Shown one piece after another: positions 1 through 64,000 of a DNA stretch of 64,000 nt (positions within the stretch are counted from its first letter, which is position 1; each line of letters opens with the position of its first letter). Made by a program: the position numbers and the translations under genes. Below the pieces are notes generated by a model that searched no databases, was not told the DNA's origin, and saw only the letters and a list, made by a program, of their open reading frames with translations. Source of the stretch: a virus; the IMG/VR virus record IMGVR_UViG_3300025012_000029, positions 124,001 through 188,000 of that record. One strand, 5' to 3'.

Positions 1-3000
1 CCATCAAACAATTTCGAAACTTTTTCAATATTAGAAAGATAAGTTATGTTATAAATCGAAAGAAGAGTAAACATCCTATCGATAGGCAAACAATAGTGGA
101 ATAGGAACTTGTATTCTTCCGACGCTATCAGATCATTCAGAAGTCTATTTGAAACATTATTCCATCTTCGTTCAATATTGATGTTGTTAATGGAGTTTGG
201 AAGTGTTCGAAGATTTTCTGATGATTCTATACATATGATCGGAAACTGATGGATTTGACGAGACTTTGGAGTTGGCTTTGGCTTTCCAGGAACTCTTTTC
301 CCATCTGGAGTTAAACTAAAAATTGTTTCTATTTCCATTACTTGTTCTGTTATAGAAAATGATTTATTAATATCAAACTCATTTTTAACCTTAATTGGAT
401 TGTTGTTATTGCCAATGACGCTAGAGAAAGTCTGCGTAATCCCTGTTTCCTCTGTTTTGTTTTCGAATTCTTGTTCACGATTTAACGGAGGAACATAAGT
501 CAATCTCAAACCATAGTTCCAACTTTCAAAAATGCTATTTAATCCAGCAACAAAATCAATCGTTTGTGATCCGACGCTATCATAATCAGGTTGTTGATTC
601 ACAATTATTTCAGGCTCAATTACTTCTTTCAATAAATTATTAAAATCCTCAAAACTCAAAACACCAAATTCTTTGCTTCTAATTTCTGTTTCAAGTTCTG
701 ATTGGCGCTGGGCACTCAGAATAATACTGGCATCGGAAAGAGTTTGATCGACAGCAATATTCCCTTCTCTTAAGTGTTTGAGTTGTTTTCCTTCCCAAGA
801 TCCCCATTTTCCGTATGCTGACCTTTGAGCGCGAATTATATTTATTTCATTTTGTTGTCTACTTGCGATTCTTCGAATTAATCTATCTTCTTCATTTTTG
901 TATGAAACTCTAATGTATCTTTCTAAGACAAAGTTTCCATTACCAAAATTAAACTTAGTTCCAGAGCCAATGAAAGAGCGTCCCTGATTAATATTAGTGG
1001 CAATATCTATTTGTTTTCTTACTTTCTCTTCTCCTTCTACCTTTACCTCTTCGAGAAATTGAAAGGATCTTCCTTCTCCACTAAACGTTTTTCTTTCAGT
1101 TGTAGCAAATCTTGCTTTCAAAATAGGACTGTCTTCGGCAAATGTTGGTGACGCAACAAAAGACGTTGGAGCATCAAACAAAGGAATATAATGTTTAGCT
1201 AATATCTCATCTAAATCAAGTTGATTGCTTCCATCTCGTTTTTTAACAAGAGCAAATAAATCCTTTACAACATCTTCAATCTCAGTTTTAATGAAAAATT
1301 CAGCAGCTATGGAAAAGTCATTTGTTTTCTGTTTTTCAAATGAATTGTATGACAGCAGTGTCTGTTCGGTAAACTCATTTTGAAAATTTGTATCACCTGT
1401 TATCTGTCCAACATTTTTGAGTTCTCTCAAAACTCTATCAGAAATAAATTTAATAATAGAATTGTCAACATCTCCAAAAGTATCAATTCTGAATTCTGAA
1501 AATACAAATATAGAACGAAGAATATTTTCAATCACGATTAGTCGAATGAATGTTCTAATGGCACCATCAATTCCTTCTCGCTCCATAGAATTTGGAGTTG
1601 ATTTACCCAATCCATCTACTATTGGAAATAAATCTTCTTCACAAGCAGAATCAGTAATCGCTTTTTTCATCTTCTTCTTAATTTTTTCCAAATCCAACAA
1701 ATGAGGATGGCATTGTCCAGGAATTGGATCAGGAGTAAAATCAACCAAAGATAAAACTTTCAAATTAAACAATGGAGATTTAGCAACTTGATTTGAAAAA
1801 GCTGCAAATGTATCAATAAATAAATTTTGATGAACAGATGTTTTAAATTTATCACGAAGAATTGTATCAATAGAAACTGTATTACTTGGAGATGAAATAC
1901 CTCTGGCATATGTTGGTGGCACAATATATGTTCCATTTCTATAAATTGGAGCGCCTTCTTTCCATATTTTAGCTAAAAATGAACCAAAATATGCTTGAGG
2001 AAAAGGAGTAGCAGTAAGTCCAAATGTGTTAGATGGATCTCTCTCTAAGCGTCTTGTTTGAATAAAGTTCAATATATTTTGTCTTATTGGATCTTCTCCA
2101 ACAATTGGAGGTTCATCAGAAATAATATTATGAGTGTTTGCGTTTCTTTTATCAATTTTAATCGAATATTGATCAACATCTTCTCTAGCTACATGCCCAG
2201 GCAAATAATTTATAAAATAAGAACTTACTTGAGTTTGTTCAGCTTGTTGTTGTATCGTTTCTATGGCAGCACGAATTGTTTCATCTTGTATATTTGACGC
2301 ATTAAAATTTGGATCTGAAACATTAGATAACAAAGCTTTGGAGTCAACTTGATTGGGAATAACTAAGGACACAACTCCATTAGTGTCAACATTAAACAAG
2401 TTAGAGTCTTTCTGTATGTTTTGTAAATTTTCTTTTAAACCTTTCGCAGCAAAATTTGTTGTGAACTGTATATCTTCAAATACAACAACAGGATCTCCAT
2501 CTTCATCTGGATCTTCTACAGAAACTCCTTGAGAAATTAAACGACGAAATTCTGGATTCTCTAAATCATCCACCTCTCTTCCATCTGGAAGTTTAACGCT
2601 TATTCTTCTTGAAACCTCTCTTGGTATTTGAACAGTCGTTATTTCTTTGAGCGCATTAACAAAGTTAGAAATTTCATTATTGAAAGACATATGAACTCCA
2701 TCATATATGACATCAATAGTTTTATCTAACATGTAAGAAAACGATGGATGATCTCTTTGAACCATCCCCTGTTCTTTACCGTCAGGACTTTTTTTACAAA
2801 AAACTGGTGGGAGCGCATCTTTTAAAGGATTACCTTTTAAGAGATTGTCTAAAAGATTATCAAACATATCTGCTTTACGTTTTTGTGCTGCAGCAACTTG
2901 TTTATCGATTTCTTCTTTTGTTAATCCTTTGTCGGCAAGTAATCTTCTATAATTTGAGTCTTCTGGAAGTTCGCATATTTCTCCGCTTCTCAATATCTCA

Positions 3001-5366
3001 GGACGTGACTGTTGAGCAATTTGCTCCAGCAAAGGACGTTTATCTAATACATCTCCAAGAGATTTAAAAAAATCGTCAATCTTCGCTGAAGAATTAAATG
3101 ACGATTTAAGTCCTTGATATTTCGTATCTATGAGACAATTTGCGAGAGCAACAACCTCTATGTCAGCATTACCGTTGAGCAAATTTGCCAGCTCTGACGG
3201 GGAAATAAGCGCAGTAATGTCTCCAACCAAACCTACAAGAGCATTGGTCGCAGCTTCCGTGCCTAAGGCACCCGCGCGAAGTGCTAACGTTCCCATTAAA
3301 TTAGATTGAAGAGAAGAGAATGATTCTGTATCTAATCCAACATCAAACGTCTTTGCCAATAAGTCTGCCATATTCAACGAACCAAAATTTGGAGTTCTGA
3401 AACTATTTTCGCAATTTAAAATTTGTTCTATCATTGCTTTGATGAGTTCTATTAAAGCAACTAAAATAGCATCTGTAATAGCAATTTCAATCGAAATGCT
3501 TATGCTAGCTATGATATCAATCGTTGGAAAGAAATTTGGAAGCTTAATAGTCGGTATTTCACATTTTTTGATAATATCACTCAATTCCATATTGAGAGCC
3601 GAACAGACATCATCTGGAATGGCATTGACAATGGCTCTTCTTGCTGCTGGGTCATCGCAGATTGCTTCAAGAAACTCTCTTCCTCTGTCACCAAGAGCAT
3701 TAATTATTACATCTAAACTAACTGTCGATAAATCACTAACAGTCGTAATTGGGAGACCAATCGCGAATTGAATTCTGCCTAAAAGAAAATTTCTATCATC
3801 TATATCAAGTCGGCTTAAACAACCAATTATTCTATTTCGAACAACCATTTCTAATTCAGGAATATTAACCAGTCTCATGATAAGACTTCCTGAAAAGAAT
3901 TCTAAAAAATCATCGCATGTGGCACTTATGAGCCAAGCTTTACTAATTCGACACGCTCTATCAGGAATCTTTAGACAATCTATCGCAACTTGAAGAATAC
4001 GACATATATTTATTCTATGAAAAAATTCTTCAAAAACATCATCTAGGTCTTTAAGATTATCCAAAACGTTTTTTATGTTTGGAGTCGAAAATGAAACATC
4101 TCCAACAAAATCTGTCCTCGTTGAAACAAAATTATTATCAGAAGAAGAATATTGATCGACAAATTTAAATGAATTCAAAACAGAATCTTCTTGCTGTTTT
4201 TGCTCTTCTGTTTTGTATGGACGGCTGTTGGATGTCTCAATAAAATTTGCTAAATCTTTCGGTTTAACCGATTTACCTTGACTCGCTTTTTGTAAAGCAA
4301 AATCAAATAAATCTTTATCAAAAGACATTCCAGCCTGTCCGCCATCATGTTGAAAATCTCTCAAGAAATCAGTTATTGGAAATTGTGGACGACCAAAACC
4401 TTGAAGTTTACCCATTTCAGATAACAATCTAATTGTTCTATCATTAGAGACAGATTTAGATTTGATGAAAGAACTATAGCCAGCTTCCAATCTCATGAAT
4501 TCTTCACCGTCATCAAAAAGAACATACAAAACTTTAAAGTTGTCATCTATTCCAATAATAATCAAATCTTCTCTATCATCACGAAGATTCAAACCATTGG
4601 CAGCCAATAAATTTTCTAAAACAAAAATAAATTCTTCAAGTCGATCAGCTTCTTTATCCAAAACAATTCCATGTATTACATTGCCAGAAGCTTCTGCTTC
4701 TTTTTGATAGTTACGAATTGTAATCGCAGTATTTTTAATCCTTTCTTTAGCTTCAGAAGAAATTAATTTAATTTCTTTGGTAGCGATTGGCAATGATTCA
4801 TTTGAAGTAATATCCGGAGCAATCTTAATTGAGTCGAATAATGTAGCTGGAACAGTTGTGAGAACGCGAACTCCAAACAAAGGAATTGTTTCACCATTAA
4901 CGCCACAATTAGGACTTGGACGAGGTGGAATAAAATAATCTGGAGTCTCCGTGGCTAATATGAGTTGTGAAATTATTTCATCAGAAATTTCTTTATTGTA
5001 AACTTCTAGTAAAGAATTAACTGCTATTTCTTTTGCCAAATCATAAACTGTTTGAGGTTGAGATCCTAAAGTTTCAAATCTAGTGTGAACCGTACAATAA
5101 TATTTGTCATCCTTTGGATTATAAAATGGGCTAAATTGATCAAGACTTGTCCAATCAGGAGTAATAATCATTGCAGAACTAAATTTAGAAGTTCTACGTA
5201 GAGATTTTCTATTTACTGCTGATGAAATCTTACAATGGTGCTTTTTACCATCATCTTTAAATATCGCATCAGTAATTGCTTTTTCAGCAACGTCACCCAA
5301 CTCTATTTTTGAAGCACTACGCAATCCAGCATTAATGTCTTTATTTATATCTTTAAAGTTTGCCAT
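1..5366 (-). CDS. Giant putative virion structural protein, C terminus outside window
   Basis: An open frame of 1788 codons runs from ATG at 5366 to the window edge without a stop, so the C terminus is missing. The protein begins MANFKDINKDINAGL and is mostly polar, with asparagine- and aspartate-rich stretches and a few hydrophobic segments in the middle (for example around IDIIASISISIEIAI). I recognise no catalytic motif. Size, position at the end of a run starting at the baseplate-hub gene, and near abutment to the next gene (stop at 5368) suggest a baseplate or tail component. That role is inferred from context only. All plus-strand frames over this span are shadows. Confidence 0.85.
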   Translation of the reverse strand, partial: MANFKDINKDINAGLRSASKIELGDVAEKAITDAIFKDDGKKHHCKISSAVNRKSLRRTSKFSSAMIITPDWTSLDQFSPFYNPKDDKYYCTVHTRFETLGSQPQTVYDLAKEIAVNSLLEVYNKEISDEIISQLILATETPDYFIPPRPSPNCGVNGETIPLFGVRVLTTVPATLFDSIKIAPDITSNESLPIATKEIKLISSEAKERIKNTAITIRNYQKEAEASGNVIHGIVLDKEADRLEEFIFVLENLLAANGLNLRDDREDLIIIGIDDNFKVLYVLFDDGEEFMRLEAGYSSFIKSKSVSNDRTIRLLSEMGKLQGFGRPQFPITDFLRDFQHDGGQAGMSFDKDLFDFALQKASQGKSVKPKDLANFIETSNSRPYKTEEQKQQEDSVLNSFKFVDQYSSSDNNFVSTRTDFVGDVSFSTPNIKNVLDNLKDLDDVFEEFFHRINICRILQVAIDCLKIPDRACRISKAWLISATCDDFLEFFSGSLIMRLVNIPELEMVVRNRIIGCLSRLDIDDRNFLLGRIQFAIGLPITTVSDLSTVSLDVIINALGDRGREFLEAICDDPAARRAIVNAIPDDVCSALNMELSDIIKKCEIPTIKLPNFFPTIDIIASISISIEIAITDAILVALIELIKAMIEQILNCENSFRTPNFGSLNMADLLAKTFDVGLDTESFSSLQSNLMGTLALRAGALGTEAATNALVGLVGDITALISPSELANLLNGNADIEVVALANCLIDTKYQGLKSSFNSSAKIDDFFKSLGDVLDKRPLLEQIAQQSRPEILRSGEICELPEDSNYRRLLADKGLTKEEIDKQVAAAQKRKADMFDNLLDNLLKGNPLKDALPPVFCKKSPDGKEQGMVQRDHPSFSYMLDKTIDVIYDGVHMSFNNEISNFVNALKEITTVQIPREVSRRISVKLPDGREVDDLENPEFRRLISQGVSVEDPDEDGDPVVVFEDIQFTTNFAAKGLKENLQNIQKDSNLFNVDTNGVVSLVIPNQVDSKALLSNVSDPNFNASNIQDETIRAAIETIQQQAEQTQVSSYFINYLPGHVAREDVDQYSIKIDKRNANTHNIISDEPPIVGEDPIRQNILNFIQTRRLERDPSNTFGLTATPFPQAYFGSFLAKIWKEGAPIYRNGTYIVPPTYARGISSPSNTVSIDTILRDKFKTSVHQNLFIDTFAAFSNQVAKSPLFNLKVLSLVDFTPDPIPGQCHPHLLDLEKIKKKMKKAITDSACEEDLFPIVDGLGKSTPNSMEREGIDGAIRTFIRLIVIENILRSIFVFSEFRIDTFGDVDNSIIKFISDRVLRELKNVGQITGDTNFQNEFTEQTLLSYNSFEKQKTNDFSIAAEFFIKTEIEDVVKDLFALVKKRDGSNQLDLDEILAKHYIPLFDAPTSFVASPTFAEDSPILKARFATTERKTFSGEGRSFQFLEEVKVEGEEKVRKQIDIATNINQGRSFIGSGTKFNFGNGNFVLERYIRVSYKNEEDRLIRRIASRQQNEINIIRAQRSAYGKWGSWEGKQLKHLREGNIAVDQTLSDASIILSAQRQSELETEIRSKEFGVLSFEDFNNLLKEVIEPEIIVNQQPDYDSVGSQTIDFVAGLNSIFESWNYGLRLTYVPPLNREQEFENKTEETGITQTFSSVIGNNNNPIKVKNEFDINKSFSITEQVMEIETIFSLTPDGKRVPGKPKPTPKSRQIHQFPIICIESSENLRTLPNSINNINIERRWNNVSNRLLNDLIASEEYKFLFHYCLPIDRMFTLLSIYNITYLSNIEKVSKLFD

Positions 5367-5367
5367 A

Positions 5368-6297
5368 TTAAGTTAAATTGTGATGCCTAGAATTAATATA
5401 TTTTTTTCCAGAAGGATATAAATATGTGTGCTTATAAAGAGCTAAATTTGCTTTATTCATTATCAGAGACATTTTTGTTTGGAACAAATGATCGATCATT
5501 GTTTTCATTCCTGCTGCCACAACAGGAGGTGAAGGACTTGTTGGAAGTCCAAAAAAGGGACTAAAATGAAAATGGTGCGTCAATGCTGTATTAAATGTCA
5601 TTTGATACATTAATAAGCTATCCACAATTCCATTCAACTTATCTACGTGCATCGTCAATGTCTTCAATGCTTCATTTATATTTCTTCCTTTAACCATTGG
5701 CTGAATATCAGAATCGTCATTTCCGGCAATCAAATCAATCCCCGAAGTTGAATCAACTGAGCCTCCTTGCGAATTATTGTCATCAGTTTTTGTAACAAGT
5801 TTTATTCCTTCTCTCGCCACAATTCTTATGCCATCAGCCTTTAATCCTATAGCTGATTTAGTAGAAGCAATGCCTACTCTGCCAGACACCAAACCAAAAT
5901 TTTTATCAATATCTGTTTTTTGACTTATGTATATTCTAGCGGCATCTTCTTTAAAAGAAGGATCAACCCAGACTCTTGCCTCTCCATCAAACTCTCTAGC
6001 TTTATATCCCATCCTACCAACGACAATATCAATTGAGCCAGCTTGCGTATCACCGCGTCCACCATATCCACTCAAACGACTGGCAGGTCTATCTCTCCCT
6101 AAAACAATGGAAGAATTGAATCCAGATTCAATATGTTTTTCTGTAGAAGTTTTAATTACTTGAGGTACTGATTCATATAATGGGTGTCCAGCAGCTCCTC
6201 GGGCAAACGCAACTTGTTCTTTGTTGACCTTCTTGAGTCCATCTTGAACAATCTGATTTCCACCTTCATCGGAAAAAGCTTTTTTATTAGTAGCCAT
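5368..6297 (-). CDS. Putative baseplate or tail structural protein, 309 aa
   Basis: ATG at 6297 follows the upstream stop by one base (TAATATG) and is preferred to a TTG nine bases earlier. The N-terminal half contains a Gly/Arg-rich stretch (SRLSGYGGRGDTQ, about residues 75-90) followed by short beta-rich blocks such as SIDIVVGRMGYKAREFDGEARV, typical of repetitive beta-sheet phage structural proteins. The C-terminal 100 residues contain a His- and Pro-rich segment (HHFHFSPFFGLPTSPSPP). No enzyme motif is visible. It sits between the hub-peptidase gene and the giant virion gene, so a role in the same baseplate or spike assembly is likely but inferred. Confidence 0.7.
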   Translation of the reverse strand: MATNKKAFSDEGGNQIVQDGLKKVNKEQVAFARGAAGHPLYESVPQVIKTSTEKHIESGFNSSIVLGRDRPASRLSGYGGRGDTQAGSIDIVVGRMGYKAREFDGEARVWVDPSFKEDAARIYISQKTDIDKNFGLVSGRVGIASTKSAIGLKADGIRIVAREGIKLVTKTDDNNSQGGSVDSTSGIDLIAGNDDSDIQPMVKGRNINEALKTLTMHVDKLNGIVDSLLMYQMTFNTALTHHFHFSPFFGLPTSPSPPVVAAGMKTMIDHLFQTKMSLIMNKANLALYKHTYLYPSGKKYINSRHHNLT

Positions 6298-6298
6298 A

Positions 6299-7528
6299 TT
6301 ACGCAAATGACCTTAATTTTTCTGACAAAGGCAATTTTCCTTCAGCAACAATAATAGGGTGATTTATACCCAAAAACTCAAAATGCCAGAATTCTTTTTG
6401 TCCTTTAAAAAATCTCCCAGCATTATAAAAACCAAATTTATGAGCATTTGTTGCCATCCATCCATAAGCTTTAGAGTGAGGGTTGCCAACAGCAAAATCA
6501 AAAGCAATACCAGTTTGATGGTTTGAATGTCCTGGCCTAGCAGCAAGATTAAATCCAGGCTTACCTTTCTTAAATCCATCATATAGATATTGTTGTTGAG
6601 TTTGTGTTCTAAATCCACTATTCAATTGTATTGAAATACCATCTCTCTTGGCAGCATTAATCAGGTCATAAAAAGGCTTTTCCTGACTTTTGGTAATATA
6701 AACTCCTGCTTTGGTAGCAATTGGAACAGGAATTTCTATCAAATCAACATTATCTCCTGGAGATCCTGATTTAAATGCTATTTCTGGAGGGTTAATCGGG
6801 GGCAATCCCGTTGGTACGTCAACGTGATCTTTTTGTGGTGTAAAGCTTCCTACAGTCATTGGCGGTTGAGTTGATCTAGTTGTTTGAAAAGGCAATGGTT
6901 TTGGTATTTGATTTAACTCATTTCCAAGTCCAGTTATTGGGTTATCTCCAGATGGAGGCAAAACTGAAAATGGTGATTTTCCTTCGCTCGCAAATTTATC
7001 TCTTCCAGTTTCTCTTCCTACGGCACCACCTTGAGCCATCTTATAAGCAATCCCATAATATACTGGATCAGACATATTGTTTCTATTTCCAAAATCAACC
7101 CAAACAATATCTCCTGGTGCCGGAACTTCATTACTTATTTCATCATTGGCAGCTATAAATGTTGGATACATATCGATAATAAAATTTTCACTGCCTTGAA
7201 CTGGTCCATATTTTGTAGGTTCAAGTAAAGCAGCGTGAAGTTCTGGTATACGAACTTTAACGCCAATTTTAGATTTGGCAAGAGGATTTAGTTTATAAAT
7301 CCACGAAGTAATTGGATTATTGGTTGGATTAGAGTCGACTCTCAAAACAACTCCTTTGAGTCGTCCTGTATTGGCAAAAGCATTCTTTTTATAAGAATCT
7401 GAAAGATTTTGGCGAAGCGCTGCAAATCCGGACGTATTTTTAGGATCAAGAGTCTTTCCAAACTCCTGCTCTTCAATATTGTTTAAACTACCATATCCTA
7501 AATCAAATCTTCCATCATTAGCAGCCAT
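6299..7528 (-). CDS. Baseplate hub or spike protein with C-terminal M15 (VanY-type) peptidase domain
   Basis: The N-terminal part (about residues 50-170) reads like the OB-fold of phage hub proteins, including PAPGDIVWVDFGNRN. After a Pro/Thr-rich linker, residues about 270-390 form a D-Ala-D-Ala carboxypeptidase domain of family M15: SGFRTQTQQQYLY, then the zinc ligands in HSNHQTGIAFD, and a final His in FWHFEF. M15 enzymes cut peptidoglycan stem peptides. A hub carrying one would open the cell wall during injection, as the lysozyme domain does in T4 gp5. It overlaps the next gene upstream by one base (7528). The domain assignment is firm; the hub role rests on the architecture and the neighbours. 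Confidence 0.83.
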   Translation of the reverse strand: MAANDGRFDLGYGSLNNIEEQEFGKTLDPKNTSGFAALRQNLSDSYKKNAFANTGRLKGVVLRVDSNPTNNPITSWIYKLNPLAKSKIGVKVRIPELHAALLEPTKYGPVQGSENFIIDMYPTFIAANDEISNEVPAPGDIVWVDFGNRNNMSDPVYYGIAYKMAQGGAVGRETGRDKFASEGKSPFSVLPPSGDNPITGLGNELNQIPKPLPFQTTRSTQPPMTVGSFTPQKDHVDVPTGLPPINPPEIAFKSGSPGDNVDLIEIPVPIATKAGVYITKSQEKPFYDLINAAKRDGISIQLNSGFRTQTQQQYLYDGFKKGKPGFNLAARPGHSNHQTGIAFDFAVGNPHSKAYGWMATNAHKFGFYNAGRFFKGQKEFWHFEFLGINHPIIVAEGKLPLSEKLRSFA

Positions 7529-7839
7529 TATCTAGCCTTCTTTTTAGCTTCTCTAATTGGATTATTCAATGCTTCAAATATTTTATCTCTATCGTTATCT
7601 GATAAATCAAGTTCTTCACCGCCCGTCTTCTTAATTAAGCTTGTTAATTTAACTAATTGTTCATTAGATCTTTGAAGAGTTTCAACATATTTGGCCAAAG
7701 TAAATCCAACTTCTTTATGTCTGTCACCATTATTTGCTATATAAGCAATCAAATCATTTAAAAGTTCGCTTGTTTTTTCCCTATCTTTGCGGATATTATC
7801 TATAGACTCATCCATTAAAGTATCAAAATCTTTTCTCAT
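7528..7839 (-). CDS. Small coiled-coil phage protein, 103 aa
   Basis: A charged, helical protein with heptad-like leucines (LLNDLIAYIANN, LAKYVETLQRSNEQLVKLTSLIKK) and a basic tail REAKKKAR. No known domain recognised. It lies between the late sigma factor and the hub gene, with its stop overlapping the hub start by one base, so it is probably co-translated with the baseplate genes. A tail chaperone or minor structural role is possible but unsupported by any motif. Confidence 0.72.
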   Translation of the reverse strand: MRKDFDTLMDESIDNIRKDREKTSELLNDLIAYIANNGDRHKEVGFTLAKYVETLQRSNEQLVKLTSLIKKTGGEELDLSDNDRDKIFEALNNPIREAKKKAR

Positions 7840-7886
7840 TTTAATTGCTCTTTAACTAAATACTCCAATTTCATTTTTTCTTACTA

Positions 7887-7902
7887 TTTTGAGAACTCAA
7901 AA
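7887..7902 (-). terminator. Small perfect hairpin after the sigma-factor gene
   Basis: A 7-bp perfect inverted repeat (TTTTGAG, 2-nt loop, CTCAAAA) lies just past the stop of the late sigma gene and before the next coding start. It has no good U tract on the minus strand, so it may be an RNA-processing or stabilising hairpin rather than a terminator. Confidence 0.28.
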
Positions 7903-7914
7903 TCCTGTCAGCTA

Positions 7915-8607
7915 TTATTCATCTTCGTTGTTCCATCTTCTAACAAAATCTTTGTAAAGAACGCGAAACTTATTAAGACTGTTGAGAATTTGCTTAGTGT
8001 TGAGATTTGTGATCTCTCGCACAAAAAGATACACAGCTTTTTTATTGAATATGTCAATTGATTCTGAATTTGCTAATAAAATTCTAATTGACTTGAGAAC
8101 TTTTTCTTCATTTGGTTTAAGCTCTATTTTTTCCCATTGATCTAATTCATTCCACAGAGCTTTTATGAATTCTTCTCTAACTTTATTATTAACATAATCG
8201 TTGTTGACGGAAAGATACTCTGTTTCGACGGATTTAGATATTTCCTCGTATTGAGTTTCTTTTTTTGTTTGTGCAGAAAACTTCTTAGCTGCATGTGAAA
8301 ACCAATTCTTTGTAATAACACTAAAATATGAAAATGCTTTAGAGCCCTTTTCTTTGTCAAATTTGCTTAAAACAGCAACAAGATGGCTTTCACATTCCTT
8401 AATTAACCCATCAATGTTAGGAAGAGAAGTAAATTTATATCGATAAACAATCTTTTTAATCATCTCCTCTAAAGCTGGTTGAATTATATGTTGATATAAT
8501 TCATTCCGATACTTGGAATTCTGTGAGCTGACATAATCAATAATTGCCTTCTCGTGAACCTTTGTAAAATATATTTTAGATTTAATCTTCGTTTTCTTTT
8601 TCGGCAT
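7915..8607 (-). CDS. T4 gp55-like RNA polymerase sigma factor for late transcription
   Basis: The protein (230 aa from ATG at 8607; a longer in-frame extension is less likely) contains the region that characterises gp55-type sigma factors: an SLPNIDGLIKECESHL helix, then FDKEKGSKAFSYFSVITKNWFSH at about residues 90-115, matching the sigma region 2 segment that binds the polymerase clamp helices and melts the -10 element. gp55 proteins direct host RNA polymerase to late promoters with the sliding clamp and gp33. The start lies inside the upstream gene (26-nt overlap). Its presence is the best single marker that this is a T4-type phage with staged transcription. Confidence 0.85.
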   Translation of the reverse strand: MPKKKTKIKSKIYFTKVHEKAIIDYVSSQNSKYRNELYQHIIQPALEEMIKKIVYRYKFTSLPNIDGLIKECESHLVAVLSKFDKEKGSKAFSYFSVITKNWFSHAAKKFSAQTKKETQYEEISKSVETEYLSVNNDYVNNKVREEFIKALWNELDQWEKIELKPNEEKVLKSIRILLANSESIDIFNKKAVYLFVREITNLNTKQILNSLNKFRVLYKDFVRRWNNEDE

Positions 8608-8929
8608 CAGGTTTTTCTTCTGAAAAAACAATATCTTCTAATTCTGTTTGTGTAAATGAATGAATCTCATTAAAAATGTTGAGATAATTCATCATAAATT
8701 TTGTATGCTCTATAACCTCTCGTAAGTTTTTATCTCCATAAAATAGTTGTAATTCATATATATCTTTCAAATGTGTCTTATAGGCATCAAGTCTGGAGAA
8801 TATTTCTGAAGCGGTTTCTGAGGCTATGAGTAATTGTTTTACAATTTTAGAAGCATATAAGATTAAAATAACATTGAGTCCTATTGAAAGAACTAAAAAA
8901 ATTGATAGTATTATCATTATGGATTCCAA
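8582..8929 (-). CDS. Small membrane-anchored coiled-coil protein, 115 aa
   Basis: The N terminus is one strong membrane segment (IMIILSIFLVLSIGLNVILILYA, residues 4-27), followed by a helical, charged cytoplasmic-type domain and an acidic tail. There is no lipobox. The gene overlaps the FmdB-like gene upstream and the sigma gene downstream. Function unknown; a membrane-linked regulator or lysis accessory is possible. Confidence 0.7.
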   Translation of the reverse strand: MESIMIILSIFLVLSIGLNVILILYASKIVKQLLIASETASEIFSRLDAYKTHLKDIYELQLFYGDKNLREVIEHTKFMMNYLNIFNEIHSFTQTELEDIVFSEEKPDAEKENED

Positions 8930-9180
8930 GTTCTCTTTTTAAGAGATTCTTTTTGCTCACTCATATCCTGTTTTGTTTCTTCACAAGCGCGTCCATAAGC
9001 TTCAAGATGCTCAAAGGTGCCCCACGTTTCTTTAGTCTTTACATTTACTTTACTAGGGACTTTCTTGAGAGTATTATTTCCGCAATCGCGACACTCAACA
9101 ATAGCATCGTCCATAGAATGAACCACTTCATATTCGCTCTCACATTCTGTGTTTGAACACTTGTAAGTATATGTTGGCAT
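8917..9180 (-). CDS. FmdB-type zinc-ribbon protein
   Basis: The protein begins MPTYTYKCSNTECESEYEVVHSM and has a second cysteine pair CRDCG at about residues 34-38, the classic short zinc ribbon of the FmdB/putative regulatory family, followed by a charged helical tail. Such proteins are common in phages and bacteria but their molecular role is not known. It is followed by the small membrane protein gene with a 13-nt overlap. Confidence 0.8.
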   Translation of the reverse strand: MPTYTYKCSNTECESEYEVVHSMDDAIVECRDCGNNTLKKVPSKVNVKTKETWGTFEHLEAYGRACEETKQDMSEQKESLKKRTWNP

Positions 9181-9182
9181 TA

Positions 9183-9401
9183 TTATTCTGTCTCTACTTC
9201 AAGCATTGGAGGATTCAAAACTAAAAGTTTTCCATCCAAAGATTGTTCCATCTCTAATCCCAAAAGTAATTTTGTAATATCGCATTCTTCAGCAGGACGA
9301 TCAGAAGCAACGGACATAAGTCCTCTTTGAACACACATCATAATTGAACCAACCGCTTGTGGTGTAAATTGTAATTTTTTATTTTCCCATTTTTTCGTCA
9401 T
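9183..9401 (-). CDS. Hypothetical phage protein, 72 aa
   Basis: A short soluble protein, acidic at the C terminus, with no recognised motif. It is placed between the HAD phosphatase gene (23-nt overlap) and the FmdB-like gene (1-nt spacer) in the same transcript. Confidence 0.6.
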   Translation of the reverse strand: MTKKWENKKLQFTPQAVGSIMMCVQRGLMSVASDRPAEECDITKLLLGLEMEQSLDGKLLVLNPPMLEVETE

Positions 9402-9726
9402 TTAAATCTCCAAAATATTCCTTATCGTTCATAGCTTTATCATCAATCCAATGATCATAAAATGGCTTCCCGAGCTTCACTTCATGATACTTCGCTCCCC
9501 AGCTATCAAGTTGCTTCTTTGTGAAGTCAAAAAATCCTCGATATGCTTTTTCAACAACTTCACAATATCTACTCATACCTCGCGCGGTCCAATAAATTAT
9601 TATATGTCCTTCATCATAGAGTTTATTTATTTTTTCTATTCTGTTTTTGTAAGGAACAGCATTTTCGTAATCACCTTCTGTCCTAGAACAGATTGTTCCA
9701 TCAATGTCTACTATGTAAATTGCCAT
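9379..9726 (-). CDS. HAD-superfamily phosphatase, minimal type
   Basis: Motif I reads IVDIDGTI near the N terminus, with the two Asp of DxDGT; motif II is the Thr in IIYWTARGM; motifs III and IV are Lys in VKLGKPFYDHW and the aspartates in WIDDKAM. At 115 aa there is no cap domain, as in small capsule-biosynthesis HAD phosphatases. The gene overlaps the nucleotidyltransferase gene. In the ADP-heptose pathway a phosphatase (GmhB) acts between the HldE kinase and transferase steps, so this enzyme is a candidate for that position. It is much shorter than GmhB, so the assignment is an inference. Confidence 0.75.
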   Translation of the reverse strand: MAIYIVDIDGTICSRTEGDYENAVPYKNRIEKINKLYDEGHIIIYWTARGMSRYCEVVEKAYRGFFDFTKKQLDSWGAKYHEVKLGKPFYDHWIDDKAMNDKEYFGDLNDEKMGK

Positions 9727-10135
9727 GCTCTAAAATCCTTGTTGTAGAATATCCAGGAATTCTATCAAAGTAAACAATTTCTTTACAATACTCTTCTCCA
9801 ACAATCTTCTTTCCTTCCCAATCAGACCCAACTATTCTAACATCTGGTTGAATAATTTTTAACATCTGAATTAATTCTTCTTCCGAATTAAAGCTTTTAA
9901 TCTGATCTATAAATTTTATTAATGACAAAGCATACATTCTGTCTTCAAGAGTGTTGAATGGTCGATTTATTCCTTTGTCTTTTTTAACTTTTTCATCCGT
10001 GTCAAGAGCTATGATGATTTTTGTCTTAGGATTACACAAAGAAGCAAATTCAATTAATTCAAAATGTCCGCGATGTAAAATATCAAAACAACCTGAAATA
10101 AACACAACAACTTCTTTACAATTTATATTAATCAT
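9701..10135 (-). CDS. HldE C-domain-like nucleotidyltransferase (RfaE2 type)
   Basis: A 144-aa cytidylyltransferase-fold protein. SGCFDILHRGHFELI carries the HxGH nucleotide-binding motif; NRPFNTLEDRMYAL and the final GYSTTRI match the substrate and second nucleotide motifs of the RfaE/HldE C-terminal domain. That domain transfers AMP from ATP to heptose-1-phosphate to give ADP-heptose. Here it is a separate gene, overlapping by 8 nt the PfkB-type kinase gene that corresponds to the HldE N-terminal domain. The sugar specificity cannot be read from sequence. Confidence 0.83.
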   Translation of the reverse strand: MININCKEVVVFISGCFDILHRGHFELIEFASLCNPKTKIIIALDTDEKVKKDKGINRPFNTLEDRMYALSLIKFIDQIKSFNSEEELIQMLKIIQPDVRIVGSDWEGKKIVGEEYCKEIVYFDRIPGYSTTRILEHGNLHSRH

Positions 10136-10883
10136 CTAATTCTTCTTTATTTACAACTGATACGCCCCGATGTTGAGCAGCGTATGTTGCGCAATTATTG
10201 GCAAATTTTATTGCTTCCTCAATATTTTTTGTTTCAAGATATTTTACAACCAAACCACTTAAGAAGCTATCGCCGCAGCCAGCAACGTCTCTGGTTGTAA
10301 TTTTTGGAACTGGAAAAGTCATTCCTTTAAACATTGCTCCATCTGGACCAAGAGTTATAATAGTCTTGTTTATAATATCTTTGCTAAGATTACCTTTCGC
10401 GCGCTTAAACTCGTTCTCATTTACTTTTATAAAAGATAAATTTCTAACCCAAGCGCTCAAAGGTTTTTTTGTATCAATAAAAGTTAGTTTGTGAGAAGCA
10501 GCAATATATTTTATCTCCGATTCTGTTAAAAATCCCTTATTATAATCTGAAATAACAATCGCTTCATATTTAGAAAAATCTATTGAACGTAAATCAGAAC
10601 GACCATAGCTTTTATCATTTTCATCTATTCGAACAAACATATGATTGCTCTTATGTTCGACATAACGAGTTTTTGTAATTTCACGCCAATTTGTATTAGT
10701 ATACAGGTGAGCATCGGCGCCCAAAGCAAGCAGATTGTTTAGAACGTTTGAAGCCATGCCAGAATTTTCATTACGAGAAACTGGAACCAATATTGGTACT
10801 GGGCTTTCTGGACTTAAACGTGTACAGTCGCACCCAATAAAAACATCTAAATTTGATTCACCTATAACTAATATTTTAGACAT
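10128..10883 (-). CDS. HldE N-domain-like PfkB sugar kinase (RfaE1 type)
   Basis: The start is taken at ATG 10883, which directly follows the upstream stop (TAATATG). The N terminus ILVIGESNLDVFIGCDCTR followed by LSPESPVPILVP is the HldE/RfaE1 signature; AGCGDSFLSGL near residue 215 holds the PfkB catalytic Asp and anion hole. HldE kinases phosphorylate D-glycero-beta-D-manno-heptose-7-phosphate at C1. The gene pairs with the following nucleotidyltransferase, so together they resemble a split HldE. No GmhA isomerase gene is seen in the window, so sedoheptulose conversion would rely on the host or on genes elsewhere. Confidence 0.85.
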   Translation of the reverse strand: MSKILVIGESNLDVFIGCDCTRLSPESPVPILVPVSRNENSGMASNVLNNLLALGADAHLYTNTNWREITKTRYVEHKSNHMFVRIDENDKSYGRSDLRSIDFSKYEAIVISDYNKGFLTESEIKYIAASHKLTFIDTKKPLSAWVRNLSFIKVNENEFKRAKGNLSKDIINKTIITLGPDGAMFKGMTFPVPKITTRDVAGCGDSFLSGLVVKYLETKNIEEAIKFANNCATYAAQHRGVSVVNKEELDD

Positions 10884-10884
10884 A

Positions 10885-12087
10885 TTAAATAATACAATAA
10901 TGTGAAGTTTTGACAATGTTACAAATAAATTCTATGTCGTCCTTGGACAAAGAAATATAATTTGGCAAAAATAATCCACAAGAATGAATCCGATCTGATA
11001 TTGGATGAGAATATTCCCCATACAAATTTTTCCAAAAAACAGATTTCCCCATATTTCCGGCCGAATATATTCTTGTTTCAATTCCATGGAGTTTTAAATT
11101 TCTTACAATAATTTTTCTGTGTTCTTCCGAACTAGCAAGAACAGCAAATGATATAGAAGCGACATTATTTTGTTCCACTTCTTGAACTTGAAACATAGAA
11201 CTTCCTTCAAATTGTTTTTTATAAAAAATATGATTTTCGTGTCTTTTCTTTCCTATGCTGTCCAATTTCGAAATTTGTCTTAAACCAACAAATGCCATTA
11301 AATCGGTAGGACGAAGATTCATGCCTGGAACAATGAAAGAAAACTGTTCATAAATCTTCGAAATATTATATTTTTCCACCATTTCTTTTTTTGAATCATC
11401 ATCTAAATCTCTTATAAATCCATGAGAACGTAACATCAATAGGTGATTATAAATTTCTTTATCATCAGTAAAAACAACTCCACCCTCCGGAGGAACTGTC
11501 GAAACTTGATGCCCAAAAAATAAACTCCATGTAGATATATCACCTACTGCACCTGATTTTGTGCCATCGACATAATGTGATGTTACTGCCGCACACCCAT
11601 CCTCAATCAAATAAAAACCATATTTATTTTTAAGTTGAAGTAATCGATTTTTATCACATAAAACCCCGAGCGGCTGAACAAACAATACTACCGCAGGATT
11701 TTCTCTTTCACATATAATTTCTAATTCATCCAAATCCATCCCAAAGTTATTTTTATCCGCTCCAACCATTATGGGTTTATCAAATCCAAAATTTATAAAT
11801 GGAGCAATTGAAGTTGCCCACGCAACAGATGGAACGACACATTTATTGTTTTTTAATTTTCCAATTATTTTCAAAGCGTATATTGCTAATAAATTTGCAG
11901 ATGAACCACTATTACAAAGAACAGCATATTTTCTTCCAACCCATTCAGCAATCTTCTTTTCAAATTCCTTTGTCAACTCACCCATTGTAAGTTTTGGTGT
12001 TGGATTTTGTAGCATCCATTCACACAATGCCTCAATATCTGATCGATCAAACGTATCTTTAGCAAGTGGAAATTTAATATCTATCAT
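10885..12087 (-). CDS. DegT/DnrJ/EryC1-family sugar enzyme, ColD/RfbH-like
   Basis: A fold-type I PLP protein of the sugar aminotransferase family: CNSGSSANLLAIYAL (cofactor phosphate site), IEDGCAAVTS (the Asp that contacts the pyridine nitrogen) and SLFFGHQVSTVPPEGG at the place of the Schiff-base Lys. Aminotransferases have Lys there and the C3-dehydratases ColD and RfbH have His. By my alignment this protein has Gln, next to a His. The GHxxST surroundings resemble the dehydratase branch. Its gene directly follows Gmd in the transcript, so GDP-4-keto-6-deoxymannose is a plausible substrate. Confidence 0.8.
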   Translation of the reverse strand: MIDIKFPLAKDTFDRSDIEALCEWMLQNPTPKLTMGELTKEFEKKIAEWVGRKYAVLCNSGSSANLLAIYALKIIGKLKNNKCVVPSVAWATSIAPFINFGFDKPIMVGADKNNFGMDLDELEIICERENPAVVLFVQPLGVLCDKNRLLQLKNKYGFYLIEDGCAAVTSHYVDGTKSGAVGDISTWSLFFGHQVSTVPPEGGVVFTDDKEIYNHLLMLRSHGFIRDLDDDSKKEMVEKYNISKIYEQFSFIVPGMNLRPTDLMAFVGLRQISKLDSIGKKRHENHIFYKKQFEGSSMFQVQEVEQNNVASISFAVLASSEEHRKIIVRNLKLHGIETRIYSAGNMGKSVFWKNLYGEYSHPISDRIHSCGLFLPNYISLSKDDIEFICNIVKTSHYCII

Positions 12088-12088
12088 T

Positions 12089-13069
12089 CTATTTCCTTTC
12101 GTTTTTCACCAATTCTTCATCAGCATCGTACATTATTTTAACAAGCTGTTTAAATTTCGTTTTCGATTCGAATTTGAGAACTGCTTTGGCTTTCGAACAA
12201 TCACCTAGTAACATTGGAACTTCTTGCGCTCTATAATAGATTGGATCTATACGAACACATTTTTCATAATTACCCAAACCGGCATATTCAAATGTTTCTT
12301 TTAAAAATTCTTCAACAGAATGCATTTCTTCTGAACACAGTACGTAATCGCCTGGATGTTTTTGTTGAAGAATTTTCCATATTCCTTCACAAATTTCAGG
12401 AGCATAACTCCAATCTCTAAATGATTTTAGATTACCTAAAACTAATTCTTTTTGTATTCCAGCTTTTATTCTTGCCGCACCTAATGTTATTTTTCTAGTA
12501 ACGAAGTTTTCTCCGCGTCGACTAGACTCGGTGTTAAAAACTATTCCACAACTCGTGTGCAGATTATAAGCATTACGATAATTTACAACTAGATTGTGCG
12601 CTGCTACTTTTGAGCAAGCATACGGACTAGCAGGCATAAATCTAGACAATTCATTAAATGGAACATCAGGATTAAATCCAAACTGCTCACTAGAAGAAGC
12701 TTGATATAACTTTGTTTCTGGACTCAACCTATGAATACATTCAAGTATCCTAAGAGTCCCTATAGCAACTGTATTAAATGCTTCTTCGGGCATGTCAAAA
12801 GAAACTCTAACATGGCTCATACATCCCAAATTATAGAATTCATCTATTTTATATTTTGTAAAAATATTTACAATTGAAATTGGATCGTTAAAATCAAAAT
12901 ACTCCAATTTCAAATTTGGACTTAATAGAATATGATTTATTCTGGTTGTAGAATTGATTGTAGAAGTTCTTCTTTTTAATCCAACAACATAATATCCCTT
13001 ATCTAATAAGAGTTCTGCTAGATAACTTCCAATCTGCCCAGTAATACCGCTAATTGCAGCAATTTTCAT
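12089..13069 (-). CDS. gmd: GDP-mannose 4,6-dehydratase
   Basis: An extended SDR with Rossmann motif GITGQIGSYLAELL, then GLKRRTSTINSTTRINHI, the Gmd-type segment that binds NADP and GDP-mannose; catalytic SSSEQFG and YACSK; and FNTESSRRGENFVTRKI, which is almost diagnostic of Gmd. It converts GDP-mannose to GDP-4-keto-6-deoxymannose. At 326 aa it is somewhat shorter than the usual 345-370. It overlaps the GDP-fucose-synthase-like gene by 4 nt and is followed by the DegT gene, giving a compact GDP-deoxysugar cassette. Confidence 0.9.
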   Translation of the reverse strand: MKIAAISGITGQIGSYLAELLLDKGYYVVGLKRRTSTINSTTRINHILLSPNLKLEYFDFNDPISIVNIFTKYKIDEFYNLGCMSHVRVSFDMPEEAFNTVAIGTLRILECIHRLSPETKLYQASSSEQFGFNPDVPFNELSRFMPASPYACSKVAAHNLVVNYRNAYNLHTSCGIVFNTESSRRGENFVTRKITLGAARIKAGIQKELVLGNLKSFRDWSYAPEICEGIWKILQQKHPGDYVLCSEEMHSVEEFLKETFEYAGLGNYEKCVRIDPIYYRAQEVPMLLGDCSKAKAVLKFESKTKFKQLVKIMYDADEELVKNERK

Positions 13070-14034
13070 TTCACACCCCTACAGTTTGGATAATTCGTCG
13101 TAAACCATTTCACACTTTCTTTCAATGCTACATCAATGCCTGTGTATTTAAAATTGGGAAACAGTTTATCAAAATATTGCGACTCTGTTTTTCTGCGCAT
13201 TTGTCCATTTGGTTTATCTTTGTTCCAAACAATATCGGGATAACTCGTACCTAGTTGTGAATAAACACTCAAAAAAGACAAATCAATCTTTTCGACAATT
13301 TCTTTAATAGAAAATTCTTGACCAGGAACAATCAATCTTTGAGGCATTAGTTCATTCTTTTTCAACAACTCAACACAAACTTTTGCTAAATCTTGAGCAT
13401 AAATAAATTCTCTTTTTGGACTGCCATCGCCCCAACATTCAATATTGGTTTCTGTCGCAAGAGCATTATAAAACTTATGGATGAGAGAAGGAACAACATG
13501 TCCGTCTTCTAAATCATAATTGTCTTTAATCCCAAAAATGTTAGTAGGAATAATTGAGCAATAGTTTACATCGTATTGATCTCGATATGCTCCAATCTGC
13601 ACATCAACCATGCGCTTTGCCATAGCATAGCTCCAGTGAGCAGGAAATGGAGGACCATCGTGCATATTGTTTTCTCTTAAAACTTCTGTATTAGAAGGAA
13701 AAACACATACAGACGAAAAGGCAATTAATTTTTCAATTTTATGTAAGTGTGCTTGTTTGATGATGTTTGTATTCATCAAAATATTATCATTAAATTGCTG
13801 TACTGGGCTATTTAGATTCCTTCCGATCCCTCCAACTCTAGCAGCGCAATGAATTATGTATTCAGGCTTATACAGTCTAAAAAGTCTTTCTACTTCTGAC
13901 TCCTTTGTCAAATCGGCATTCTTGCGTCCAACAAATATGAAATCTAATTCAGGATGGTCAAAGGAAATAGTTTTAATGGCATTACCTACAAGACCGTCCC
14001 CCCCCGTAACAAGCGCGCGACATGGTTTATCCAT
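13066..14034 (-). CDS. fcl: GDP-L-fucose synthase-like epimerase/reductase
   Basis: An extended SDR with ALVTGGDGLVGNAI, IIHCAARVGGIGRNLNSP (the GDP-fucose synthase signature), FSSVCVFPS and the catalytic SYAMAKRM. Family members convert GDP-4-keto-6-deoxymannose, the Gmd product, to GDP-L-fucose by 3,5-epimerisation and NADPH reduction; a related branch (ColC) makes GDP-colitose. Its position immediately before gmd with an ATGA overlap supports a joint pathway. Confidence 0.86.
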   Translation of the reverse strand: MDKPCRALVTGGDGLVGNAIKTISFDHPELDFIFVGRKNADLTKESEVERLFRLYKPEYIIHCAARVGGIGRNLNSPVQQFNDNILMNTNIIKQAHLHKIEKLIAFSSVCVFPSNTEVLRENNMHDGPPFPAHWSYAMAKRMVDVQIGAYRDQYDVNYCSIIPTNIFGIKDNYDLEDGHVVPSLIHKFYNALATETNIECWGDGSPKREFIYAQDLAKVCVELLKKNELMPQRLIVPGQEFSIKEIVEKIDLSFLSVYSQLGTSYPDIVWNKDKPNGQMRRKTESQYFDKLFPNFKYTGIDVALKESVKWFTTNYPNCRGVK

Positions 14035-14205
14035 TTATATATCCCCTATAGAAATTTGCCATTTTTTGTAACAAAACAATTGAAATTTCTTCAAATCATT
14101 TAAAATAACTTCGTCGTAATCAATTTTATCTTTTAAATAAACAAGAAAATATTCTAACTCTTTTTCAATACCACATTTAGAGCACGCTTTTATCATATTA
14201 GTCAT
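14035..14205 (-). pseudogene. N-terminal stub of an HNH-type homing endonuclease, 56 aa
   Basis: A 56-codon frame starts at ATG 14205 (a second ATG at 14196) and stops directly before the GDP-fucose synthase start. Its beginning, ACSKCGIEKELEYF, closely matches the N-terminal zinc knuckle of the HNH protein at 23346-24155 (KCSKCGLEKELSEF). The rest has no match and the nuclease domain is absent. It most likely remains from a homing endonuclease that was deleted internally. It could still be expressed as a small zinc protein. Confidence 0.6.
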
Positions 14206-14218
14206 TATAACACGCTAG

Positions 14219-14977
14219 CTATCGCCCAAAACGCATATTCCATTTGCTTTCAGCATCTGTCCAATTATAATAATCGATTTTTATTCTCTGTGTTTGATCT
14301 TTGTCCCATATTTCTTCAAAAAGTTTTTTATCATTTTCAAAATATGCTCTTTGTATAGGTTTAGCGTCCGTTGTTACCCAAGACCAGTAAAAATTAGCAC
14401 ACGATTGATGCGATAGAATTATTTTACCACCATTATTCTGAATTCTAAACGAAAGATCGTGTGTATTCATATTTATGTGGAGAAACCGGCAATCTAAACC
14501 ACCCAATTCTCTAAAATAATTTGTATTATACATTCCTAGTGGAGCTATTTTATAGTCATCTGGGATACCAGCTAATTTCTGCATATCACCATGATGTTTC
14601 CCTCTCCAATAATCTAAAGGAAACTCTCCATTGCCTTCTCCTTCAAAATAACGTAATGTTATTCCATCTTTTTCTGTTGCTTGTCCGCTTTCAAATAATT
14701 GAATACATTGAGCTAAAGATCGAGGAGTTATAAATGTGCAGTCGTCCGATAACCACATTAAAAGTTTTCCCTCCGCTAGACAACTTCCCATTTGCACGCA
14801 TCTAGATGGAGATCCAAAATCTCTTATTACTTTAACTCCATCAATTGGAACATCATATGGACTGACAACAATTATCTCGTGAGAATATGGCTCAATTGCT
14901 CGGTCGAGCATGAATTGAATTTTCAATAAATTTTGGACTCGAATAGAAGGTATAATCACGGAAATATCAAATTTCAT
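14219..14977 (-). CDS. GT2-like glycosyltransferase A, 252 aa
   Basis: A GT-A fold enzyme: N-terminal DISVIIPSIR, then DFGSPSRCVQMGSCLAEGKLLMWLSDDCTF, where SDD is the likely metal- and nucleotide-sugar-binding DxD-like motif. The C-terminal part ends in IKIDYYNWTDAESKWNMRFGR. The genes at 15288-16061 and 20841-21638 have the same layout (GSPxRxxQ, an acidic pair, IDxNNWxxxxxxWxxRF), so the phage carries three paralogues. It overlaps the preceding small gene by 4 nt (ATGA). The transferred sugar is unknown. Confidence 0.8.
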   Translation of the reverse strand: MKFDISVIIPSIRVQNLLKIQFMLDRAIEPYSHEIIVVSPYDVPIDGVKVIRDFGSPSRCVQMGSCLAEGKLLMWLSDDCTFITPRSLAQCIQLFESGQATEKDGITLRYFEGEGNGEFPLDYWRGKHHGDMQKLAGIPDDYKIAPLGMYNTNYFRELGGLDCRFLHINMNTHDLSFRIQNNGGKIILSHQSCANFYWSWVTTDAKPIQRAYFENDKKLFEEIWDKDQTQRIKIDYYNWTDAESKWNMRFGR

Positions 14978-15291
14978 TTAATCTCCAAATTCTGGATAAC
15001 ATATCCTAAAAGTTGTTTACGAGAAATTCCTTTTTCAAAAGCCAATTGTTCAACTCTATTTTTCTTATCAATTCTCTCTTGAAATTTTTCTGCAGTGACA
15101 TTACCAAAAGCAATGCCTTCAGGTTCATCTCTATAATCCAATATGCGACCTAGTTCGTATGAACCATCATCATTTATCGCTACTTCTAAAGCAAGTCCCA
15201 ATGGATGAAAGAAGAGACGATTGGCTTCTTGAAGGAAACCAAATTCAAGAAATTCTTTAATATCCATATTTTTAATCTTATTAGAATTCAT
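14974..15291 (-). CDS. Conserved hypothetical phage protein, 105 aa
   Basis: ATG at 15291 forms an ATGA overlap with the stop of the upstream glycosyltransferase, so it is preferred to an upstream in-frame start. The protein has a beta-rich middle (EVAINDDGSYELGRILDYRDEPEGI) and a helical C-terminal half with FEKGISRKQLLGYVIQ. No known catalytic motif. Another ATGA joins it to glycosyltransferase A. Confidence 0.68.
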   Translation of the reverse strand: MNSNKIKNMDIKEFLEFGFLQEANRLFFHPLGLALEVAINDDGSYELGRILDYRDEPEGIAFGNVTAEKFQERIDKKNRVEQLAFEKGISRKQLLGYVIQNLEIK

Positions 15292-16061
15292 CCAAACCTC
15301 CTTTTCCATACTGCTGATGAATCTTTCCAATTATTAATGTCCAGTCTCATTTCTCCCATGGTCCACGAAGGATTTCTATATCGAGATTGAAATAAAGGCT
15401 TATCGTGTATAATTTGAGCAGATTCGATCGGAGCATGATCAAGTTGCTCATGATCACAATTTAGCAAAGGAAAATCAGACATCTTGACATTGGCGCCTAG
15501 ATATTGAGCCCGAACTGCCATGTCAGCGTGTGAGTAAAAAGTTCCTTCATACAAGGAATCCCATCCTCCAAGTTCTTCGAAAAAAGTCCGATGTATTATA
15601 GCAACATTAAAGAGCCACCACTCTTTTGAAATAAATGGCGATGAAGTCCAATCTGATCCGTTTAATTTGAAATAATTATCTGGTTGAAGAGGCTTCTCTG
15701 TACCATTTTTTCCTTCATAATATTTTGTCACAACAACATTTTTATTATTGTCTCCCATAGAACGAAGTAGATCTATATTTTTATCTAATGAATCTGGAAG
15801 GAGAATTCCATCATCGGCAATCCAAGTCACTAATTCTCCTTCACACATAGAAGCAGCAATTTGAGAAGCTCTCACAGGAGAACCATAATCTTTGACATAT
15901 TTAACACAATTAATAACTTCTAATTGTGGAGTAAGAGGAAATGGACCACATATGATTAATTCAAAAGTTTTTTTTGTAGAAGCAACAATTGAATCATATA
16001 CGGCATCCCAATTTTGTTGACGAATGCCTGGAAGGACTATCGATATTTCTGGTTTAGACAT
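15288..16061 (-). CDS. GT2-like glycosyltransferase B, 257 aa
   Basis: A paralogue of the proteins at 14219-14977 and 20841-21638. Key segments are EISIVLPGIRQQNWDAVY, DYGSPVRASQIAASM, the acidic WIADDGILLP, and the C-terminal MRLDINNWKDSSAVWKRRFG. The start is taken at ATG 16061, which overlaps the upstream epimerase stop by 8 nt; the longer form would need TTG. It probably works with the flanking epimerase and dehydrogenase products. Confidence 0.82.
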   Translation of the reverse strand: MSKPEISIVLPGIRQQNWDAVYDSIVASTKKTFELIICGPFPLTPQLEVINCVKYVKDYGSPVRASQIAASMCEGELVTWIADDGILLPDSLDKNIDLLRSMGDNNKNVVVTKYYEGKNGTEKPLQPDNYFKLNGSDWTSSPFISKEWWLFNVAIIHRTFFEELGGWDSLYEGTFYSHADMAVRAQYLGANVKMSDFPLLNCDHEQLDHAPIESAQIIHDKPLFQSRYRNPSWTMGEMRLDINNWKDSSAVWKRRFG

Positions 16062-17064
16062 TGCAACTCCCAATATATTCTATTACTTCGTCGATGCTTT
16101 CGTCGAGTGTTATTTTAGCTTCAAACCCAAGCAATTCTTTTGCCTTTGATACGTCGGGCTCTCTTCGAAGAGTATCATACTTGAATGGTTGCTCCATTTT
16201 GAATTCAAATGCTTCATTGGGTCGTAATTTGTTCCAAATAATTTCTGCTAATTCTTTTATCTTTATTGGATTTGGATTTGCGATATTAAAAATTTCATTC
16301 TCAGCAAGATTGCTTTCTAATGAAAGTCTAATACCTTTAGCAATATCTCGTACAGACGTAAAAGTTCTTATTTGATTTCCATCACCCAATATCTTTAACG
16401 GTTTTTGTCCAGATAAAGTTTTCATTATTAAATCTGGAATGACATGTGAACTTTCTCCTTTGCGAAAATCTTCCTCTCCAATCCCGCACGCATTCCAAGG
16501 ATTTATAATAGTATATGGCAATTTATATTGTTCACAAGCTGCTTTCGCAAAATACATTGTTCCTAATTTGGAAAATCCATATGAAGAAGGTGGAGGTGGT
16601 ATGTTAGGTATATCCGACTCAGATGTTGGAAATGTATCTGTCATATCCATAATCATTGAACTAGCTAACGCTACAATTCTTTTAAGTTGATGGTTTTGAA
16701 ATAAATCTATAGCACAATCAAACACGGAAGCATCTAGTCTCATATTTTCAGCTAGCAAATCAAATGCATTTGCATGAAAAAAAGATATGCCACCTATGGA
16801 AGCTGCGCAGTGAACAATGTAATCTACTTTATGTAGACCACTAAAAACTTCAACATTATCGCACGTACACCACTCGTTTAATTTTTTAGCATCTTCTTTA
16901 ATCAATTGAAAATTTGGATGATTATCGTGTGGCCTTTCGATGTAACCATATTTTGAATAATTATCTATAGATATGACATGATAATCATTATCAAGAAACT
17001 CTTGGCAAACCGCACTTCCGATGAAGCCTTGGCCACCAGTTACCAGTACCGTCGTCTTATTCAT
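16054..17064 (-). CDS. NAD-dependent nucleotide-sugar epimerase/dehydratase, 336 aa
   Basis: An extended SDR: VLVTGGQGFIGSAVCQEFL (NAD binding), IDNYSKYGY, IVHCAASIGGISFFHANAF resembling the GDP-fucose synthase branch, and the catalytic Ser and YGFSK. Residues NPWNACGIGEEDF and IRTFTSVRDIAKG complete the substrate region. It may be a second GDP- or UDP-sugar reductase; the exact reaction is undecided. It overlaps a 69-aa gene upstream by 4 nt. Confidence 0.82.
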   Translation of the reverse strand: MNKTTVLVTGGQGFIGSAVCQEFLDNDYHVISIDNYSKYGYIERPHDNHPNFQLIKEDAKKLNEWCTCDNVEVFSGLHKVDYIVHCAASIGGISFFHANAFDLLAENMRLDASVFDCAIDLFQNHQLKRIVALASSMIMDMTDTFPTSESDIPNIPPPPSSYGFSKLGTMYFAKAACEQYKLPYTIINPWNACGIGEEDFRKGESSHVIPDLIMKTLSGQKPLKILGDGNQIRTFTSVRDIAKGIRLSLESNLAENEIFNIANPNPIKIKELAEIIWNKLRPNEAFEFKMEQPFKYDTLRREPDVSKAKELLGFEAKITLDESIDEVIEYIGSCNV

Positions 17065-17270
17065 TCTTGTTCGTCTTCTTTCGCACCAGACTCTACTGAT
17101 GCAATTAGTGGGCAGCTCTCTACTTCAAATTCTTCTCTAAAGACACGGTTTAGATTTCTAATAGCCGCATAAGCTTCTGCTTCGTTTTTATCAAAAAATA
17201 CCGCAACAAGTTCTTTGTCAAGAAGTTGAAATCTTTCTATCATACTCTTCGTAACGACATAAACTTTCAT
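17061..17270 (-). CDS. Small phage protein, 69 aa
   Basis: It begins MKVYVVTKSMIERF and has FFDKNEAEAYAAIRN, a layout seen in many small phage proteins of unknown function that contain a beta-alpha unit. The acidic tail ends in GAKEDEQE. It sits with its stop overlapping the epimerase start (ATGA) and one base from the preceding gene. Confidence 0.62.
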   Translation of the reverse strand: MKVYVVTKSMIERFQLLDKELVAVFFDKNEAEAYAAIRNLNRVFREEFEVESCPLIASVESGAKEDEQE

Positions 17271-17585
17271 CTATCTCTGCTCACGTATCAATTTAGCATA
17301 ATATCTTTTATCAAAAAGATTGAACCAGATATCGTCGTCGACATTTTTTTGAACTCCACGACACCAGTAACCCTTAATTTCTGTACGACTAGTATCTATG
17401 TCAATAGCATCATCAAACATATTCTTGCCGCATTCATCCCAAACAATCAATCTATCTCCATCCGTTAGAGGATGTAGATTCTCATATGAGCACTGCTCCT
17501 TATCATGGTCTGTCTGCATACACCAGATGATACCCTCTGTCCCAGTTGCTACATAAGCCAACAATTTTCCATCAAAAGTCTTCAT
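17271..17585 (-). CDS. Conserved hypothetical phage protein, 104 aa
   Basis: A small beta-rich protein, FDGKLLAYVATGTEGIIWCM, DGDRLIVWDECGKNMFDDAID and GYWCRGVQ, resembling a common phage hypothetical family. No catalytic residues are obvious. It is joined by a 4-nt overlap to the dehydrogenase gene upstream. Confidence 0.65.
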   Translation of the reverse strand: MKTFDGKLLAYVATGTEGIIWCMQTDHDKEQCSYENLHPLTDGDRLIVWDECGKNMFDDAIDIDTSRTEIKGYWCRGVQKNVDDDIWFNLFDKRYYAKLIREQR

Positions 17586-18400
17586 TTCATTCTCATTCCA
17601 TCTGGAACTGTCTTGATATATTTCTCATTTTCTTCAATAATATATTTGAAGAATTCTACTTTTGTTCCGGAACACATTTTATTAAGTGCTGGTAAATCTT
17701 TGCTAAAACAGGGCCCGCAATATCCTCTCCAATTTGAATTCACAAGCAAATAGTCAGGCGGAATATGTGGAATATTCGTCATCGCATTTTTAATGTTATC
17801 GTAATCTGCTCCATATTTTTTCGAAAGTTCATGAAACGAATTCGCAAACACAACACGCATAGCGTTAAAAGAATTCAGAAAATATTTGCAAAGCTCTGCT
17901 TCAGTTGGACTTACCTTTACAAACTTCTTCGGCAATCTTCCATGCGCTTCTTTGATTTTTTCATAGACCATGTCACAATCAGTTCCAATAACACATAAAT
18001 CTTGTCTTTCGGAGAAATCTATAATTGCAGAACGCTCCTTGAGAAACTCTGGTACAAAACAAATATCAAAATCTGAATGCCTTTCTTGAATCTTTTTTGT
18101 GGTTCCGATTGCAACTGTAGATTTGATTGCAATAATAGGGCGCAAACGCCTTGGAAGCATCATTGCTTGCGTGTGCGCAATAATATCCTCAACAACGTCT
18201 TCTACAAAGCCTGTATAACACGAACCATCAGATTCCATAGGCGTTGGAACTGTAATAAAAATGATATCAGAATCAATAACATCGGCAATGTTTGTTTTTA
18301 GTTTTAAATCATGGCATTTTACTTCATGCCCTAACTTCTGGAAACCGAATTTACAAGCTGATCCAACAACGCCTTCGCTTCCAACAATCCCTAAACGCAT
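17582..18400 (-). CDS. Short UDP-glucose/GDP-mannose dehydrogenase-family enzyme, 272 aa
   Basis: The Rossmann motif is GIVGSEGVVGSACKFGF; residues IIFITVPTPMESDG and IAIKSTVAIGTTKKI are typical of UDP-glucose dehydrogenases; FVPEFLKERSAI follows, and GYCGPCFSKDLPAL holds the catalytic Cys and the conserved Lys-Asp. These enzymes oxidise the C6 alcohol of a nucleotide sugar to a uronic acid. At 272 aa it lacks the usual C-terminal UDP-binding domain (full enzymes are about 390-440 aa), a shortened form also seen in phages. A truncated second copy of its first ~24 codons lies at 19559-19690. Confidence 0.83.
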   Translation of the reverse strand: MRLGIVGSEGVVGSACKFGFQKLGHEVKCHDLKLKTNIADVIDSDIIFITVPTPMESDGSCYTGFVEDVVEDIIAHTQAMMLPRRLRPIIAIKSTVAIGTTKKIQERHSDFDICFVPEFLKERSAIIDFSERQDLCVIGTDCDMVYEKIKEAHGRLPKKFVKVSPTEAELCKYFLNSFNAMRVVFANSFHELSKKYGADYDNIKNAMTNIPHIPPDYLLVNSNWRGYCGPCFSKDLPALNKMCSGTKVEFFKYIIEENEKYIKTVPDGMRMK

Positions 18401-18416
18401 ATTTTGTTTCCTTTTC

Positions 18417-18599
18417 TTATATTTTCTTTTGCTTCAAGTGGTTGTAAATAAAGAGAACATTTTCTGGAAGGTTGTTTGGCTCATCTAAGGATGTTATTGT
18501 TATAGTTTTGCAATTCTTGTTTAGCAAAAGATTCACAAGATGGCGACCAATCATTCCTGTTCCGCCGCTTATTAGCACATTTTTGTTTTCAAAATACAT
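18417..18599 (-). pseudogene. Truncated SDR epimerase, N-terminal 60 aa only
   Basis: The frame encodes KNVLISGGTGMIGRHLVNLLLNKN, a clear NAD-binding Rossmann start of an extended SDR, and then stops after IYNHLKQKKI. No catalytic residues follow. It overlaps the end of the complete SDR gene upstream by 11 nt. Its Rossmann sequence differs from that neighbour, so it is a remnant of another epimerase, probably trimmed when the cluster was rearranged. Confidence 0.65.
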
Positions 18600-19542
18600 T
18601 TTTCTTATACCATCTCAAAGTTTCTTTTATGCCTTTATCTATAGAAATTTTGGGTTGCCAATCAATGTCATTAAAAGCTTTATCATTTTTCATTGCTAAT
18701 TTTGTTGCAACAAAAGGCTTTGAAATATCATACTTGATTTTCAAATTTTTTCCAGAATAATCGATTATTTTTTGAACTATTTCAGAAACAGAAAATGACT
18801 TACCATAACTTACATTAAAAATATCAAACAATTTAGTTTGTCTTTGAATTACATCGTCAATAAAATCAACAACATCATCGATGTAAATTAAATCTCTTTC
18901 AGTTGATCCGTCGCCGCATACAACAATATCATCGCCTTCGTTTGCTTTCATAACCTTTGTTATGTTGGCACCCATAAAATGTGAACGTTCCAAATCAAAT
19001 TTATCATATGGACCGTAAGTATTACTAAGTCGCATTACTGTATGTTTCGTTCTACCAAGTCGAGAATAAAACTCACACATTTTCTCTATATAAACTTTCG
19101 TCCATCCAACACCAAAATAAGTTGGAACAATACCATCGCTTTCGTTAAAATCTTCTTCTGAAACTGGACTTTTGGCTGGATTATACATCACACCACAACT
19201 TGGAAATATAAAGTGCCTTACATTATTTTCAAAACATTTTTTCAACAAAAGAGAATTCATTACAGCATTATCAGTAACGTGTAAATAAGGTTTATTAATA
19301 GTGTCATCGATGCCCGACGACGCGGCAGCGCACTGTATTACTACATCAAACTTATTTTTAGAAAAAAAAGAATCAATCTCTTTATTGTTTGTTAATGTTA
19401 AATCAAATCCGTAGATCCTACTGTAATTCAACGATCTATTTAGCACAAGTCCAAACGTCTCATACCCTTGTCTACCACTGAAACTTTCAAATATATTTCT
19501 ACCAACAAATCCTGTCGCGCCACAAACTAAAATCTTCATCAT
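18589..19542 (-). CDS. NAD-dependent epimerase/dehydratase, 317 aa
   Basis: An extended SDR beginning KILVCGATGFVGRNIFESF, with VVIQCAAASSGIDDTINKPY, FIFPSCGVMYNP, then YFGVGWTKVYIEKMCEFYSRLGR and RLSNTYGPYDKFD, and ERDLIYIDDVVDFI. The layout matches sugar epimerases of the GDP-fucose-synthase-like group. By eye the usual YxxxK active site reads VGWTK with the Tyr displaced, which should be checked in an alignment. The gene lies between a truncated dehydrogenase copy and a truncated epimerase copy. Confidence 0.8.
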   Translation of the reverse strand: MMKILVCGATGFVGRNIFESFSGRQGYETFGLVLNRSLNYSRIYGFDLTLTNNKEIDSFFSKNKFDVVIQCAAASSGIDDTINKPYLHVTDNAVMNSLLLKKCFENNVRHFIFPSCGVMYNPAKSPVSEEDFNESDGIVPTYFGVGWTKVYIEKMCEFYSRLGRTKHTVMRLSNTYGPYDKFDLERSHFMGANITKVMKANEGDDIVVCGDGSTERDLIYIDDVVDFIDDVIQRQTKLFDIFNVSYGKSFSVSEIVQKIIDYSGKNLKIKYDISKPFVATKLAMKNDKAFNDIDWQPKISIDKGIKETLRWYKKNVF

Positions 19543-19558
19543 TCTTCTACCTTCTCTT

Positions 19559-19690
19559 CTAGAGATCTTCTAGAGAACCCAGACCAAGTTTTTTATCCAG
19601 ATTTTCTTTTACTTCTTTCCCAATTAACCCGAATCCGAACTTGCAAGCAGCGCCGACAACACCTTCAGATCCGATTATTCCTAGCTTCAT
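19559..19690 (-). pseudogene. Truncated duplicate of the nucleotide-sugar dehydrogenase N terminus, 43 aa
   Basis: A frame from ATG 19690 to TAG 19559 encodes KLGIIGSEGVVGAACKFGF, nearly identical to the start of the intact dehydrogenase at 17582-18400 (RLGIVGSEGVVGSACKFGF). After about 24 codons it diverges and ends in GLGSLEDL. It overlaps the preceding coiled-coil gene by 26 nt. It is a partial duplication or a recombination scar flanking the epimerase gene. Confidence 0.68.
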
Positions 19691-20072
19691 ATTCTTTTAC
19701 CTTCCTTTCCAATTCTGCTAATCGATTATTTTGTTTCCAAATCTTTTCAGGAAAAAAATGTCCTGTACGTATTAATGTTAAAAGTCGTTGAAAAAATGTA
19801 TTAATTGTTTCATTTATTATTCTAAGTGTCCCTTTAAACCAAGACAAATAAAATTTACGAAGACTCAATTGATCCCACAATTCATTTCGCATGGCATGTA
19901 TTTGCTGATAATCCCATTTAATTCTGTCATGCCATTCTTTGGCTGGTTTCATAACAGCAACATAACGACGACGATATTTAGAAACACGCTTTTCTAATTT
20001 CTGACATCTCCTATTGAGACGCCTGTTAGTCTCTTTATACCGTTCGATTTCCTGTTGTAACTCTTCGTTCAT
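19665..20072 (-). CDS. Coiled-coil protein, 135 aa
   Basis: Very basic and helical: EIERYKETNRRLNRRCQKLEKRVSKYRRRY at the N terminus and a second heptad segment ending LAELERKVKEYEARNN. A hydrophobic stretch lies between (LSLRKFYLSWFKGTLRIINE). No known domain. It overlaps both neighbours and sits inside the glycan operon. Confidence 0.62.
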   Translation of the reverse strand: MNEELQQEIERYKETNRRLNRRCQKLEKRVSKYRRRYVAVMKPAKEWHDRIKWDYQQIHAMRNELWDQLSLRKFYLSWFKGTLRIINETINTFFQRLLTLIRTGHFFPEKIWKQNNRLAELERKVKEYEARNNRI

Positions 20073-20296
20073 TGTTTTTCTACATATCCTGTACAGGATG
20101 GTAAATCTAACAGATCTTCAGGATCATTGTCCTCGTGTCCGTAACTCCATCCCCTACAAATAGGACAAATAATTTTTCCATCTTTTTCTAAACACTTAAA
20201 AGAACAATAGTCATAATACCATTCTTCGACTCCACAGCTAGAACAAATATGATATTTCTCTCCACAAACCTTACAAACTGTTCCACCGAATGCCAT
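20069..20296 (-). CDS. Multi-CxxC zinc-binding protein, 75 aa
   Basis: The sequence contains four cysteine pairs in the first 50 residues: CKVCGEKYH, CSSCG, CSFKC and CPICRG, arranged as two zinc knuckles. The tail is acidic. Small zinc-ribbon proteins like this may bind nucleic acid or act as adaptors; nothing more specific can be said. It overlaps the methyltransferase stop by one base. Confidence 0.68.
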   Translation of the reverse strand: MAFGGTVCKVCGEKYHICSSCGVEEWYYDYCSFKCLEKDGKIICPICRGWSYGHEDNDPEDLLDLPSCTGYVEKQ

Positions 20297-20844
20297 TATT
20301 TTACTGCCTCAATATTCAAACTTACTAATTTTGCTGTTCTACTAAATGGAGGTTCTAGTGTTGCTGCAGAGTAATCATCAACAAATGCGTGCGTCGTTGA
20401 AAATCTATCGTACATGCGAACTTCTTTAAATCCAACCGATCGCAAATCTCTTTCTAAACTATTAAAATCAAAAATATGATAATGAATGTCGAAATGATTT
20501 CTTTGACCACCCAATAAAAGTCCATAAATCTTTTCTATATTTCCAAATTTTGAATAATGCTCACATATGGCAAAAAAATCAGGTACAGACAAACGAAGTA
20601 TACCGCCAGGATTTAATGCTTTAAACCAATCTTTCAAAACATCCAAATAAGTTTTTTCTTGTCCTTGAAATGGTTTGCGAGGAAAATGTTCCAACAAATG
20701 AACTGCCAATATTAATTCTACATTTTGATATTTTTCACTTATTTTTGATACATCCATAACAACATCTGGATTACAAGATGAGTCTCCATCAATATTTATA
20801 AATCCGTGAATTTGTTTTTTCCCACAACCAAGATGCAGCTTCAT
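20296..20844 (-). CDS. Class I SAM-dependent methyltransferase, 182 aa
   Basis: Motif I is LHLGCGKKQIHGFINID; the acidic loop and motif II follow (VVMDVSKI, LAVHLLEHFPR), then a post-motif LNPGGILRLSVPDFF. This short form is common in glycan clusters where it methylates sugars or glycan ends. It overlaps glycosyltransferase C by 4 nt, so a role in capping or decorating the same glycan is likely. Confidence 0.82.
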   Translation of the reverse strand: MKLHLGCGKKQIHGFINIDGDSSCNPDVVMDVSKISEKYQNVELILAVHLLEHFPRKPFQGQEKTYLDVLKDWFKALNPGGILRLSVPDFFAICEHYSKFGNIEKIYGLLLGGQRNHFDIHYHIFDFNSLERDLRSVGFKEVRMYDRFSTTHAFVDDYSAATLEPPFSRTAKLVSLNIEAVK

Positions 20845-21638
20845 TTTAACAAATCCTCATAATTTTTTGGAATAGTTTTAAATCGTCTTGTCCAAACAGA
20901 AGGTTGTTGCGTCCAATTGTTGATGTCTATTTTTATTCTAGTTTTTAGCGCATCTGGATTGGAATATATTTTTTGAAAAAGAGGAAGGTCGTGTTCATGG
21001 TGTGCTTTTTCGATAGCGTTATGATCATTTTGACCGTGATTACATGTGGTTACATCAATAGGAGAGTCATATAATTTTCCACCATCAGCTTGAACGCGCA
21101 GCATTATATCGTGTAAATTGAAGTTTTGATATTCAAATTCACAATCATAACCGCCAAGTTCTCTAAAATATTCTATATTTATTAAATGATGAAGAGAAAT
21201 TTTTGAATCTTGAGGAATGCCAGCAAGTCGTAAATCTCCATGATACTGAGCGGTCCAATATACAATTGGCATTGAAGCACCAGAATATCCAGCACCTTCC
21301 TTATATCGCATATTAACTACGTCTTTATGTCCACAAATTGAATTATAAAAATCAATTGATTCATCAATACTGTTTTCTAGCATCAAAGCATCATCAACAA
21401 CATGATAGAGAAGCCTTCCATTACATTCAAAAGAAGCAAGCTGGGCACATCTACTTGGAGATCCTAAATCTTTTATCATATTAACATTGTTTTTTGTTTT
21501 CAAATATTCAGTTAATTCAAACGGTCCACACATTACGAGTTCCCAAGAATATTTTTTACAAGATTGAACAATGGAATCATACATACGATCCCAATTTGGT
21601 ATACGAATCGCAGGACAAAAAATACTTAAATCAATCAT
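20841..21638 (-). CDS. GT2-like glycosyltransferase C, 265 aa
   Basis: The third paralogue of the 14219 and 15288 proteins: LSIFCPAIRIPNWDRMYDSIV, DLGSPSRCAQLASFECNGRLLY, an acidic VVDDALML pair, and KIDINNWTQQPSVWTRRF near the C terminus. The internal His/Asp segment CNHGQNDHNAIEKAHHEHDLP resembles the one in paralogue B (CDHEQLDHAPIESAQ). Sequence differences suggest different acceptors or donors. The start overlaps the preceding gene by 8 nt. Confidence 0.82.
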   Translation of the reverse strand: MIDLSIFCPAIRIPNWDRMYDSIVQSCKKYSWELVMCGPFELTEYLKTKNNVNMIKDLGSPSRCAQLASFECNGRLLYHVVDDALMLENSIDESIDFYNSICGHKDVVNMRYKEGAGYSGASMPIVYWTAQYHGDLRLAGIPQDSKISLHHLINIEYFRELGGYDCEFEYQNFNLHDIMLRVQADGGKLYDSPIDVTTCNHGQNDHNAIEKAHHEHDLPLFQKIYSNPDALKTRIKIDINNWTQQPSVWTRRFKTIPKNYEDLLK

Positions 21639-22590
21639 TCATTACTTTCTCTAAAACTGTTGTCCAGAATATTTTTGAATTATATTTTTCATTATATACT
21701 TTATAACCATTTTCCGCTATTTTAACTCTCTCTGCTTCATTGTTTAAGTAATAATGAATTTTCTGAACAAAATCATTTGGATCGGTAAATTCAACATATT
21801 CAATACCGGGCACAAATAATTCTTTTGTAGCATTATTCGCACTTTCCAAAAGCATTGAATGAGATGCTAAGATTTCATACACCCGTCCCTTACATTGATG
21901 AAATGAACCAGGAGACCATGAAAAATTAACCCCTATTTTGCTCCTACGAATATAAGATGCGTATTGTTCTGGAGAAAGTTTTTCTTCTCTTTGTCCTCCT
22001 CTAATAAGAATTGGAGCATTCGATTGAACGGCATGTTTAAGGAAAATTTGTCTATCTTGGTAGCGAGGACTTCCGATAAAACTAATAGGAATATCCTGAC
22101 CTTCTTGTTTGAAATATAATTTATCGTCTTGAGGCACCCACATTTGTTGAAAGTTAGATGGTAATTGCCTAGTTCTGTGGAAATCACTGTCAGCGCGATC
22201 CCAACCAATATGTAAATCTACCAAAGATCCCAAACCAAGAATTTGTGGATATCCCCAATCAATGCCAACGTCTGGCCACATTACAACATTTTTAATTCCC
22301 ATATTTTTAATAATTTCAAACGTTGGAGGATTGGGGTTGGCAGAAGACTTTCCCAACAAAGAAAAAATACATATATCTGGCTTTATTGAAGAACACACTT
22401 TTGGAAGAATAACATCCATATGTGTTTTATGAGAAACAACAGCCTCATCTAAATGTATAATGTCAAATATAATCTCAGGCATTGAATGTTTGAGAGAGCC
22501 AAATAAATTATGGTAATTATTTGTTAAACCCATATCTGGGCGTCCGTCAACCCATTTCTCAGTACAAAAAAGCAGCTTTGGTTTATTCAT
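21631..22590 (-). CDS. GT-B glycosyltransferase, CgeB-like
   Basis: A GT-B-type enzyme with the C-terminal nucleotide-sugar domain pattern SFIGSPRYQDRQIFL, SKIGVNFSW and then CKGRVYEILASHSMLLESANNATKELF, which is the CgeB-family signature. The N-terminal acceptor domain contains WPDVGIDWGYPQ. Such enzymes decorate spores, S-layer or surface glycans. It is the first gene of the group containing paralogue C and the methyltransferase. Confidence 0.8.
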   Translation of the reverse strand: MNKPKLLFCTEKWVDGRPDMGLTNNYHNLFGSLKHSMPEIIFDIIHLDEAVVSHKTHMDVILPKVCSSIKPDICIFSLLGKSSANPNPPTFEIIKNMGIKNVVMWPDVGIDWGYPQILGLGSLVDLHIGWDRADSDFHRTRQLPSNFQQMWVPQDDKLYFKQEGQDIPISFIGSPRYQDRQIFLKHAVQSNAPILIRGGQREEKLSPEQYASYIRRSKIGVNFSWSPGSFHQCKGRVYEILASHSMLLESANNATKELFVPGIEYVEFTDPNDFVQKIHYYLNNEAERVKIAENGYKVYNEKYNSKIFWTTVLEKVMND

Positions 22591-22623
22591 CGCTTTATCC
22601 TATATTTTTAATCCTGTCATCTT

Positions 22624-22824
22624 TTATTTTATTTTATCAAACCAACTTTTAGTTTCTTGTTCATAATACTTCGCTCTATAGTCCAAATCTAATATTAAAC
22701 ATCTTTGACGAGAGTGGGATTTAATCAAATGCCCCAATGGGTCTTCTTTGATAAATTCAAACTGTTCATCATCCAAGAATGAATGCAAATAGTCTTCTAT
22801 TCTTTGTATTTCTTTATTTTTCAT
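22624..22824 (-). CDS. Small hypothetical protein, 66 aa
   Basis: ATG at 22824 is chosen; it overlaps the TPP-enzyme stop by 11 nt. The protein is helical and charged, with QRCLILDLDYRAKYYEQETKSW at the C terminus. That C-terminal segment recurs almost exactly in a 35-aa frame at 27353-27460. Function unknown. Confidence 0.58.
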   Translation of the reverse strand: MKNKEIQRIEDYLHSFLDDEQFEFIKEDPLGHLIKSHSRQRCLILDLDYRAKYYEQETKSWFDKIK

Positions 22825-23353
22825 TATAATAGTCCCCAAATTCAACTAAAATTGTTGATTTTCCATCTGTTCTTTCATAAGCATGTTTGTAGGCAGGAAA
22901 AATATCTTTTGGTTCATTTAATTCTATAATTTCTATATTGGTAAGCATTTCTCTAAATGCTGATGAAAAATTGCCAACATGTTGCGCTTGTGGATGAAGC
23001 GGACGTTCGGAACCCACACCAACTCGGATTATGACTTTTGGAATAAATTCATCATGCGAATATTGTTTGATTTTATCCAGATGGTTGACCAGTTGATCGG
23101 AAGCACAAATCAAAAAATTCCATCGAGGAAAAATGGAAATTGGTATAGTTCCGTTGATTGCCATCCCAATTGACATTCCAAGTTGCGTGTTCTCAATAAC
23201 AGGCATTTCAAGTCGTTTAGACAATGGAACATCTTTCAATGTCGCAAACATTGCTGTTCCTTCTTTTCCTACTGATTGTCCTAGAAAGAAAGTGTCTTGC
23301 TGCTCACCGAGCCAAGTCATTGTTTTTTTCATTTCTTCAAAGTACTTACCCAT
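22814..23353 (-). CDS. TPP enzyme, pyrimidine-binding (E1 beta-like) subunit, 179 aa
   Basis: It matches the transketolase-type pyrimidine domain: FFLGQSVGKEGTAMFATL, then MPVIENTQLGMSIGMAINGTIP, where the Glu is the likely cofactor-activating acid, and IPKVIIRVGVGSERPLHPQAQH. It lacks the C-terminal domain of E1 beta proteins (about 325 aa), leaving only the catalytic half. Its partner is the gene at 24158-24811; an HNH gene separates them. The substrate is unknown; its place in the glycan block suggests a keto-sugar or 2-oxo acid. Confidence 0.78.
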   Translation of the reverse strand: MGKYFEEMKKTMTWLGEQQDTFFLGQSVGKEGTAMFATLKDVPLSKRLEMPVIENTQLGMSIGMAINGTIPISIFPRWNFLICASDQLVNHLDKIKQYSHDEFIPKVIIRVGVGSERPLHPQAQHVGNFSSAFREMLTNIEIIELNEPKDIFPAYKHAYERTDGKSTILVEFGDYYNEK

Positions 23354-24155
23354 CTATTTTATCTCCCTTTCTTATGTTTTCTATTGATTCTAATGGTCGG
23401 AGGTTTTCAAGTGTCCAACATTTCAAAAAGTTTTCATGTTCCATTGAATCATAAGGCAACTTGCTTTGAGGTATTATGTGATCTATTTGCCAAGTTTGTT
23501 TAGTGAAAGAAAGTCTACCATGGTTGTCCCAGTTCATCCACGGTTCCCATAAACTTTCTATGTGTTTTACTAACTCTTCTGGCGTATAAGGTAGTTTAGA
23601 AAAAATGGGAGCATTTTTGATGCCACCTTGAGATTTGAGGGTTTTGCGAATCGAGGAAGAAATAACACGATGACATCTAAAGCATGGATCATTTTTGATG
23701 CGTTGTTTGAACTTTTTCTTTCTTAGTTCTTTTGCTTTTGGAGATTGGCGATATTGTCTATCTCGTTTCCTATCTCGTTTCAATATTTTTTCTATATTAT
23801 TTTTTCGATATTGTTTACATTTTTCCAAAATATTTTCTTTATTATATAAATAATATTGTTTTTTCTGTTCTAAAATATTTTCTTTATTATATAAATAATA
23901 TTGTTTATATTTTTCCAAAATATTTTCTTTATTATATAAATAATATTGTTTTTTCTGTTCTAAAATATTTTCTTTATTATATAAATAATATTGTTTATAT
24001 TTTTCCAAAATAGTTTCTTTGTTATTTATAAAGAATTGTTTTTTATATCGTTTATTACAATTTTTACACCATGCATGCTTATTGTCTTTATTGTTTTTAT
24101 TATTACTAAACTCACTCAACTCTTTTTCAAGACCACATTTACTACATTTCTTCAT
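23346..24155 (-). CDS. HNH homing endonuclease with tandem 15-aa repeats
   Basis: An N-terminal zinc knuckle (KKCSKCGLEKELSEF and CKNCNK) is followed by five near-perfect 15-residue repeats based on YYLYNKENILEQKKQ, and a C-terminal HNH domain with WQIDHIIPQSKL, HENFLKCWTLENLRPL and a final NIRKGDK. Free-standing HNH endonucleases of this type spread by cutting alleles that lack them. It is inserted precisely between the two subunit genes of the TPP enzyme, overlapping the downstream start by 8 nt. Confidence 0.87.
   Translation of the reverse strand: MKKCSKCGLEKELSEFSNNKNNKDNKHAWCKNCNKRYKKQFFINNKETILEKYKQYYLYNKENILEQKKQYYLYNKENILEKYKQYYLYNKENILEQKKQYYLYNKENILEKCKQYRKNNIEKILKRDRKRDRQYRQSPKAKELRKKKFKQRIKNDPCFRCHRVISSSIRKTLKSQGGIKNAPIFSKLPYTPEELVKHIESLWEPWMNWDNHGRLSFTKQTWQIDHIIPQSKLPYDSMEHENFLKCWTLENLRPLESIENIRKGDKIDG
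23816..24010. repeat. 45-bp direct tandem repeat inside the HNH gene
   Basis: A 45-bp unit recurs with starts at 23831, 23876, 23921 and 23966, with a degenerate unit at 24011. The units alternate between two subtypes. The repeat keeps the reading frame and encodes the 15-aa repeats of the HNH protein. Very AT-rich; unit number may vary between phages by slippage. Confidence 0.88.
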
Positions 24156-24157
24156 AA

Positions 24158-24811
24158 CTAAAATTGTATCCTTTTTCCGCCCGGGCCGGCGTGAGGATAA
24201 TCCAAGCGATATTTATAATACCACAAATATTTGCTCTTGTAAAACTCATTTTCTTCTATCATTCCTTGATTTATTTCATCTGGTTCGAATGGAAGTTTGT
24301 GAGTATTCCATACCTCCCTGGTGTCAGTGCAAACACTTTTACCATTGTCGCTTATCACAAATACAATAGGCAAAAAATGATTTTTCGCATAAGTATATGC
24401 TTCATAAAACCCACCACAAGTAGCAGACATTTCTCCTGCGAAACAATAAACTTTATTATTATCACCCCTTCTTTTTATATCTAACGCTATTCCTAGCGCA
24501 ATAGGAAAAATGCCTGCTACTATGGCAGATGTAAAAACTTTATGCTCTTTATTACACAACTCGATTGACCGTCCGTCAAGAATATCTTGTTTTGCTTTTT
24601 CAGGTGGAACACCTTTCAATAGCGTTTCTGCATGAAAACGCCAAGTTCCACAAACCCAATCTTCTTCGTTTATTTCTTCAAACATCTTTATCAATATCTC
24701 AAAATTATTTGACTGAAGATGTATGGGCGCTCTAATCATTTTGTTATTGAAACATTGAGCTATGTCTTCTTCAAAAGCAATTAACTGTTCGGCTGTCATT
24801 AAGTTTTTCAT
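24158..24811 (-). CDS. TPP enzyme, diphosphate-binding (E1 alpha-like) subunit, 217 aa
   Basis: The TPP-binding motif is the run GEMSATCGGFYEAYTYA ending about 30 residues later in VISDNG, with Glu in place of the first Asp after Gly. Upstream HKVFTSAIVAGIFPIALGIALDIKRRG matches the E1 alpha/dehydrogenase fold. At 217 aa it is much shorter than E1 alpha subunits (about 320-400). With 22814-23353 it would form a minimal alpha2beta2 TPP enzyme, as in sulfopyruvate decarboxylase-like systems. No E2 or E3 is nearby, so a decarboxylase or transferase is more likely than a dehydrogenase. Confidence 0.78.
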   Translation of the reverse strand: MKNLMTAEQLIAFEEDIAQCFNNKMIRAPIHLQSNNFEILIKMFEEINEEDWVCGTWRFHAETLLKGVPPEKAKQDILDGRSIELCNKEHKVFTSAIVAGIFPIALGIALDIKRRGDNNKVYCFAGEMSATCGGFYEAYTYAKNHFLPIVFVISDNGKSVCTDTREVWNTHKLPFEPDEINQGMIEENEFYKSKYLWYYKYRLDYPHAGPGGKRIQF

Positions 24812-26332
24812 TTAATCTCCAAGCAAACGCCTTTTTAGTTTTATCTGTGTTGATGCTTTAATGTTGTCGGTGCAAACTTTCCCAAACTTCTTTTCCATCA
24901 TTTGAAGGTAAACAGAATTTGTAAAATATCTAGTCCAACAATCATCACGGGCTTGCAGAATTTCTGCTGCTGATAATGTATCAGTTGGAAGATTTTGAGT
25001 GTAATATGAATGTTGTGAATAACCAGCATACCGATCAGGCAATATAACTTTATTTTTTCTTGCTTCTAAATATAATGGACTTCCAGGAAGTGCCATTGCC
25101 GAATAGATATTCATAAACTCTGTTAGATTATTCATCATAAACTCAACAGTATTTTGGATACTTTCTTTTGTGTCTTTTGGAAGTCCAAAAATGTAGTTTG
25201 CTCCTATATTTATTCCGGCATTTCTCATCATACTAAATAAGTTATCTATTTTTACTTCTTTGAATCCTCCCTTATGAACTTCTTTACGGAGAACTTGATT
25301 TGGATTCTCAACGCCTATTCCTAACCAGTTTATTCCTGCTTTTTTCATTCTATCAAGATATTCAGGCTTGCAAGTATCAACCCTAGAATAACACCAAATA
25401 TTGAAGTCATATTTTCGCTCTATTATCAAATCACATATTTTCAGAAAGTGCTTTGGATTATAGACAAAAAGTTCATCTGCTATTTTAACATTCTTTACGC
25501 CCATTTGCGCGATAATATCAAACTGTTTAATAATGAACTCTGGATCCCAATAGCGAAAAATATTGCTATCAGCGGCTGAAATATGAAGTGCATTGTCAGT
25601 CCTATTCAGAATATTTATCATACAATAGCTACATTTATATGGGCAACCAAGAGAAGTATAAAGAGATGCAAATGGAGTTTTTATTGTGTTATTTGACCAA
25701 CTGTGCCAGCCTGAGGTTTTAAAATATTTAATATTTGGCATTAAATCCCAAGCAATTCCTGGCAAATCTCTCGCGAGAAAATCTTTTGGAACAATTCTTT
25801 CTGGTTCGTTTATTATTGATAATCCTTCTTTTGTTTTAAAACCAATACCTTTTATTTTTAGAAGATCGTGATTATCGTCAACATTGCATTTCAATAAATT
25901 ATGAAGAGCATAAACACCTTCATTCGTGCACACAATATCAACGCAACCTTCATTAAGAGTTTCCCTAGGAACGGCTGAAACATGTGGACCTACAAAAATA
26001 ATTTTTGAATTAGGATTAAGCTCTTTGACTTTTTTTGCAGTTGCAATATTTCCTTCCATTGATTGAGTAGAAGCATTAGGATTGGCACCAAAAACAACAA
26101 AGCAAATTAAACGGGAATTTCTAGAAACAATTTCTTTTGCAGAATTGTTAGTTGTTAAATGTTCTGCTTCGCAATCTAATATTTGTGAAGAAAAACCTTT
26201 ACTTTTGCAACTGTTTGCTAACATACCAGCCCAAATATTAGGCTCTATTGCGCTATGTTCATTAGCAAGTTCTTGATAATTGATTTCCAAACTATTACTG
26301 TGCACAAAAAGTATGTCTAAATTTTTACTCAT
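24812..26332 (-). CDS. B12-binding-domain radical SAM enzyme, 506 aa
   Basis: The start is ATG 26332, with a GGAAA ribosome site just upstream. The N-terminal 190 residues form a cobalamin-binding-like domain (IIFVGPHVSAVPRETL, VDIVCTNEG). The radical SAM core has LGCPYKCSYCMINI, whose three cysteines bind the 4Fe-4S cluster, then GVKNVKIADELF and WLGIGVENPNQVLRKEV. C-terminal LPGSPLYLEARK and DDCWTRYF are typical of the Elp3/MiaB-like half. Such enzymes methylate or rearrange unactivated carbons. A sugar- or lipid-modifying role fits the neighbours. Confidence 0.84.
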   Translation of the reverse strand: MSKNLDILFVHSNSLEINYQELANEHSAIEPNIWAGMLANSCKSKGFSSQILDCEAEHLTTNNSAKEIVSRNSRLICFVVFGANPNASTQSMEGNIATAKKVKELNPNSKIIFVGPHVSAVPRETLNEGCVDIVCTNEGVYALHNLLKCNVDDNHDLLKIKGIGFKTKEGLSIINEPERIVPKDFLARDLPGIAWDLMPNIKYFKTSGWHSWSNNTIKTPFASLYTSLGCPYKCSYCMINILNRTDNALHISAADSNIFRYWDPEFIIKQFDIIAQMGVKNVKIADELFVYNPKHFLKICDLIIERKYDFNIWCYSRVDTCKPEYLDRMKKAGINWLGIGVENPNQVLRKEVHKGGFKEVKIDNLFSMMRNAGINIGANYIFGLPKDTKESIQNTVEFMMNNLTEFMNIYSAMALPGSPLYLEARKNKVILPDRYAGYSQHSYYTQNLPTDTLSAAEILQARDDCWTRYFTNSVYLQMMEKKFGKVCTDNIKASTQIKLKRRLLGD

Positions 26333-26368
26333 CTTTGATTTTCCTTCCATGTTATATTTCTTACTATT

Positions 26369-26387
26369 CTAGAAACTGTATTTCTAG
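26369..26387 (-). promoter_or_regulatory. Hairpin in the leader of the radical SAM gene
   Basis: A 7-bp perfect inverted repeat (CTAGAAA, 5-nt loop, TTTCTAG) lies about 37-55 nt upstream of the radical SAM start, with no U tract. It could protect the 5' end or mark an RNA-processing site. No specific regulator is suggested. Confidence 0.28.
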
Positions 26388-26425
26388 TAGTGCTCTGTCT
26401 TCTGTTTCAGACATACATTCTTTAG

Positions 26426-26471
26426 TGAACTACCCACCCACGCCAAAGCGATGAATGGGTTTTACGGCACA
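26426..26471 (-). mobile_element. Solo end remnant of the IS200/IS605-like (TnpB) element
   Basis: These 46 bp combine both ends of the TnpB element at 53492-54844: one side matches its 3' end (GTGAACTACCCAC on the plus strand) and the other matches its 5' end (ATGGGTTTTACGGCAC). The imperfect palindrome is retained and no coding sequence lies between. This looks like a deletion derivative or a palindrome-associated miniature element that TnpA-type transposases could mobilise. Confidence 0.65.
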
Positions 26472-26543
26472 TCCTATAAAGAATTCTAAAAACTCTTGCT
26501 GCATAAAACGTCCAATATCAATAATTTTATTTAGAGAAATTTT

Positions 26544-27143
26544 TTATTCTTCGAACATTATTGCATACCACGGTGGCATTTTCGTTTTTTTATTTTTTAA
26601 AAAATATTTCCATATTGTTGCAACAGTTCTGTGTGTTCCATCAACTATTTGATATTGTCCATCTTTACGTTTCATCCAAATACATCGATGATAATCTATA
26701 CTAGGATTAAAATCAATCATCCAATTCGTGTCTAAAGAAACGCTTGGTAATGTTTTCATTCTACGATTTACTTCACGCACTGAACCTTTATCTTTCACCA
26801 CTCCTTTGATTTTGACCTTCTTATTGTTAAGAAATGCTCGTTTGTATTCTTTAGCAAGTCTATACAGTGGTACGTTATTCCACACTGATAATACATTTAC
26901 AATGTCTTTTTTTTCCAATTTTACTAGCGCGAATGATTTATTTTCAATAAAATCAAATAACCATTTACGATTTTTAGTCTCTTTTAAAAAGATTTTTCGC
27001 AATTCGTTTTCTTTATTATCAATAAAATTGGGAGATTTAATAATAGACGCAGAAAGAAATTTCTCAACATCCTGACATGCATGATCTCCCTTCAAAATAC
27101 ACCATATTGGAATATTTTGATTAATGTAATTAATGATTTCCAT
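26544..27143 (-). CDS. Hypothetical protein with ParB-like DGxHR motif, 199 aa
   Basis: A basic, mixed alpha/beta protein. Near the C terminus QIVDGTHRTVATI resembles the DGxHR phosphate/nucleotide-binding motif of the ParB/sulfiredoxin fold. The remainder is unrecognised, and the start MEIINYINQN overlaps the upstream gene by 14 nt. It may bind nucleotide or DNA; this is only a fold-level suggestion. Confidence 0.62.
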   Translation of the reverse strand: MEIINYINQNIPIWCILKGDHACQDVEKFLSASIIKSPNFIDNKENELRKIFLKETKNRKWLFDFIENKSFALVKLEKKDIVNVLSVWNNVPLYRLAKEYKRAFLNNKKVKIKGVVKDKGSVREVNRRMKTLPSVSLDTNWMIDFNPSIDYHRCIWMKRKDGQYQIVDGTHRTVATIWKYFLKNKKTKMPPWYAIMFEE

Positions 27144-27342
27144 ATTCTTTTTTTAAAAAAATATCTAAAGTGTCATATCCAAGAAGTTTTGATATCTGTT
27201 CAAGCTTGATTCTTGCCTGTTCGAGATGAACAAAATCGCCACACTCTATACATTGACAATAAACATTAAACCAATAATCAGCAGCTTTATCAATAGAAAA
27301 CGGAACATCCATATCCCAACCAATATCAATAATTTCGTGCAT
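27130..27342 (-). CDS. Hypothetical protein, 70 aa
   Basis: A small, acidic protein with two cysteines (VYCQCIECGDF) and a helical C-terminal region (LEQARIKLEQISKLLG). No known domain recognised. Confidence 0.55.
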   Translation of the reverse strand: MHEIIDIGWDMDVPFSIDKAADYWFNVYCQCIECGDFVHLEQARIKLEQISKLLGYDTLDIFLKKEYGNH

Positions 27343-27352
27343 ACCTAAGACC

Positions 27353-27460
27353 CTACTCGCCTTCCATCATTCTGTCAAGCCAACTTTTTGTTTCTTGTTC
27401 ATAATACTTCGCTCTATAGTCCAAATCTAATATTAAAATGATAAGTGCTTTTTTACTCAT
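27353..27460 (-). pseudogene. 35-aa frame carrying a duplicated C-terminal segment
   Basis: ATG 27460 to TAG 27353. The segment ILDLDYRAKYYEQETKSW is shared with the C terminus of the 66-aa protein at 22624-22824, and the underlying DNA is almost identical over about 55 bp. The remainder differs. It is either a truncated duplicate or a minimal protein keeping one functional segment. Confidence 0.55.
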
Positions 27461-27480
27461 TTCATTCCTTCCAAAAATAT

Positions 27481-27834
27481 CTAACCACATGAGAAACTTT
27501 CGCCGCATCCACAACAACGAGATGCGCTTTGGTTGATAAACTTAAACCCTGATCCCATTAATCCTTCTCTATAATCTAACACAACATTTTGAAGAAATAT
27601 AAAACTTTTTGGGTCTACTAAAACAGCTTTTCTGCTTTCATCTATCGGAATAACATGGTCGCCTTCTTCTAACGTTCCATCTTCAAGAAGATAACGATAT
27701 CCCGAACAACCTCCTGCTATCACTCCAACACGAATATATTGTCCTCTCTCTTCTTTTTCTTCAAGATATTTTACAAACTCTACCTTTGCCGCTTCTGTTA
27801 TTTGCAATGGTTGTTTTTCTTCAGAATTATCCAT
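27481..27834 (-). CDS. A-type iron-sulfur carrier (IscA/ErpA/HesB family)
   Basis: ATG 27834 is preferred because a purine-rich ribosome site (GGAGAAGAAAG) lies directly upstream. The three conserved cysteines are in AGGCSGYRY and SRCCGCGESFSC. A-type carriers deliver Fe-S clusters to client proteins. A phage copy could supply the radical SAM enzyme and the Cas4-like nuclease in this region. Confidence 0.88.
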   Translation of the reverse strand: MDNSEEKQPLQITEAAKVEFVKYLEEKEERGQYIRVGVIAGGCSGYRYLLEDGTLEEGDHVIPIDESRKAVLVDPKSFIFLQNVVLDYREGLMGSGFKFINQSASRCCGCGESFSCG

Positions 27835-27880
27835 TTTTCTTCTTTCTTCTCCACCTATTATTTTTTCACTATAGCTCAAA

Positions 27881-28612
27881 TTATTCTACCTCAAATACGT
27901 GAGTTATCAAACACTCCCTATCTTCACACAAAATATGAATCCTAGATTTTTCACCGGAAGAAACGATATTTCCCCAATTGTTGCCATCTAAAGTAGATGA
28001 AATAACAGTCGTAGTTGTGTCTAGGTGTTCATAAATCAATTCCAATTCTTCATAATCATGAAAATTTGGATGTTGATTCAAAACTGGATTGCTTGAATAA
28101 TCCATACAGCTTCCTAAAGGAATATTATAAAAATCCTCATCTTGATGACTTAATCCTAGCGTATGTCCTATCTCTTGACACATAACAAGTCTTCTAAGTT
28201 CAGGTGTATTGTACTGCTGCATATTAAAATAAGTGTCATTCATTTTTACAATGCCTTGCGTAATATGTTCACCGCTAATCCAAATTTGGGCAATTCCAAG
28301 CCATCCTGTTTTTCCATACTTTGAATTACAAATCAAAATAGAACCAGCAGAAATCCTACAAGATCTTCCATTAAATAGCATTACAGTTGTATCCAATACG
28401 GAAGACAAACTCCAATCGTATGAGGCTTCATTTAAATATGGATCCCACGTAGTTGATACATTATCTCGTAAATTCAAAGTGAAAGGATTTGACGTTCTTG
28501 CCCAATGATATCCATTCCAAGAATGAAGTCCGGAAATAGAATTATTATAATCCGCTTCAAAATTACAAGACGACAAAAGCACTACAAACAAAAAACTAAA
28601 AATAAATTTCAT
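27881..28612 (-). CDS. Lipoprotein related to metzincin-type metallopeptidases
   Basis: The N-terminal 17 residues form a lipoprotein signal peptide ending LLSSC. The active-site segment reads RRLVMCQEIGHTLGLSHQ: the zinc motif HExxHxxGxxH is present except that the first His is Gln. A Met-turn-like SCMDYSSNP follows about 24 residues on. It may be an inactive or altered protease, or a binding protein on the cell envelope. Envelope location is inferred from the signal. Confidence 0.75.
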   Translation of the reverse strand: MKFIFSFLFVVLLSSCNFEADYNNSISGLHSWNGYHWARTSNPFTLNLRDNVSTTWDPYLNEASYDWSLSSVLDTTVMLFNGRSCRISAGSILICNSKYGKTGWLGIAQIWISGEHITQGIVKMNDTYFNMQQYNTPELRRLVMCQEIGHTLGLSHQDEDFYNIPLGSCMDYSSNPVLNQHPNFHDYEELELIYEHLDTTTTVISSTLDGNNWGNIVSSGEKSRIHILCEDRECLITHVFEVE

Positions 28613-28647
28613 TTTCTCTCCTATTTTTATATTTTACAGAAACCATT

Positions 28648-29727
28648 TTATACTATTATTCCTTCAACGTATTTTGCTATCGATAAACAGCAAGTAAGCC
28701 CAGGTGATTCTATTCCAATCAAGTTTATCATATTGCGGAAACCATTGTCAATTTCATTCTTGATTATAAAATCTTTTTTATTGCCCTCATTACCAGAAAG
28801 TCTTGGACGAATTCCACTATAATCAGGAAATATATCTTCATCGCCTAATTCAATATATTCATTGATAGATGAAAGAAAACTTTCTTTAAATCTTTCATCA
28901 ATATTGTAATCAACATCGTATACTCTATAAGCGTTTGGTCCAAAAGAAACAGAACCATCTAAATTAATTCGAGTATGTATTCCCAAACTATCAAAACGAG
29001 GCAATGGATAAATTAAATGATTAAGATTTTTAATTTTATTTGTTTTATAATAATCGCCTTTCCAGAATTCCAATCTATATTGGTTTGGAAAAAGCAAATT
29101 TGCTATTTTATCTGCCCAGAGCCCAGCACAATTAATTAGAATTTTAGATGTTAAATGAAAATCATCTATTCCAACTCGAAAAGTGCCACCTTCATAGCGA
29201 TCGTATTGAATGCTCCGAACATTACATCCGAATCCAACATATACGTTGTTTCTCTGTCCTATCTGTCTATTCAATTCATACATTAAAGCATGAGAGTCGA
29301 TTATGCCAGTAGACGGCACCCATACAGCGGTATTATACTTTATAGTATCAGGAATATTATCTTTCGCTATTGTTAACCCTTCAATGCCATTTCTCTTTCC
29401 GTTGGAAAGGATATCAATTAAATAACCTTCCTCTCCTTTTTGGCATATGATAAATTTTCCGCATTTCTTATGATGAATATTGTGCTCATGAGCAAAATCA
29501 TAAAGCATTTTATTGCCTTCAATACACAATTTTGATTTTAGACTATTTGCTTGGTAATAAATACCAGAATGAATTACTTCACTATTTCTACTTGAAGTAT
29601 GTTGACCAAAACTGTTTTCTTTTTCAACAATGATTACTTGTTTCCCAGAACGAGATAAGCGTTCAGCTATAGCAAGACCAATTACTCCAGCACCAATAAC
29701 AATAATTTCGGCATCAATAGTTGGCAT
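28648..29727 (-). CDS. FAD-dependent oxidoreductase, L-2-hydroxyglutarate oxidase-like
   Basis: The N terminus IIVIGAGVIGLAIAERLSRSGKQVIIVEKE is the dinucleotide-binding fold of the DAO family; SSRNSEVIHSGIYYQ and NCAGLWADKIANL are typical of the LhgO branch. At 359 aa it is slightly shorter than LhgO (about 400). These enzymes oxidise alpha-hydroxy acids. Here it may act on a hydroxy acid made by the TPP or radical SAM enzymes. It overlaps the upstream epimerase by 14 nt. Confidence 0.82.
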   Translation of the reverse strand: MPTIDAEIIVIGAGVIGLAIAERLSRSGKQVIIVEKENSFGQHTSSRNSEVIHSGIYYQANSLKSKLCIEGNKMLYDFAHEHNIHHKKCGKFIICQKGEEGYLIDILSNGKRNGIEGLTIAKDNIPDTIKYNTAVWVPSTGIIDSHALMYELNRQIGQRNNVYVGFGCNVRSIQYDRYEGGTFRVGIDDFHLTSKILINCAGLWADKIANLLFPNQYRLEFWKGDYYKTNKIKNLNHLIYPLPRFDSLGIHTRINLDGSVSFGPNAYRVYDVDYNIDERFKESFLSSINEYIELGDEDIFPDYSGIRPRLSGNEGNKKDFIIKNEIDNGFRNMINLIGIESPGLTCCLSIAKYVEGIIV

Positions 29728-30658
29728 AGATTATAAAATCATCATTTAACATTTCGTACACAGTTTTGAGTTGTATAATGCCTTCATCTAGATCAGTACG
29801 GCAACTAAATCCTTTATCATAGAATTTTTGACTACTAATAATATAATTCCGACAATCAGGATCCTTTGTTATTTGTGCTTCAATAATTTCCAATGGAATA
29901 TGTTCAGAAATTTTTTGACAAAGCTGAAGTTTACTCATATTGAGTTTATCATTTCCAACGTTAAATACTTCATTTTTACACTTATCCCAATTATTTATGG
30001 CGAATATAAAAGCATTACACGCATCATCAATATGTATATAATTACGCATGTATGAGCCTTCATATACAATAAGAACTTTTTCTCTCATTGCCTTTAACAC
30101 AAGATTGTTCACAAGCAAATCAGTTCGCATCCTTGACGATGGACCAAACACTGTAGCAAGTCTCATCGAACAATGGTTCTCGACTTGCCGAATTGCTTCT
30201 TCGCCAGCGCATTTTGATTTTCCATAAACAGATATCGGATTAAGTGGATCTTTTTCTGTTATCGTTGAAGTCCCATCAGTAGTTCCATAACCAGAATTCG
30301 AATTTGGAACCAAAAGTAATTGATCTTTTGATTTGTTATTGGCAAGGAATTCATTAGCTCCGTGATGAATGTCCCACGCTTCTTGTGGACGTTTATCACA
30401 TAATGGAGCGCCGACTAAAGCAGCGAGAGAAATAATAACATCATGATTTTTTAATAAAAAACCAAGCAACTCTTTATCTCGTACATCACCTTTAACAAAA
30501 TTGAATCTATCATCATTTGCGTACTGAAGAAGAGAAGTTTTATCGTAAAGAAGTGAGTCTAGTGCTGTAACTTCACCGAATGGATAGTCCTGTTCTAAAA
30601 TTTTGCCAACTAGATTAGAACCAATATATCCCGCTGCTCCGGATATAAGATATCTCAT
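29714..30658 (-). CDS. NAD-dependent epimerase (UDP-glucose 4-epimerase-like)
   Basis: An extended SDR with YLISGAAGYIGSNLVGKIL, FVKGDVRDKELL, VPNSNSGYGTT, the active site SVYGKSKCAGEE (Tyr and Lys both present), and RNYIHIDDACNAFIFAI. The sugar is unknown. It follows the 140-aa hypothetical gene after a 3-nt spacer. Confidence 0.84.
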   Translation of the reverse strand: MRYLISGAAGYIGSNLVGKILEQDYPFGEVTALDSLLYDKTSLLQYANDDRFNFVKGDVRDKELLGFLLKNHDVIISLAALVGAPLCDKRPQEAWDIHHGANEFLANNKSKDQLLLVPNSNSGYGTTDGTSTITEKDPLNPISVYGKSKCAGEEAIRQVENHCSMRLATVFGPSSRMRTDLLVNNLVLKAMREKVLIVYEGSYMRNYIHIDDACNAFIFAINNWDKCKNEVFNVGNDKLNMSKLQLCQKISEHIPLEIIEAQITKDPDCRNYIISSQKFYDKGFSCRTDLDEGIIQLKTVYEMLNDDFIIYANY

Positions 30659-30661
30659 ATT

Positions 30662-31084
30662 TTATTCCTCACTATTCCAGCTTGGTTCCCAATCAGAATA
30701 TTCTGATGCCAAGCAATCAACTTTATGATCAATTCTTCCTTTGACTTGATATTCAATATTATTTTTAGCTCTATTTCTTACTCCATTCAAAGAATGTGAC
30801 AATAAAAGCTTACTTCCGTCTTTATTGCCTTTTCTTGCTTCACTTTCATTATACCAGATATGATTGTTATAGTGCGCAAGGATAATGATATTACGAATGA
30901 TGTCAGCATTGAGCGCTACTGGAATTTCATCTAAAAATAGATCAATATCATACATTATGTCCTTTATTTCTTGCGCGTACGCTGCTTTATGTTCAGGAAT
31001 TCTAACTTCTTTCAACTGATCTATCGACATCCTATCTATCAAGTCTGATAGCGATGGCAAATATCTCCTTTTCTTCTCTGTCAT
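30662..31084 (-). CDS. Conserved phage protein, 140 aa
   Basis: ATG 31084 is chosen because a GAGGAGAAAAA ribosome site precedes it; the longer frame is less likely. The protein starts with basic residues and contains LPSLSDLIDRMSIDQLKEVRIPEHK and IVALNADIIRN-like helices. A layout with LSDLIDR...QLKEV...IPEHK is seen in large phages but has no assigned function. It precedes the epimerase gene. Confidence 0.65.
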   Translation of the reverse strand: MTEKKRRYLPSLSDLIDRMSIDQLKEVRIPEHKAAYAQEIKDIMYDIDLFLDEIPVALNADIIRNIIILAHYNNHIWYNESEARKGNKDGSKLLLSHSLNGVRNRAKNNIEYQVKGRIDHKVDCLASEYSDWEPSWNSEE

Positions 31085-31158
31085 TTTTTCTCCTCGATTC
31101 CCATTACAACTACAACACACATATCCCATATGAATAGAACAATAATTGTGTAACATTT

Positions 31159-32823
31159 TTATTCAACACTGTCAAAGTATTCTTTAAAGGTATTATAATT
31201 TGACTCTCCTATAACATCTTTAAATTCATGGAAAACATCACGTTCTTCGCGCCTTCGACGAAGCATTTTGTCTGGATCGGAACTTGTGCTTAATCCGTCT
31301 GGATTATAATAATAAAGTCCCAATATTTTATTAACCTTCTTAAAAAGAGAACCAGCTCTAACAGCTCGCAACCATAACTCCCAATCTCCAGCGTGTTTGA
31401 GTTTTTCATCCCATAGTCCCGCTTTATCGTGAATAGATTTACGATATAGAGGTAGGGGTCCGGGAAGACATTTGATCATATTTTCTCTGGAAAAATCCAT
31501 TCGAGAGTGTTCATACAATCTTCCTTTTGAAGAATTTTGTTCAACTGTTTCATTAGGTTTTGTCGTTTGAAGACAATCCCCATATACCAAATCGATTTCT
31601 GGATTCAACATTAAGTGTTTTGCTAGTGTTTCTAAATGATCGTTCGCCATCCTATCATCAGCCAACACACATGCTATAAATTCCCCGGACGCAAGTTTCG
31701 TTGCTTCATTAAATGCTTCCATTGGAGTTATTTGGGTGTTTTTTCTAATATATTTAATATTGTCTGTATGCACTTGTATATATTTCGAAATTATTGAGAC
31801 TTCATCATCTGGAGAATTGGCATCGATAATGATTAATTCAGAATCGTCTGATATTGTTTGTGCTACAAACGAATCCATAAAACCTTTAATATGTTCCTTT
31901 GCTTTATAGATTGTCGTAATAACTGAAACTTTGGGAAGTTTTACTGAATTAAATTTTTCCACTTCTTTATCTTTGATTACTTTCTCAAACAAATCAATTG
32001 TTTTTTCTTTTCTTCCGGCAATATATTCTAATAACTCTTCGCCCTTTAATTTGAAAAAATCTTCTGATGCGCATCCTAAAGCTTTGTTTGTTATTAATTT
32101 ACAACCTAGAATTCTAGCTTCAATCGCGACCCTACAAAATGTTTCAATCCATGTAGGAAAAAACACCAACGTTTCTGTTTTGGCAAGTTCATCAAAAAAT
32201 CTATCTTGATCACAAAATGGAATTAATTCATAATTTATTTTATTCTTTTTACAATATTGTATTGCTTCGGGCATGCCTTTATTTTTATTATTGGATTGGA
32301 TAATACCAACTTTTCTATTCTTCTTTTTTCCAATATTGTTGCGAAGGACTTCAACTGCTTCATCAGACCATATATTACATCCAATATTGACAATATTTTT
32401 GAGAAGAAGATTTTTCTCCATTATTTCAGCATGCATCTTGCTTTGACAAAAAACTGCTTTCGCTGATTTAAAAAATTGTTTATTCTGTATTTGATCTTCA
32501 GGAACAACAAGATTTGGAAATAATGCTGGGTTATTTGATTTGAATGCCTTCCAATCATTTTCAACTATCAAATAATTTATTTTTTCATTAATCAGTGTTT
32601 GTTTACTATCTTCTGGTAATAGCATAAAATTTGATATTATCCAAAAACAATCTTTATTGTCTTTTAGCAAGTTAGAAGTACATTCAACACTTTTAAGTTT
32701 TTCTAATTCGAATCCACGTTTCTGCAGAGACTTTATTTGTTCTTCTGCGCACAACTCGGCACCGCCACAGATTTCATTAGCAAAATAGTCAGCAACATAA
32801 ACAACTTTTTTAGTATTAATCAT
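31159..32823 (-). CDS. Two-domain glycosyltransferase (GT-B-like plus GT2)
   Basis: The start is ATG 32823 (the TTG six bases earlier is unlikely). Residues 1-280 resemble a GT-B domain with FPTWIETFCRVAIEARILGCKLITN near its end. Residues about 290-550 form a GT2 domain: VSVITTIYKAKEHIKGFMDSF, IIIDANSPDD, then ADDRMANDHLETLAKHL with the metal-binding acidic pair, and HAGDWELWLRAVRAG. Two active sites could add two sugars in sequence. It overlaps the intein-bearing glycosyltransferase by 8 nt. Confidence 0.83.
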   Translation of the reverse strand: MINTKKVVYVADYFANEICGGAELCAEEQIKSLQKRGFELEKLKSVECTSNLLKDNKDCFWIISNFMLLPEDSKQTLINEKINYLIVENDWKAFKSNNPALFPNLVVPEDQIQNKQFFKSAKAVFCQSKMHAEIMEKNLLLKNIVNIGCNIWSDEAVEVLRNNIGKKKNRKVGIIQSNNKNKGMPEAIQYCKKNKINYELIPFCDQDRFFDELAKTETLVFFPTWIETFCRVAIEARILGCKLITNKALGCASEDFFKLKGEELLEYIAGRKEKTIDLFEKVIKDKEVEKFNSVKLPKVSVITTIYKAKEHIKGFMDSFVAQTISDDSELIIIDANSPDDEVSIISKYIQVHTDNIKYIRKNTQITPMEAFNEATKLASGEFIACVLADDRMANDHLETLAKHLMLNPEIDLVYGDCLQTTKPNETVEQNSSKGRLYEHSRMDFSRENMIKCLPGPLPLYRKSIHDKAGLWDEKLKHAGDWELWLRAVRAGSLFKKVNKILGLYYYNPDGLSTSSDPDKMLRRRREERDVFHEFKDVIGESNYNTFKEYFDSVE

Positions 32824-35326
32824 ACGCAATAACTTCTTTCAATAAGGGATTAACTTCTTTTTCTTCTTTCAGAAAATCCGCAATATCTACAATTGGATAA
32901 TATTCATCTACACAATCGGCGAAATGTGTCAACATCTTATCGGAATCAAATTTGTCTAACACATATTCTTGAAGTTTGTTTGCTCGCGATTTACAAGAAC
33001 CATAATTTTTGTAAACTTCCCTCATTTGTTGTTTAGCATCAATTTCTCTAGGAAAGCACCATTGTGCATCAGGAATAATTATTCCATCCCAAACTGCTTC
33101 TGGTTGAACATTTTTAATATCGTACGCTACGTTAGAAATCATACATGTATTTTTGATTTTATTCTTTTTCTTATCTTTTATTGGCATATAAATAAAATCA
33201 TTTTGTCCACTCCATGCGGGGGCAACTATCGGCAATCCATTATATGCTGATTCAAACATTGGAAGACAGTTGTGCACCATAAAATTTTCAGTACAATAAG
33301 TTTCGTCTTCTTCAACAGAAAGGTTGAATACTTTACCAGCGTGCTGAAATTTAGTAATATTTTTTATTCTCAGCAAAAAACAATCTTCTTTTTCTTTAGT
33401 TCTTCCAGATTGTTTTTCATTAAACGAATCTGCCAACTGCAGTGTGTCGTATATTACAGTATTAGAAGTATGTTTATTTAACATGGTTACAAATTTATTA
33501 ATACTTTCTTTTTTTCCAATAACTAACGAATGAATTTCACTCTTGTAATTCCATTTTTCTTTAATAATTCCTTCTCGGGTGCACATTTTATAGGAACATA
33601 ATATTCCTTGTTCTAATAATAATATTCTAATTTGTCTCAATAATGTTTTATTGACAAGTTGTACCTCTATAGATGGATTCTTGTAATTTTTAGTATTAAT
33701 ATATCCATCTCCTTCAAATAAAGCAGTAATCATTCCCTCTTTAAATTCATTAGGAAACGAGAAAACGCAATCACTAATAACTTTATTTTTTGATTTATTT
33801 CCCAATAAAGATTTGAAAAATAAAGCCACAATTTTATTGTGAAATACAATAACAGAACATTTTTTATTTTTTCTTTTTTCTATCCTAAAATGTTCTATCC
33901 CGAATATATCTTTCATGCAATTGATAATTTCTTTTCCAAAAGAATCAATTTCTTTATCATGAAGAGAAAAAGCAATAATTCTATCATCAGATACACATCC
34001 TTCGGCTAAAAACCATCCACACAATCTACCAAATTTTTTATCAATATTGATATTATTTTTTATTTTTAGGCCAAGTTTATTTGAATGCATATAAAAAATA
34101 TCTTCATCGTTTAGTACTAAATTTTTTTCATTTTTTACGTGTTCAAATATATCAATATTGTTAATGATATTTTCTTTTTTTGACATTTTTGGCAAAACCA
34201 AATAGTCATTTTGTTTTAATTCATCGCTTCTTTTCCACAAGAATTCTTTATTTTTATTATCATAAATGTAAACATTGTGATTCGGCGTTAAAACAATTGG
34301 TTCCATAGGTACTGCACAATATGGAACAATTTTAATCATCTCGCCAGAATATTCACGAGACATAGGAGTTATAACTTTTCGATATCGATTTCTATGAGTC
34401 AATACTAAATCTCCAGATTTAATATCGATCAATTTCTTAAGTCCTTTGTCTGTAATAATTGGAGTATAGTCCAATCCGCAGAAACCTTCTCCGTGCGTTA
34501 AACTAATGAAAGCTTTAATTTTTGGATGTCTATAAAGAAAAGTCATTTCTTCCTCTCTTAAATCTCCATGTAAAAGATGTATAGCACATTTTCGTTCTTT
34601 TCCATTAAATTGAGATAAAACATCATTAACTCTATTTTGAGTCATTTCTCTATCCATTAATGATTGATTAACGGAATTGACTTTCAATATTAATCCAACT
34701 TCTTTATTCATAAACTCTTCAACGAACCATTTAATTGTATTTTCAACATTCTTTCGTGGTCCCCATTGAGCTACAGTTAGAAAATTAAAATCATACTTAA
34801 AATCAACATTAATTGGTTTTGGTTCTACAATTCTAACCGGATAAGGAACAACTTCCATTGGCATCTCAAGTTTGGCAACAAATTGTCTTCCTGTAACATT
34901 ATCTGTCGCTGGAAACTGCGCATTGGTAAAACCAAATTTAGAATGATTAGATGTTAATAGAATTTTGTTTACATTGAAACATCCCTGAAACCATTGAGGT
35001 GAAATTTTAGTTGTTTCAATTCCAGCAGTATATCCAATATTAATTGGAGCCATTTTTTTCCACTCATTTGGGATACAAACTTGTAATGATATATCAAACT
35101 GTCCACCTTGTTGTTGATAAACAAGAGTTTTTTGAAGAATTTGATCAATCCAGCGGCGCTCTTCTGTATCTTCCCATGTCCAACTTGTTCTACCCCAAGG
35201 GGTATTAATGAGATATATGTCAAATCGTTCTGGAAACTTTCGAAGAGCGGAAAGAGCAAAACGACTCTGAACACCATAACCGCTTTGGCTCAAAAAAGGT
35301 CCCCTCATTATGATTTTTTTAGTCAT
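32816..35326 (-). CDS. GT-B glycosyltransferase interrupted by an intein, 836 aa precursor
   Basis: Extein residues 1-282 and 687-836 join to a 432-aa GT4/GT-B enzyme. The first part starts IIMRGPFLSQSGYGVQSRFAL and contains NFLTVAQWGPRKNVENTIKWF; the second has LPMFESAYNGLPIVAPAW and ends in DCVDEYYPIVDI. The splice site lies in the conserved THGEGF-GLPxFE motif that binds the nucleotide sugar. The first residue after the intein is Cys rather than the usual Gly, giving the +1 nucleophile. Without splicing the enzyme should be inactive. Confidence 0.87.
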   Translation of the reverse strand: MTKKIIMRGPFLSQSGYGVQSRFALSALRKFPERFDIYLINTPWGRTSWTWEDTEERRWIDQILQKTLVYQQQGGQFDISLQVCIPNEWKKMAPINIGYTAGIETTKISPQWFQGCFNVNKILLTSNHSKFGFTNAQFPATDNVTGRQFVAKLEMPMEVVPYPVRIVEPKPINVDFKYDFNFLTVAQWGPRKNVENTIKWFVEEFMNKEVGLILKVNSVNQSLMDREMTQNRVNDVLSQFNGKERKCAIHLLHGDLREEEMTFLYRHPKIKAFISLTHGEGFCGLDYTPIITDKGLKKLIDIKSGDLVLTHRNRYRKVITPMSREYSGEMIKIVPYCAVPMEPIVLTPNHNVYIYDNKNKEFLWKRSDELKQNDYLVLPKMSKKENIINNIDIFEHVKNEKNLVLNDEDIFYMHSNKLGLKIKNNINIDKKFGRLCGWFLAEGCVSDDRIIAFSLHDKEIDSFGKEIINCMKDIFGIEHFRIEKRKNKKCSVIVFHNKIVALFFKSLLGNKSKNKVISDCVFSFPNEFKEGMITALFEGDGYINTKNYKNPSIEVQLVNKTLLRQIRILLLEQGILCSYKMCTREGIIKEKWNYKSEIHSLVIGKKESINKFVTMLNKHTSNTVIYDTLQLADSFNEKQSGRTKEKEDCFLLRIKNITKFQHAGKVFNLSVEEDETYCTENFMVHNCLPMFESAYNGLPIVAPAWSGQNDFIYMPIKDKKKNKIKNTCMISNVAYDIKNVQPEAVWDGIIIPDAQWCFPREIDAKQQMREVYKNYGSCKSRANKLQEYVLDKFDSDKMLTHFADCVDEYYPIVDIADFLKEEKEVNPLLKEVIAYD
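33269..34480 (-). mobile_element. Intein with LAGLIDADG endonuclease in the glycosyltransferase
   Basis: In-frame insertion of 404 residues (283-686 of the precursor). It starts at Cys1 (CGLDYTPIIT) and ends VHN before the +1 Cys, as in class-1 inteins; LTPNHNVYIYD is block B. The middle has two LAGLIDADG-type helices, LCGWFLAEGC and MITALFEGDGYI, so the homing endonuclease is probably intact. The intein DNA is more AT-rich than the flanking extein. Confidence 0.88.
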
Positions 35327-35334
35327 TGTGCTTC

Positions 35335-35655
35335 CTATAATATATTTTTAATTTTTATTTCATTAGTTTTTGGATCGCATACACGCGAAGATAAAGATAC
35401 ATTATCTATATGCCTAGGATATAATAATCTTTTTTTTAGTGCGACTTCTTTTAGTTTTTGTCCACGAAGTGAATTTTTAAAAAAACTTTTTATACTGTTA
35501 TTAAAACATTCTTTATTATCAAAACAAATATTATGTGGTGAAAACTTAATTGACTTTTTTTCCACCCGGCGTCGCAAAGTATATAATAATCTCTCAATTA
35601 GAAAAAACATATACTCCATCGTTTTCAATAAATTATAAATAATATTTTTCACCAT
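35335..35655 (-). CDS. Hypothetical basic protein, 106 aa
   Basis: A strong ribosome site (AAGGGG seven bases before ATG) supports this frame. The protein is basic with a hydrophobic N-terminal helix (MVKNIIYNLLKTMEYMFFLIERLLYTL) and ends in KIKNIL. No recognised domain. It lies between two glycosyltransferase genes; an antisense frame over the same DNA is longer but has no matching support. Confidence 0.55.
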   Translation of the reverse strand: MVKNIIYNLLKTMEYMFFLIERLLYTLRRRVEKKSIKFSPHNICFDNKECFNNSIKSFFKNSLRGQKLKEVALKKRLLYPRHIDNVSLSSRVCDPKTNEIKIKNIL

Positions 35656-35674
35656 ATTTACCCCTTACACTTTT

Positions 35675-37259
35675 TTATAAAGTTCTCAATTCCCACGCTC
35701 TGTAACATTTTCTATTTTCCCAACTACCATGCTTTTCGTGAACATGAGTTAAAACTTCATCCCAACGCTTGTTGAATGATTCAAAATTATAATTTTTGAT
35801 AACATGTTCTCTTCCCTTTTTACCCATCAATATGCGTTCTTCTTTTGTCATATTATAAAACATAACCATTGCCTTGAGAAAATCCGGTTTTGAAATTCTG
35901 TCCTCAAAAATATATGGCACTGTTTGTGATCCAATTACAACGCTTGACGCCGGAATTATTCCAATTCCATGTTCACATATTTTTATTTTATCAGATATCT
36001 CATTATTTCTTTTTTCGACAAATTCACAAGACATTTGAATATTTGTCATATCCATTACTTGTTCTTGTAAACCACCTGTCATACTGACTATAATTGGAGT
36101 TTCACAAGCAAGGCTTTCAAAAACAGAAAGTCCAAAACCCTCTGCATCCGAAATTGATAGAGTAGCATCCGCCATATTATAAATTCCTGCCATATTTTCT
36201 GATGTTAATTTATCTTTAGATATAAAAACACTTTGCTCTTTATCTAAACCAAGTTCTTTAATTATGGCATATAAATCTTGTCCATTTTCATCTTTTGGCT
36301 CAGTGTGCATAAGCAGCATTGCTTTATCGTGCCCTATAATGTCTAAAAATTCTTTAAACCACCAAATAAGAGTTCCACTTTGCTTTCTTCTAGCATTTCT
36401 GCTATTCCAGAAAAACAACATTTTATCTGTAGCATTGGGAAAATTCTCTCTTCTTAAAGAAATGATTTTGTCATCTGGTAATTTAGTAAAAACGGATGTA
36501 TTCACAGAATGCGGAAAATATGTTTCTTCTACGTTTGGAGAAACAGTCTTTACAATGTCTGATGTAAGTTTTGAAATGGTAGCAATGAAATCTGTTGAAT
36601 CATATAATACTTTATTGAAGCTTGGATATGGGTAATTATCCCAAACGTGGTAATAAACCATCGGTACCAAGGAACGTATTTCGTGTTCAATTTCCCAAAG
36701 CCAAATATAGAATCTTGGATCGGTCATAAACCAAAGAATATCAGGTCTATGATTTCTAACGACTGAACGAACAATTTCTTGATTGGCATACCCATCAACT
36801 GGATAAATGATCCAATCATCTCCAAATTCATGGAATTTAACAATGCGTCGATCACTGTGAACTAATGCGCCACCTAAAGTAATAATCTGATATTTTCCTG
36901 TTTTAAGGAGTGCTTCACACATGTATTTAGTTTGCGATCCAACCCCAGACGGGCTTACGATTATTGGACTATATCACCATGTTACAAAAACATGTCGGGC
37001 GCTGTCGGATCATTACCATGTTGCTATAGCAATTTAGGCTAACCGTAGTCTCTGAACCTTCTCCACCGTTTCCAGACAGGAGCTTGGCTGCTGATTGTTC
37101 AATTACATTATTTTTTTTCTTTCGCGCATGTCGTTTCCAACTACGCTGTAGAACAATGTTTTTAAGAATTTTCCAGCAATTCACCCGATTTTACATCCGC
37201 TAAACCTTGTCAGTCGACGGATGATCGGAAATTGTTAGTATTTTAATCTTTTTTGTCAC
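35675..37259 (-). CDS. GT-B glycosyltransferase split by a group I intron (exons 37259-37217 and 36957-35675)
   Basis: Exon 1 starts at GTG 37259 after an AAGGAAAG ribosome site and encodes MTKKIKILTISDHP; exon 2 continues in frame. After removal of 36958-37216 the junction reads TISDHPLSPSGVGSQTKY, the glycine-rich N-terminal loop expected in GT-B enzymes, giving 441 aa. Downstream motifs include FFWNSRNARRKQS, LTSENMAGIYNMADATLSISDAEGFGLSVFESLACETPII, the E-containing C-terminal sugar-nucleotide site. A frame without splicing would begin only at an internal ATG (36922) and lose the loop. Exon 1 overlaps the upstream endonuclease gene by 17 nt. Confidence 0.82.
36958..37216 (-). mobile_element. 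Group I intron, 259 nt, no internal ORF
   Basis: The core elements appear in order: P (near GAATTGCTGGAAAA), Q (AATCAGCAGCCAAGC, 37082-37096), R (GTTCAGAGACTA, 37046-37057) and S (GATATAGTCC, 36966-36975), with R/S pairing GACTA/TAGTC as P7. The 5' exon end CATCCGT pairs with GCGGATG (37194-37200) to form P1 with the usual U.G at the splice site; the adjacent GGTTTA (37201-37206) pairs with the 3' exon start TAAGCC to form P10. The intron ends in G. Both boundaries are therefore supported by pairing and by the restored protein. Confidence 0.9.
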
Positions 37260-38115
37260 TTATTTCTTTCCTTAACCTTTCTAAAACTAATTTTTTATTT
37301 TCGTTAAAATCTTTTTCCCAAATAATATAAACTTTATATCCTAATCCTTTTAAAAAGTTTAACCTTTTTTCATCCTTTTCCCATATTTCATTGGCATACA
37401 TGTTCTTTTTTTTGTTGAAATATTTTTTATCATAATCTCTAGGGTCGCAGTGCCAATAACCACCGTTAAATTCAACAATTATAGAATGCTTTTTGCTAAA
37501 AACGTCAGCATAAAATCCAGAAATGTATTGTTCAGCTTTAAACCCAAATTCTTTAAGTTCTTTTTGTAAAAAATCTAAGATTTCTTTGTTTGGCTTACTC
37601 TGAGCATGACGCTTAGAAAGTTCATAAGCGTTATTAACGCCATGATTTTTTTGTAAAGTATTTTTTTGTTTCAACTTTTGTTCATTTGTAAGTTTTTTAC
37701 CAAACATTGGATTATTTTCACCAAAAAATAAATTAGACATATATTTTTGATGACAAATTTTATTACCACACAACTTCTTGTTTTCTACTTCAGAAGGTTT
37801 TGCGTAAAATGGTTTATCACATATAATACAATTTTTGTATATTCCTTTTTTATCATTAGCTCGATAACGCCATTTATTATACGCACCATTTTCTATGTAA
37901 AATTTCGAAGCGCAACTGTTGCTACAAAATCCACCACCCTTCCTATACCTTATAACCTCTTTTTGACATTCTTTACAATTAAAAATTGATAAATGTTGTA
38001 ATCGATTTTTTTTAGTTCTGTCGTTATTGTGTCTCACGCGACATTCTTTTGAACATGTTTTGGACGCCCACGTTCCTTCAAACTCATTCTCACATATAAT
38101 GCACTTCCTCAACAT
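37243..38115 (-). CDS. Free-standing homing endonuclease, zinc-finger plus Vsr/EDxHD-like nuclease
   Basis: Four short zinc-knuckle units cover residues 1-125 (CIICENEF, CKECQKE, CIICDKPF and CGNKICHQ), then a NUMOD3-type motif NNPMFGKK at about residue 135. The C-terminal nuclease reads YADVFSKKHSIIVEFNGGYWHCDP, then NEIWEKDEKRLNFLKGLGYKVYIIWEKDF, the fold of Vsr-like EDxHD homing enzymes. Its last 17 nt overlap exon 1 of the intron-containing glycosyltransferase, so the gene lies beside the intron rather than inside it. It likely cuts the intronless allele. Confidence 0.86.
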   Translation of the reverse strand: MLRKCIICENEFEGTWASKTCSKECRVRHNNDRTKKNRLQHLSIFNCKECQKEVIRYRKGGGFCSNSCASKFYIENGAYNKWRYRANDKKGIYKNCIICDKPFYAKPSEVENKKLCGNKICHQKYMSNLFFGENNPMFGKKLTNEQKLKQKNTLQKNHGVNNAYELSKRHAQSKPNKEILDFLQKELKEFGFKAEQYISGFYADVFSKKHSIIVEFNGGYWHCDPRDYDKKYFNKKKNMYANEIWEKDEKRLNFLKGLGYKVYIIWEKDFNENKKLVLERLRKEISDKKD

Positions 38116-38139
38116 AGCCTAAACTTTATTTTTTATTCT

Positions 38140-38931
38140 TCACGGACAGAATTCTGTTTTTAAAAACGGACAATATTTACATGATAATCTATTCTTTGGA
38201 AACTTTTCATTGTCAACATTGTATACCATGGTATTTAAAAGTTTAAGAGCATTGTCTATTTTTTTCTTTCCTATTTTTGTCTCGAATATTTCAATATTAT
38301 CTTTCTTGGCAGTGCGTTTAATTAATCCAAAATGAGTTTTGATTTTATTTAATTCTATGTCTTCTTGCTGAGAAAGAAAATGTTTATAATATGTAAGCTG
38401 ATATGTTGTCATCTTGTCATTTCTTTTTTTAGCATCCCAACCCCAGCTTGTTGTTTTCCAGTCTAGTATATGAATTGTATCATCTGATGGTGTATGAATA
38501 ACAACATCTAAAATACCTTTGAATTCAAAATTCTTTTTCATATAACTTATAATTGGTTCTATTATTTTACTTTCTGTAGAAATAATCACAAAACCAGGAA
38601 ACTGTTTATGAAGTTCCTCAATTGACTTTTTGCAAAGGGATGGTCCAACTTCCATCATTTCCTTAGCTAATTTTTTGAGACTTTTATCAGAGAAAATATT
38701 TTGTTTAATATTTCCAGAAAGTTCTTTAAGAGATCTCTTAAAGTTTGTTTTAAACACATTTTCTATATCTGAGATATTATCTACAAGAATTGATTGGTTA
38801 GTGGCATGAACGGCATTGCCAAAAGCTGTATGTATGCTGCCTTTATCATGAGGAATTTTATCTATATATTTTAGCTTAAAATAAAAAGGACATTTTGACC
38901 AATCAGATAAAGAAGAATAAGAAATATACAT
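38140..38931 (-). CDS. PD-(D/E)XK nuclease, RecB/Cas4-like
   Basis: The protein starts ISYSSLSDWSKCPFYFKLKYI, typical of the PDDEXK_1 family. FGNAVHATNQ gives the His; GILDVVIHTPSDDTIHILDWKTT gives the Asp and the D-x-K catalytic residues; TYQLTYYKHF is motif QxxxY. C-terminal cysteines (LSCKYCPFLKTEFCP) with Cys14 fit a 4Fe-4S cluster as in AddB/Cas4. It probably processes DNA ends during replication or recombination. Confidence 0.84.
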   Translation of the reverse strand: MYISYSSLSDWSKCPFYFKLKYIDKIPHDKGSIHTAFGNAVHATNQSILVDNISDIENVFKTNFKRSLKELSGNIKQNIFSDKSLKKLAKEMMEVGPSLCKKSIEELHKQFPGFVIISTESKIIEPIISYMKKNFEFKGILDVVIHTPSDDTIHILDWKTTSWGWDAKKRNDKMTTYQLTYYKHFLSQQEDIELNKIKTHFGLIKRTAKKDNIEIFETKIGKKKIDNALKLLNTMVYNVDNEKFPKNRLSCKYCPFLKTEFCP

Positions 38932-39359
38932 TAAACACTCGATTCAGGATCTCCCTTTCCTTCGTCTATCTCTATAATAGAAGATAATTTCCTAGCGCGC
39001 TTTCGTTTTTGGGAGTCTTCCTTCAAAGGTACATCGGATGTAATATCGATGTCAAGAATTGAATTAGTTTCTTTTTCAATCTGTTTTAAATGATTAGTTT
39101 CTTGATTCATTAATTGAAAAATCCATGTGCCATGTAAAGTATCGTCACCTGTATTTGTAACGACTGATGATTTAACACATTGTGTAATGTTCAGATTTTT
39201 TTCTTCAATGAGAAATCTAGTAATATCTTTGGTTGTGATTCTAACCTCTTTTTCTTTATCTTGAATCGGATCGACTGTCACATCTATACTTATAAGATTT
39301 TTATCTTTAAGATTCATTATTAAAATGCCACTCACATTTTGTCCATTAATCTTTTCCAT
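38931..39359 (-). CDS. Hypothetical protein, 142 aa
   Basis: A beta-rich N-terminal half (SGILIMNLKDKNLISIDVTVDP) and a charged tail with KRKRARKLSSIIEIDEG. It shares a one-base overlap with the nuclease gene. No known domain recognised. Confidence 0.62.
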   Translation of the reverse strand: MEKINGQNVSGILIMNLKDKNLISIDVTVDPIQDKEKEVRITTKDITRFLIEEKNLNITQCVKSSVVTNTGDDTLHGTWIFQLMNQETNHLKQIEKETNSILDIDITSDVPLKEDSQKRKRARKLSSIIEIDEGKGDPESSV

Positions 39360-39368
39360 ATATTACCT

Positions 39369-40064
39369 CTAATTCATTTTAATAATTTTGTCAAGTTCTT
39401 TTATTTTATTAAATAGAATTGGACAAATCTGCTGAAGATATTTTCTATCTCCTATTGTATAAAAATATTCAAATCCATTAGCATAATATTCACTTAATGA
39501 TGTTGCTGAATATGGAGAAGTGAATAATCCTACAATCATAGGTCCCAAGATGGTATATCCAACATCTCTATATAGAAATTTATCTAGTTCTATAGAATAT
39601 TCAGAATTTGAAAGAAACTCTTTTCCTGGAAAATTGTAACCACTATTTTTAAGTGTGAAAAGAAGTTTTTTCTTTTTCGCATAGAATTCTAATTCTAATT
39701 CTCCATCTCCATATATGTCCATCCCATAATCCGTTTCTAATGAATGTCCTATTTCATGAATTATGTCTTTTATTATTATAGTTTCAGTAATATCTTGATC
39801 ATTATTAAAACCAGAAACATATATACAGCCATCAGAATATAGTGATTGTATTTGTCTTCCTTTTAAGAAGTTAAAATTACCAAAATATATTTCCTCTATA
39901 TTATAAAAAAACTTTTTGCTAATTAAAGTTCTCTCTATCTGTCTTAATATCTTATTAAGATCTATATTAGGTGATATAGTACCAATTACTGTTACAGGTA
40001 TTCTATTAAAAATAATCATTCTCTTAGATTCTTTTAATTTATTTCTAATAGAATTAATATTCAT
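39369..40064 (-). CDS. Putative HExxH metallopeptidase, 231 aa
   Basis: Residues about 110-125 read IIIKDIIHEIGHSLETDYG, a consensus zinc motif with a downstream acidic segment; a further Glu (LSEYYANGFEYFYT) near residue 190 could be the third zinc ligand. The rest is unrecognised. A cytoplasmic protease seems likely as no signal peptide is present. Confidence 0.65.
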   Translation of the reverse strand: MNINSIRNKLKESKRMIIFNRIPVTVIGTISPNIDLNKILRQIERTLISKKFFYNIEEIYFGNFNFLKGRQIQSLYSDGCIYVSGFNNDQDITETIIIKDIIHEIGHSLETDYGMDIYGDGELELEFYAKKKKLLFTLKNSGYNFPGKEFLSNSEYSIELDKFLYRDVGYTILGPMIVGLFTSPYSATSLSEYYANGFEYFYTIGDRKYLQQICPILFNKIKELDKIIKMN

Positions 40065-40098
40065 GAGTCATCACATTAATTTAGCTAAATTAGTAATT

Positions 40099-40127
40099 TA
40101 AATATCACACTTTTAGACACTTTTCAA
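40099..40127 (-). promoter_or_regulatory. Candidate sigma70-type promoter before the HExxH gene
   Basis: A TTGAAA -35 (40122-40127) and a TATTTA -10 (40099-40104) are separated by 17 bp in the gap after the PhoH gene. The -10 is imperfect, so this is tentative. Confidence 0.38.
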
Positions 40128-40147
40128 GTTTTTTCAGAATATATTTT

Positions 40148-42742
40148 TTACAATACCTGCGATGCTATGGTAGCTACGCGACTACGCTCGCCTTTTGTTA
40201 ACGTTACATGTCCAGCAAAATCAAATTCTTTGAATTTTTCTACTACATGAGTTAGTCCATTAGAAGTATCATCGACATGTACGTTATCGATCTGTTCTAC
40301 ATCTCCAGTCAAAACTATTTTACTGTCATTTCCAACTCTTGTTAGGATGGTTTTCATTTCATGCTTAGTCAATGACTGGCATTCGTCAATTATTATATAA
40401 GCATTTTGAATAGATCTACCTCTAATGTATGTTAGAGCTTCAATTTCAATTATTCCCTTCTCCATATATTGAGATAACATTAAATGATCATTGGAAAACA
40501 AAAACCTTAGATTGTCTTGAATTGGAGAAAGCCATGGTAACATCTTTTCAGCTACAGTATTATGTGTAACAATATAATCATCAGTTATATATAAATGCTC
40601 AGGATCATCAATTAGAATGCATTTAACTTCTTTTTCTCCAATATAATTAATTTCTTTTATTTTACTAAAATGTAAATATTTTGCTTTATGTCTATTTGAT
40701 TTTCTAGAAATAAAAAATGGATTAATTGTTTCTGGAAGACTTATTGTAAATTCATATGTACAAAAATTAGATTTAACAATTCTATTATTTATTTTTGTAT
40801 TGTCATTTTCTTTACGAATTTCTCTTTTTCTTAAAATTGATTTACCTCCTAATGAATAAACTAATTCAATAACATCTAATGCCAATTGTTTGCTAGTTGT
40901 TATAAAACCGGCTTCTCCTTTTTCTTTTATTGTGCCATCTGTGTCCATTAATCCTTGCAGTATTGCAATTCTATCTTCTATAGAAGAAAATTTATAAATA
41001 TTAGGAATAAATTTATCATTACATTTTCTGCCTTCTAAACCTAATTTAAATAATTCTTCTTTTATTGGATTGCTCCATTTGTTTTCACAATCTAGAAATT
41101 CATATTTAAAATTATCAATAATAAGTTTTTTATCACATCTACTTTGCAAAGTAGAACGATTAATATCTAATTTTTCTAATGCTTTTCCTATTGAAGAAAA
41201 TTCTATTTCTTCTTTTGTTATAGAATTAGTTATTTTTATTTTTCTAGATGGTTTATTATTTGTTTGATATTTTCTTTTTATATTATAAAAAATTGATTTG
41301 CCAGGATCACCTAAAATACAATCCATCATTTCCAATTCTTTTCTTACTCTATCAATAAGTTCGTTATCTATATTAGATATACCAATACTATTTGATATTG
41401 ATCCATCACCCAATATTGCGCCTAATACATAAGGAGGAATTGGTAATAATTGTTTATTAAATTGTATAGGTTCGTTTCTTGGTATTGAATGATTAATTTT
41501 GTCTCCTATTTTTAATGTTGTTCTAATTTCATTAGTACTGCGTATTTTTCCTTTTTTATTTCTTTTTCTTTCCTCGGATGTCTGGGTATACCACAAATGA
41601 TCATCACAACATTCTGTTTTTCTATTATCAGTAGTTATAATTTCAAAAACTGATTTTTTTCCTTTTGGAAACGTACCAATAACTTTCGAAGGTTTTCCAT
41701 TTTTAGCAATAATATAATTTCCAATTTCAATATCACCCATGGTAGTCCATCCATTGGGAGTTAATATCTTAGCATCTAAAGGTTGTGGGCCAGGCAAAAA
41801 CCCTATATCTCGACCCATCGGCTGTACAGGCCTTGATATAATCAATCTACTATATTTGTGTTCTTTTTCTTTATCTCCGTTTTTTCCATTTCCATTTTTT
41901 AGTGGTGATGACATTAATTGTTGTAAACCAGCAGCTACAGCCAATAAACTCTTTCCACTTCCTGCTTTTCCAATTAAACTTACAACTGGAATGTTAGGAT
42001 CCAATAAAATATCTATGGCAAAACTTTGTTCTTTGTTTTTTGGAGAAATGCCCCAAAGATTTTCACTCTCTTTTACTTTACGAAGAGGAGTATTTTCATC
42101 CATATAGCGCGCAATTGCTGTTTTCTTCTCATTTGCGCTTGACACTAACATTATAAATTGATTACAGTGAAATCGATTTTTTTGTTTAATAGCATCTTGT
42201 TTAGAAATATAAATGTTTTCACCAGAATAAAATCTGTCAATCAATTGATCATCAACTAAAAAAGTTGAGAAGCCAGTGTAGATTTGTGATTTTTCTTTTA
42301 TTGCGCGATTTGGAGTATAGTCTTCTGCTTTTATACCTATAGAGTCGCATTTAACTCTCATATTTATGTCGCATGAGACAACGACAACTTTAGTATTTGG
42401 ATTATTTTTTTGTTCTGTTATGGCAGTAGCAATAATTTGGTGGTCCGGAATAGATGAATCAAAACCAATTGGTAAAACACCAAAATCAAAATTTTTTGCT
42501 AATACAAAGCCACTATTCTTTTTTACTCTAACACCAGTTTGCAGAGATCCTTTCTCCCTTAATGAATCTAATATCCTAATGATTCCACGTGCATTTGTGC
42601 CGACGCTATCCACGCGCTTTTTATGATTATCAATTTCTTCTAAAACTATTAAAGGAATGACAATGTTGTTTGAGCCATATGAAAATATTGAACGAAAATC
42701 AGAAAGATATACGGATGTGTCTAAAATGTATGTTTTTTTCAT
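40148..42742 (-). CDS. phoH: PhoH2-type PIN-PhoH ATPase interrupted by an intein, 864 aa precursor
   Basis: The N-terminal PIN domain starts KKTYILDTSVYLSDF and holds acidic nuclease residues; the PhoH ATPase contains the Walker A LIGKAGSGKSLLA and Walker B AYIIIDECQSLT. Extein residues 1-318 and 729-864 join to 454 aa at QPMGRDIGFLPG-TVAEKMLPW, a conserved PhoH segment. PIN-PhoH proteins are ATP-driven RNA helicase/nucleases, and PhoH is common in marine-type T4-like phages. The intein interrupts the ATPase. Confidence 0.88.
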   Translation of the reverse strand: MKKTYILDTSVYLSDFRSIFSYGSNNIVIPLIVLEEIDNHKKRVDSVGTNARGIIRILDSLREKGSLQTGVRVKKNSGFVLAKNFDFGVLPIGFDSSIPDHQIIATAITEQKNNPNTKVVVVSCDINMRVKCDSIGIKAEDYTPNRAIKEKSQIYTGFSTFLVDDQLIDRFYSGENIYISKQDAIKQKNRFHCNQFIMLVSSANEKKTAIARYMDENTPLRKVKESENLWGISPKNKEQSFAIDILLDPNIPVVSLIGKAGSGKSLLAVAAGLQQLMSSPLKNGNGKNGDKEKEHKYSRLIISRPVQPMGRDIGFLPGPQPLDAKILTPNGWTTMGDIEIGNYIIAKNGKPSKVIGTFPKGKKSVFEIITTDNRKTECCDDHLWYTQTSEERKRNKKGKIRSTNEIRTTLKIGDKINHSIPRNEPIQFNKQLLPIPPYVLGAILGDGSISNSIGISNIDNELIDRVRKELEMMDCILGDPGKSIFYNIKRKYQTNNKPSRKIKITNSITKEEIEFSSIGKALEKLDINRSTLQSRCDKKLIIDNFKYEFLDCENKWSNPIKEELFKLGLEGRKCNDKFIPNIYKFSSIEDRIAILQGLMDTDGTIKEKGEAGFITTSKQLALDVIELVYSLGGKSILRKREIRKENDNTKINNRIVKSNFCTYEFTISLPETINPFFISRKSNRHKAKYLHFSKIKEINYIGEKEVKCILIDDPEHLYITDDYIVTHNTVAEKMLPWLSPIQDNLRFLFSNDHLMLSQYMEKGIIEIEALTYIRGRSIQNAYIIIDECQSLTKHEMKTILTRVGNDSKIVLTGDVEQIDNVHVDDTSNGLTHVVEKFKEFDFAGHVTLTKGERSRVATIASQVL
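40559..41788 (-). mobile_element. Class-3-like intein with LAGLIDADG endonuclease in phoH
   Basis: In-frame insertion of 410 residues (319-728). It starts with Pro (PQPLDAKILTPNGWTTMGDI) instead of Cys or Ser and ends IVTHN before a +1 Thr. Trp in DDHLWYT, Cys in EVKCILIDD and Thr in VTHN form the WCT set of class-3 inteins, where an internal Cys replaces the N-terminal nucleophile. VLGAILGDGSI and LMDTDGTI are LAGLIDADG motifs, and a NUMOD1-like DNA-binding segment lies between them (SIGKALEKLDINRSTL). Confidence 0.87.
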
Positions 42743-42797
42743 CTAAAAACCTATTTGGTTACCTCTTTTTGTAAATAGTAGTAGTAGTTAACATTAT

Positions 42798-43685
42798 ATG
42801 ACTTTGAATAGTATCACAAATCTCAAGAATATAGTCATACTTATTACCTCTTTAACTATCGTTAGCTGCTGTAGTTCTAATCATCTATTCAATGATAATG
42901 TAGATGTGACTTTTTCTAAAGAAGAAAATATACTCAATGCTGTTAAAAAATCAGTAGTTAAAATAACGACTATTACGGAATTAACTATTATAGATACTAC
43001 TACTACAACTACAATATCCAAAGAAATATCTGTATACAGTGGATCTGGATCAATAATTAAACAAACAACTACGGGAACATTTATTTTGACCGCTTCACAC
43101 ATATGCGAAGTTAGCGGACTCAAACGAATTATGCTTTACTTTCCATATTACAAACCAGAACAACACACGATTAGAACAAAAAGTGAATATCTTATCCAAG
43201 ATATCGATGGAATAAAACATGCCGCTACTAATATTTCAACAATAGAAGAGTCAGATACGTGTATCTTGTTATCGACTAAAATTCCAAAACAACCATTAAA
43301 AATTTCTGAAACGGCACCTAGACAATCGCAAAGGGCATATACACTTGGATTCCCAACTGGATTGTGGGAGATAAATTTTGTTCCCGTTTTTTCTGGATTT
43401 TACACAGGAACTATTGATTTGGGTATAAACTCAAAAGATATTAACGCATTTTATACTATACCCGCTTCTCCGGGAATATCTGGTGGACCAGTTATAAACA
43501 TTAACGGAGAAGTTATCGGCATTATTCATTCATATTTATCTAACTTTAATGACATATCCTTCGGAGCAACAATCGATCAAGTTAGACAAATATTTGATTT
43601 AGCAGAATCGAATTATTTTTCTGATAAACAATTTTACGACTCTCTTTGTTTAGAATTGGATAAATCTTTATATCCAAAAAATTAA
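42798..43685 (+). CDS. Trypsin-like serine protease lipoprotein, only plus-strand gene
   Basis: A signal peptide ends ITSLTIVSC (lipobox). The catalytic triad is visible: His in FILTASHICE, Asp in TIEESDTCILL, and Ser in GISGGPVINI. A Thr-rich run (IIDTTTTTTIS) precedes the protease domain. Probably located in the outer membrane or periplasm and expressed in infected cells. Opposite strand and independent position suggest a moron-like acquisition. It ends 5 bp from the convergent gene. Confidence 0.85.
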   Translation: MTLNSITNLKNIVILITSLTIVSCCSSNHLFNDNVDVTFSKEENILNAVKKSVVKITTITELTIIDTTTTTTISKEISVYSGSGSIIKQTTTGTFILTASHICEVSGLKRIMLYFPYYKPEQHTIRTKSEYLIQDIDGIKHAATNISTIEESDTCILLSTKIPKQPLKISETAPRQSQRAYTLGFPTGLWEINFVPVFSGFYTGTIDLGINSKDINAFYTIPASPGISGGPVININGEVIGIIHSYLSNFNDISFGATIDQVRQIFDLAESNYFSDKQFYDSLCLELDKSLYPKN

Positions 43686-43690
43686 ATTTT

Positions 43691-44131
43691 TTAATCTTGA
43701 TTATCGTGTTCCGGTTCTGACAAAACATTATCTCCATATGATTCGGAGAAAGGTTTAAATCTCTTAATTATATCCTTTAAATTTCTTTCCGTTATGCCTA
43801 GAAAACTTGCTGTATCTTTCCTGGAAAAGGTATTACTCAACGCAAATCCCAATAAAGCTTCCCTTGTTATATTTGGCATAAGTGCCCAAAGTGGAAATCC
43901 GTAAAACTTGTTATTAGCTAGCATCCTTGTTGTTACTTCTAATTTTAATTGAATTACTTCTTCAAGAGTTAAATGGCTCAACATTATTTCGAAATCTTCA
44001 CTAGATTTACCTTGAGAACGAAGTTTAATTGATATTGCCTCAACTGTTTTTAATCTTCCTTGCTTTCTTCTGTTTAACCAATACATCTTTTTTGCGAAGA
44101 AGCGCTCTCTCATTAAATTCTTTCCAGCCAT
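43691..44131 (-). CDS. Hypothetical protein with C-terminal helix-turn-helix-like segment, 146 aa
   Basis: ATG 44131 has AGGTGG just upstream; the longer frame needs TTG and a later ATG (44086) is possible. The last 50 residues, FSRKDTASFLGITERNLKDIIKRF, look like a helix-turn-helix. The N-terminal half is basic and overlaps the diphosphohydrolase gene by 92 nt, an unusually long overlap. Confidence 0.6.
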   Translation of the reverse strand: MAGKNLMRERFFAKKMYWLNRRKQGRLKTVEAISIKLRSQGKSSEDFEIMLSHLTLEEVIQLKLEVTTRMLANNKFYGFPLWALMPNITREALLGFALSNTFSRKDTASFLGITERNLKDIIKRFKPFSESYGDNVLSEPEHDNQD

Positions 44132-44483
44132 ACCACCTGTTATCCCTTTCTGGGTATAATTTTGTTGTATCAAATAGCATCATAACGCAACATGCCGCAT
44201 GAGCTAAGTGTGAAAGTCCAGATTCAGGATCAATGTCTTTTCCCGCGTTAAAAGCATTAATATGCCTCATTGCCGCATCAGATAAACGAGTCCAATCAAA
44301 TCCTGACATCCAATTATATGAAGCATATTTCTTCGCGCCATATGTCATAACTTTAGCGACCTCTTCTAATGCCAAATTTGGCACTAAAGACATTTTAGGT
44401 TTTTCTTGATCGAATTTTACACCAGAATTATTTAAATCTATTTGAATTTGTTTTGATTTGGTTGTTTTATTTTTCAAAGCCAT
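44040..44483 (-). CDS. dATP/dGTP diphosphohydrolase-like (MazZ/DUF5664 type)
   Basis: The protein follows this family: GVKFDQEKPKMSLVPNLALEEVAKVMTYGAKKYASYNW, then AAMRHINAF and DPESGLSHLAHAACCVMML, supplying the metal-binding acidic and His residues of an all-alpha NTP pyrophosphohydrolase. Members hydrolyse dATP or dGTP and in some phages support modified-base synthesis or limit dNTP. It begins one base from the next gene. Confidence 0.82.
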   Translation of the reverse strand: MALKNKTTKSKQIQIDLNNSGVKFDQEKPKMSLVPNLALEEVAKVMTYGAKKYASYNWMSGFDWTRLSDAAMRHINAFNAGKDIDPESGLSHLAHAACCVMMLFDTTKLYPERDNRWYGWKEFNERALLRKKDVLVKQKKARKIKNS

Positions 44484-47233
44484 TAAATAGTCTGTTCTTT
44501 CTTTTCAGAATTTATATTATCAAATTCACTTTCGGAATCTTCAAATGAATTAGTAATGTCGCTACCAGCGTTAGGTTCTTCTATTTGAGAAGTCAACTCG
44601 CCTTCAAACTTATCAAAATACATACGTAAATTTACCATGAGATAATCATAAAAAACTTTCTGGTCTTCATTGTCGCTCAGTATATTGTAACTGTCAAGTA
44701 TATTTTTCTCCAATTTATCATATGTCGTCATTGCCATATTTCTTCCTGTTTCGTTCTTTCCAGGAATGGAAAAATTTTGATTTTTCTTTAATAACTTTTG
44801 AAATTTTTTCGTATTTCCATCAACATCTATAAATTTTGAGGATGCGTCTGGAATTGAATCTTGTTCATCTCCAACATTAACAGATATTTCATCTACCTGT
44901 TGTTCCATAGAATCTTCTGGAGTTTTTATCATCCCTCCAGCATTTTGATTAATATCGGCGGTTGTTAATGTTTTGTTAACAGCATTCAAAATATGTGCTC
45001 TAAAAGATAGCCTCTGTTCTTTACTTGAGGTTAATGTTTTATAATCTTGTTCTAGTTGTGAAATTATCTTTTTGAGTAATTCTTCTAAAATATTTATCCC
45101 AGTGGAAGGATGAACAGTGTCAGGAACTTCAGACTTGGCTTCAACTAATACCCTTCTGAATTGTTCTCTCAATATATTTGTGGCTCGTTCTCGTGAAGAT
45201 AGTGTTTCACATAAAGATTCTTTTATAAAATTTTTAACAATATTTCTTAGCATCATCTCAGCCATTATTTTTCGGCGATCGATAAAAACTGTTTCATCCA
45301 TTTCATTCCACGGACCTTTAATTCTTTTCTTGCTAAAATTCGTTGGCGTTCTTTCAATAGAACCTTCAATAGAACCTGCTGTTGCTCCCATTGCTGACAT
45401 TTCATCTAACTGTTTATTGTCTTTCTTCATAGTCTTATCAATAAGTATCATCCAGACTTGTTCTTTTTCTTGTGTGGATAAATGAGTTGGCATTAGTTTA
45501 AAAAAATTTTGTTTATCATTGTTTGCGATTAAATCTCTTATTTTTGTAGCGCTTATATTTGAATATTTGCCAACATTTGTTGTTATCGTTTTTATTTTAA
45601 CGCCAAGATTATTTTTATCAGACCATTCTTGTGCCCTAGAAAATCTAGTGTCATCTAAATCTTTTTCTCCAAGAGCCAACACTAAAGTATCGCCAGGATT
45701 CATTTCAGACATCATATCATATACGTCTCTTACTGGTGAAGTAACTTTGGAAATTAATATTTTTACTTTTGGATCATTTTGAGTGAATATTTTCCATATC
45801 TTAGCAGATTTTTGTTCCGTTATTTCAATTTGACGTAAAGAATCAAACCTCGATTTGGGAGAAATAACAACTCTTACTTCGTCTATGTTCGGAAAATCAG
45901 ATAAATATTTGACACCAAGATAATGCCCAATATGTGGTGGTTTAAATCCTCCAGGAACTAGACTAATAATTCTATTTTTATCACTTTCTTTTATTATGTC
46001 CTTGAGGGGAGGTATTTTTCCCCGTCCATATTTAAACATTCCTAAAATTTGATTTATAGGAGCAAAATTACCAGTAAATTTATATGTTATTCCATCATAT
46101 ACAAATACAAATCCTTCTGATGCCGTGAATATGTTTTCAGCAGTTTTGAGTTTTTCTAATTGACGTTTTAATATGGAAATTGCCTCATCCTGTCCAGAAC
46201 GTTCGATTGTGGCAACTGCTTGAGTAATTTCTCCACGAAGACGTTTCACTTCTTTATCATTGTCTAATATAAAAGCGCTTTCCAAACCCTTGAGAGCTTC
46301 AACGGAAAAATCGTGAATTATATCTTCTAGTGGAGCTATAGCTTTTTTGAGGATAAATGCTGGATTATCAGCAATTGCTTTAACTTTTTGTTTTTGTTCA
46401 TCCGGAGTTCTTTCAAGAATTTTATCAATTCTCAACCCTGAAGTTCCGAGTATTTTATTAGTTAAATCACGAATTATAGCTGGAGTTAACCCTGGAATTT
46501 CTTTTTTGAGAAACTTAGCAACTCTCAAAGATATATATTCTCCAACAGTTTGTTTGTCAGAAATCTTTGTTTCTTCTTGTAATTGGGATAGGCGTGATAA
46601 TGCTATGTGAAGTGGTTTTTTACTGTCCAACATTTTCAAAGTTCGAACAGCATCATTTACAACATTAAAATTACCAGGTTGTCCAATTGTCTGAATTTTA
46701 TCTATGGCAGTTTTTAGAACATTATAATTTTCCAATATATCAACATCTTTTACATGTCCAGTTTCTCTATCAAAGAACGCATGTCCTGTTTGATGAATTA
46801 GCAGATTTTTATTATCATATTGGATAACATTTGGCATGCCAGGATCTAATATTTCTACATTGTAATAAATTTCTGCGTCATTACCAAAAATCTTTTGTCG
46901 CGCTGATGGATGAAGTTGAGAAATAGCTTGTTCCCAAGAACTCATAGCCTCTTTGAACGACTCTGACATGTTGGGTCTATCGGAGAATTTTTTAATCAAC
47001 CCATTAGCATCTAATCCTCCACTCTTTATGTTACTTTTATTTCTGGCTGCTTTAGCTTTACCATCTTTATTTGAAAAAGATAAAAATAGATTGATTCCAT
47101 CAGTTTTTTCTGTTCCTAGTAATTTACCTCCAGAAGCTTGTTTCAAGACATCTTTAATTTGTCCAAAAGTTAAATTTGGGTTGTCATAGAGATGGGCAAG
47201 GTGTCCTGCTAAACCACCGATATTATTCACCAT
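44483..47233 (-). CDS. Fusion of ligase-like (KxDG) and HxGH nucleotidylyltransferase domains, 916 aa
   Basis: ATG 47233 (MVNNIGGLAGHLAHLYD) is preferred; a GTG nine codons earlier is possible. Near residue 43 LLGTEKTDGINLFLSF gives the covalent-nucleotidyltransferase Lys motif of ATP-dependent ligases, followed by RNKSNI and EIYYNVEILDP (motifs Ia and III-like). A second domain near residue 425 starts SLVPGGFKPPHIGHYLG with the HxGH motif and has ISATKIRDLI, as in NMN/CTP-type nucleotidylyltransferases. The C-terminal 300 residues are acidic and unassigned. Both active sites look intact; the joint role is unknown. Confidence 0.75.
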   Translation of the reverse strand: MVNNIGGLAGHLAHLYDNPNLTFGQIKDVLKQASGGKLLGTEKTDGINLFLSFSNKDGKAKAARNKSNIKSGGLDANGLIKKFSDRPNMSESFKEAMSSWEQAISQLHPSARQKIFGNDAEIYYNVEILDPGMPNVIQYDNKNLLIHQTGHAFFDRETGHVKDVDILENYNVLKTAIDKIQTIGQPGNFNVVNDAVRTLKMLDSKKPLHIALSRLSQLQEETKISDKQTVGEYISLRVAKFLKKEIPGLTPAIIRDLTNKILGTSGLRIDKILERTPDEQKQKVKAIADNPAFILKKAIAPLEDIIHDFSVEALKGLESAFILDNDKEVKRLRGEITQAVATIERSGQDEAISILKRQLEKLKTAENIFTASEGFVFVYDGITYKFTGNFAPINQILGMFKYGRGKIPPLKDIIKESDKNRIISLVPGGFKPPHIGHYLGVKYLSDFPNIDEVRVVISPKSRFDSLRQIEITEQKSAKIWKIFTQNDPKVKILISKVTSPVRDVYDMMSEMNPGDTLVLALGEKDLDDTRFSRAQEWSDKNNLGVKIKTITTNVGKYSNISATKIRDLIANNDKQNFFKLMPTHLSTQEKEQVWMILIDKTMKKDNKQLDEMSAMGATAGSIEGSIERTPTNFSKKRIKGPWNEMDETVFIDRRKIMAEMMLRNIVKNFIKESLCETLSSRERATNILREQFRRVLVEAKSEVPDTVHPSTGINILEELLKKIISQLEQDYKTLTSSKEQRLSFRAHILNAVNKTLTTADINQNAGGMIKTPEDSMEQQVDEISVNVGDEQDSIPDASSKFIDVDGNTKKFQKLLKKNQNFSIPGKNETGRNMAMTTYDKLEKNILDSYNILSDNEDQKVFYDYLMVNLRMYFDKFEGELTSQIEEPNAGSDITNSFEDSESEFDNINSEKKEQTI

Positions 47234-47528
47234 TTTGTGAAAAGCCTGATTGATTTTCACTTATCCAAGTTCTATTTTTTAAAATCGCTCTTATACATCC
47301 TCTAGAAACATTAAACTCTTTTGCTAATCCAACTTGTGTATTTTCATTTTGTTTCCATTTTTTTCGTATTAGGTTAACTTTATTCCAAGTCTTTTGCAAA
47401 TGATCATTATCGTGTTCATTTCTTAACAAATCTTTTTTATGTTCTAAAAATCTTTTACGAAACGAAATAGTGCTTCCCACACAAACCTTACCATTGACAA
47501 GATTTTTTATTTGGTAAATGCCGCTCAT
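47223..47528 (-). CDS. Truncated GIY-YIG endonuclease fused to a helix-turn-helix, 101 aa
   Basis: The start SGIYQIKNLVNGKVCVGSTISFRKRFLEHKKDL is a GIY-YIG domain with YIG altered to CVG. After about 45 residues it jumps to KVNLIRKKWKQNENTQVGLAKEFNVSRGCIRAILKNRTW, a typical homing-endonuclease DNA-binding end. The middle of the nuclease domain, including the Glu, is missing. It is likely a deleted homing endonuclease or a binding-only derivative. It ends in the start of the 916-aa gene. Confidence 0.75.
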   Translation of the reverse strand: MSGIYQIKNLVNGKVCVGSTISFRKRFLEHKKDLLRNEHDNDHLQKTWNKVNLIRKKWKQNENTQVGLAKEFNVSRGCIRAILKNRTWISENQSGFSQNGE

Positions 47529-47791
47529 TATCTTTTCCTAATTTTCTTTTCCTTGAGTACAGTATTCTCTTCCTCAAGTATAGAAATTTTTTCTTCCAGG
47601 CGCTTAACATGCCTTTTTACGTTTAAGAGATTTTCTCTTGCCACTTCTAATCTTCTTGAGTCTCCTACTGTTCTGGGGGTAAATGTTGACAATACATCCG
47701 TCAATGATTGAATATAACTGTTTATTCCAGCTACTCCTTCATTTAGTAAAAAATCTCTCTGTAAGATATTGAGAAAATCTCTTGATTTCAT
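47528..47791 (-). CDS. Coiled-coil phage protein, 87 aa
   Basis: ATG 47791 directly follows the upstream stop. The protein starts KSRDFLNILQRDFLLNEG and ends in a strong coiled coil (VKRHVKRLEEKISILEEENTVLKEKK). No known function. Confidence 0.6.
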   Translation of the reverse strand: MKSRDFLNILQRDFLLNEGVAGINSYIQSLTDVLSTFTPRTVGDSRRLEVARENLLNVKRHVKRLEEKISILEEENTVLKEKKIRKR

Positions 47792-47792
47792 T

Positions 47793-47978
47793 TTACTCTT
47801 CAACCTTTTCTTCAACAACACTTACAAAAGACTCTTCTTCCACTTCTTGAATTGATTCAACCACTATTGCCGATTCTGAAACTACAACCGGAGATGTAAC
47901 TTCAACTGGAACTTGAACATTTCCGACCTGAAGATTTCTTTCAATCATTTTTTTCTGTCGTCTTCTACGTGGATTCAT
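47793..47978 (-). CDS. Small Val/Glu-rich acidic protein, 61 aa
   Basis: A basic start (MNPRRRRQKKMIERN) is followed by a Val/Glu-rich low-complexity tail. The ribosome site AAGGAGAATAATA before ATG is identical to that of the next gene upstream. Function unknown. Confidence 0.58.
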   Translation of the reverse strand: MNPRRRRQKKMIERNLQVGNVQVPVEVTSPVVVSESAIVVESIQEVEEESFVSVVEEKVEE

Positions 47979-48237
47979 TATTATTCTCCTTTTTTTCTAC
48001 TTTAATCCAACGACGCATAAGCTCTTCATTTAAACGAATTTTATTTTTCGTTAAATGTTCCTTATCTTCTGGCATTATTTTTTCAGCAGATGTTTCATTT
48101 TTTCTAGCTAATTTCTCAAAATAACTTTCTTTAATTGTTTTTTTAGTAGTTTCTGCAGCATCATTAACTGTTTCTTCTTCAGCTTCATCGACAGGATTGT
48201 CATATTTTATGCTATTTAGTCTTTTAGTACCTTTCAT
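47965..48237 (-). CDS. Small charged protein, 90 aa
   Basis: ATG 48237 follows an AAGGAGAATAATA ribosome site. The protein is helical and charged (EEAEEETVNDAAETTKKTIKE) and ends KKENNNEST, in part because its 3' end carries the ribosome site of the next gene. No known domain. Confidence 0.58.
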   Translation of the reverse strand: MKGTKRLNSIKYDNPVDEAEEETVNDAAETTKKTIKESYFEKLARKNETSAEKIMPEDKEHLTKNKIRLNEELMRRWIKVEKKENNNEST

Positions 48238-48640
48238 TATTATTCTCCTTTTTAATTTTGTCTTCGTAATCACGAAAAATTAGATTGCCTGCTAGATATG
48301 CTTCTTCTTCCATTCGTCTCAAATGAGAATTTTCCTGTGCGTATCCTTCATCAGTAGAATGTCCTTGAAGATCTCCTCGGCAATTCTGAGCATGATGCAC
48401 AATTTCGTGGGTTAGACTCCTACAAACATCTTTTATATGCCTTCCAGTTATGAATATAGAAATTTTCTTTTGTTCTGGATCGTAGAAAGCTGTTTTTCCT
48501 AGAGGATTACTAGCATTTTTACTACTATGAATGAAAGAAATTTTAGCATCTTCATCAAATTGAAGACACTCTTTCGCATATCCATATAATCCTCTAATTA
48601 AGTCTTGGTATTCTGAAATGATTTTTACATTCTTATTCAT
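48224..48640 (-). CDS. Putative HExxH metallopeptidase, 138 aa
   Basis: ATG 48640 is chosen. The zinc motif CRSLTHEIVHHAQNCRGDL lies in the middle; the third ligand may be Glu in MEEEAYLAGNLIFRDYED. The layout resembles phage peptidase-like proteins of unknown substrate. It ends KKENNNERY, again overlapping the ribosome site of its neighbour. Confidence 0.7.
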   Translation of the reverse strand: MNKNVKIISEYQDLIRGLYGYAKECLQFDEDAKISFIHSSKNASNPLGKTAFYDPEQKKISIFITGRHIKDVCRSLTHEIVHHAQNCRGDLQGHSTDEGYAQENSHLRRMEEEAYLAGNLIFRDYEDKIKKENNNERY

Positions 48641-48660
48641 ACGTTTGTTATGTAAATAGT

Positions 48661-49008
48661 TCAAAACATAACTTGAACCCAAGCATACAATACTATCATA
48701 TAAGAAATACTTACAATAAATGTTCCAATTATACCTATGGGAGTTGTAACATATTTGAAAATAGTAAGAATAAAGAAAGGAATTAACAATCCTTTAATGA
48801 AAATAAAAGATACTCTCGAATGCTCTAAAAGATAATACATTAGAGGATTGTAATCACTAAGTGTTGGAAAATTTATAAATTTTAAAGACAAAATAGCATC
48901 TATAAAATTTGTTATTAGTGTAAATAAGAGAAGGATTTTAAGTATTCTAATGGTATTTTCACGGATCCCACATGGGATGATTACAGGATATAAAGAAAAC
49001 CTTTTCAT
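48661..49008 (-). CDS. Integral membrane protein, 115 aa
   Basis: About three or four membrane segments (ILKILLLFTLITNFIDAIL, FIKGLLIPFFILTIFKYV, IIGTFIVSISYMIVLYAWV). The NFIDAILSLKF with YNPLMYYLL pattern resembles DUF5658-type proteins. Possible envelope or lysis role, not supported further. Confidence 0.65.
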   Translation of the reverse strand: MKRFSLYPVIIPCGIRENTIRILKILLLFTLITNFIDAILSLKFINFPTLSDYNPLMYYLLEHSRVSFIFIKGLLIPFFILTIFKYVTTPIGIIGTFIVSISYMIVLYAWVQVMF

Positions 49009-49207
49009 TTTTTTGAATCCATGAACATTTTTTATTTTTCAAAAACAGACACATCATCTTATATGCTTCTGAATGAGAAGCAAATTCAAAATGTTTTATT
49101 TTACAATAATATTTACTTATCCAATAAACACGCCATGTAATAAATATCTTTGGAAAAGCTTTAGAAGGACATTCAATCTTTTCCCATTTTTCTTCCTTTT
49201 TTTTCAT
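48959..49207 (-). CDS. Hypothetical protein, 82 aa
   Basis: A basic protein rich in Lys, Cys and aromatic residues (ITWRVYWISKYYCKIKHFEF). It overlaps both neighbours by 35-50 nt. No domain recognised. Confidence 0.5.
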   Translation of the reverse strand: MKKKEEKWEKIECPSKAFPKIFITWRVYWISKYYCKIKHFEFASHSEAYKMMCLFLKNKKCSWIQKNEKVFFISCNHPMWDP

Positions 49208-49445
49208 GACGTTTAACCTTCGCTTCTAATTTTATAACAGCCAATGGTGTTTTAATTGTAATTCCCCTCATAGTTCTAATTTGTGCTATTACGCATTGTC
49301 TATTTATGCCTATTTCCTTAGTATAAATATCAACTATTATACCATAACTTTTTTCACCACCCAATTCAGTAAACGATACACAATCACCTTTATCAAAATT
49401 CTTGAGATAATTAAAACCAAATATATTGGGTTCGTTTGTAATCAT
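49173..49445 (-). CDS. Hypothetical beta-barrel-like protein, 90 aa
   Basis: Residues FDKGDCVSFTELGGEKSYGIIVDIYTK suggest an SH3-like small barrel, followed by a basic tail KVKRHEKKGRKMGKD. It overlaps the IrrE-like gene by 4 nt (ATGA). Function unknown. Confidence 0.55.
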   Translation of the reverse strand: MITNEPNIFGFNYLKNFDKGDCVSFTELGGEKSYGIIVDIYTKEIGINRQCVIAQIRTMRGITIKTPLAVIKLEAKVKRHEKKGRKMGKD

Positions 49446-49855
49446 TGTTTTTTAAAGCGTTCGCATGCTTCTTCAACATATGTATATACCCATTTAGCCA
49501 TCTCCTTATTATAATTATCTCCATTAATAGTAATTTTGAGACGTGTAGCTAATTCTTGGCCGCGCCGCCAAGCATCTATCTCTTCAGCAATAGCATCTAT
49601 TTGGTAGATTTTAGAATGTTCTATATATCGTTTTTTAAAAGAATCAAGTTTTTTATTGATAACAACATGTCCACATTCATGAACGAGAGCATATAATTGA
49701 GATTCTTTTTTATATCTCGTACATATTGTTATTGTTTTTTCAATAAAATTGATTTCATCATCATAAAGAAATCCAAAATATATTTTATAACCTAGCTTCG
49801 AAGCCCAACGAGTTAATTTTTTAATACCCAATTCAATTTTTCTTTCAGAAAACAT
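49442..49855 (-). CDS. ImmA/IrrE-like metallopeptidase, 137 aa
   Basis: Residues YALVHECGHVVINKKL form the zinc motif and the downstream IAEEIDAWRRGQELATRL supplies the Glu ligand typical of ImmA/IrrE-like enzymes. These proteases cleave XRE-type repressors. Its good sigma70-type promoter makes it an early gene and a candidate regulator. Confidence 0.75.
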   Translation of the reverse strand: MFSERKIELGIKKLTRWASKLGYKIYFGFLYDDEINFIEKTITICTRYKKESQLYALVHECGHVVINKKLDSFKKRYIEHSKIYQIDAIAEEIDAWRRGQELATRLKITINGDNYNKEMAKWVYTYVEEACERFKKQ

Positions 49856-49870
49856 AGGTATCCTATTCTT

Positions 49871-49899
49871 ATCTTAGCATTACAATAAAACGTTGTCAA
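49871..49899 (-). promoter_or_regulatory. Strong sigma70-type promoter for the IrrE-like gene
   Basis: TTGACA (49894-49899) and TAAGAT (49871-49876) are separated by 17 bp and sit about 16 bp from the start codon at 49855. This is the start of a minus-strand gene run toward lower coordinates. Confidence 0.65.
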
Positions 49900-49911
49900 G
49901 ATAATTTGATG

Positions 49912-50385
49912 CTAAACAGGTTCAATTGTTAAAATATTCAATGAATAAGTTTGTTGTAGCATGCTGCTTACTGTTAATATTACATAATTGGGATCATTAA
50001 CTGAATTTGGAACAACCGATTCAACAGTTAAAGATGGAGTAAAAATATAATTTTGTGGATTTGTTAAAGCAAAATTGTTAATAACAGGAAAAGAAAACAA
50101 AACCTTAACTTCTGTATTTGATAGTGCCGTTACTGTAATTGATAACGGTTCATCACATATTGACACTCTATCAAATGGTGGCTGAACTGCTAAATATACT
50201 GAAATATCTGTTGAAACCGCAACTCGCGAAACCAATAAAGCAGGATATGTATTCGAAGCGCTTCCAGTTGCTGTGTTAATGGCTGCAGCTCTAAAGGAAA
50301 TAGAATTTATTTCCGGAGAAGTATTAAAAATATTTAATGCTGGATAAAAGTTAGGTATCGGTAACGATCCAGAAAAAGTTGCCAT
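49912..50385 (-). CDS. Putative virion protein, 157 aa
   Basis: A Ser/Thr/Asn/Val-rich beta-type protein (NIFNTSPEINSISFRAAAINT, VILTVSSMLQQTYSLNILTIEP) typical of virion decoration or tail proteins. The last 70 residues have an Ig-like flavour (LSNTEVKVLFSFPV). It lies directly after the 463-aa structural protein gene. Confidence 0.62.
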   Translation of the reverse strand: MATFSGSLPIPNFYPALNIFNTSPEINSISFRAAAINTATGSASNTYPALLVSRVAVSTDISVYLAVQPPFDRVSICDEPLSITVTALSNTEVKVLFSFPVINNFALTNPQNYIFTPSLTVESVVPNSVNDPNYVILTVSSMLQQTYSLNILTIEPV

Positions 50386-50390
50386 TTACA

Positions 50391-51782
50391 TTAAGTAGCG
50401 CCTGGACCTATTCCTATCAAGAAACTTGAGAATGATAAACTTACAAAAGCCTTATAATCGTCAGTTATGGCATCACCACCTGTTCTCATAATATCTTGAT
50501 CATTTTGAACACTTATTGGAAATGCTACAAATCCTACCATACGTCCTCTTATTCCTGTTGGGGCGGTCCCGCGCTGTAAGAAAATGTCTCTTCCTTGATG
50601 ATAATCCGTTGAATCTGGATCTATATAAGATTCAGTTATTCCAGTATCTAATATTTGTGTCATTGTTTGCGCAGTAGCTGGACTTGTTGGATCTCTAGTC
50701 ATATCTAAATGAAATATAAATCTCGCCGTGCGCGACGAGAAGGTGTCGGATGGAGAAGTTCCTAACCCACCAAAAATTAGTAATGGTAACGGATCTTCTC
50801 CAACAAGAGTTCCTGACGGATATGAATTAGATAAAACGCACCCAAATGAAGAGCTCGTTGGTTTTGACGTTACCAACACTCTTTCGAAAGATCCTGTACC
50901 GGCAGAACCACTAGGATGAACAAAAGATATTCTTTGTCCTGTCCTTATATTCGCAACATCTCTATCTAAACTTGCCGTTACAGCACCCGCTGTAATGTTT
51001 GTCAATAAAAATGCTCTTCCATTAAAATCTTGAGGAACATGATCTCTGCCAACTTCGCCTAGATAAAATGTTTGATACGTTCCACCTTGATTAACAAGTC
51101 CACACATTCTCCACTCATCATAATACATAAAACATGCCATATTAGCATCATTTAATGTCAGACCAACTCCATTATTAACTCCAGAATTATAATCACTTGT
51201 TGGATTATAGACAGCTAAAACATATCCACCAGAAACAGAATCAGCCGGAGTCGACAAGGTAGGTAACGATAAATATGTGAATGTATTTGTTGACGGAGCC
51301 GAACTAGTAGTTGTAATAATAAACCCGCCGTTTCCTGGACCGATATTAGTGGAAGTGATCCATCCTTCATGAAAAGAAGAAGAATGTGGTGTCCCATTAA
51401 TAATAACATGATCTCCAGAAACTAAATTATGAGGAGCCGAGCAGGTTACTTGGATAATTGTGCTTGCACCAGTAGAACGTGATATTTGCGATATAATGAT
51501 TGGATTTGAAAAACCCTTTTCACCAGAAAAACTAATAAATTTTATTCTATCATCACAACAATTGCTTTGAGTATCTCTATAAATTGTAACATATCCCTTA
51601 GTTGGATCTGCTGTTGTGCCATTTATTCTAAAAACATCTTGTCGCCCAATTAAATCAGTATTTGGATGTAAAGAAGATGTGTTCATCGCAAAATGTGTCC
51701 ACCCATTAGATGTCAACGCATTTTTGAAGAAAGTCATTAACGCATCAATGTTTGCGATTCCGGCCGATTGAGTATATGCCAT
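50391..51782 (-). CDS. Putative tail/virion structural protein A, 463 aa
   Basis: A paralogue of the 458-aa protein at 52105-53481. Both begin MA-TQ, share LKNALTS-GW, SAPHNL/VSGDHVIIN-type loops, and GTGSFERV-ITSKPTSSSFGCVL. The protein is Gly/Ser/Thr-rich and probably trimeric. A tail fibre or adhesin role is inferred from the layout and abundance of beta repeats. Confidence 0.72.
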   Translation of the reverse strand: MAYTQSAGIANIDALMTFFKNALTSNGWTHFAMNTSSLHPNTDLIGRQDVFRINGTTADPTKGYVTIYRDTQSNCCDDRIKFISFSGEKGFSNPIIISQISRSTGASTIIQVTCSAPHNLVSGDHVIINGTPHSSSFHEGWITSTNIGPGNGGFIITTTSSAPSTNTFTYLSLPTLSTPADSVSGGYVLAVYNPTSDYNSGVNNGVGLTLNDANMACFMYYDEWRMCGLVNQGGTYQTFYLGEVGRDHVPQDFNGRAFLLTNITAGAVTASLDRDVANIRTGQRISFVHPSGSAGTGSFERVLVTSKPTSSSFGCVLSNSYPSGTLVGEDPLPLLIFGGLGTSPSDTFSSRTARFIFHLDMTRDPTSPATAQTMTQILDTGITESYIDPDSTDYHQGRDIFLQRGTAPTGIRGRMVGFVAFPISVQNDQDIMRTGGDAITDDYKAFVSLSFSSFLIGIGPGAT

Positions 51783-51804
51783 TTATCTTCTTTCCTAACT
51801 AACT

Positions 51805-52062
51805 CTAACTCATTTCAAAGTTAAAATTTTCTATTCCTGAGTCAAAGAAATTTATCGTTCCGGAACAACTGTTAGTTCCGCTCCACTGAATGGATGGAAG
51901 CGAATTAACATCTCCATTTTCAATGGAGTCGGCAATTGATCTTAAAATAGTTGCCACAGCATTTCTTCTACCAATTTTTGGATGACTAGCTATCATAGCA
52001 TTATCAATATTGACAATATTTTCAAGTTCTTCCACAGAAGTTGCTATTTTTTTTCTTGCCAT
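51805..52062 (-). CDS. Small protein between the two structural paralogues, 85 aa
   Basis: Basic N terminus (MARKKIATSVEELENIVNID) and a beta-rich C-terminal end (FDSGIENFNFEMS). Possibly a chaperone or linker for the paralogous virion proteins. No domain recognised. Confidence 0.58.
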   Translation of the reverse strand: MARKKIATSVEELENIVNIDNAMIASHPKIGRRNAVATILRSIADSIENGDVNSLPSIQWSGTNSCSGTINFFDSGIENFNFEMS

Positions 52063-52104
52063 AAAATTAATCTCTAGTCATAAATAGTTCTTATTTTCTA
52101 AATA

Positions 52105-53481
52105 TTACGAACTCATAGGTCCTATAGCTAAAGAAAATGATCCACCCATAGTTGTTGAACTTGGCCAAGATTGATAATCGCCAGACCCTGATGCTCCAGT
52201 TGTAATTATATCTTTATTTGATTGTGGACCGATTGGAAAAGTAACAAAACCAACCAATCTTCTAATCCCTGTTGGAGCAGTAGAGCTTCGAACAAATATA
52301 TATCTTCCGTTAAGATAATCCATAGCGTCAGGATCAATATCGGCTTCAGTCAAACCAGTAGGTTGATTCGCAAAATATATTTGTTTATTTCTAGGGTTTA
52401 ATTCATCTCTAGTACAATTATTATAAAATATAAAGTTTATATCTCTTTGATTGAGTGACAAATTACTTGACGGATTTCCCCCTAATACACCTAAAACCAT
52501 CGACGGAACTGGATCCTCTCCAACAAGAGTTCCAGAAGGATATGAATTCGCTAAGACACATCCGAACGAAGAACTAGTTGGTTTCGAAGTTATTGTAGTT
52601 CTTTCGAAGGAGCCGGTCCCTGCTGATCCACTCGGGCAGATAAAGCATATTTTTTGCCCTACTCTTATATTTTCTACATTTCTATCTAAACTTGCTGTTA
52701 CGGATCCTGAACCAATATTGGTAGATATATATGCCCTGCCTCTAAAGTCCAGAGGAATGTGATCGCGGGAAGTTTCTCCAATATAGAATGTCTGAAGCGC
52801 ATTGCTTTGACTTACAATACCACATGCTCTGAAAGCATCATGATACATATGTATTGAAATTGATCCAGTTAAAATTAAATCTATTCCTTGTCCTGCTGCT
52901 GTAGATCGATCTCCGCCTACATTATACACAGCTAATACATTTCCACCTGAAGCTGTGTTTGCGGTTGTGTAATTTGAAAAATATGTAAATGATGAAGTTG
53001 TAGCTACGCTAAATACTTTTGCTCCCTGTATTGGTCCATGACTAGTGTTTGGTGACCAACCTTCATTCATTTCAGGTCGATCGGCTCCATTTATTATTAT
53101 AGTGTCTCCAACTTCTAAATTATGTGGTTCGTTGGATGTAGCGAATATAAGACTTCCACCCGATGATCTCGACAAGGATGATATTGAAACCGGATTGTCA
53201 AAGTTTTTTGCTCCTGTAAAAGTTATGAATCCAATCCTATTAGTGCTATTTGAAGAATATGTGTGTCTATAGGCAGAAATATAAAATCGTGTTGGATCGG
53301 AAACACTTCCTGTTGATCTGAAAATTATTTCTCTTCCAACAATTCCATTTAACATATTTGGTGGACTTACACTAGAAGTGTTTATTTCTAATACTTGCCA
53401 TCCAGAAGATGTTAAAGCATTCTTTAAAGTTGTAAGAAAGGCATCAGAACCAGAAACATTTATTGCTTGTGTAAATGCCAT
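52105..53481 (-). CDS. Putative tail/virion structural protein B, 458 aa
   Basis: Paralogue of the 50391 protein over its whole length (MAFTQAINVSGSDAFL, EPHNLEVGDTIIING, GTGSFERTTITSKPT). The region between the blocks differs, suggesting different receptors or partners. The TnpB element is inserted immediately upstream of its start. Confidence 0.73.
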   Translation of the reverse strand: MAFTQAINVSGSDAFLTTLKNALTSSGWQVLEINTSSVSPPNMLNGIVGREIIFRSTGSVSDPTRFYISAYRHTYSSNSTNRIGFITFTGAKNFDNPVSISSLSRSSGGSLIFATSNEPHNLEVGDTIIINGADRPEMNEGWSPNTSHGPIQGAKVFSVATTSSFTYFSNYTTANTASGGNVLAVYNVGGDRSTAAGQGIDLILTGSISIHMYHDAFRACGIVSQSNALQTFYIGETSRDHIPLDFRGRAYISTNIGSGSVTASLDRNVENIRVGQKICFICPSGSAGTGSFERTTITSKPTSSSFGCVLANSYPSGTLVGEDPVPSMVLGVLGGNPSSNLSLNQRDINFIFYNNCTRDELNPRNKQIYFANQPTGLTEADIDPDAMDYLNGRYIFVRSSTAPTGIRRLVGFVTFPIGPQSNKDIITTGASGSGDYQSWPSSTTMGGSFSLAIGPMSS

Positions 53482-53491
53482 ATTTTCCTAA

Positions 53492-53700
53492 GTGAACTAC
53501 CCACACACGCCAACGGCAATGGGATGGGCTTCGGGTTTCACAGAGTGTGCTTTGTTGCCAAAGTCTGATTTCCTCTCCACCCTTGTAATGGGCAGTCCAT
53601 GCCCATATATTTTCAATCCTTCTTTAAGTATGTTCCTTGCAGCATTTAAATCACGGTCTAATACGTGTCCATTCTTGCAAGTCCATTTTCTTATAGAAAG
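53492..53700 (-). ncRNA. Probable omega RNA of the TnpB element (3' end of tnpB into the element end)
   Basis: TnpB guide RNAs are made from the 3' end of tnpB and the adjacent element end; the guide is the flanking DNA. The element end contains a hairpin-forming segment (CCCATCCCATTGCC with GGCGTGTGTGGG). The guide would begin next to the GTTCAC edge and match the leader and start of the 52105-53481 gene. The 5' boundary is uncertain. Confidence 0.42.
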
Positions 53701-54693
53701 ATTTAAGTCTTGATTTATATAGCCACACTCACAGCAGGTTTTTGACGATGGATACCAGCGATTGATTTTAACGATTTGTTTATCATTCCAATCTGCTTTG
53801 TATTCAAGCAATCTTACAAACGTTCCCCAACTGGCATCTGATATGTGTTTTGCAAGTTTGTGGTTTTTAACCATTCCCTTTACATTCAAATCTTCTAATG
53901 CAATTATATCATAATCTGATACTAATTGACGGGATACTTTGTGTAAATTATCCATTCGTGAGTTGGTTATCTTCTCGTGGATTAAGGCTGTTTTTCGTCT
54001 TTGTTTTTCAAACGAAAAGCTTCCTTTTGTTTTACGAGAAAGATGTTTTTGAGCTTCCGCTAACTTTCTTTCATATTGTTTTGTGTATTTGTTATTCTTA
54101 AATTTAATTCCATCAGAAGTAATAGCAAAGTCTTTTAATCCCAAGTCTATTCCACAAACCGCACCTGTCTTTTCTTTTGGCTGATATTGTTCTTCTGATA
54201 GAATTGATACAAAGTATTTTCCTGTTGGCGTTTTGCTTAAAGTACATTTCCCAATTTCACCTTTTACTTCTCGGTGAACATTAACCTTAATTCCTTCTTT
54301 AAACTTCGGGGCATAAAACCTATCTGCTTCAAGTTTTGCGAATTGAGGAACAGTAAATGTATTTTTCTTTTTCCTTGACTTAAATCGTGGAAACTTAGCA
54401 TTACCACGAAAGAAGTTTACATAGGCAGTATCCAAACATCTTAAAGCAAATTGTAATGATTGGCTGTTAACTTCTTTAAGCCAAACAGTTTCCTCTTTTT
54501 TCTTTAATTCAGTTAGTGTTGCTGCCTGTGCATAGTAATTATCTGATTTTTTGTCTGCTTGATACTGCTCTTTTCGCTCATTTAGAAAATGATTATACAC
54601 AAATCGGGTACACCCAAAGTGCTTTTCCAACAACATCTTTTGCTCTTGTGTTGGTTGTAATTCGAATTTATATGTCCGAAATATTGTTTTCAT
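53497..54693 (-). CDS. tnpB: TnpB RNA-guided nuclease, 398 aa
   Basis: RuvC motifs are complete: VCGIDLGLKDFAI (Asp), IIALEDLNVKGM (Glu), and the final HVLDRDLNAARNIL (Asp). A zinc ribbon SSKTCCECGYINQDLNL and WTCKNGH separates RuvC II and III. The N-terminal wedge starts MKTIFRTYKFELQPTQEQ. TnpB cuts the donor joint next to a short TAM and thereby retains the element. It ends AVGVCG inside the element end. Confidence 0.9.
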   Translation of the reverse strand: MKTIFRTYKFELQPTQEQKMLLEKHFGCTRFVYNHFLNERKEQYQADKKSDNYYAQAATLTELKKKEETVWLKEVNSQSLQFALRCLDTAYVNFFRGNAKFPRFKSRKKKNTFTVPQFAKLEADRFYAPKFKEGIKVNVHREVKGEIGKCTLSKTPTGKYFVSILSEEQYQPKEKTGAVCGIDLGLKDFAITSDGIKFKNNKYTKQYERKLAEAQKHLSRKTKGSFSFEKQRRKTALIHEKITNSRMDNLHKVSRQLVSDYDIIALEDLNVKGMVKNHKLAKHISDASWGTFVRLLEYKADWNDKQIVKINRWYPSSKTCCECGYINQDLNLSIRKWTCKNGHVLDRDLNAARNILKEGLKIYGHGLPITRVERKSDFGNKAHSVKPEAHPIAVGVCG

Positions 54694-54867
54694 CTATTAG
54701 TAAATAGTCTATTTTTTTACAAAAATACATCTTTTTCGCATAACCGCTACATTTTTTGTACAAATATTCTTTCACAAGGTTAATTTACTATATTTGTGCC
54801 TTACATCCCATCCACGCTAAAGCAATAAATGGGTTTTACGGCACGTTTTAATAAAAAACTTGGAAGA

Positions 54868-55230
54868 TTATGAATTTTTCTTTTTATCTTCCCAATATTT
54901 TTGCATCCTCAATTTTGCTGCTTCAGATTTTACAGAACTCTTTTCCTTCTTCGTAGAAGATACCTTTCTAAAAGCTCCATGAATCCCACGAAAAGCCTTT
55001 CTATCAATGTGAAATTGAACACCTTCTTCAGTAGCTTTGAACTTTATAATTGAACTTCCACATTTCTCAATTATTTTTGATGCGTCCGATCGATTTGTCC
55101 AAAGTGACACATATCCATCTGCTTTTTCGGCGCCATTGTCGAGAAGAATACTTTCGGACTCAGGATTAACGCCTCCCTTGCCTTTAAAGGCAGTTTTTAT
55201 AGCTTCAAGTGTATCAAGTTTTTTAGTCAT
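54868..55230 (-). CDS. Hypothetical protein, 120 aa
   Basis: A basic, alpha/beta protein with a Lys-rich tail (KLRMQKYWEDKKKNS). It has no domain I recognise. It overlaps the DnaQ-like gene by 8 nt. Confidence 0.55.
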   Translation of the reverse strand: MTKKLDTLEAIKTAFKGKGGVNPESESILLDNGAEKADGYVSLWTNRSDASKIIEKCGSSIIKFKATEEGVQFHIDRKAFRGIHGAFRKVSSTKKEKSSVKSEAAKLRMQKYWEDKKKNS

Positions 55231-55819
55231 TAAAAATACCCCATCGTGCTCGTTTGGTAAGATTCAAAAGAGCATATGCTGTCAATTTAGCATCTCCAAT
55301 AGCAGTATGTCTAATATTTTGTTCATATGGAACTCTAGCAATTTGAAGGAGAAAATCTAAATTTGGTGATCTCTCTTTGTCAGCCGACTCAGACATTTGG
55401 AGAAATTGAACTATTGATGCTGTATCGACGGTTCTATGAGAAAAAATCTGTTTAATATTATATGAATGAGAGGCCAATCTAAACAATCTTTTCAGAAAAG
55501 AAACATCGAAACTTACGTTATGTCCCCCAAGAACAACTGGTTTTCCAAATGGAAATTCTTTATTTATTGAATTTACTATTTCCTCAACCGCTTGAGTAGG
55601 AGAAATTCCGTTTTGGATAATTTCGTTTAGATTTATTTTATTCACTTCCATAGCTTCTTTTTGAACACATAGATACGGCTCTCTTACAAGAATATTAAAT
55701 ATTTCATGAACTGTAGAATTTTTAATATCTAAAGCAACTCCAGCAATACTCAATAAACTATGTTCAGAAGAATCCAATCCACCAGTTTCAGTATCGATAA
55801 CCAATATCTTGTTTGTCAT
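55223..55819 (-). CDS. DnaQ-like 3'-5' exonuclease, 198 aa
   Basis: ExoI VIDTETGGLD, ExoII HNVSFDVSFLKRL and ExoIII HTAIGDAKLTAYAL give the four acidic residues and His of DEDDh exonucleases. Size matches phage or RNase T-type exonucleases that trim RNA or proofread. Upstream 113-aa gene overlaps by 4 nt. Confidence 0.86.
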   Translation of the reverse strand: MTNKILVIDTETGGLDSSEHSLLSIAGVALDIKNSTVHEIFNILVREPYLCVQKEAMEVNKINLNEIIQNGISPTQAVEEIVNSINKEFPFGKPVVLGGHNVSFDVSFLKRLFRLASHSYNIKQIFSHRTVDTASIVQFLQMSESADKERSPNLDFLLQIARVPYEQNIRHTAIGDAKLTAYALLNLTKRARWGIFND

Positions 55820-56157
55820 TTACTATCCTTTCGGAGAACTTCCTCCTTGTTCAATTTTTCGAACAATTTCTCTTTAAAGAGAACTTCTATCTCCATTTGT
55901 AATCTCAAATTTTCTTTTTTGAAATTTTCTATTTCTTTTTTTTGAATTTTAATATGCTCCATTAGAGCTTTTACGTCTTTCCATCTACGTGCAGAATTAT
56001 ATATTTCAGGAGGAAATTCTTCAATATTCTGAATTTGATTGAACCAAGCTTCATCATGAAATTGCCCATTAAGCCCTTTAATTATAATTTTATTAGATGT
56101 AGCGGAAACGGAATGAAATTGTGGCAATTTCAAAGGCTCTATTTTAGGTTTGGACAT
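55816..56157 (-). CDS. Coiled-coil protein with SARRWKD motif, 113 aa
   Basis: Middle segment PEIYNSARRWKDVKALMEHIK is shared with the adjacent 75-aa protein. The C-terminal half is a coiled coil (FKKENLRLQMEIEVLFKEKLFEKL). No function known. An upstream TTGACT/TAGTAT promoter is possible. Confidence 0.62.
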   Translation of the reverse strand: MSKPKIEPLKLPQFHSVSATSNKIIIKGLNGQFHDEAWFNQIQNIEEFPPEIYNSARRWKDVKALMEHIKIQKKEIENFKKENLRLQMEIEVLFKEKLFEKLNKEEVLRKDSK

Positions 56158-56162
56158 GTCTT

Positions 56163-56190
56163 ATACTATCATAAATCCAAACAAAGTCAA
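56163..56190 (-). promoter_or_regulatory. Candidate sigma70-type promoter before the SARRWKD gene
   Basis: TTGACT (56185-56190) and TAGTAT (56163-56168) with 16 bp between; the start codon at 56157 follows within 6 nt of the -10, so a very short or leaderless transcript would result. Tentative. Confidence 0.33.
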
Positions 56191-56191
56191 C

Positions 56192-56419
56192 CTATGTGTC
56201 TTTTTTAATTGAATTTAATTGTTTAGAATATTCCTCTAATCGTTTATTTAATTCGTTTACTCTCAATTTGATATTTTCTGCTTTTAAAGCATAAATTTCA
56301 CTTTTGAGTTCTTTGATTCTATTCATTAAAGACTGAATATCTTTCCATCTCCTTGCCGAAGAATATATGTTTATGTCATATTCTATGTGATTAACAGAAC
56401 CACTTATGCTCATTTTCAT
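56192..56419 (-). CDS. Coiled-coil protein with SARRWKD motif, 75 aa
   Basis: Contains INIYSSARRWKDIQSLMNRIK followed by a coiled coil. It is a paralogue of the 113-aa protein downstream. A second ATG at 56413 is possible. The stop of the caspase-like gene overlaps the start by one base. Confidence 0.58.
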   Translation of the reverse strand: MKMSISGSVNHIEYDINIYSSARRWKDIQSLMNRIKELKSEIYALKAENIKLRVNELNKRLEEYSKQLNSIKKDT

Positions 56420-57222
56420 TACATATTTTCACCAAGAATATTAAAGAATTCAGGACGATTTTTTGACCAAGTAATATTGGGACGATTCGCATTCTTTTTA
56501 AAAGTCATTGGGTCGGTAACGTAAGCATTCATATAAGATTCTAGTAATGTTATTGTTTTGTCGTATGTTCTAAATGAATTCCAAAATGCCCTTCCGAATG
56601 TTGTTCCATACGAAACATGATCGTCGTCTGTAGCAGAAATAAAAATGTATTCAGATAGCCGTTCCTCATCTTCAATGGTTCCCCAATAACAGAAATCAGT
56701 AAATACAATACCAATACGTGGATTTATTGTTGATAATATTTCTATAAACATTTCCTTAGTGAGATTTTCTACTTTATTGAGAGCAAAAGCTGACTTTCTT
56801 ATATTTCCAACTTTATTTCCATGTCCAGTCATATAAATAAGCAAAGAATCATTTTCCGTTACATGTGTTTTAAGCCATCCAAACATAATCAAAATTGATT
56901 TTTCATTGGTTGAGTCTGTGATTGGGAATACCGCCGGGTTCCCACCCTCCGAGTCAAAAATGAATATATCCCTTCTATTATATCCTTGTTCTATGAGCAC
57001 CTGGTATGCTAGTGAAAGATTATTCCTATGTCTATCTTCAGAATTGCCAGCAATCAAAACAGCATAATGATGCTGTGCTTTATCTTCGTTAGCGCCGAGA
57101 AGCTTTAATCTATTTTCCAAACGAATTGGAGATGGGGGAATGTAAACTGAATAAGTCATGCGGAATGTTTCCGCACAACCTACTGTTAGCAGTAACAAAA
57201 TATAACTGAATAGTTGCCACAC
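56419..57222 (-). CDS. Caspase/C13-like cysteine peptidase lipoprotein, 267 aa
   Basis: GTG 57222 gives a short lipoprotein signal (WQLFSYILLLLTVGC); the longer frame would overlap a tRNA gene. Mature domain: YAVLIAGNSEDRHRNNL, then SLLIYMTGHGNKVG with the His of the dyad and RIGIVFTDFCYWGTIED with the Cys, as in clan CD peptidases (legumain/C13 and caspase-like). FISATDDDHVSYGTTFGRAFW follows. Phage-encoded caspase-like lipoproteins are unusual. The substrate is unknown. Confidence 0.78.
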   Translation of the reverse strand: MWQLFSYILLLLTVGCAETFRMTYSVYIPPSPIRLENRLKLLGANEDKAQHHYAVLIAGNSEDRHRNNLSLAYQVLIEQGYNRRDIFIFDSEGGNPAVFPITDSTNEKSILIMFGWLKTHVTENDSLLIYMTGHGNKVGNIRKSAFALNKVENLTKEMFIEILSTINPRIGIVFTDFCYWGTIEDEERLSEYIFISATDDDHVSYGTTFGRAFWNSFRTYDKTITLLESYMNAYVTDPMTFKKNANRPNITWSKNRPEFFNILGENM

Positions 57223-57239
57223 ATAATAAGTAGTGTTAA

Positions 57240-57307
57240 CGGAAAGTGTGAGAATCGAACTCACTCAGGAAATTTAGCAAATTTCCGTCTCTCCAAGTAG
57301 ACTTTCC
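57240..57307 (-). tRNA. tRNA-like, anticodon GCT (Ser), with reduced D-arm
   Basis: The acceptor stem (GGAAAGT/ACTTTCC), anticodon stem (GAAAT/ATTTC, loop TTGCTAA) and T-arm (GTGAG/CTCAC) form cleanly. Only 15 nt separate the acceptor and anticodon arms (normally about 19), leaving no proper D-arm, and the long variable arm of bacterial serine tRNAs is absent. Possibly degenerate. Confidence 0.6.
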
Positions 57308-57312
57308 AAAAT

Positions 57313-57385
57313 GTTTCGGGGTGGATTCGAACCACCATCGCCCACGCCTTCAACGTGGCGCTCTACCAATTGGAGCTACCGAAAC
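57313..57385 (-). tRNA. tRNA-Phe(GAA)
   Basis: All four stems pair: acceptor GTTTCGG/CCGAAAC, D-arm GCTC, anticodon CCACG/CGTGG with loop TTGAAGG, and T-arm GGTGG/CCACC with TTCGAAT. No encoded CCA. Confidence 0.93.
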
Positions 57386-57407
57386 AAAAAGCCCCATTAC
57401 AAGGCTT
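57386..57407 (-). terminator. Probable intrinsic terminator between the DUF2188-like gene and tRNA-Phe
   Basis: On the minus strand a short stem AAGCC/GGCTT is followed directly by TTTTT. It ends adjacent to the 5' end of tRNA-Phe, so it may alternatively be part of a processing signal. Confidence 0.4.
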
Positions 57408-57465
57408 ATGTTACGACATAAATGTCTTATTTATTTAAGAATTTTCTAATTGTTAGGTTTCGAAA

Positions 57466-57699
57466 TTAGAAACTAGCGTCGTAGGTTTGCTCTGTCGAGA
57501 CAGAACCATCAGCATTGCGCACGCGAAGTGTGGTATTGATACCAAAGTCAGAAGCAGCAAGACGAGCTCGCCTTCGCCCCTCTTGTTCCGCTTCACGCCG
57601 GGTCTCCGTTCGCTTAACGCAAGTACCCTTTCCAGTGACTACCTTCCAGCCACCAATATTTCTATCCGAGCGAACTTCATATAGCCTATGATTTTTCAT
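57466..57699 (-). CDS. DUF2188-like small protein, 77 aa
   Basis: Starts KNHRLYEVRSDRNIGGWKVVTG, has TETRREAEQEGRRRARLAA and ends in VRNADGSVSTEQTYD, the pattern of DUF2188-type proteins. Higher GC content (strong arginine usage) than its neighbours may reflect transfer. Function unknown. Confidence 0.72.
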   Translation of the reverse strand: MKNHRLYEVRSDRNIGGWKVVTGKGTCVKRTETRREAEQEGRRRARLAASDFGINTTLRVRNADGSVSTEQTYDASF

Positions 57700-57801
57700 T
57701 ATTAATTATTACCTCTTTGTTTTTAAATCTCAATATTTCATTGAGTATCTTTACTTTACAGCATTTTGTTTGCTGTGTCAATAGGAAAATTTCTTTTCCT
57801 A

Positions 57802-57874
57802 CGTCTCTGGCAGGGTTCGAACCTGCTACCTCATTTTTAGGGGAAATGCGTTCTTCCTTATGAACTACAGAGAC
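57802..57874 (-). tRNA. tRNA-Arg(CCT), with C at position 33
   Basis: Acceptor GTCTCTG/CAGAGAC, D-arm GTTC/GAAC, anticodon stem CATTT/AAATG and T-arm GCAGG/CCTGC all pair. The loop CCCCTAA gives anticodon CCT for AGG, but position 33 is C, not the near-universal U. Confidence 0.85.
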
Positions 57875-57892
57875 ATTTAGCATAAAATCTCA

Positions 57893-57963
57893 AGCCTATA
57901 TAGGGAATTAAACCCTAGTTTCAACTTTACCAAAGTTGTGTATTATCACTATACTATACAGGC
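57893..57963 (-). tRNA. tRNA-Thr(GGT)
   Basis: Acceptor GCCTGTA/TATAGGC, D-arm GTAT/ATAC, anticodon CAACT/AGTTG with loop TTGGTAA, T-arm TAGGG/CCCTA. Its 5' end overlaps the 3' end of the 220-aa gene by 15 nt. Confidence 0.87.
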
Positions 57964-58611
57964 AAAATACTTGTCAAACACTTTTTCAAATAATTTCATT
58001 GTTTCTTTTAATTCATTTTTGTGATCTTTGAGATAATCTTTTAACCCAGAATTCAGTCCAGTGCTTAAATAAGCATGTATTTCGTCATCCAAAACACTTT
58101 CATCATACATATTGTCATAAAGAAATTTTCTTATCGCTTTGTTTAATTCTTTAGGAATTGATTTGAGAAGTGTTTTCATTTCTTCTTTATATTCTGGTAT
58201 CATATTCCAAAAAGCATGTGATAATTCATGCTTATAAGTGCTTTCATCGCCTTTTTTGATTCCTATTAAATAAAATTCTTTTCCATATCTTTTTCTCATT
58301 GTATTGAATAATTTTTTCATGAAAAGATCATATTTGTTAATATCTGGAATTCCTTTTTTAAAAACATCATGAATTACACATCCAGAAATATTAAATCCGC
58401 CCCAGTCGTTAGGATATGTAAAACAACCTCTACCAAATGATTTAGAATACCATTCCATATAATCTATAAGAGAAAAAACATTATTTCTGAAAGATGGATT
58501 AGGTGATTCATAATATTCTTGAAATCTCAAGAAGTGCATTGCTAGATCATATTCGCTATCAAACGATAAAACAAATATTTTTGGATACACTTCATTGAAT
58601 TCAAATTTCAT
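57949..58611 (-). CDS. Putative HExxH metallopeptidase, 220 aa
   Basis: Zinc motif STYKHELSHAFWNMIP near residue 130; a Glu/Asp pair (LDDEIHAYLSTGL) about 45 residues on may be a third ligand. No signal peptide. It starts within 2 nt of the tRNA-Thr(CGT) 3' end and its 3' end overlaps tRNA-Thr(GGT). Confidence 0.68.
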   Translation of the reverse strand: MKFEFNEVYPKIFVLSFDSEYDLAMHFLRFQEYYESPNPSFRNNVFSLIDYMEWYSKSFGRGCFTYPNDWGGFNISGCVIHDVFKKGIPDINKYDLFMKKLFNTMRKRYGKEFYLIGIKKGDESTYKHELSHAFWNMIPEYKEEMKTLLKSIPKELNKAIRKFLYDNMYDESVLDDEIHAYLSTGLNSGLKDYLKDHKNELKETMKLFEKVFDKYFACIV

Positions 58612-58612
58612 T

Positions 58613-58684
58613 TGCTGACAAGAAGATTCGCACTTCTACCTATTACTTACGGGGCAATAATACTTCTAATTATACTATGTCAGC
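58613..58684 (-). tRNA. tRNA-Thr(CGT), with C at position 33
   Basis: Acceptor GCTGACA/TGTCAGC and T-arm AGAAG/CTTCT pair well; the anticodon stem ATTGC/GTAAT closes a loop CCCGTAA, giving anticodon CGT with C at 33. The D-stem is weak (3 bp). Confidence 0.7.
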
Positions 58685-58688
58685 TCTA

Positions 58689-59057
58689 TTAGAAAAGTAA
58701 ACGAACATTATGATGTCTATCAGAAATCTTAGATAATTCTTTCTTTATCACTTCTTCCCATATGTTGAATTTGTTTGCCAATCCAGAACCTAATTGGGAA
58801 ATTAGCCAAAGCGTATTAGGTGATTTCCTTATTTCAAATTCAAGTTTAGATAATTCTTTTTCAAATACTTTTCTGTATTCTTCTGGTTTATAAAAACTAT
58901 CATCGTTGTTATTTGGATATTTCTTTGTGATAAATCCATATGTATTTGGTTCACTTCGAAACATCGCTGCGCCAGCAAAACCTTTTCTTAACCGATTGTC
59001 TCCATATACAAAAATTGTATTAGGGTTTTTTCGAAGGTATTCTTTTGTTATTAACAT
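58689..59057 (-). CDS. Conserved phage protein with YGDN and GxxGAA motifs, 122 aa
   Basis: ATG 59057 is chosen over an upstream GTG. Residues TIFVYGDNRLRKGFAGAAMFR, then NTYGFITKKYPNN and FYKPEEYRKVFEKEL, match a small conserved phage family; the Gly-rich loop recalls macro-like or DprA-like folds. A nucleotide- or ADP-ribose-binding role is possible but unproven. Confidence 0.68.
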   Translation of the reverse strand: MLITKEYLRKNPNTIFVYGDNRLRKGFAGAAMFRSEPNTYGFITKKYPNNNDDSFYKPEEYRKVFEKELSKLEFEIRKSPNTLWLISQLGSGLANKFNIWEEVIKKELSKISDRHHNVRLLF

Positions 59058-59074
59058 AACCACTCTCCATGAAC

Positions 59075-59145
59075 ACGAAAGGATTCGAACCTTTGCTGTC
59101 CGACTGATTTCTCTCCCGGATGCCGTCCCGCTTGGCTACGTGTCC
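59075..59145 (-). tRNA. tRNA-like, anticodon not determined (enlarged loop)
   Basis: Acceptor (GGACACG/CGTGTTC), D-arm (GCC/GGC) and T-arm (AAAGG/CCTTT with TTCGAAT) look normal. The anticodon stem TCCGG/TCGGA closes a loop of about 12 nt instead of 7, so the anticodon cannot be assigned. A tRNA with a small insertion or a decayed copy. Ends are approximate within a few bases. Confidence 0.5.
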
Positions 59146-59155
59146 AATATTTAAA

Positions 59156-59746
59156 TCAGGTCCATAAATATTTTCTTAATTTTATGAGCTTATCAAGATT
59201 ATCGTCATCTTTTCTCTCAAACTCTTCTTTCTTTTTAGAAAATTCTTCCCATTTGGGATTTTCGAAAAAATGAGAAGTATCCCATATTCTACATCCTGGA
59301 TGTTCTGGAGATTCTTTGAATTTTATCGATAAATCCATGCCATCACAAATATGATGTATTTCATCATACTCTTTTTCTCTGTCTTCTTTCCACCAATGAT
59401 AAAGTTTAAATATTTCCTCATAAACTCTAGTTGCTTCCTCATTGTGTTTCTTTTTATTTTCTGTTGAGTGTTCTTCTTCGCTTAATTCATCAAAACAACC
59501 AATTTGGCGCTTAAGCATACCTAAACCATCTTCTTTTTCAACAAATTCTACAAGACAATTAAAACAAGCATGGAACATTCTCCAATCTTGATCCATCCAT
59601 CCATATCGATATTCTTTGGTTCGAAGGTCTAACATATGATATCGGTTGATGGTGTGACATCTAATCCAATACCAAATATCATGAAAGGGACGCTTAATAT
59701 CCCTTAATGCGTCTAATACAGCATGCTTGATTTTTTGTTTAACCAT
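59156..59746 (-). CDS. Conserved phage protein, 196 aa
   Basis: ATG 59746 has GGAGAAATTTA upstream. The N-terminal segment KQKIKHAVLDALRDIKRPFHDIWYWIRCHTINRYHMLDLR and GWMDQDWRMFHACFNCLVEFVEKE match a widespread phage family of unknown function. The C-terminal half is acidic with WDTSHFFENPKWEEF. No catalytic residues identified. Confidence 0.68.
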   Translation of the reverse strand: MVKQKIKHAVLDALRDIKRPFHDIWYWIRCHTINRYHMLDLRTKEYRYGWMDQDWRMFHACFNCLVEFVEKEDGLGMLKRQIGCFDELSEEEHSTENKKKHNEEATRVYEEIFKLYHWWKEDREKEYDEIHHICDGMDLSIKFKESPEHPGCRIWDTSHFFENPKWEEFSKKKEEFERKDDDNLDKLIKLRKYLWT

Positions 59747-59793
59747 TAAATTTCTCCATTTTATTATCGTTATTATATTTTCCTCATAAATTA

Positions 59794-59864
59794 TACTGGG
59801 TAGGGGATTTGCACTCCTGCGAAAGGTATGTAACACCTTCATGCTACTTTTACATCAACCCAGT
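59794..59864 (-). tRNA. tRNA-Val(TAC)
   Basis: Acceptor ACTGGGT/ACCCAGT, D-stem ATG/CAT, anticodon stem AAGGT/ACCTT with loop GTTACAT (TAC) and a T-stem with one mismatch (AGGAG/CCCCT). No encoded CCA. Confidence 0.8.
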
Positions 59865-60113
59865 CTATTTTTCTTTTTGTTTCTTCCAGAAAATGTGATT
59901 GTTTGACTATGACAATTAGGACACAACAATCGTAGATTTTCCAATCTATTGTCTGTTCGTATTCCATTTGTGTGGTCTAATTGTAAAGTAATTGATTTTC
60001 CATTCCACATCGGTTCCATTTTACATATGTTAACATTTTTCTTCTAAAATATTTTCATCTAATAATCGTTTTCTCAGATTTGTTGACCAAATATACTCAC
60101 TATAATTGTGGTG
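59855..60113 (-). pseudogene. Broken HNH homing endonuclease with a frameshift
   Basis: Frame 1 reads STNLRKRLLDENILEEKC and then meets TAA; a single-base shift restores NICKMEPMWNGKS, LQLDHTNGIRTDNRLEN and LRLLCPNCHSQTITF, a standard HNH sequence with zinc cysteines. One extra base near 60040 explains the break. The N terminus is also missing. It occupies the space between tRNA-Val and tRNA-Gln; its 3' end overlaps tRNA-Val. Confidence 0.8.
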
Positions 60114-60184
60114 TTGCCCCACTAAGATTCGAACTTAGAACAAAAATTTCAGAGACTTTTATTTTGCCATTAAACTATGGGGCA
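60114..60184 (-). tRNA. tRNA-Gln(CTG)
   Basis: Acceptor TGCCCCA/TGGGGCA, D-stem GTTT/AAAT, anticodon stem AAAGT/ATTTT with loop CTCTGAA (CTG) and T-arm with TTCGAAT. No encoded CCA. Confidence 0.87.
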
Positions 60185-60185
60185 G

Positions 60186-60274
60186 CGGAGTGTAGAAGAA
60201 TCGAACTTCTGTGAGCTTATGATCTCAACCTCTGCTTTCGAAACAGGTGCTTTTCCAAACTCAGCCAACACTCC
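60186..60274 (-). tRNA. tRNA-Ser(CGA)
   Basis: Acceptor GGAGTGT/ACACTCC, anticodon loop TTCGAAA (CGA), long class-II variable arm with TGAG/CTCA pairing, and T-arm AGAAG/CTTCT. One mismatch in the anticodon stem. Confidence 0.87.
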
Positions 60275-60477
60275 TAATCAATAACGTTATGTTTATATTT
60301 TTTAAGTTCTTTTCTAATAATTTCTTTTAGAACTGGTGTTGGTTCAGATTTTCCTTCTCGCCATCTTTTAATTGATGGACGTGAACAATCGAACATCTCT
60401 GAGACATCCTCATCGTAAACTTCACATTCTTTCATTAGTAATGTTATTTCTTCAGCCCAAGATATTTCTTTGTTCAT
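60274..60477 (-). CDS. Small HTH protein, XRE-like, 67 aa
   Basis: ATG 60477 begins directly after tRNA-Ser(TGA). Residues LLMKECEVYDEDVSEMFDCSRPSIKRWREGKSEPTPVLKEIIRKEL fit an HTH domain of Cro/CI type. It may regulate phage or host transcription. Its stop overlaps the tRNA-Ser(CGA) 5' end by one base. Confidence 0.75.
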   Translation of the reverse strand: MNKEISWAEEITLLMKECEVYDEDVSEMFDCSRPSIKRWREGKSEPTPVLKEIIRKELKKYKHNVID

Positions 60478-60478
60478 A

Positions 60479-60566
60479 CGGAAGATAGAGGATTCGAACC
60501 CCTGCACGACTGATTACGTGACACCAGTTTTCAAGACTGGAACCTTTCCAACTCGGTCAATCTTCC
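60479..60566 (-). tRNA. tRNA-Ser(TGA)
   Basis: Acceptor GGAAGAT/ATCTTCC, anticodon CCAGT/ACTGG with loop CTTGAAA (TGA), long variable arm, T-arm with TTCGAAT. Its 5' end overlaps the 3' end of the 91-aa gene by 10 nt. Confidence 0.9.
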
Positions 60567-60832
60567 ACAGCATTAACACTATACTCTTCGGACTTTTTTA
60601 ATATCAGCCTAAACCGATCATGATCTTCTAACCTTAGCATAAACGAATCAAAATGTCCATATTTACATTTGTATCCAAAAACATATTTTAAAGCAATCCA
60701 AATTCTTTTATACCAACTATTCCATTGATTCAAAAATACAGAAGCGTAGATATATCCATCTTCATCATCAATGTTAAATTTCAATGTATGTTCATCTGAA
60801 TAACATTGGCATTCAAAATGTTCTGTATCCAT
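60557..60832 (-). CDS. Conserved phage protein, 91 aa
   Basis: Contains ECQCYSDEHTLKFNIDDEDG, SWYKRIWIALKYVFGYKCKYGHFDSFMLRLED, a pattern common in phage proteins of unknown function. No catalytic residues seen. ATG start is clear. Confidence 0.68.
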   Translation of the reverse strand: MDTEHFECQCYSDEHTLKFNIDDEDGYIYASVFLNQWNSWYKRIWIALKYVFGYKCKYGHFDSFMLRLEDHDRFRLILKKSEEYSVNAVED

Positions 60833-60854
60833 TATATCTCCAATCTAATTAATA

Positions 60855-61091
60855 TTATTTTCTTACCAAAAGAAGCATTGTCGTGGAACCAATTATGAAC
60901 CCAAAAGCAGAAAAAAAAGTAAGACGAAGCCTTTCCATAAAGTCTTTTGTATCGATAAACCACATATACAAAATCATATTAACGAAAGGGAGAATGAAAC
61001 CAGTGATCGCTTGAGTTATAATCCATCCATGAGCGACAGAATAAGAATATAAAGAGATCCAAAAATCTGCGATCGCGCTTAATATCGTCAC
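60855..61091 (-). CDS. Small membrane protein, 78 aa
   Basis: Starts at GTG 61091, whose GTGA overlaps the stop of a 26-aa frame. Two or three membrane segments: WIITQAITGFILPFVNMILYMWFI and TFFSAFGFIIGSTTMLLLV. Possible holin-like or superinfection protein, unproven. Confidence 0.6.
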   Translation of the reverse strand: MTILSAIADFWISLYSYSVAHGWIITQAITGFILPFVNMILYMWFIDTKDFMERLRLTFFSAFGFIIGSTTMLLLVRK

Positions 61092-61168
61092 AAACAGGTA
61101 ACGTGTAACGTCTGAATGGGTTCTCCCATATTTTGTTTAATAGATTTTTCTCCACCAGGGTCATCCAT
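61088..61168 (-). CDS. 26-aa leader-like ORF overlapping the membrane-protein start
   Basis: ATG 61168 to TGA 61088, ending in ...HVTCL. The stop overlaps the GTG of the membrane protein by 3 nt, so it may couple translation. No clear ribosome site; could be spurious. Confidence 0.4.
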   Translation of the reverse strand: MDDPGGEKSIKQNMGEPIQTLHVTCL

Positions 61169-61178
61169 AAATTATGTT

Positions 61179-61397
61179 TTAATCCTCAACAACTTTAGCA
61201 TATACAAAAATTAATTGATATATGTTTCCTAATCTAAATAGCTTAATATCAATATAGTTGCTGACACAAACATTATTCTCCTCCAGAAATTTAGAGAATT
61301 CATATTCAATTGTTCCTATAGTTGAAGCAAGTAATATTTTCGTTCTTAACACTCTTGCTTTTAGCTCAATATTATCGAAAACGGAGCAAGAGTTCAT
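61179..61397 (-). CDS. Hypothetical protein, 72 aa
   Basis: A mixed helical protein (ELKARVLRTKILLASTIGTIEYEFSKFLEEN). ATGA overlap with the gene upstream. No known domain. Confidence 0.6.
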   Translation of the reverse strand: MNSCSVFDNIELKARVLRTKILLASTIGTIEYEFSKFLEENNVCVSNYIDIKLFRLGNIYQLIFVYAKVVED

Positions 61398-61657
61398 TGT
61401 TCTTTGAACTCCACAATAGAAAGGAAATGTTTAATTGTTTTTTCAACAAACTCTTTACCCATACATTCTGTATCGCAGATTATTTTACTTCCTTTTTTAT
61501 AGAAAGCAATTTGTCCAAAACCAAGATGTTCAACACCCCAATTAAGAATAAATCCGCCATCATTTCCAGTGTGTTTATCCCACACTTCCAGTTCAACATA
61601 TTTGAATTGTGGATTCTTTTTAGCTTCAGCAATTTCTTCTTTTGTTCCAAAAACCAT
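61394..61657 (-). CDS. Hypothetical protein, 87 aa
   Basis: Contains KYVELEVWDKHTGNDGGFILNWGVEHLGFGQIAFYKK, a small beta-type domain common to phage proteins of unknown role. ATGA overlap with the gene downstream. Confidence 0.6.
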   Translation of the reverse strand: MVFGTKEEIAEAKKNPQFKYVELEVWDKHTGNDGGFILNWGVEHLGFGQIAFYKKGSKIICDTECMGKEFVEKTIKHFLSIVEFKEQ

Positions 61658-61918
61658 TTACTTCCTCATATCTTTCTCTTCAACATCTTCCCAATAATGT
61701 TTACCATCTTTATCCATCGACCAAACATCCATCGTTTCTTCTTCATTAAAAAAGACTACGTTTTCTGAATCTACAGCTCCTTGTTCAATTTTTCGAACAA
61801 TTTCTCTTTCAAGAGAACGATACATCTTATGAAATAATTTTTTATCTTTTTTTTCAGATGCGTGACAAAGAGATCCAACGTTTCCGAATATTTTTGTTTT
61901 ACGGATTGATCTGCTCAT
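61658..61918 (-). CDS. Conserved small phage protein, 86 aa
   Basis: Starts MSRSIRKTKIFGNVGSLCHASEKKDKKLFHKMYRSLERE and ends WSMDKDGKHYWEDVEEKD, a phage family seen near tRNA arrays. Its role is unknown. Confidence 0.66.
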   Translation of the reverse strand: MSRSIRKTKIFGNVGSLCHASEKKDKKLFHKMYRSLEREIVRKIEQGAVDSENVVFFNEEETMDVWSMDKDGKHYWEDVEEKDMRK

Positions 61919-61948
61919 AAAGTAATTATGTTCCCATTGACAGTAACA

Positions 61949-62092
61949 TTAAGAAAACTGTTTAATGAATTTAATTTTAAGTTTTCTAATTAAATCTTTG
62001 AGTTTCTTATTTTCTTTGTCAAGTTTACGCTTGTCAAGTTGTAACTTGATAACTTCATTTTTAAGACGCTGTATTTCTATTCTATAATCCAT
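61949..62092 (-). CDS. Small coiled-coil protein, 47 aa
   Basis: ATG 62092 lies just after tRNA-Ala. The product is one basic coiled coil (LKNEVIKLQLDKRKLDKENKKLKDL). Function unknown. Confidence 0.55.
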   Translation of the reverse strand: MDYRIEIQRLKNEVIKLQLDKRKLDKENKKLKDLIRKLKIKFIKQFS

Positions 62093-62100
62093 ATATTGAT

Positions 62101-62174
62101 TGGAATGTATCGGAATCGAACCGATTCTTAAAGAATGCAAATCTTTCGTGCAAACCCATTAACACTTACACCCC
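62101..62174 (-). tRNA. tRNA-Ala(TGC)
   Basis: Acceptor GGGGTGT/ACATTCC contains the G3.U70 pair that identifies alanine tRNA; D-arm GTG/CAC, anticodon AAAGA/TCTTT with loop TTTGCAT (TGC), T-arm ATCGG/CCGAT. A73 discriminator. Confidence 0.92.
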
Positions 62175-62392
62175 AATATGATCGATTTTCGTTCAGTCAA
62201 TCCATCTCTCAACTTGTAATCGCGCGTAGATAGTTTATTATCATTTGGAAGTCATAGTTTCCTCGTTCCATTTGTAAACAACATTGTATCATTGTATTAC
62301 ACACAAATCAATCATCGCACGCACGCGAACATTTGCTAAGAAGGTTTTTTATGATAGCTCACGCCGCACTATCACCCTCTCGTTACGTGATC
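62175..62392. other. Intergenic stretch without a recognised gene
   Basis: Between tRNA-Ala and the HNH gene. I see no coding frame, tRNA or strong terminator. It contains CG-rich patches (cgcgcgtag, gcacgcacgcg) unlike the AT-rich surroundings. Confidence 0.5.
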
Positions 62393-62935
62393 TTAATCGG
62401 ATAATTCTCCATGCCAATATAAGCATGTTGCCATATAGTCTCTCCATGAATCTGGAGCACCTTTATTCCAAAATATAGTTTGGAAGATGTTCTTTGGTTT
62501 ACTTGGAATAGATAACAAAGTCATTCCAGATTTATGAAGAGGTTTATCTTGTTTTCGTCTATTACAATCTACACAACAAACGACAACATTTTTCCATTCC
62601 GTTATCCCACCTAATGCCCTTGGAACAATGTGATCTAGTGTAAACTCTTCTGTCGTACAATGAGTTCCACAATATTGGCATTTTCCTTTATCTCTTGCAT
62701 AAACATTATCTCTTGAGAATTTTACTCTTCTCACTTTTTTGAAAACGTTTTTGACAAATCTGATAATGGAAGGAACTTTGAATGCTTGATGAGCTGAGCG
62801 AACCCATAAGTCAGCATATTCTTCTACAATTTCAACCTTATCCATCATATAAAGACAAAAAGCACGTTGCCAGCTAATAATTCCTAGTGGTTGATATGAA
62901 GTATCGAGCACTAGCGTTTTTGCGTTCACATCCAT
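62393..62935 (-). CDS. HNH endonuclease, 180 aa
   Basis: ATG 62935 has AAGGAAAAG upstream. NAKTLVLDTSYQPLGIISWQRAFCLYM at the start and CQYCG, FTLDHIVPRALGG and NVVVCCVDCNRRKQDK form a zinc-stabilised HNH domain. This arrangement is frequent in bacteria and large phages; it may be a housekeeping nuclease rather than a homing enzyme. It lies directly after the tmRNA-like RNA. Confidence 0.85.
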   Translation of the reverse strand: MDVNAKTLVLDTSYQPLGIISWQRAFCLYMMDKVEIVEEYADLWVRSAHQAFKVPSIIRFVKNVFKKVRRVKFSRDNVYARDKGKCQYCGTHCTTEEFTLDHIVPRALGGITEWKNVVVCCVDCNRRKQDKPLHKSGMTLLSIPSKPKNIFQTIFWNKGAPDSWRDYMATCLYWHGELSD

Positions 62936-62954
62936 AATTCTTTTCCTTTTTAAG

Positions 62955-63032
62955 TGGAGCGCAGGGGAGTCGAACCCCTTTCCGAAAAACTCCATTTGTT
63001 GGATTATCTTTCGTCGAAACCATTAGCGCCCC
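62955..63032 (-). ncRNA. 78-nt tmRNA-like RNA (tRNA-like domain without message domain)
   Basis: The 5' end GGGGCGC, followed by TAATGGTTTCGACG, matches the conserved tmRNA start (GGGG...GGxTTCGACG). The 3' end has TTTCGG, then a T-arm AGGGG/CCCCT with TTCGACT and GCGCTCC closing the acceptor with a G3.U pair. Between them CGAAAGAT/GTTTTTCG and TCCA/TGGA form one hairpin in the position of P2. The tag-reading region and pseudoknots are absent; no CCA is encoded. A sigma70-type promoter lies 8 nt upstream. Confidence 0.65.
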
Positions 63033-63040
63033 ATATTTTT

Positions 63041-63069
63041 ACTATAAATAACTATTCATCATTTGTCAA
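63041..63069 (-). promoter_or_regulatory. Sigma70-type promoter for the tmRNA-like RNA
   Basis: TTGACA (63064-63069), 17-bp spacer, TATAGT (63041-63046); the predicted start falls on the GGGG of the tmRNA-like RNA. The -35 overlaps a 7-bp inverted repeat (GTCAAAT/ATTTGAC, 63065-63080), which might act as an operator. Confidence 0.65.
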
Positions 63070-63104
63070 ATAGATTTGACATTCGCAATTATGAATGATA
63101 AGAA

Positions 63105-63422
63105 TTAATCATGATTTTTAAGCATTCTATCAACTTCTTCCTTATCTCTTGTTTGATAAAAGATTAATCTTATTCTTTCTAAAATCTTTTTTCTATTCTT
63201 GAGTCTTGTTTTTGCTGGGAATGTTGACGTTAAAATTCCAAACAACGCATGATGCGAGGTTATTTTCTCAACATCTATCAACTCAAGAATTTTATCAATG
63301 ATATCAAACCTATTCCTGTTCATTAAATTATGCATCATATCAAACATATAATCTAATTGTAAATCATCTGATAAATTTGTATTTTCAATTATATTTCTTG
63401 CGATCAATTCAGAATTATTCAT
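63105..63422 (-). CDS. Hypothetical helical protein, 105 aa
   Basis: Fully helical with repeats of hydrophobic pairs (LDYMFDMMHNLMNRNRFDIIDKILELIDVEK), similar in style to T4-type accessory proteins. No catalytic residues found. Confidence 0.62.
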   Translation of the reverse strand: MNNSELIARNIIENTNLSDDLQLDYMFDMMHNLMNRNRFDIIDKILELIDVEKITSHHALFGILTSTFPAKTRLKNRKKILERIRLIFYQTRDKEEVDRMLKNHD

Positions 63423-63440
63423 ATTTATTCACACATTAAG

Positions 63441-63514
63441 AGGATAGGGAGGGACTTGCGCCCACTAAAATTCGTTTTGCAGACGAATGCCTCGACTACT
63501 TCAGCTTCCTATCC
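63441..63514 (-). tRNA. tRNA-Cys(GCA)
   Basis: Acceptor GGATAGG/CCTATCC, anticodon TTCGT/ACGAA with loop CTGCAAA (GCA), T-arm GTGGG/CCCTC with one mismatch. Discriminator T (U73) fits bacterial tRNA-Cys. Confidence 0.88.
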
Positions 63515-63519
63515 ACAAA

Positions 63520-63729
63520 TCATTTAATTGCTTTCTTTTCACATAAAGATAACATCACTAACGCAATTATGTGCTTTGCCTCAGATAAACATTCGTCAGC
63601 GGGTACATTGGAAGACAAAATGAATTGTTTTGTAAGATAACAATTTACCTTCTTTTCTAATTCATTATCTCCGTCCATTTGTTCCCAAGTTACTTTACCT
63701 TTAACAACTCTACTTATTTCTTTTTTCAT
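63520..63729 (-). CDS. Hypothetical protein, 69 aa
   Basis: Charged N terminus (KKEISRVVKGKVTWEQMDG) and a helical C-terminal segment with ADECLSEAKHIIALVMLSL. Function unknown. Confidence 0.58.
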   Translation of the reverse strand: MKKEISRVVKGKVTWEQMDGDNELEKKVNCYLTKQFILSSNVPADECLSEAKHIIALVMLSLCEKKAIK

Positions 63730-63731
63730 AA

Positions 63732-63810
63732 CATTGTGGTGACGAGTCGAACGCCTTGAAATAACTTTTGGAGGGTTACCCGAATCCGATTCGGTTTAAT
63801 CTACCACAAT
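63732..63810 (-). tRNA. tRNA, probably Trp(CCA)
   Basis: Acceptor ATTGTGG/CCACAAT pairs; the anticodon loop CTCCAAA gives CCA, but the stem has a mismatch. The D-region is enlarged (about 24 nt) with a strong hairpin CCGAAT/ATTCGG. Discriminator G fits tryptophan. Confidence 0.58.
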
Positions 63811-63836
63811 ATAATTTAGATGAATTCATCTAAAAG

Positions 63837-63910
63837 CACCCCTAGGAGGATTTAAACCCACCAACTCAAAGTTCGTAGCTTTGTGTGATATTCAGTTTCA
63901 CTATAGGGGT
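63837..63910 (-). tRNA. tRNA-Arg(ACG)
   Basis: Acceptor ACCCCTA/TAGGGGT, D-arm GTGA/TCAC, anticodon CAAAG/CTTTG with loop CTACGAA (ACG), and a T-arm with one mismatch. Confidence 0.9.
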
Positions 63911-64000
63911 ATAATTCTAATAGAGCAGATTTCCACTGCGTTGAGGATAGGCGTGATATGAGTAACGCCTCGTTTTACATCTTGTCCGCCAGCTTACCAT
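63911..64000 (-). other. Possible 3' end of a further gene, cut by the window
   Basis: A minus-strand frame enters from the window edge, ends with TAG at about 63917, and encodes a short basic segment (SWRTRCKTRRYSYHAYPQRS). It is too short to judge; it may also be non-coding. Confidence 0.25.

Follow-up and report, generated by a model that had tools for sequence, protein, structure and literature searches.

A phage genome that we analysed as a window of 64,000 nucleotides, taken from a virus record of 201,144 bases, encodes a miniature tmRNA that belongs to a widespread family, and we have hardly any doubt that this is a real, conserved RNA family. The gene lies on the minus strand, with its 5' G at 63032 and the discriminator A at 62955. 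An initial annotation had placed a 78-nt tmRNA-like RNA with a G3.U pair here; both are present, and the RNA scores over the cut-off of the Rfam tmRNA model RF00023. Its parts and its immediate neighbors are as follows.

62955..63032, minus strand: miniature tmRNA, 77 nt plus discriminator A; Rfam RF00023 54.5 bits
63026..63032, minus strand: acceptor stem, 5' strand GGGGCGC, containing G3 of G3.U70
63014..63025, minus strand: D-loop region TAATGGTTTCGA, the tmRNA signature, without a D-stem in the fold
62983..63013, minus strand: P2 stem, internal loop and inner hairpin TCCA-ACAAA-TGGA, from the fold; homologous helices covary
62963..62982, minus strand: GAA linker and T-arm AGGGG-TTCGACT-CCCCT
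62956..62962, minus strand: acceptor stem, 3' strand GCGCTCC, containing U70
63041..63069, minus strand: putative sigma-70 promoter TTGACA-17-TATAGT, 11/12 consensus matches, best of the scan
62393..62935, minus strand: HNH endonuclease gene, Pfam HNH_5 and HNH over cut-off, directly downstream of the RNA

RF00023 aligns with the window RNA over model positions 1-374 (E 1.2e-18, gathering cut-off 47), and this is its sole match over cut-off in the 64 kb. Thirteen nucleotides stand in for 306 positions of the model, which bears out the earlier description of a stand-alone tRNA-like domain without a message. By this alignment the mRNA-like domain, with its resume codon and tag reading frame, is absent, and the pseudoknot region is missing. 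What the RNA has is a tRNA-like domain with G3.U70 and the D-loop and T-arm of tmRNA, carried by a phage without a canonical coding sequence, as in the message-less tmRNA of the DS6A type. The gene lacks CCA; ACTT comes next. RNAfold, which draws nested stems only, accounts for the entire insert: the core consists of an 8-bp stem, a 2-nt bulge, an inner hairpin of 4 bp closing a 5-nt loop, and a 5-bp T-stem. The minimum free energy (MFE) is -31.2 kcal/mol (z -3.2; 1 of 200 shuffles equally good), and in that structure the acceptor stem has 8 pairs, the outermost joining the base before G1 to A73. A segment of 31 nt, comprising P2 and the inner hairpin, replaces message and pseudoknots. Thus the two conserved ends of tmRNA are joined, as had been claimed, but not by one short hairpin; a covarying P2 stem, an internal loop and a second conserved hairpin lie between them. 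A covariance model, R1, was built from 18 relatives with the window sequence left out; run over the 201-kb genome with a threshold of E 0.001, it gave a single match, the window RNA (52.7 bits, E 6e-11).

Several other identities were considered for this RNA and rejected. An ordinary tRNA with an anticodon arm, which the initial annotation had named as the outcome that would count against it, does not fit: in an Rfam scan with tmRNA and tRNA models the tRNA models, RF00005 included, stayed below their cut-offs, ARAGORN made 11 tRNA calls in the window and none at this site, and the loop of 5 nt folds into no anticodon arm. A permuted tmRNA was rejected for the window RNA because the 5' and 3' pieces stand in standard order, and an attP fragment of a tmRNA because the 5' half is complete and the downstream neighbor is the HNH gene rather than an integrase.

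Eight nucleotides separate the TTGACA-17-TATAGT sequence from the first G of the RNA. This had been read as a dedicated promoter starting transcription at that G. The match is there; its use and the start site are only plausible because the region is rich in such matches to the sigma-70 consensus (17 found, 8.6 +/- 3.4 expected). The mechanical ORF of the HNH gene begins at 62995, within the miniature tmRNA; we chose instead the start codon at 62935, which leaves 19 nt between the discriminator A and the gene. Neither SmpB nor a second tmRNA over the RF00023 cut-off was found in the 201,144-base record. Four tRNA genes lie in the 3-kb locus around the RNA. By eye, two further tRNA-like sequences appear on the minus strand at 63437-63513 and 63731-63811, with weak folding support (z -1.3 and -1.5) and no call from ARAGORN or Rfam; they are possibly degenerate or unusual tRNAs.

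Relatives were collected by pattern scans of IMG/VR and GTDB genomes, to which later scans and phage matches were added. The patterns gave at least 160 sites, at least 148 of which passed filters on the acceptor (6 of 7 standard pairs demanded) and T-stem; several of the 12/160 failures look like full tmRNAs at their 3' ends, and tRNA-like false matches accounted for another 2/104 unique sequences, which were dropped. The resulting set holds at least 138 unique sequences. Besides the window they come from at least 182 IMG/VR contigs, 8 named cultured phages and 10 bacterial genomes, the last with 11 loci because one site was entered twice. One site with 4/7 acceptor pairs, L256, was left out of it. 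The copy in contig L018 comes from the same virus as the window (100% over 3,930 bp) and so gives no independent evidence. Clustering the flanks of 150 loci by nucleotide sequence gave 61 groups, and 50 once shared proteins were added; short flanks may have split them too finely.

Size sets the family apart. Among the matches listed, 126/138 measure 76-81 nt, 10 measure 59-67 nt and the other two 83 and 88 nt. The gap between two tmRNA landmarks is 8-38 in 62 + 71 contigs and 39-69 in 4. At 70-100 there are 9 contigs, 8 of them known loci in which the match ends where the miniature copy ends but takes in a second landmark 51 nt upstream; in L042, L091, L141 and five relatives, this is a second TTCGACG 51 nt upstream of the RNA's own. 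Longer forms are rare (L233, L234 and L235, 105-137 nt, 46-56 bits). R1 separates the same class by score: over 96 loci, 96 miniature forms reach at least 47.1 bits and three other matches at most 29.8, and in a further run miniature forms reach at least 46 bits and other matches, ordinary tmRNA 3' ends included, at most 35.7. Pseudomonas phage SM1, Xanthomonas phage Rb1, Gordonia phage GMA2 and Stenotrophomonas phage QDWS359 were rejected as members with this lower class. Two matches were assigned to neither class: L185 592-668, at 35.7 bits, and L277 3164-3234, a 71-nt tmRNA-like match of 38.1 bits that has G-C at 3-70 and lies on a contig that also has a proper miniature copy.

The family may have gone unseen because ARAGORN misses nearly all copies tested, 193/201 (144/150 + 49/51), identical copies in different contigs being counted. 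When the window copy or single relatives served as BLAST queries against phages, most alignments were confined to the 3' part of the query, and one search returned nothing; a search of plasmids with one query gave no match.

The initial annotation had pointed to conservation in related phages as a test, and here the RNA fares well: the family extends across many phages and its stems covary. On 98 distinct rows the covariation score is 0.658, for an alignment fitted to the structure, which favours the score; shuffles give 0.141 +/- 0.009, with 0/500 as high, and slid alignments at most 0.113. Double changes occur at 6/7 pairs of the P2 stem and at 3/3 pairs of the inner hairpin (3 of the 99 alignment rows are low-scoring extras, kept in the pair counts). 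MFE folding is weak for some members, including phiPsal1 (z -0.7, a different fold), BRock (-0.6) and Riptide (-1.7); it is covariation that carries the case. A rough count of inner hairpin loops in 93 unique sequences of 75-82 nt, which picked a different hairpin in some, window copy included, gave GNRA in 29, CNNG in 26 and no hairpin in 10. The central hairpin may resemble a portion of pseudoknot 1 in E. coli tmRNA. A stop triplet stands first in the internal loop in 38/95 unique aligned rows, whereas the other 57 do not have one there; the triplet may mean nothing, and a message of one or two codons is conceivable.

The G3.U70 pair is the alanine identity pair. It is present in 138/138 unique members among the matches listed, U70 being imposed by some of the patterns, and in 65/65 kept unique sequences (again among the matches listed) whose patterns put no constraint on position 70. 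Since the acceptor filter demanded 6 of 7 standard pairs, it cannot alone generate G.U at 3-70. Acceptor pairs 4-69 to 7-66 vary, and the neighbors of 3-70 take four to six pair types. With one pair constant among variable ones, charging appears to be selected, which points to a charged RNA and not to a mere SmpB sponge.

A search that demanded the central hairpin (AAGCCGCAYGCGGA), a T-arm and TCCA, imposing U70 but leaving the D-loop free, brought out a branch in which the D-loop has diverged. It returned 55 contigs and, across all loci, 41 unique sequences, of which 8 have TTCGACG, 12 differ in its last base alone and 21 are altered elsewhere (TTTAGCC and TTAGATA, for example; the poor-acceptor site L256 is among them). 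That last base, the sole change in 12/33 variants, is paired. Position 3 is G in 41/41 and the acceptor is complete in 40/41. The stems of this branch covary as well (0.645, shuffled 0.139, in an alignment that is likewise fitted to the structure; 1 of 51 rows is a low-scoring extra kept in the pair counts). At its cut-off RF00023 found the miniature copy in 6 of 12 hairpin-branch loci and missed 6, among them Riptide and Alone3. As judged from these sequences, the central hairpin is retained even where the D-loop signature of tmRNA drifts, and the 21 sequences altered elsewhere in the D-loop suggest that not every member preserves the presumed SmpB/D-loop site.

The cultured carriers are Streptomyces phages LuckySocke, GiJojo, pSt2308, BRock, Alone3 and Riptide, Pontimonas phage phiPsal1 and Stenotrophomonas virus Jojan60. 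The miniature copy is annotated as an RNA in 0/8 of them; those of GiJojo and Jojan60 lie partly under a hypothetical protein. We looked in phage records with a miniature copy, many of them fragments, for other parts of a ribosome-rescue system. SmpB was found in 0/50, an RF-1/ArfB domain in 0/51 and a full-length tmRNA at E 1e-10 in 0/50, a threshold that a permuted form could escape (the apparent permuted tmRNA of phage S-CAM3 reaches only 7e-9 with RF00023). At E 1e-10, RF00023 matched in 45/50 records, and over cut-off in 38/50; the matches listed are all of 92 nt or less. Lacking SmpB, an RF-1 domain and a full tmRNA in these records, the miniature RNA would have to use host factors. Riptide (PV654398.1), tested later than the 50-record set, carries a full tmRNA at 94862-95130 with an annotated tag peptide and a divergent miniature copy at 83298-83374.

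A separate full tmRNA is present in 8/10 bacterial genomes carrying a miniature copy. Terminase, integrase and head-protease genes occur in some of the 7 bacterial neighborhoods covered (63/70 ORFs scanned, from 7/8 loci), so that at least some of these loci are prophages or phage contigs. One rumen Bacillota genome (MAG G001) has two miniature-size RF00023 matches over cut-off, on contigs C57 and C59. A tRNA gene lies within 2 kb of 26/105 unique copies. A portal gene is downstream in 17/100 genes scanned and a capsid gene in 8/100; of the upstream genes, scanned for 71/95, terL accounts for 17/71 and a head protease for 4/71. The RNA stands between terL and portal in some related phages and between head protease and capsid in others. 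In L021, L049, L068 and their relatives, it sits between the genes for the terminase large subunit and the portal, where small RNA genes are not usual.

The reading that we place first, at about an even chance, is that the miniature tmRNA, charged with alanine but carrying no tag, competes with the trans-translation system of the host. If the RNA is expressed during infection, the host would mature it and add CCA, host AlaRS would recognize G3.U70 and A73 and charge it, and EF-Tu together with SmpB, both from the host, would bring it to ribosomes stalled without a codon. There it would accept the nascent chain while holding no tag message, and so would vie with the host's own tmRNA both for SmpB and for stalled ribosomes; trans-translation would be blocked or rerouted, presumably to the benefit of the phage. 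The tRNA-like domain is that of tmRNA, G3.U70 is kept while nearby pairs vary, the tested records (many of them fragments) hold no SmpB, RF-1 domain or full tmRNA of their own, and most of the bacterial genomes concerned have a full tmRNA with which to compete. That the alanine pair is constant suggests that charging matters, and hence a competitor entering ribosomes rather than a passive sponge. Against this, the inhibition described in PMC4131195 needed no charging, and inhibition alone leaves the kept G3.U70 unexplained. Moreover, 33/41 unique hairpin-found sequences lack an exact TTCGACG, and the scheme does not explain the G-C at 3-70 of the L277 match. A plain decoy needs no conserved central hairpin. 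The decoy idea fails to predict that this hairpin persists where the D-loop has diverged, nor does it predict, as simple inhibition, Riptide's miniature copy beside a full tmRNA.

The same evidence bears on the alternatives. A pure sponge that titrates SmpB, with charging irrelevant, accords with earlier inhibition seen whether or not the RNA was chargeable (PMC4131195), and is improbable in view of G3.U70 at 65/65 with position 70 free and of the D-loop signature that has diverged in part of the family. Nor do we think it likely that the RNA helps the phage by tag-less rescue, in which the charged RNA with host SmpB would free ribosomes, adding alanine and no proteolysis mark, and the host would finish release and recycling. 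The kept alanine identity, the head-gene operons in which some phages hold the RNA and the mitochondrial message-less tmRNAs that persist with SmpB (PMC11915505) speak for it; against it, the RNA has no release function, an RF-1 domain protein occurs in 0/51 records, and a similar RNA inhibited tmRNA (PMC4131195). Equally unlikely, to our minds, is an alanine-charged tRNA mimic acting outside trans-translation, its central hairpin binding some partner, for instance as a lure for RNA-cutting defence nucleases. The hairpin and alanine acceptor do persist where the D-loop diverges, and Riptide has its own full tmRNA. The partner is hypothetical, however, and the window copy and all TTCGACG-pattern sequences keep TTCGACG, which says little on proportions because the patterns demanded it.

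Two further readings are less likely still. As tRNA-like punctuation the RNA would be a place for RNase P and RNase Z to cut polycistronic phage mRNAs; its position between terL and portal or protease and capsid genes in some phages would suit this, but cutting alone predicts neither a fixed G3.U70 nor a conserved central hairpin, and gene contexts vary between phages, so we hold it very unlikely. A decayed tmRNA, also raised initially, or a prophage attachment-site remnant is scarcely credible. Phage tmRNA 3' pieces do adjoin integrases, as in Niklas and BENtherdunthat, and a few longer forms exist. Decay is rejected because of the sharp size, the covariation (0.658 against 0.141 shuffled), the constant G3.U70 and the spread among many phages; the 5' half is complete, and the gene next to the window RNA encodes an HNH protein, not an integrase. 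More tentatively, as a possibility well short of an even chance, we may be looking at a large family of phage RNAs, overlooked so far, that arose when tmRNA's tRNA-like domain was rebuilt round a new conserved hairpin. Hairpin and alanine charge, not the SmpB site, would then be the functional core of a new effector acting on stalled ribosomes or on a translation-directed defence, not just a shortened tmRNA.

Should the competitor reading hold, the miniature tmRNA may let phages interfere with the bacterial freeing of stalled ribosomes. That many different phages retain so compact an RNA suggests selection for tampering with host ribosome rescue, and with eight cultured carriers the functional question is testable now.

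The closest precedent is the tmRNA of mycobacteriophage DS6A, described in PMC4131195, which cites Mao et al. 2009, as "TLD only" (the tRNA-like domain). There, a molecule similar to the DS6A form strongly inhibits tmRNA, chargeable or not, perhaps by titrating SmpB; PMC11915505, citing the same work, places the inhibition of endogenous tmRNA in E. coli. The likeness, drawn from description only, is of a phage-borne tRNA-like domain of tmRNA without a tag message. DS6A is the one phage named in the available parts of the two papers, compared with at least 182 viral contigs here. The second of these sources also counts 9 tmRNA sequences as "Standard, no CDS" and 79 from phages, and describes message-less tmRNAs of about 65 bp in plastids of Mallomonadaceae and others that persist with SmpB in some mitochondria, where help with incomplete mRNAs is suggested. 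By description these are likewise message-less, but organellar. A survey of 18,146 phage genomes with ARAGORN reported tmRNA genes in 402 and includes a permuted two-piece tmRNA in phage Melnitz (PMC9004378). Thus a phage TLD-only tmRNA and its inhibitory decoy idea are already in print, and the wide family and its conserved central hairpin are unreported in the titles and abstract openings found, in a search whose scope left out most subscription journals and preprints.

With canonical tmRNA the miniature RNA shares the acceptor with G3.U70, the D-loop without a D-stem, the T-arm and the start of P2; it differs in having no canonical tag frame or pseudoknots, in its length (about 78 against about 360 nt) and in the extra conserved hairpin. 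The apparent permuted tmRNA of Synechococcus phage S-CAM3 is also a phage tmRNA beside tRNA genes, but there the 3' piece comes first, whereas the miniature RNA has the standard order. In S-CAM3 the 3' piece, a short spacer and the 5' piece can be recognized by eye at 1480-1600 of locus L236, where they are unannotated and overlapped by a hypothetical protein.

Elsewhere in the window, three other minus-strand genes were noted. An 836-aa ORF at 32816-35326 combines an intein splicing domain with a LAGLIDADG domain, and Pfam gave no match on its outer part. A PIN-PhoH protein at 40148-42742 is broken by a LAGLIDADG-bearing insert, probably an intein. Finally, 53497-54693 encodes a TnpB-like protein, OrfB_IS605 with a Cas12f1-like domain.
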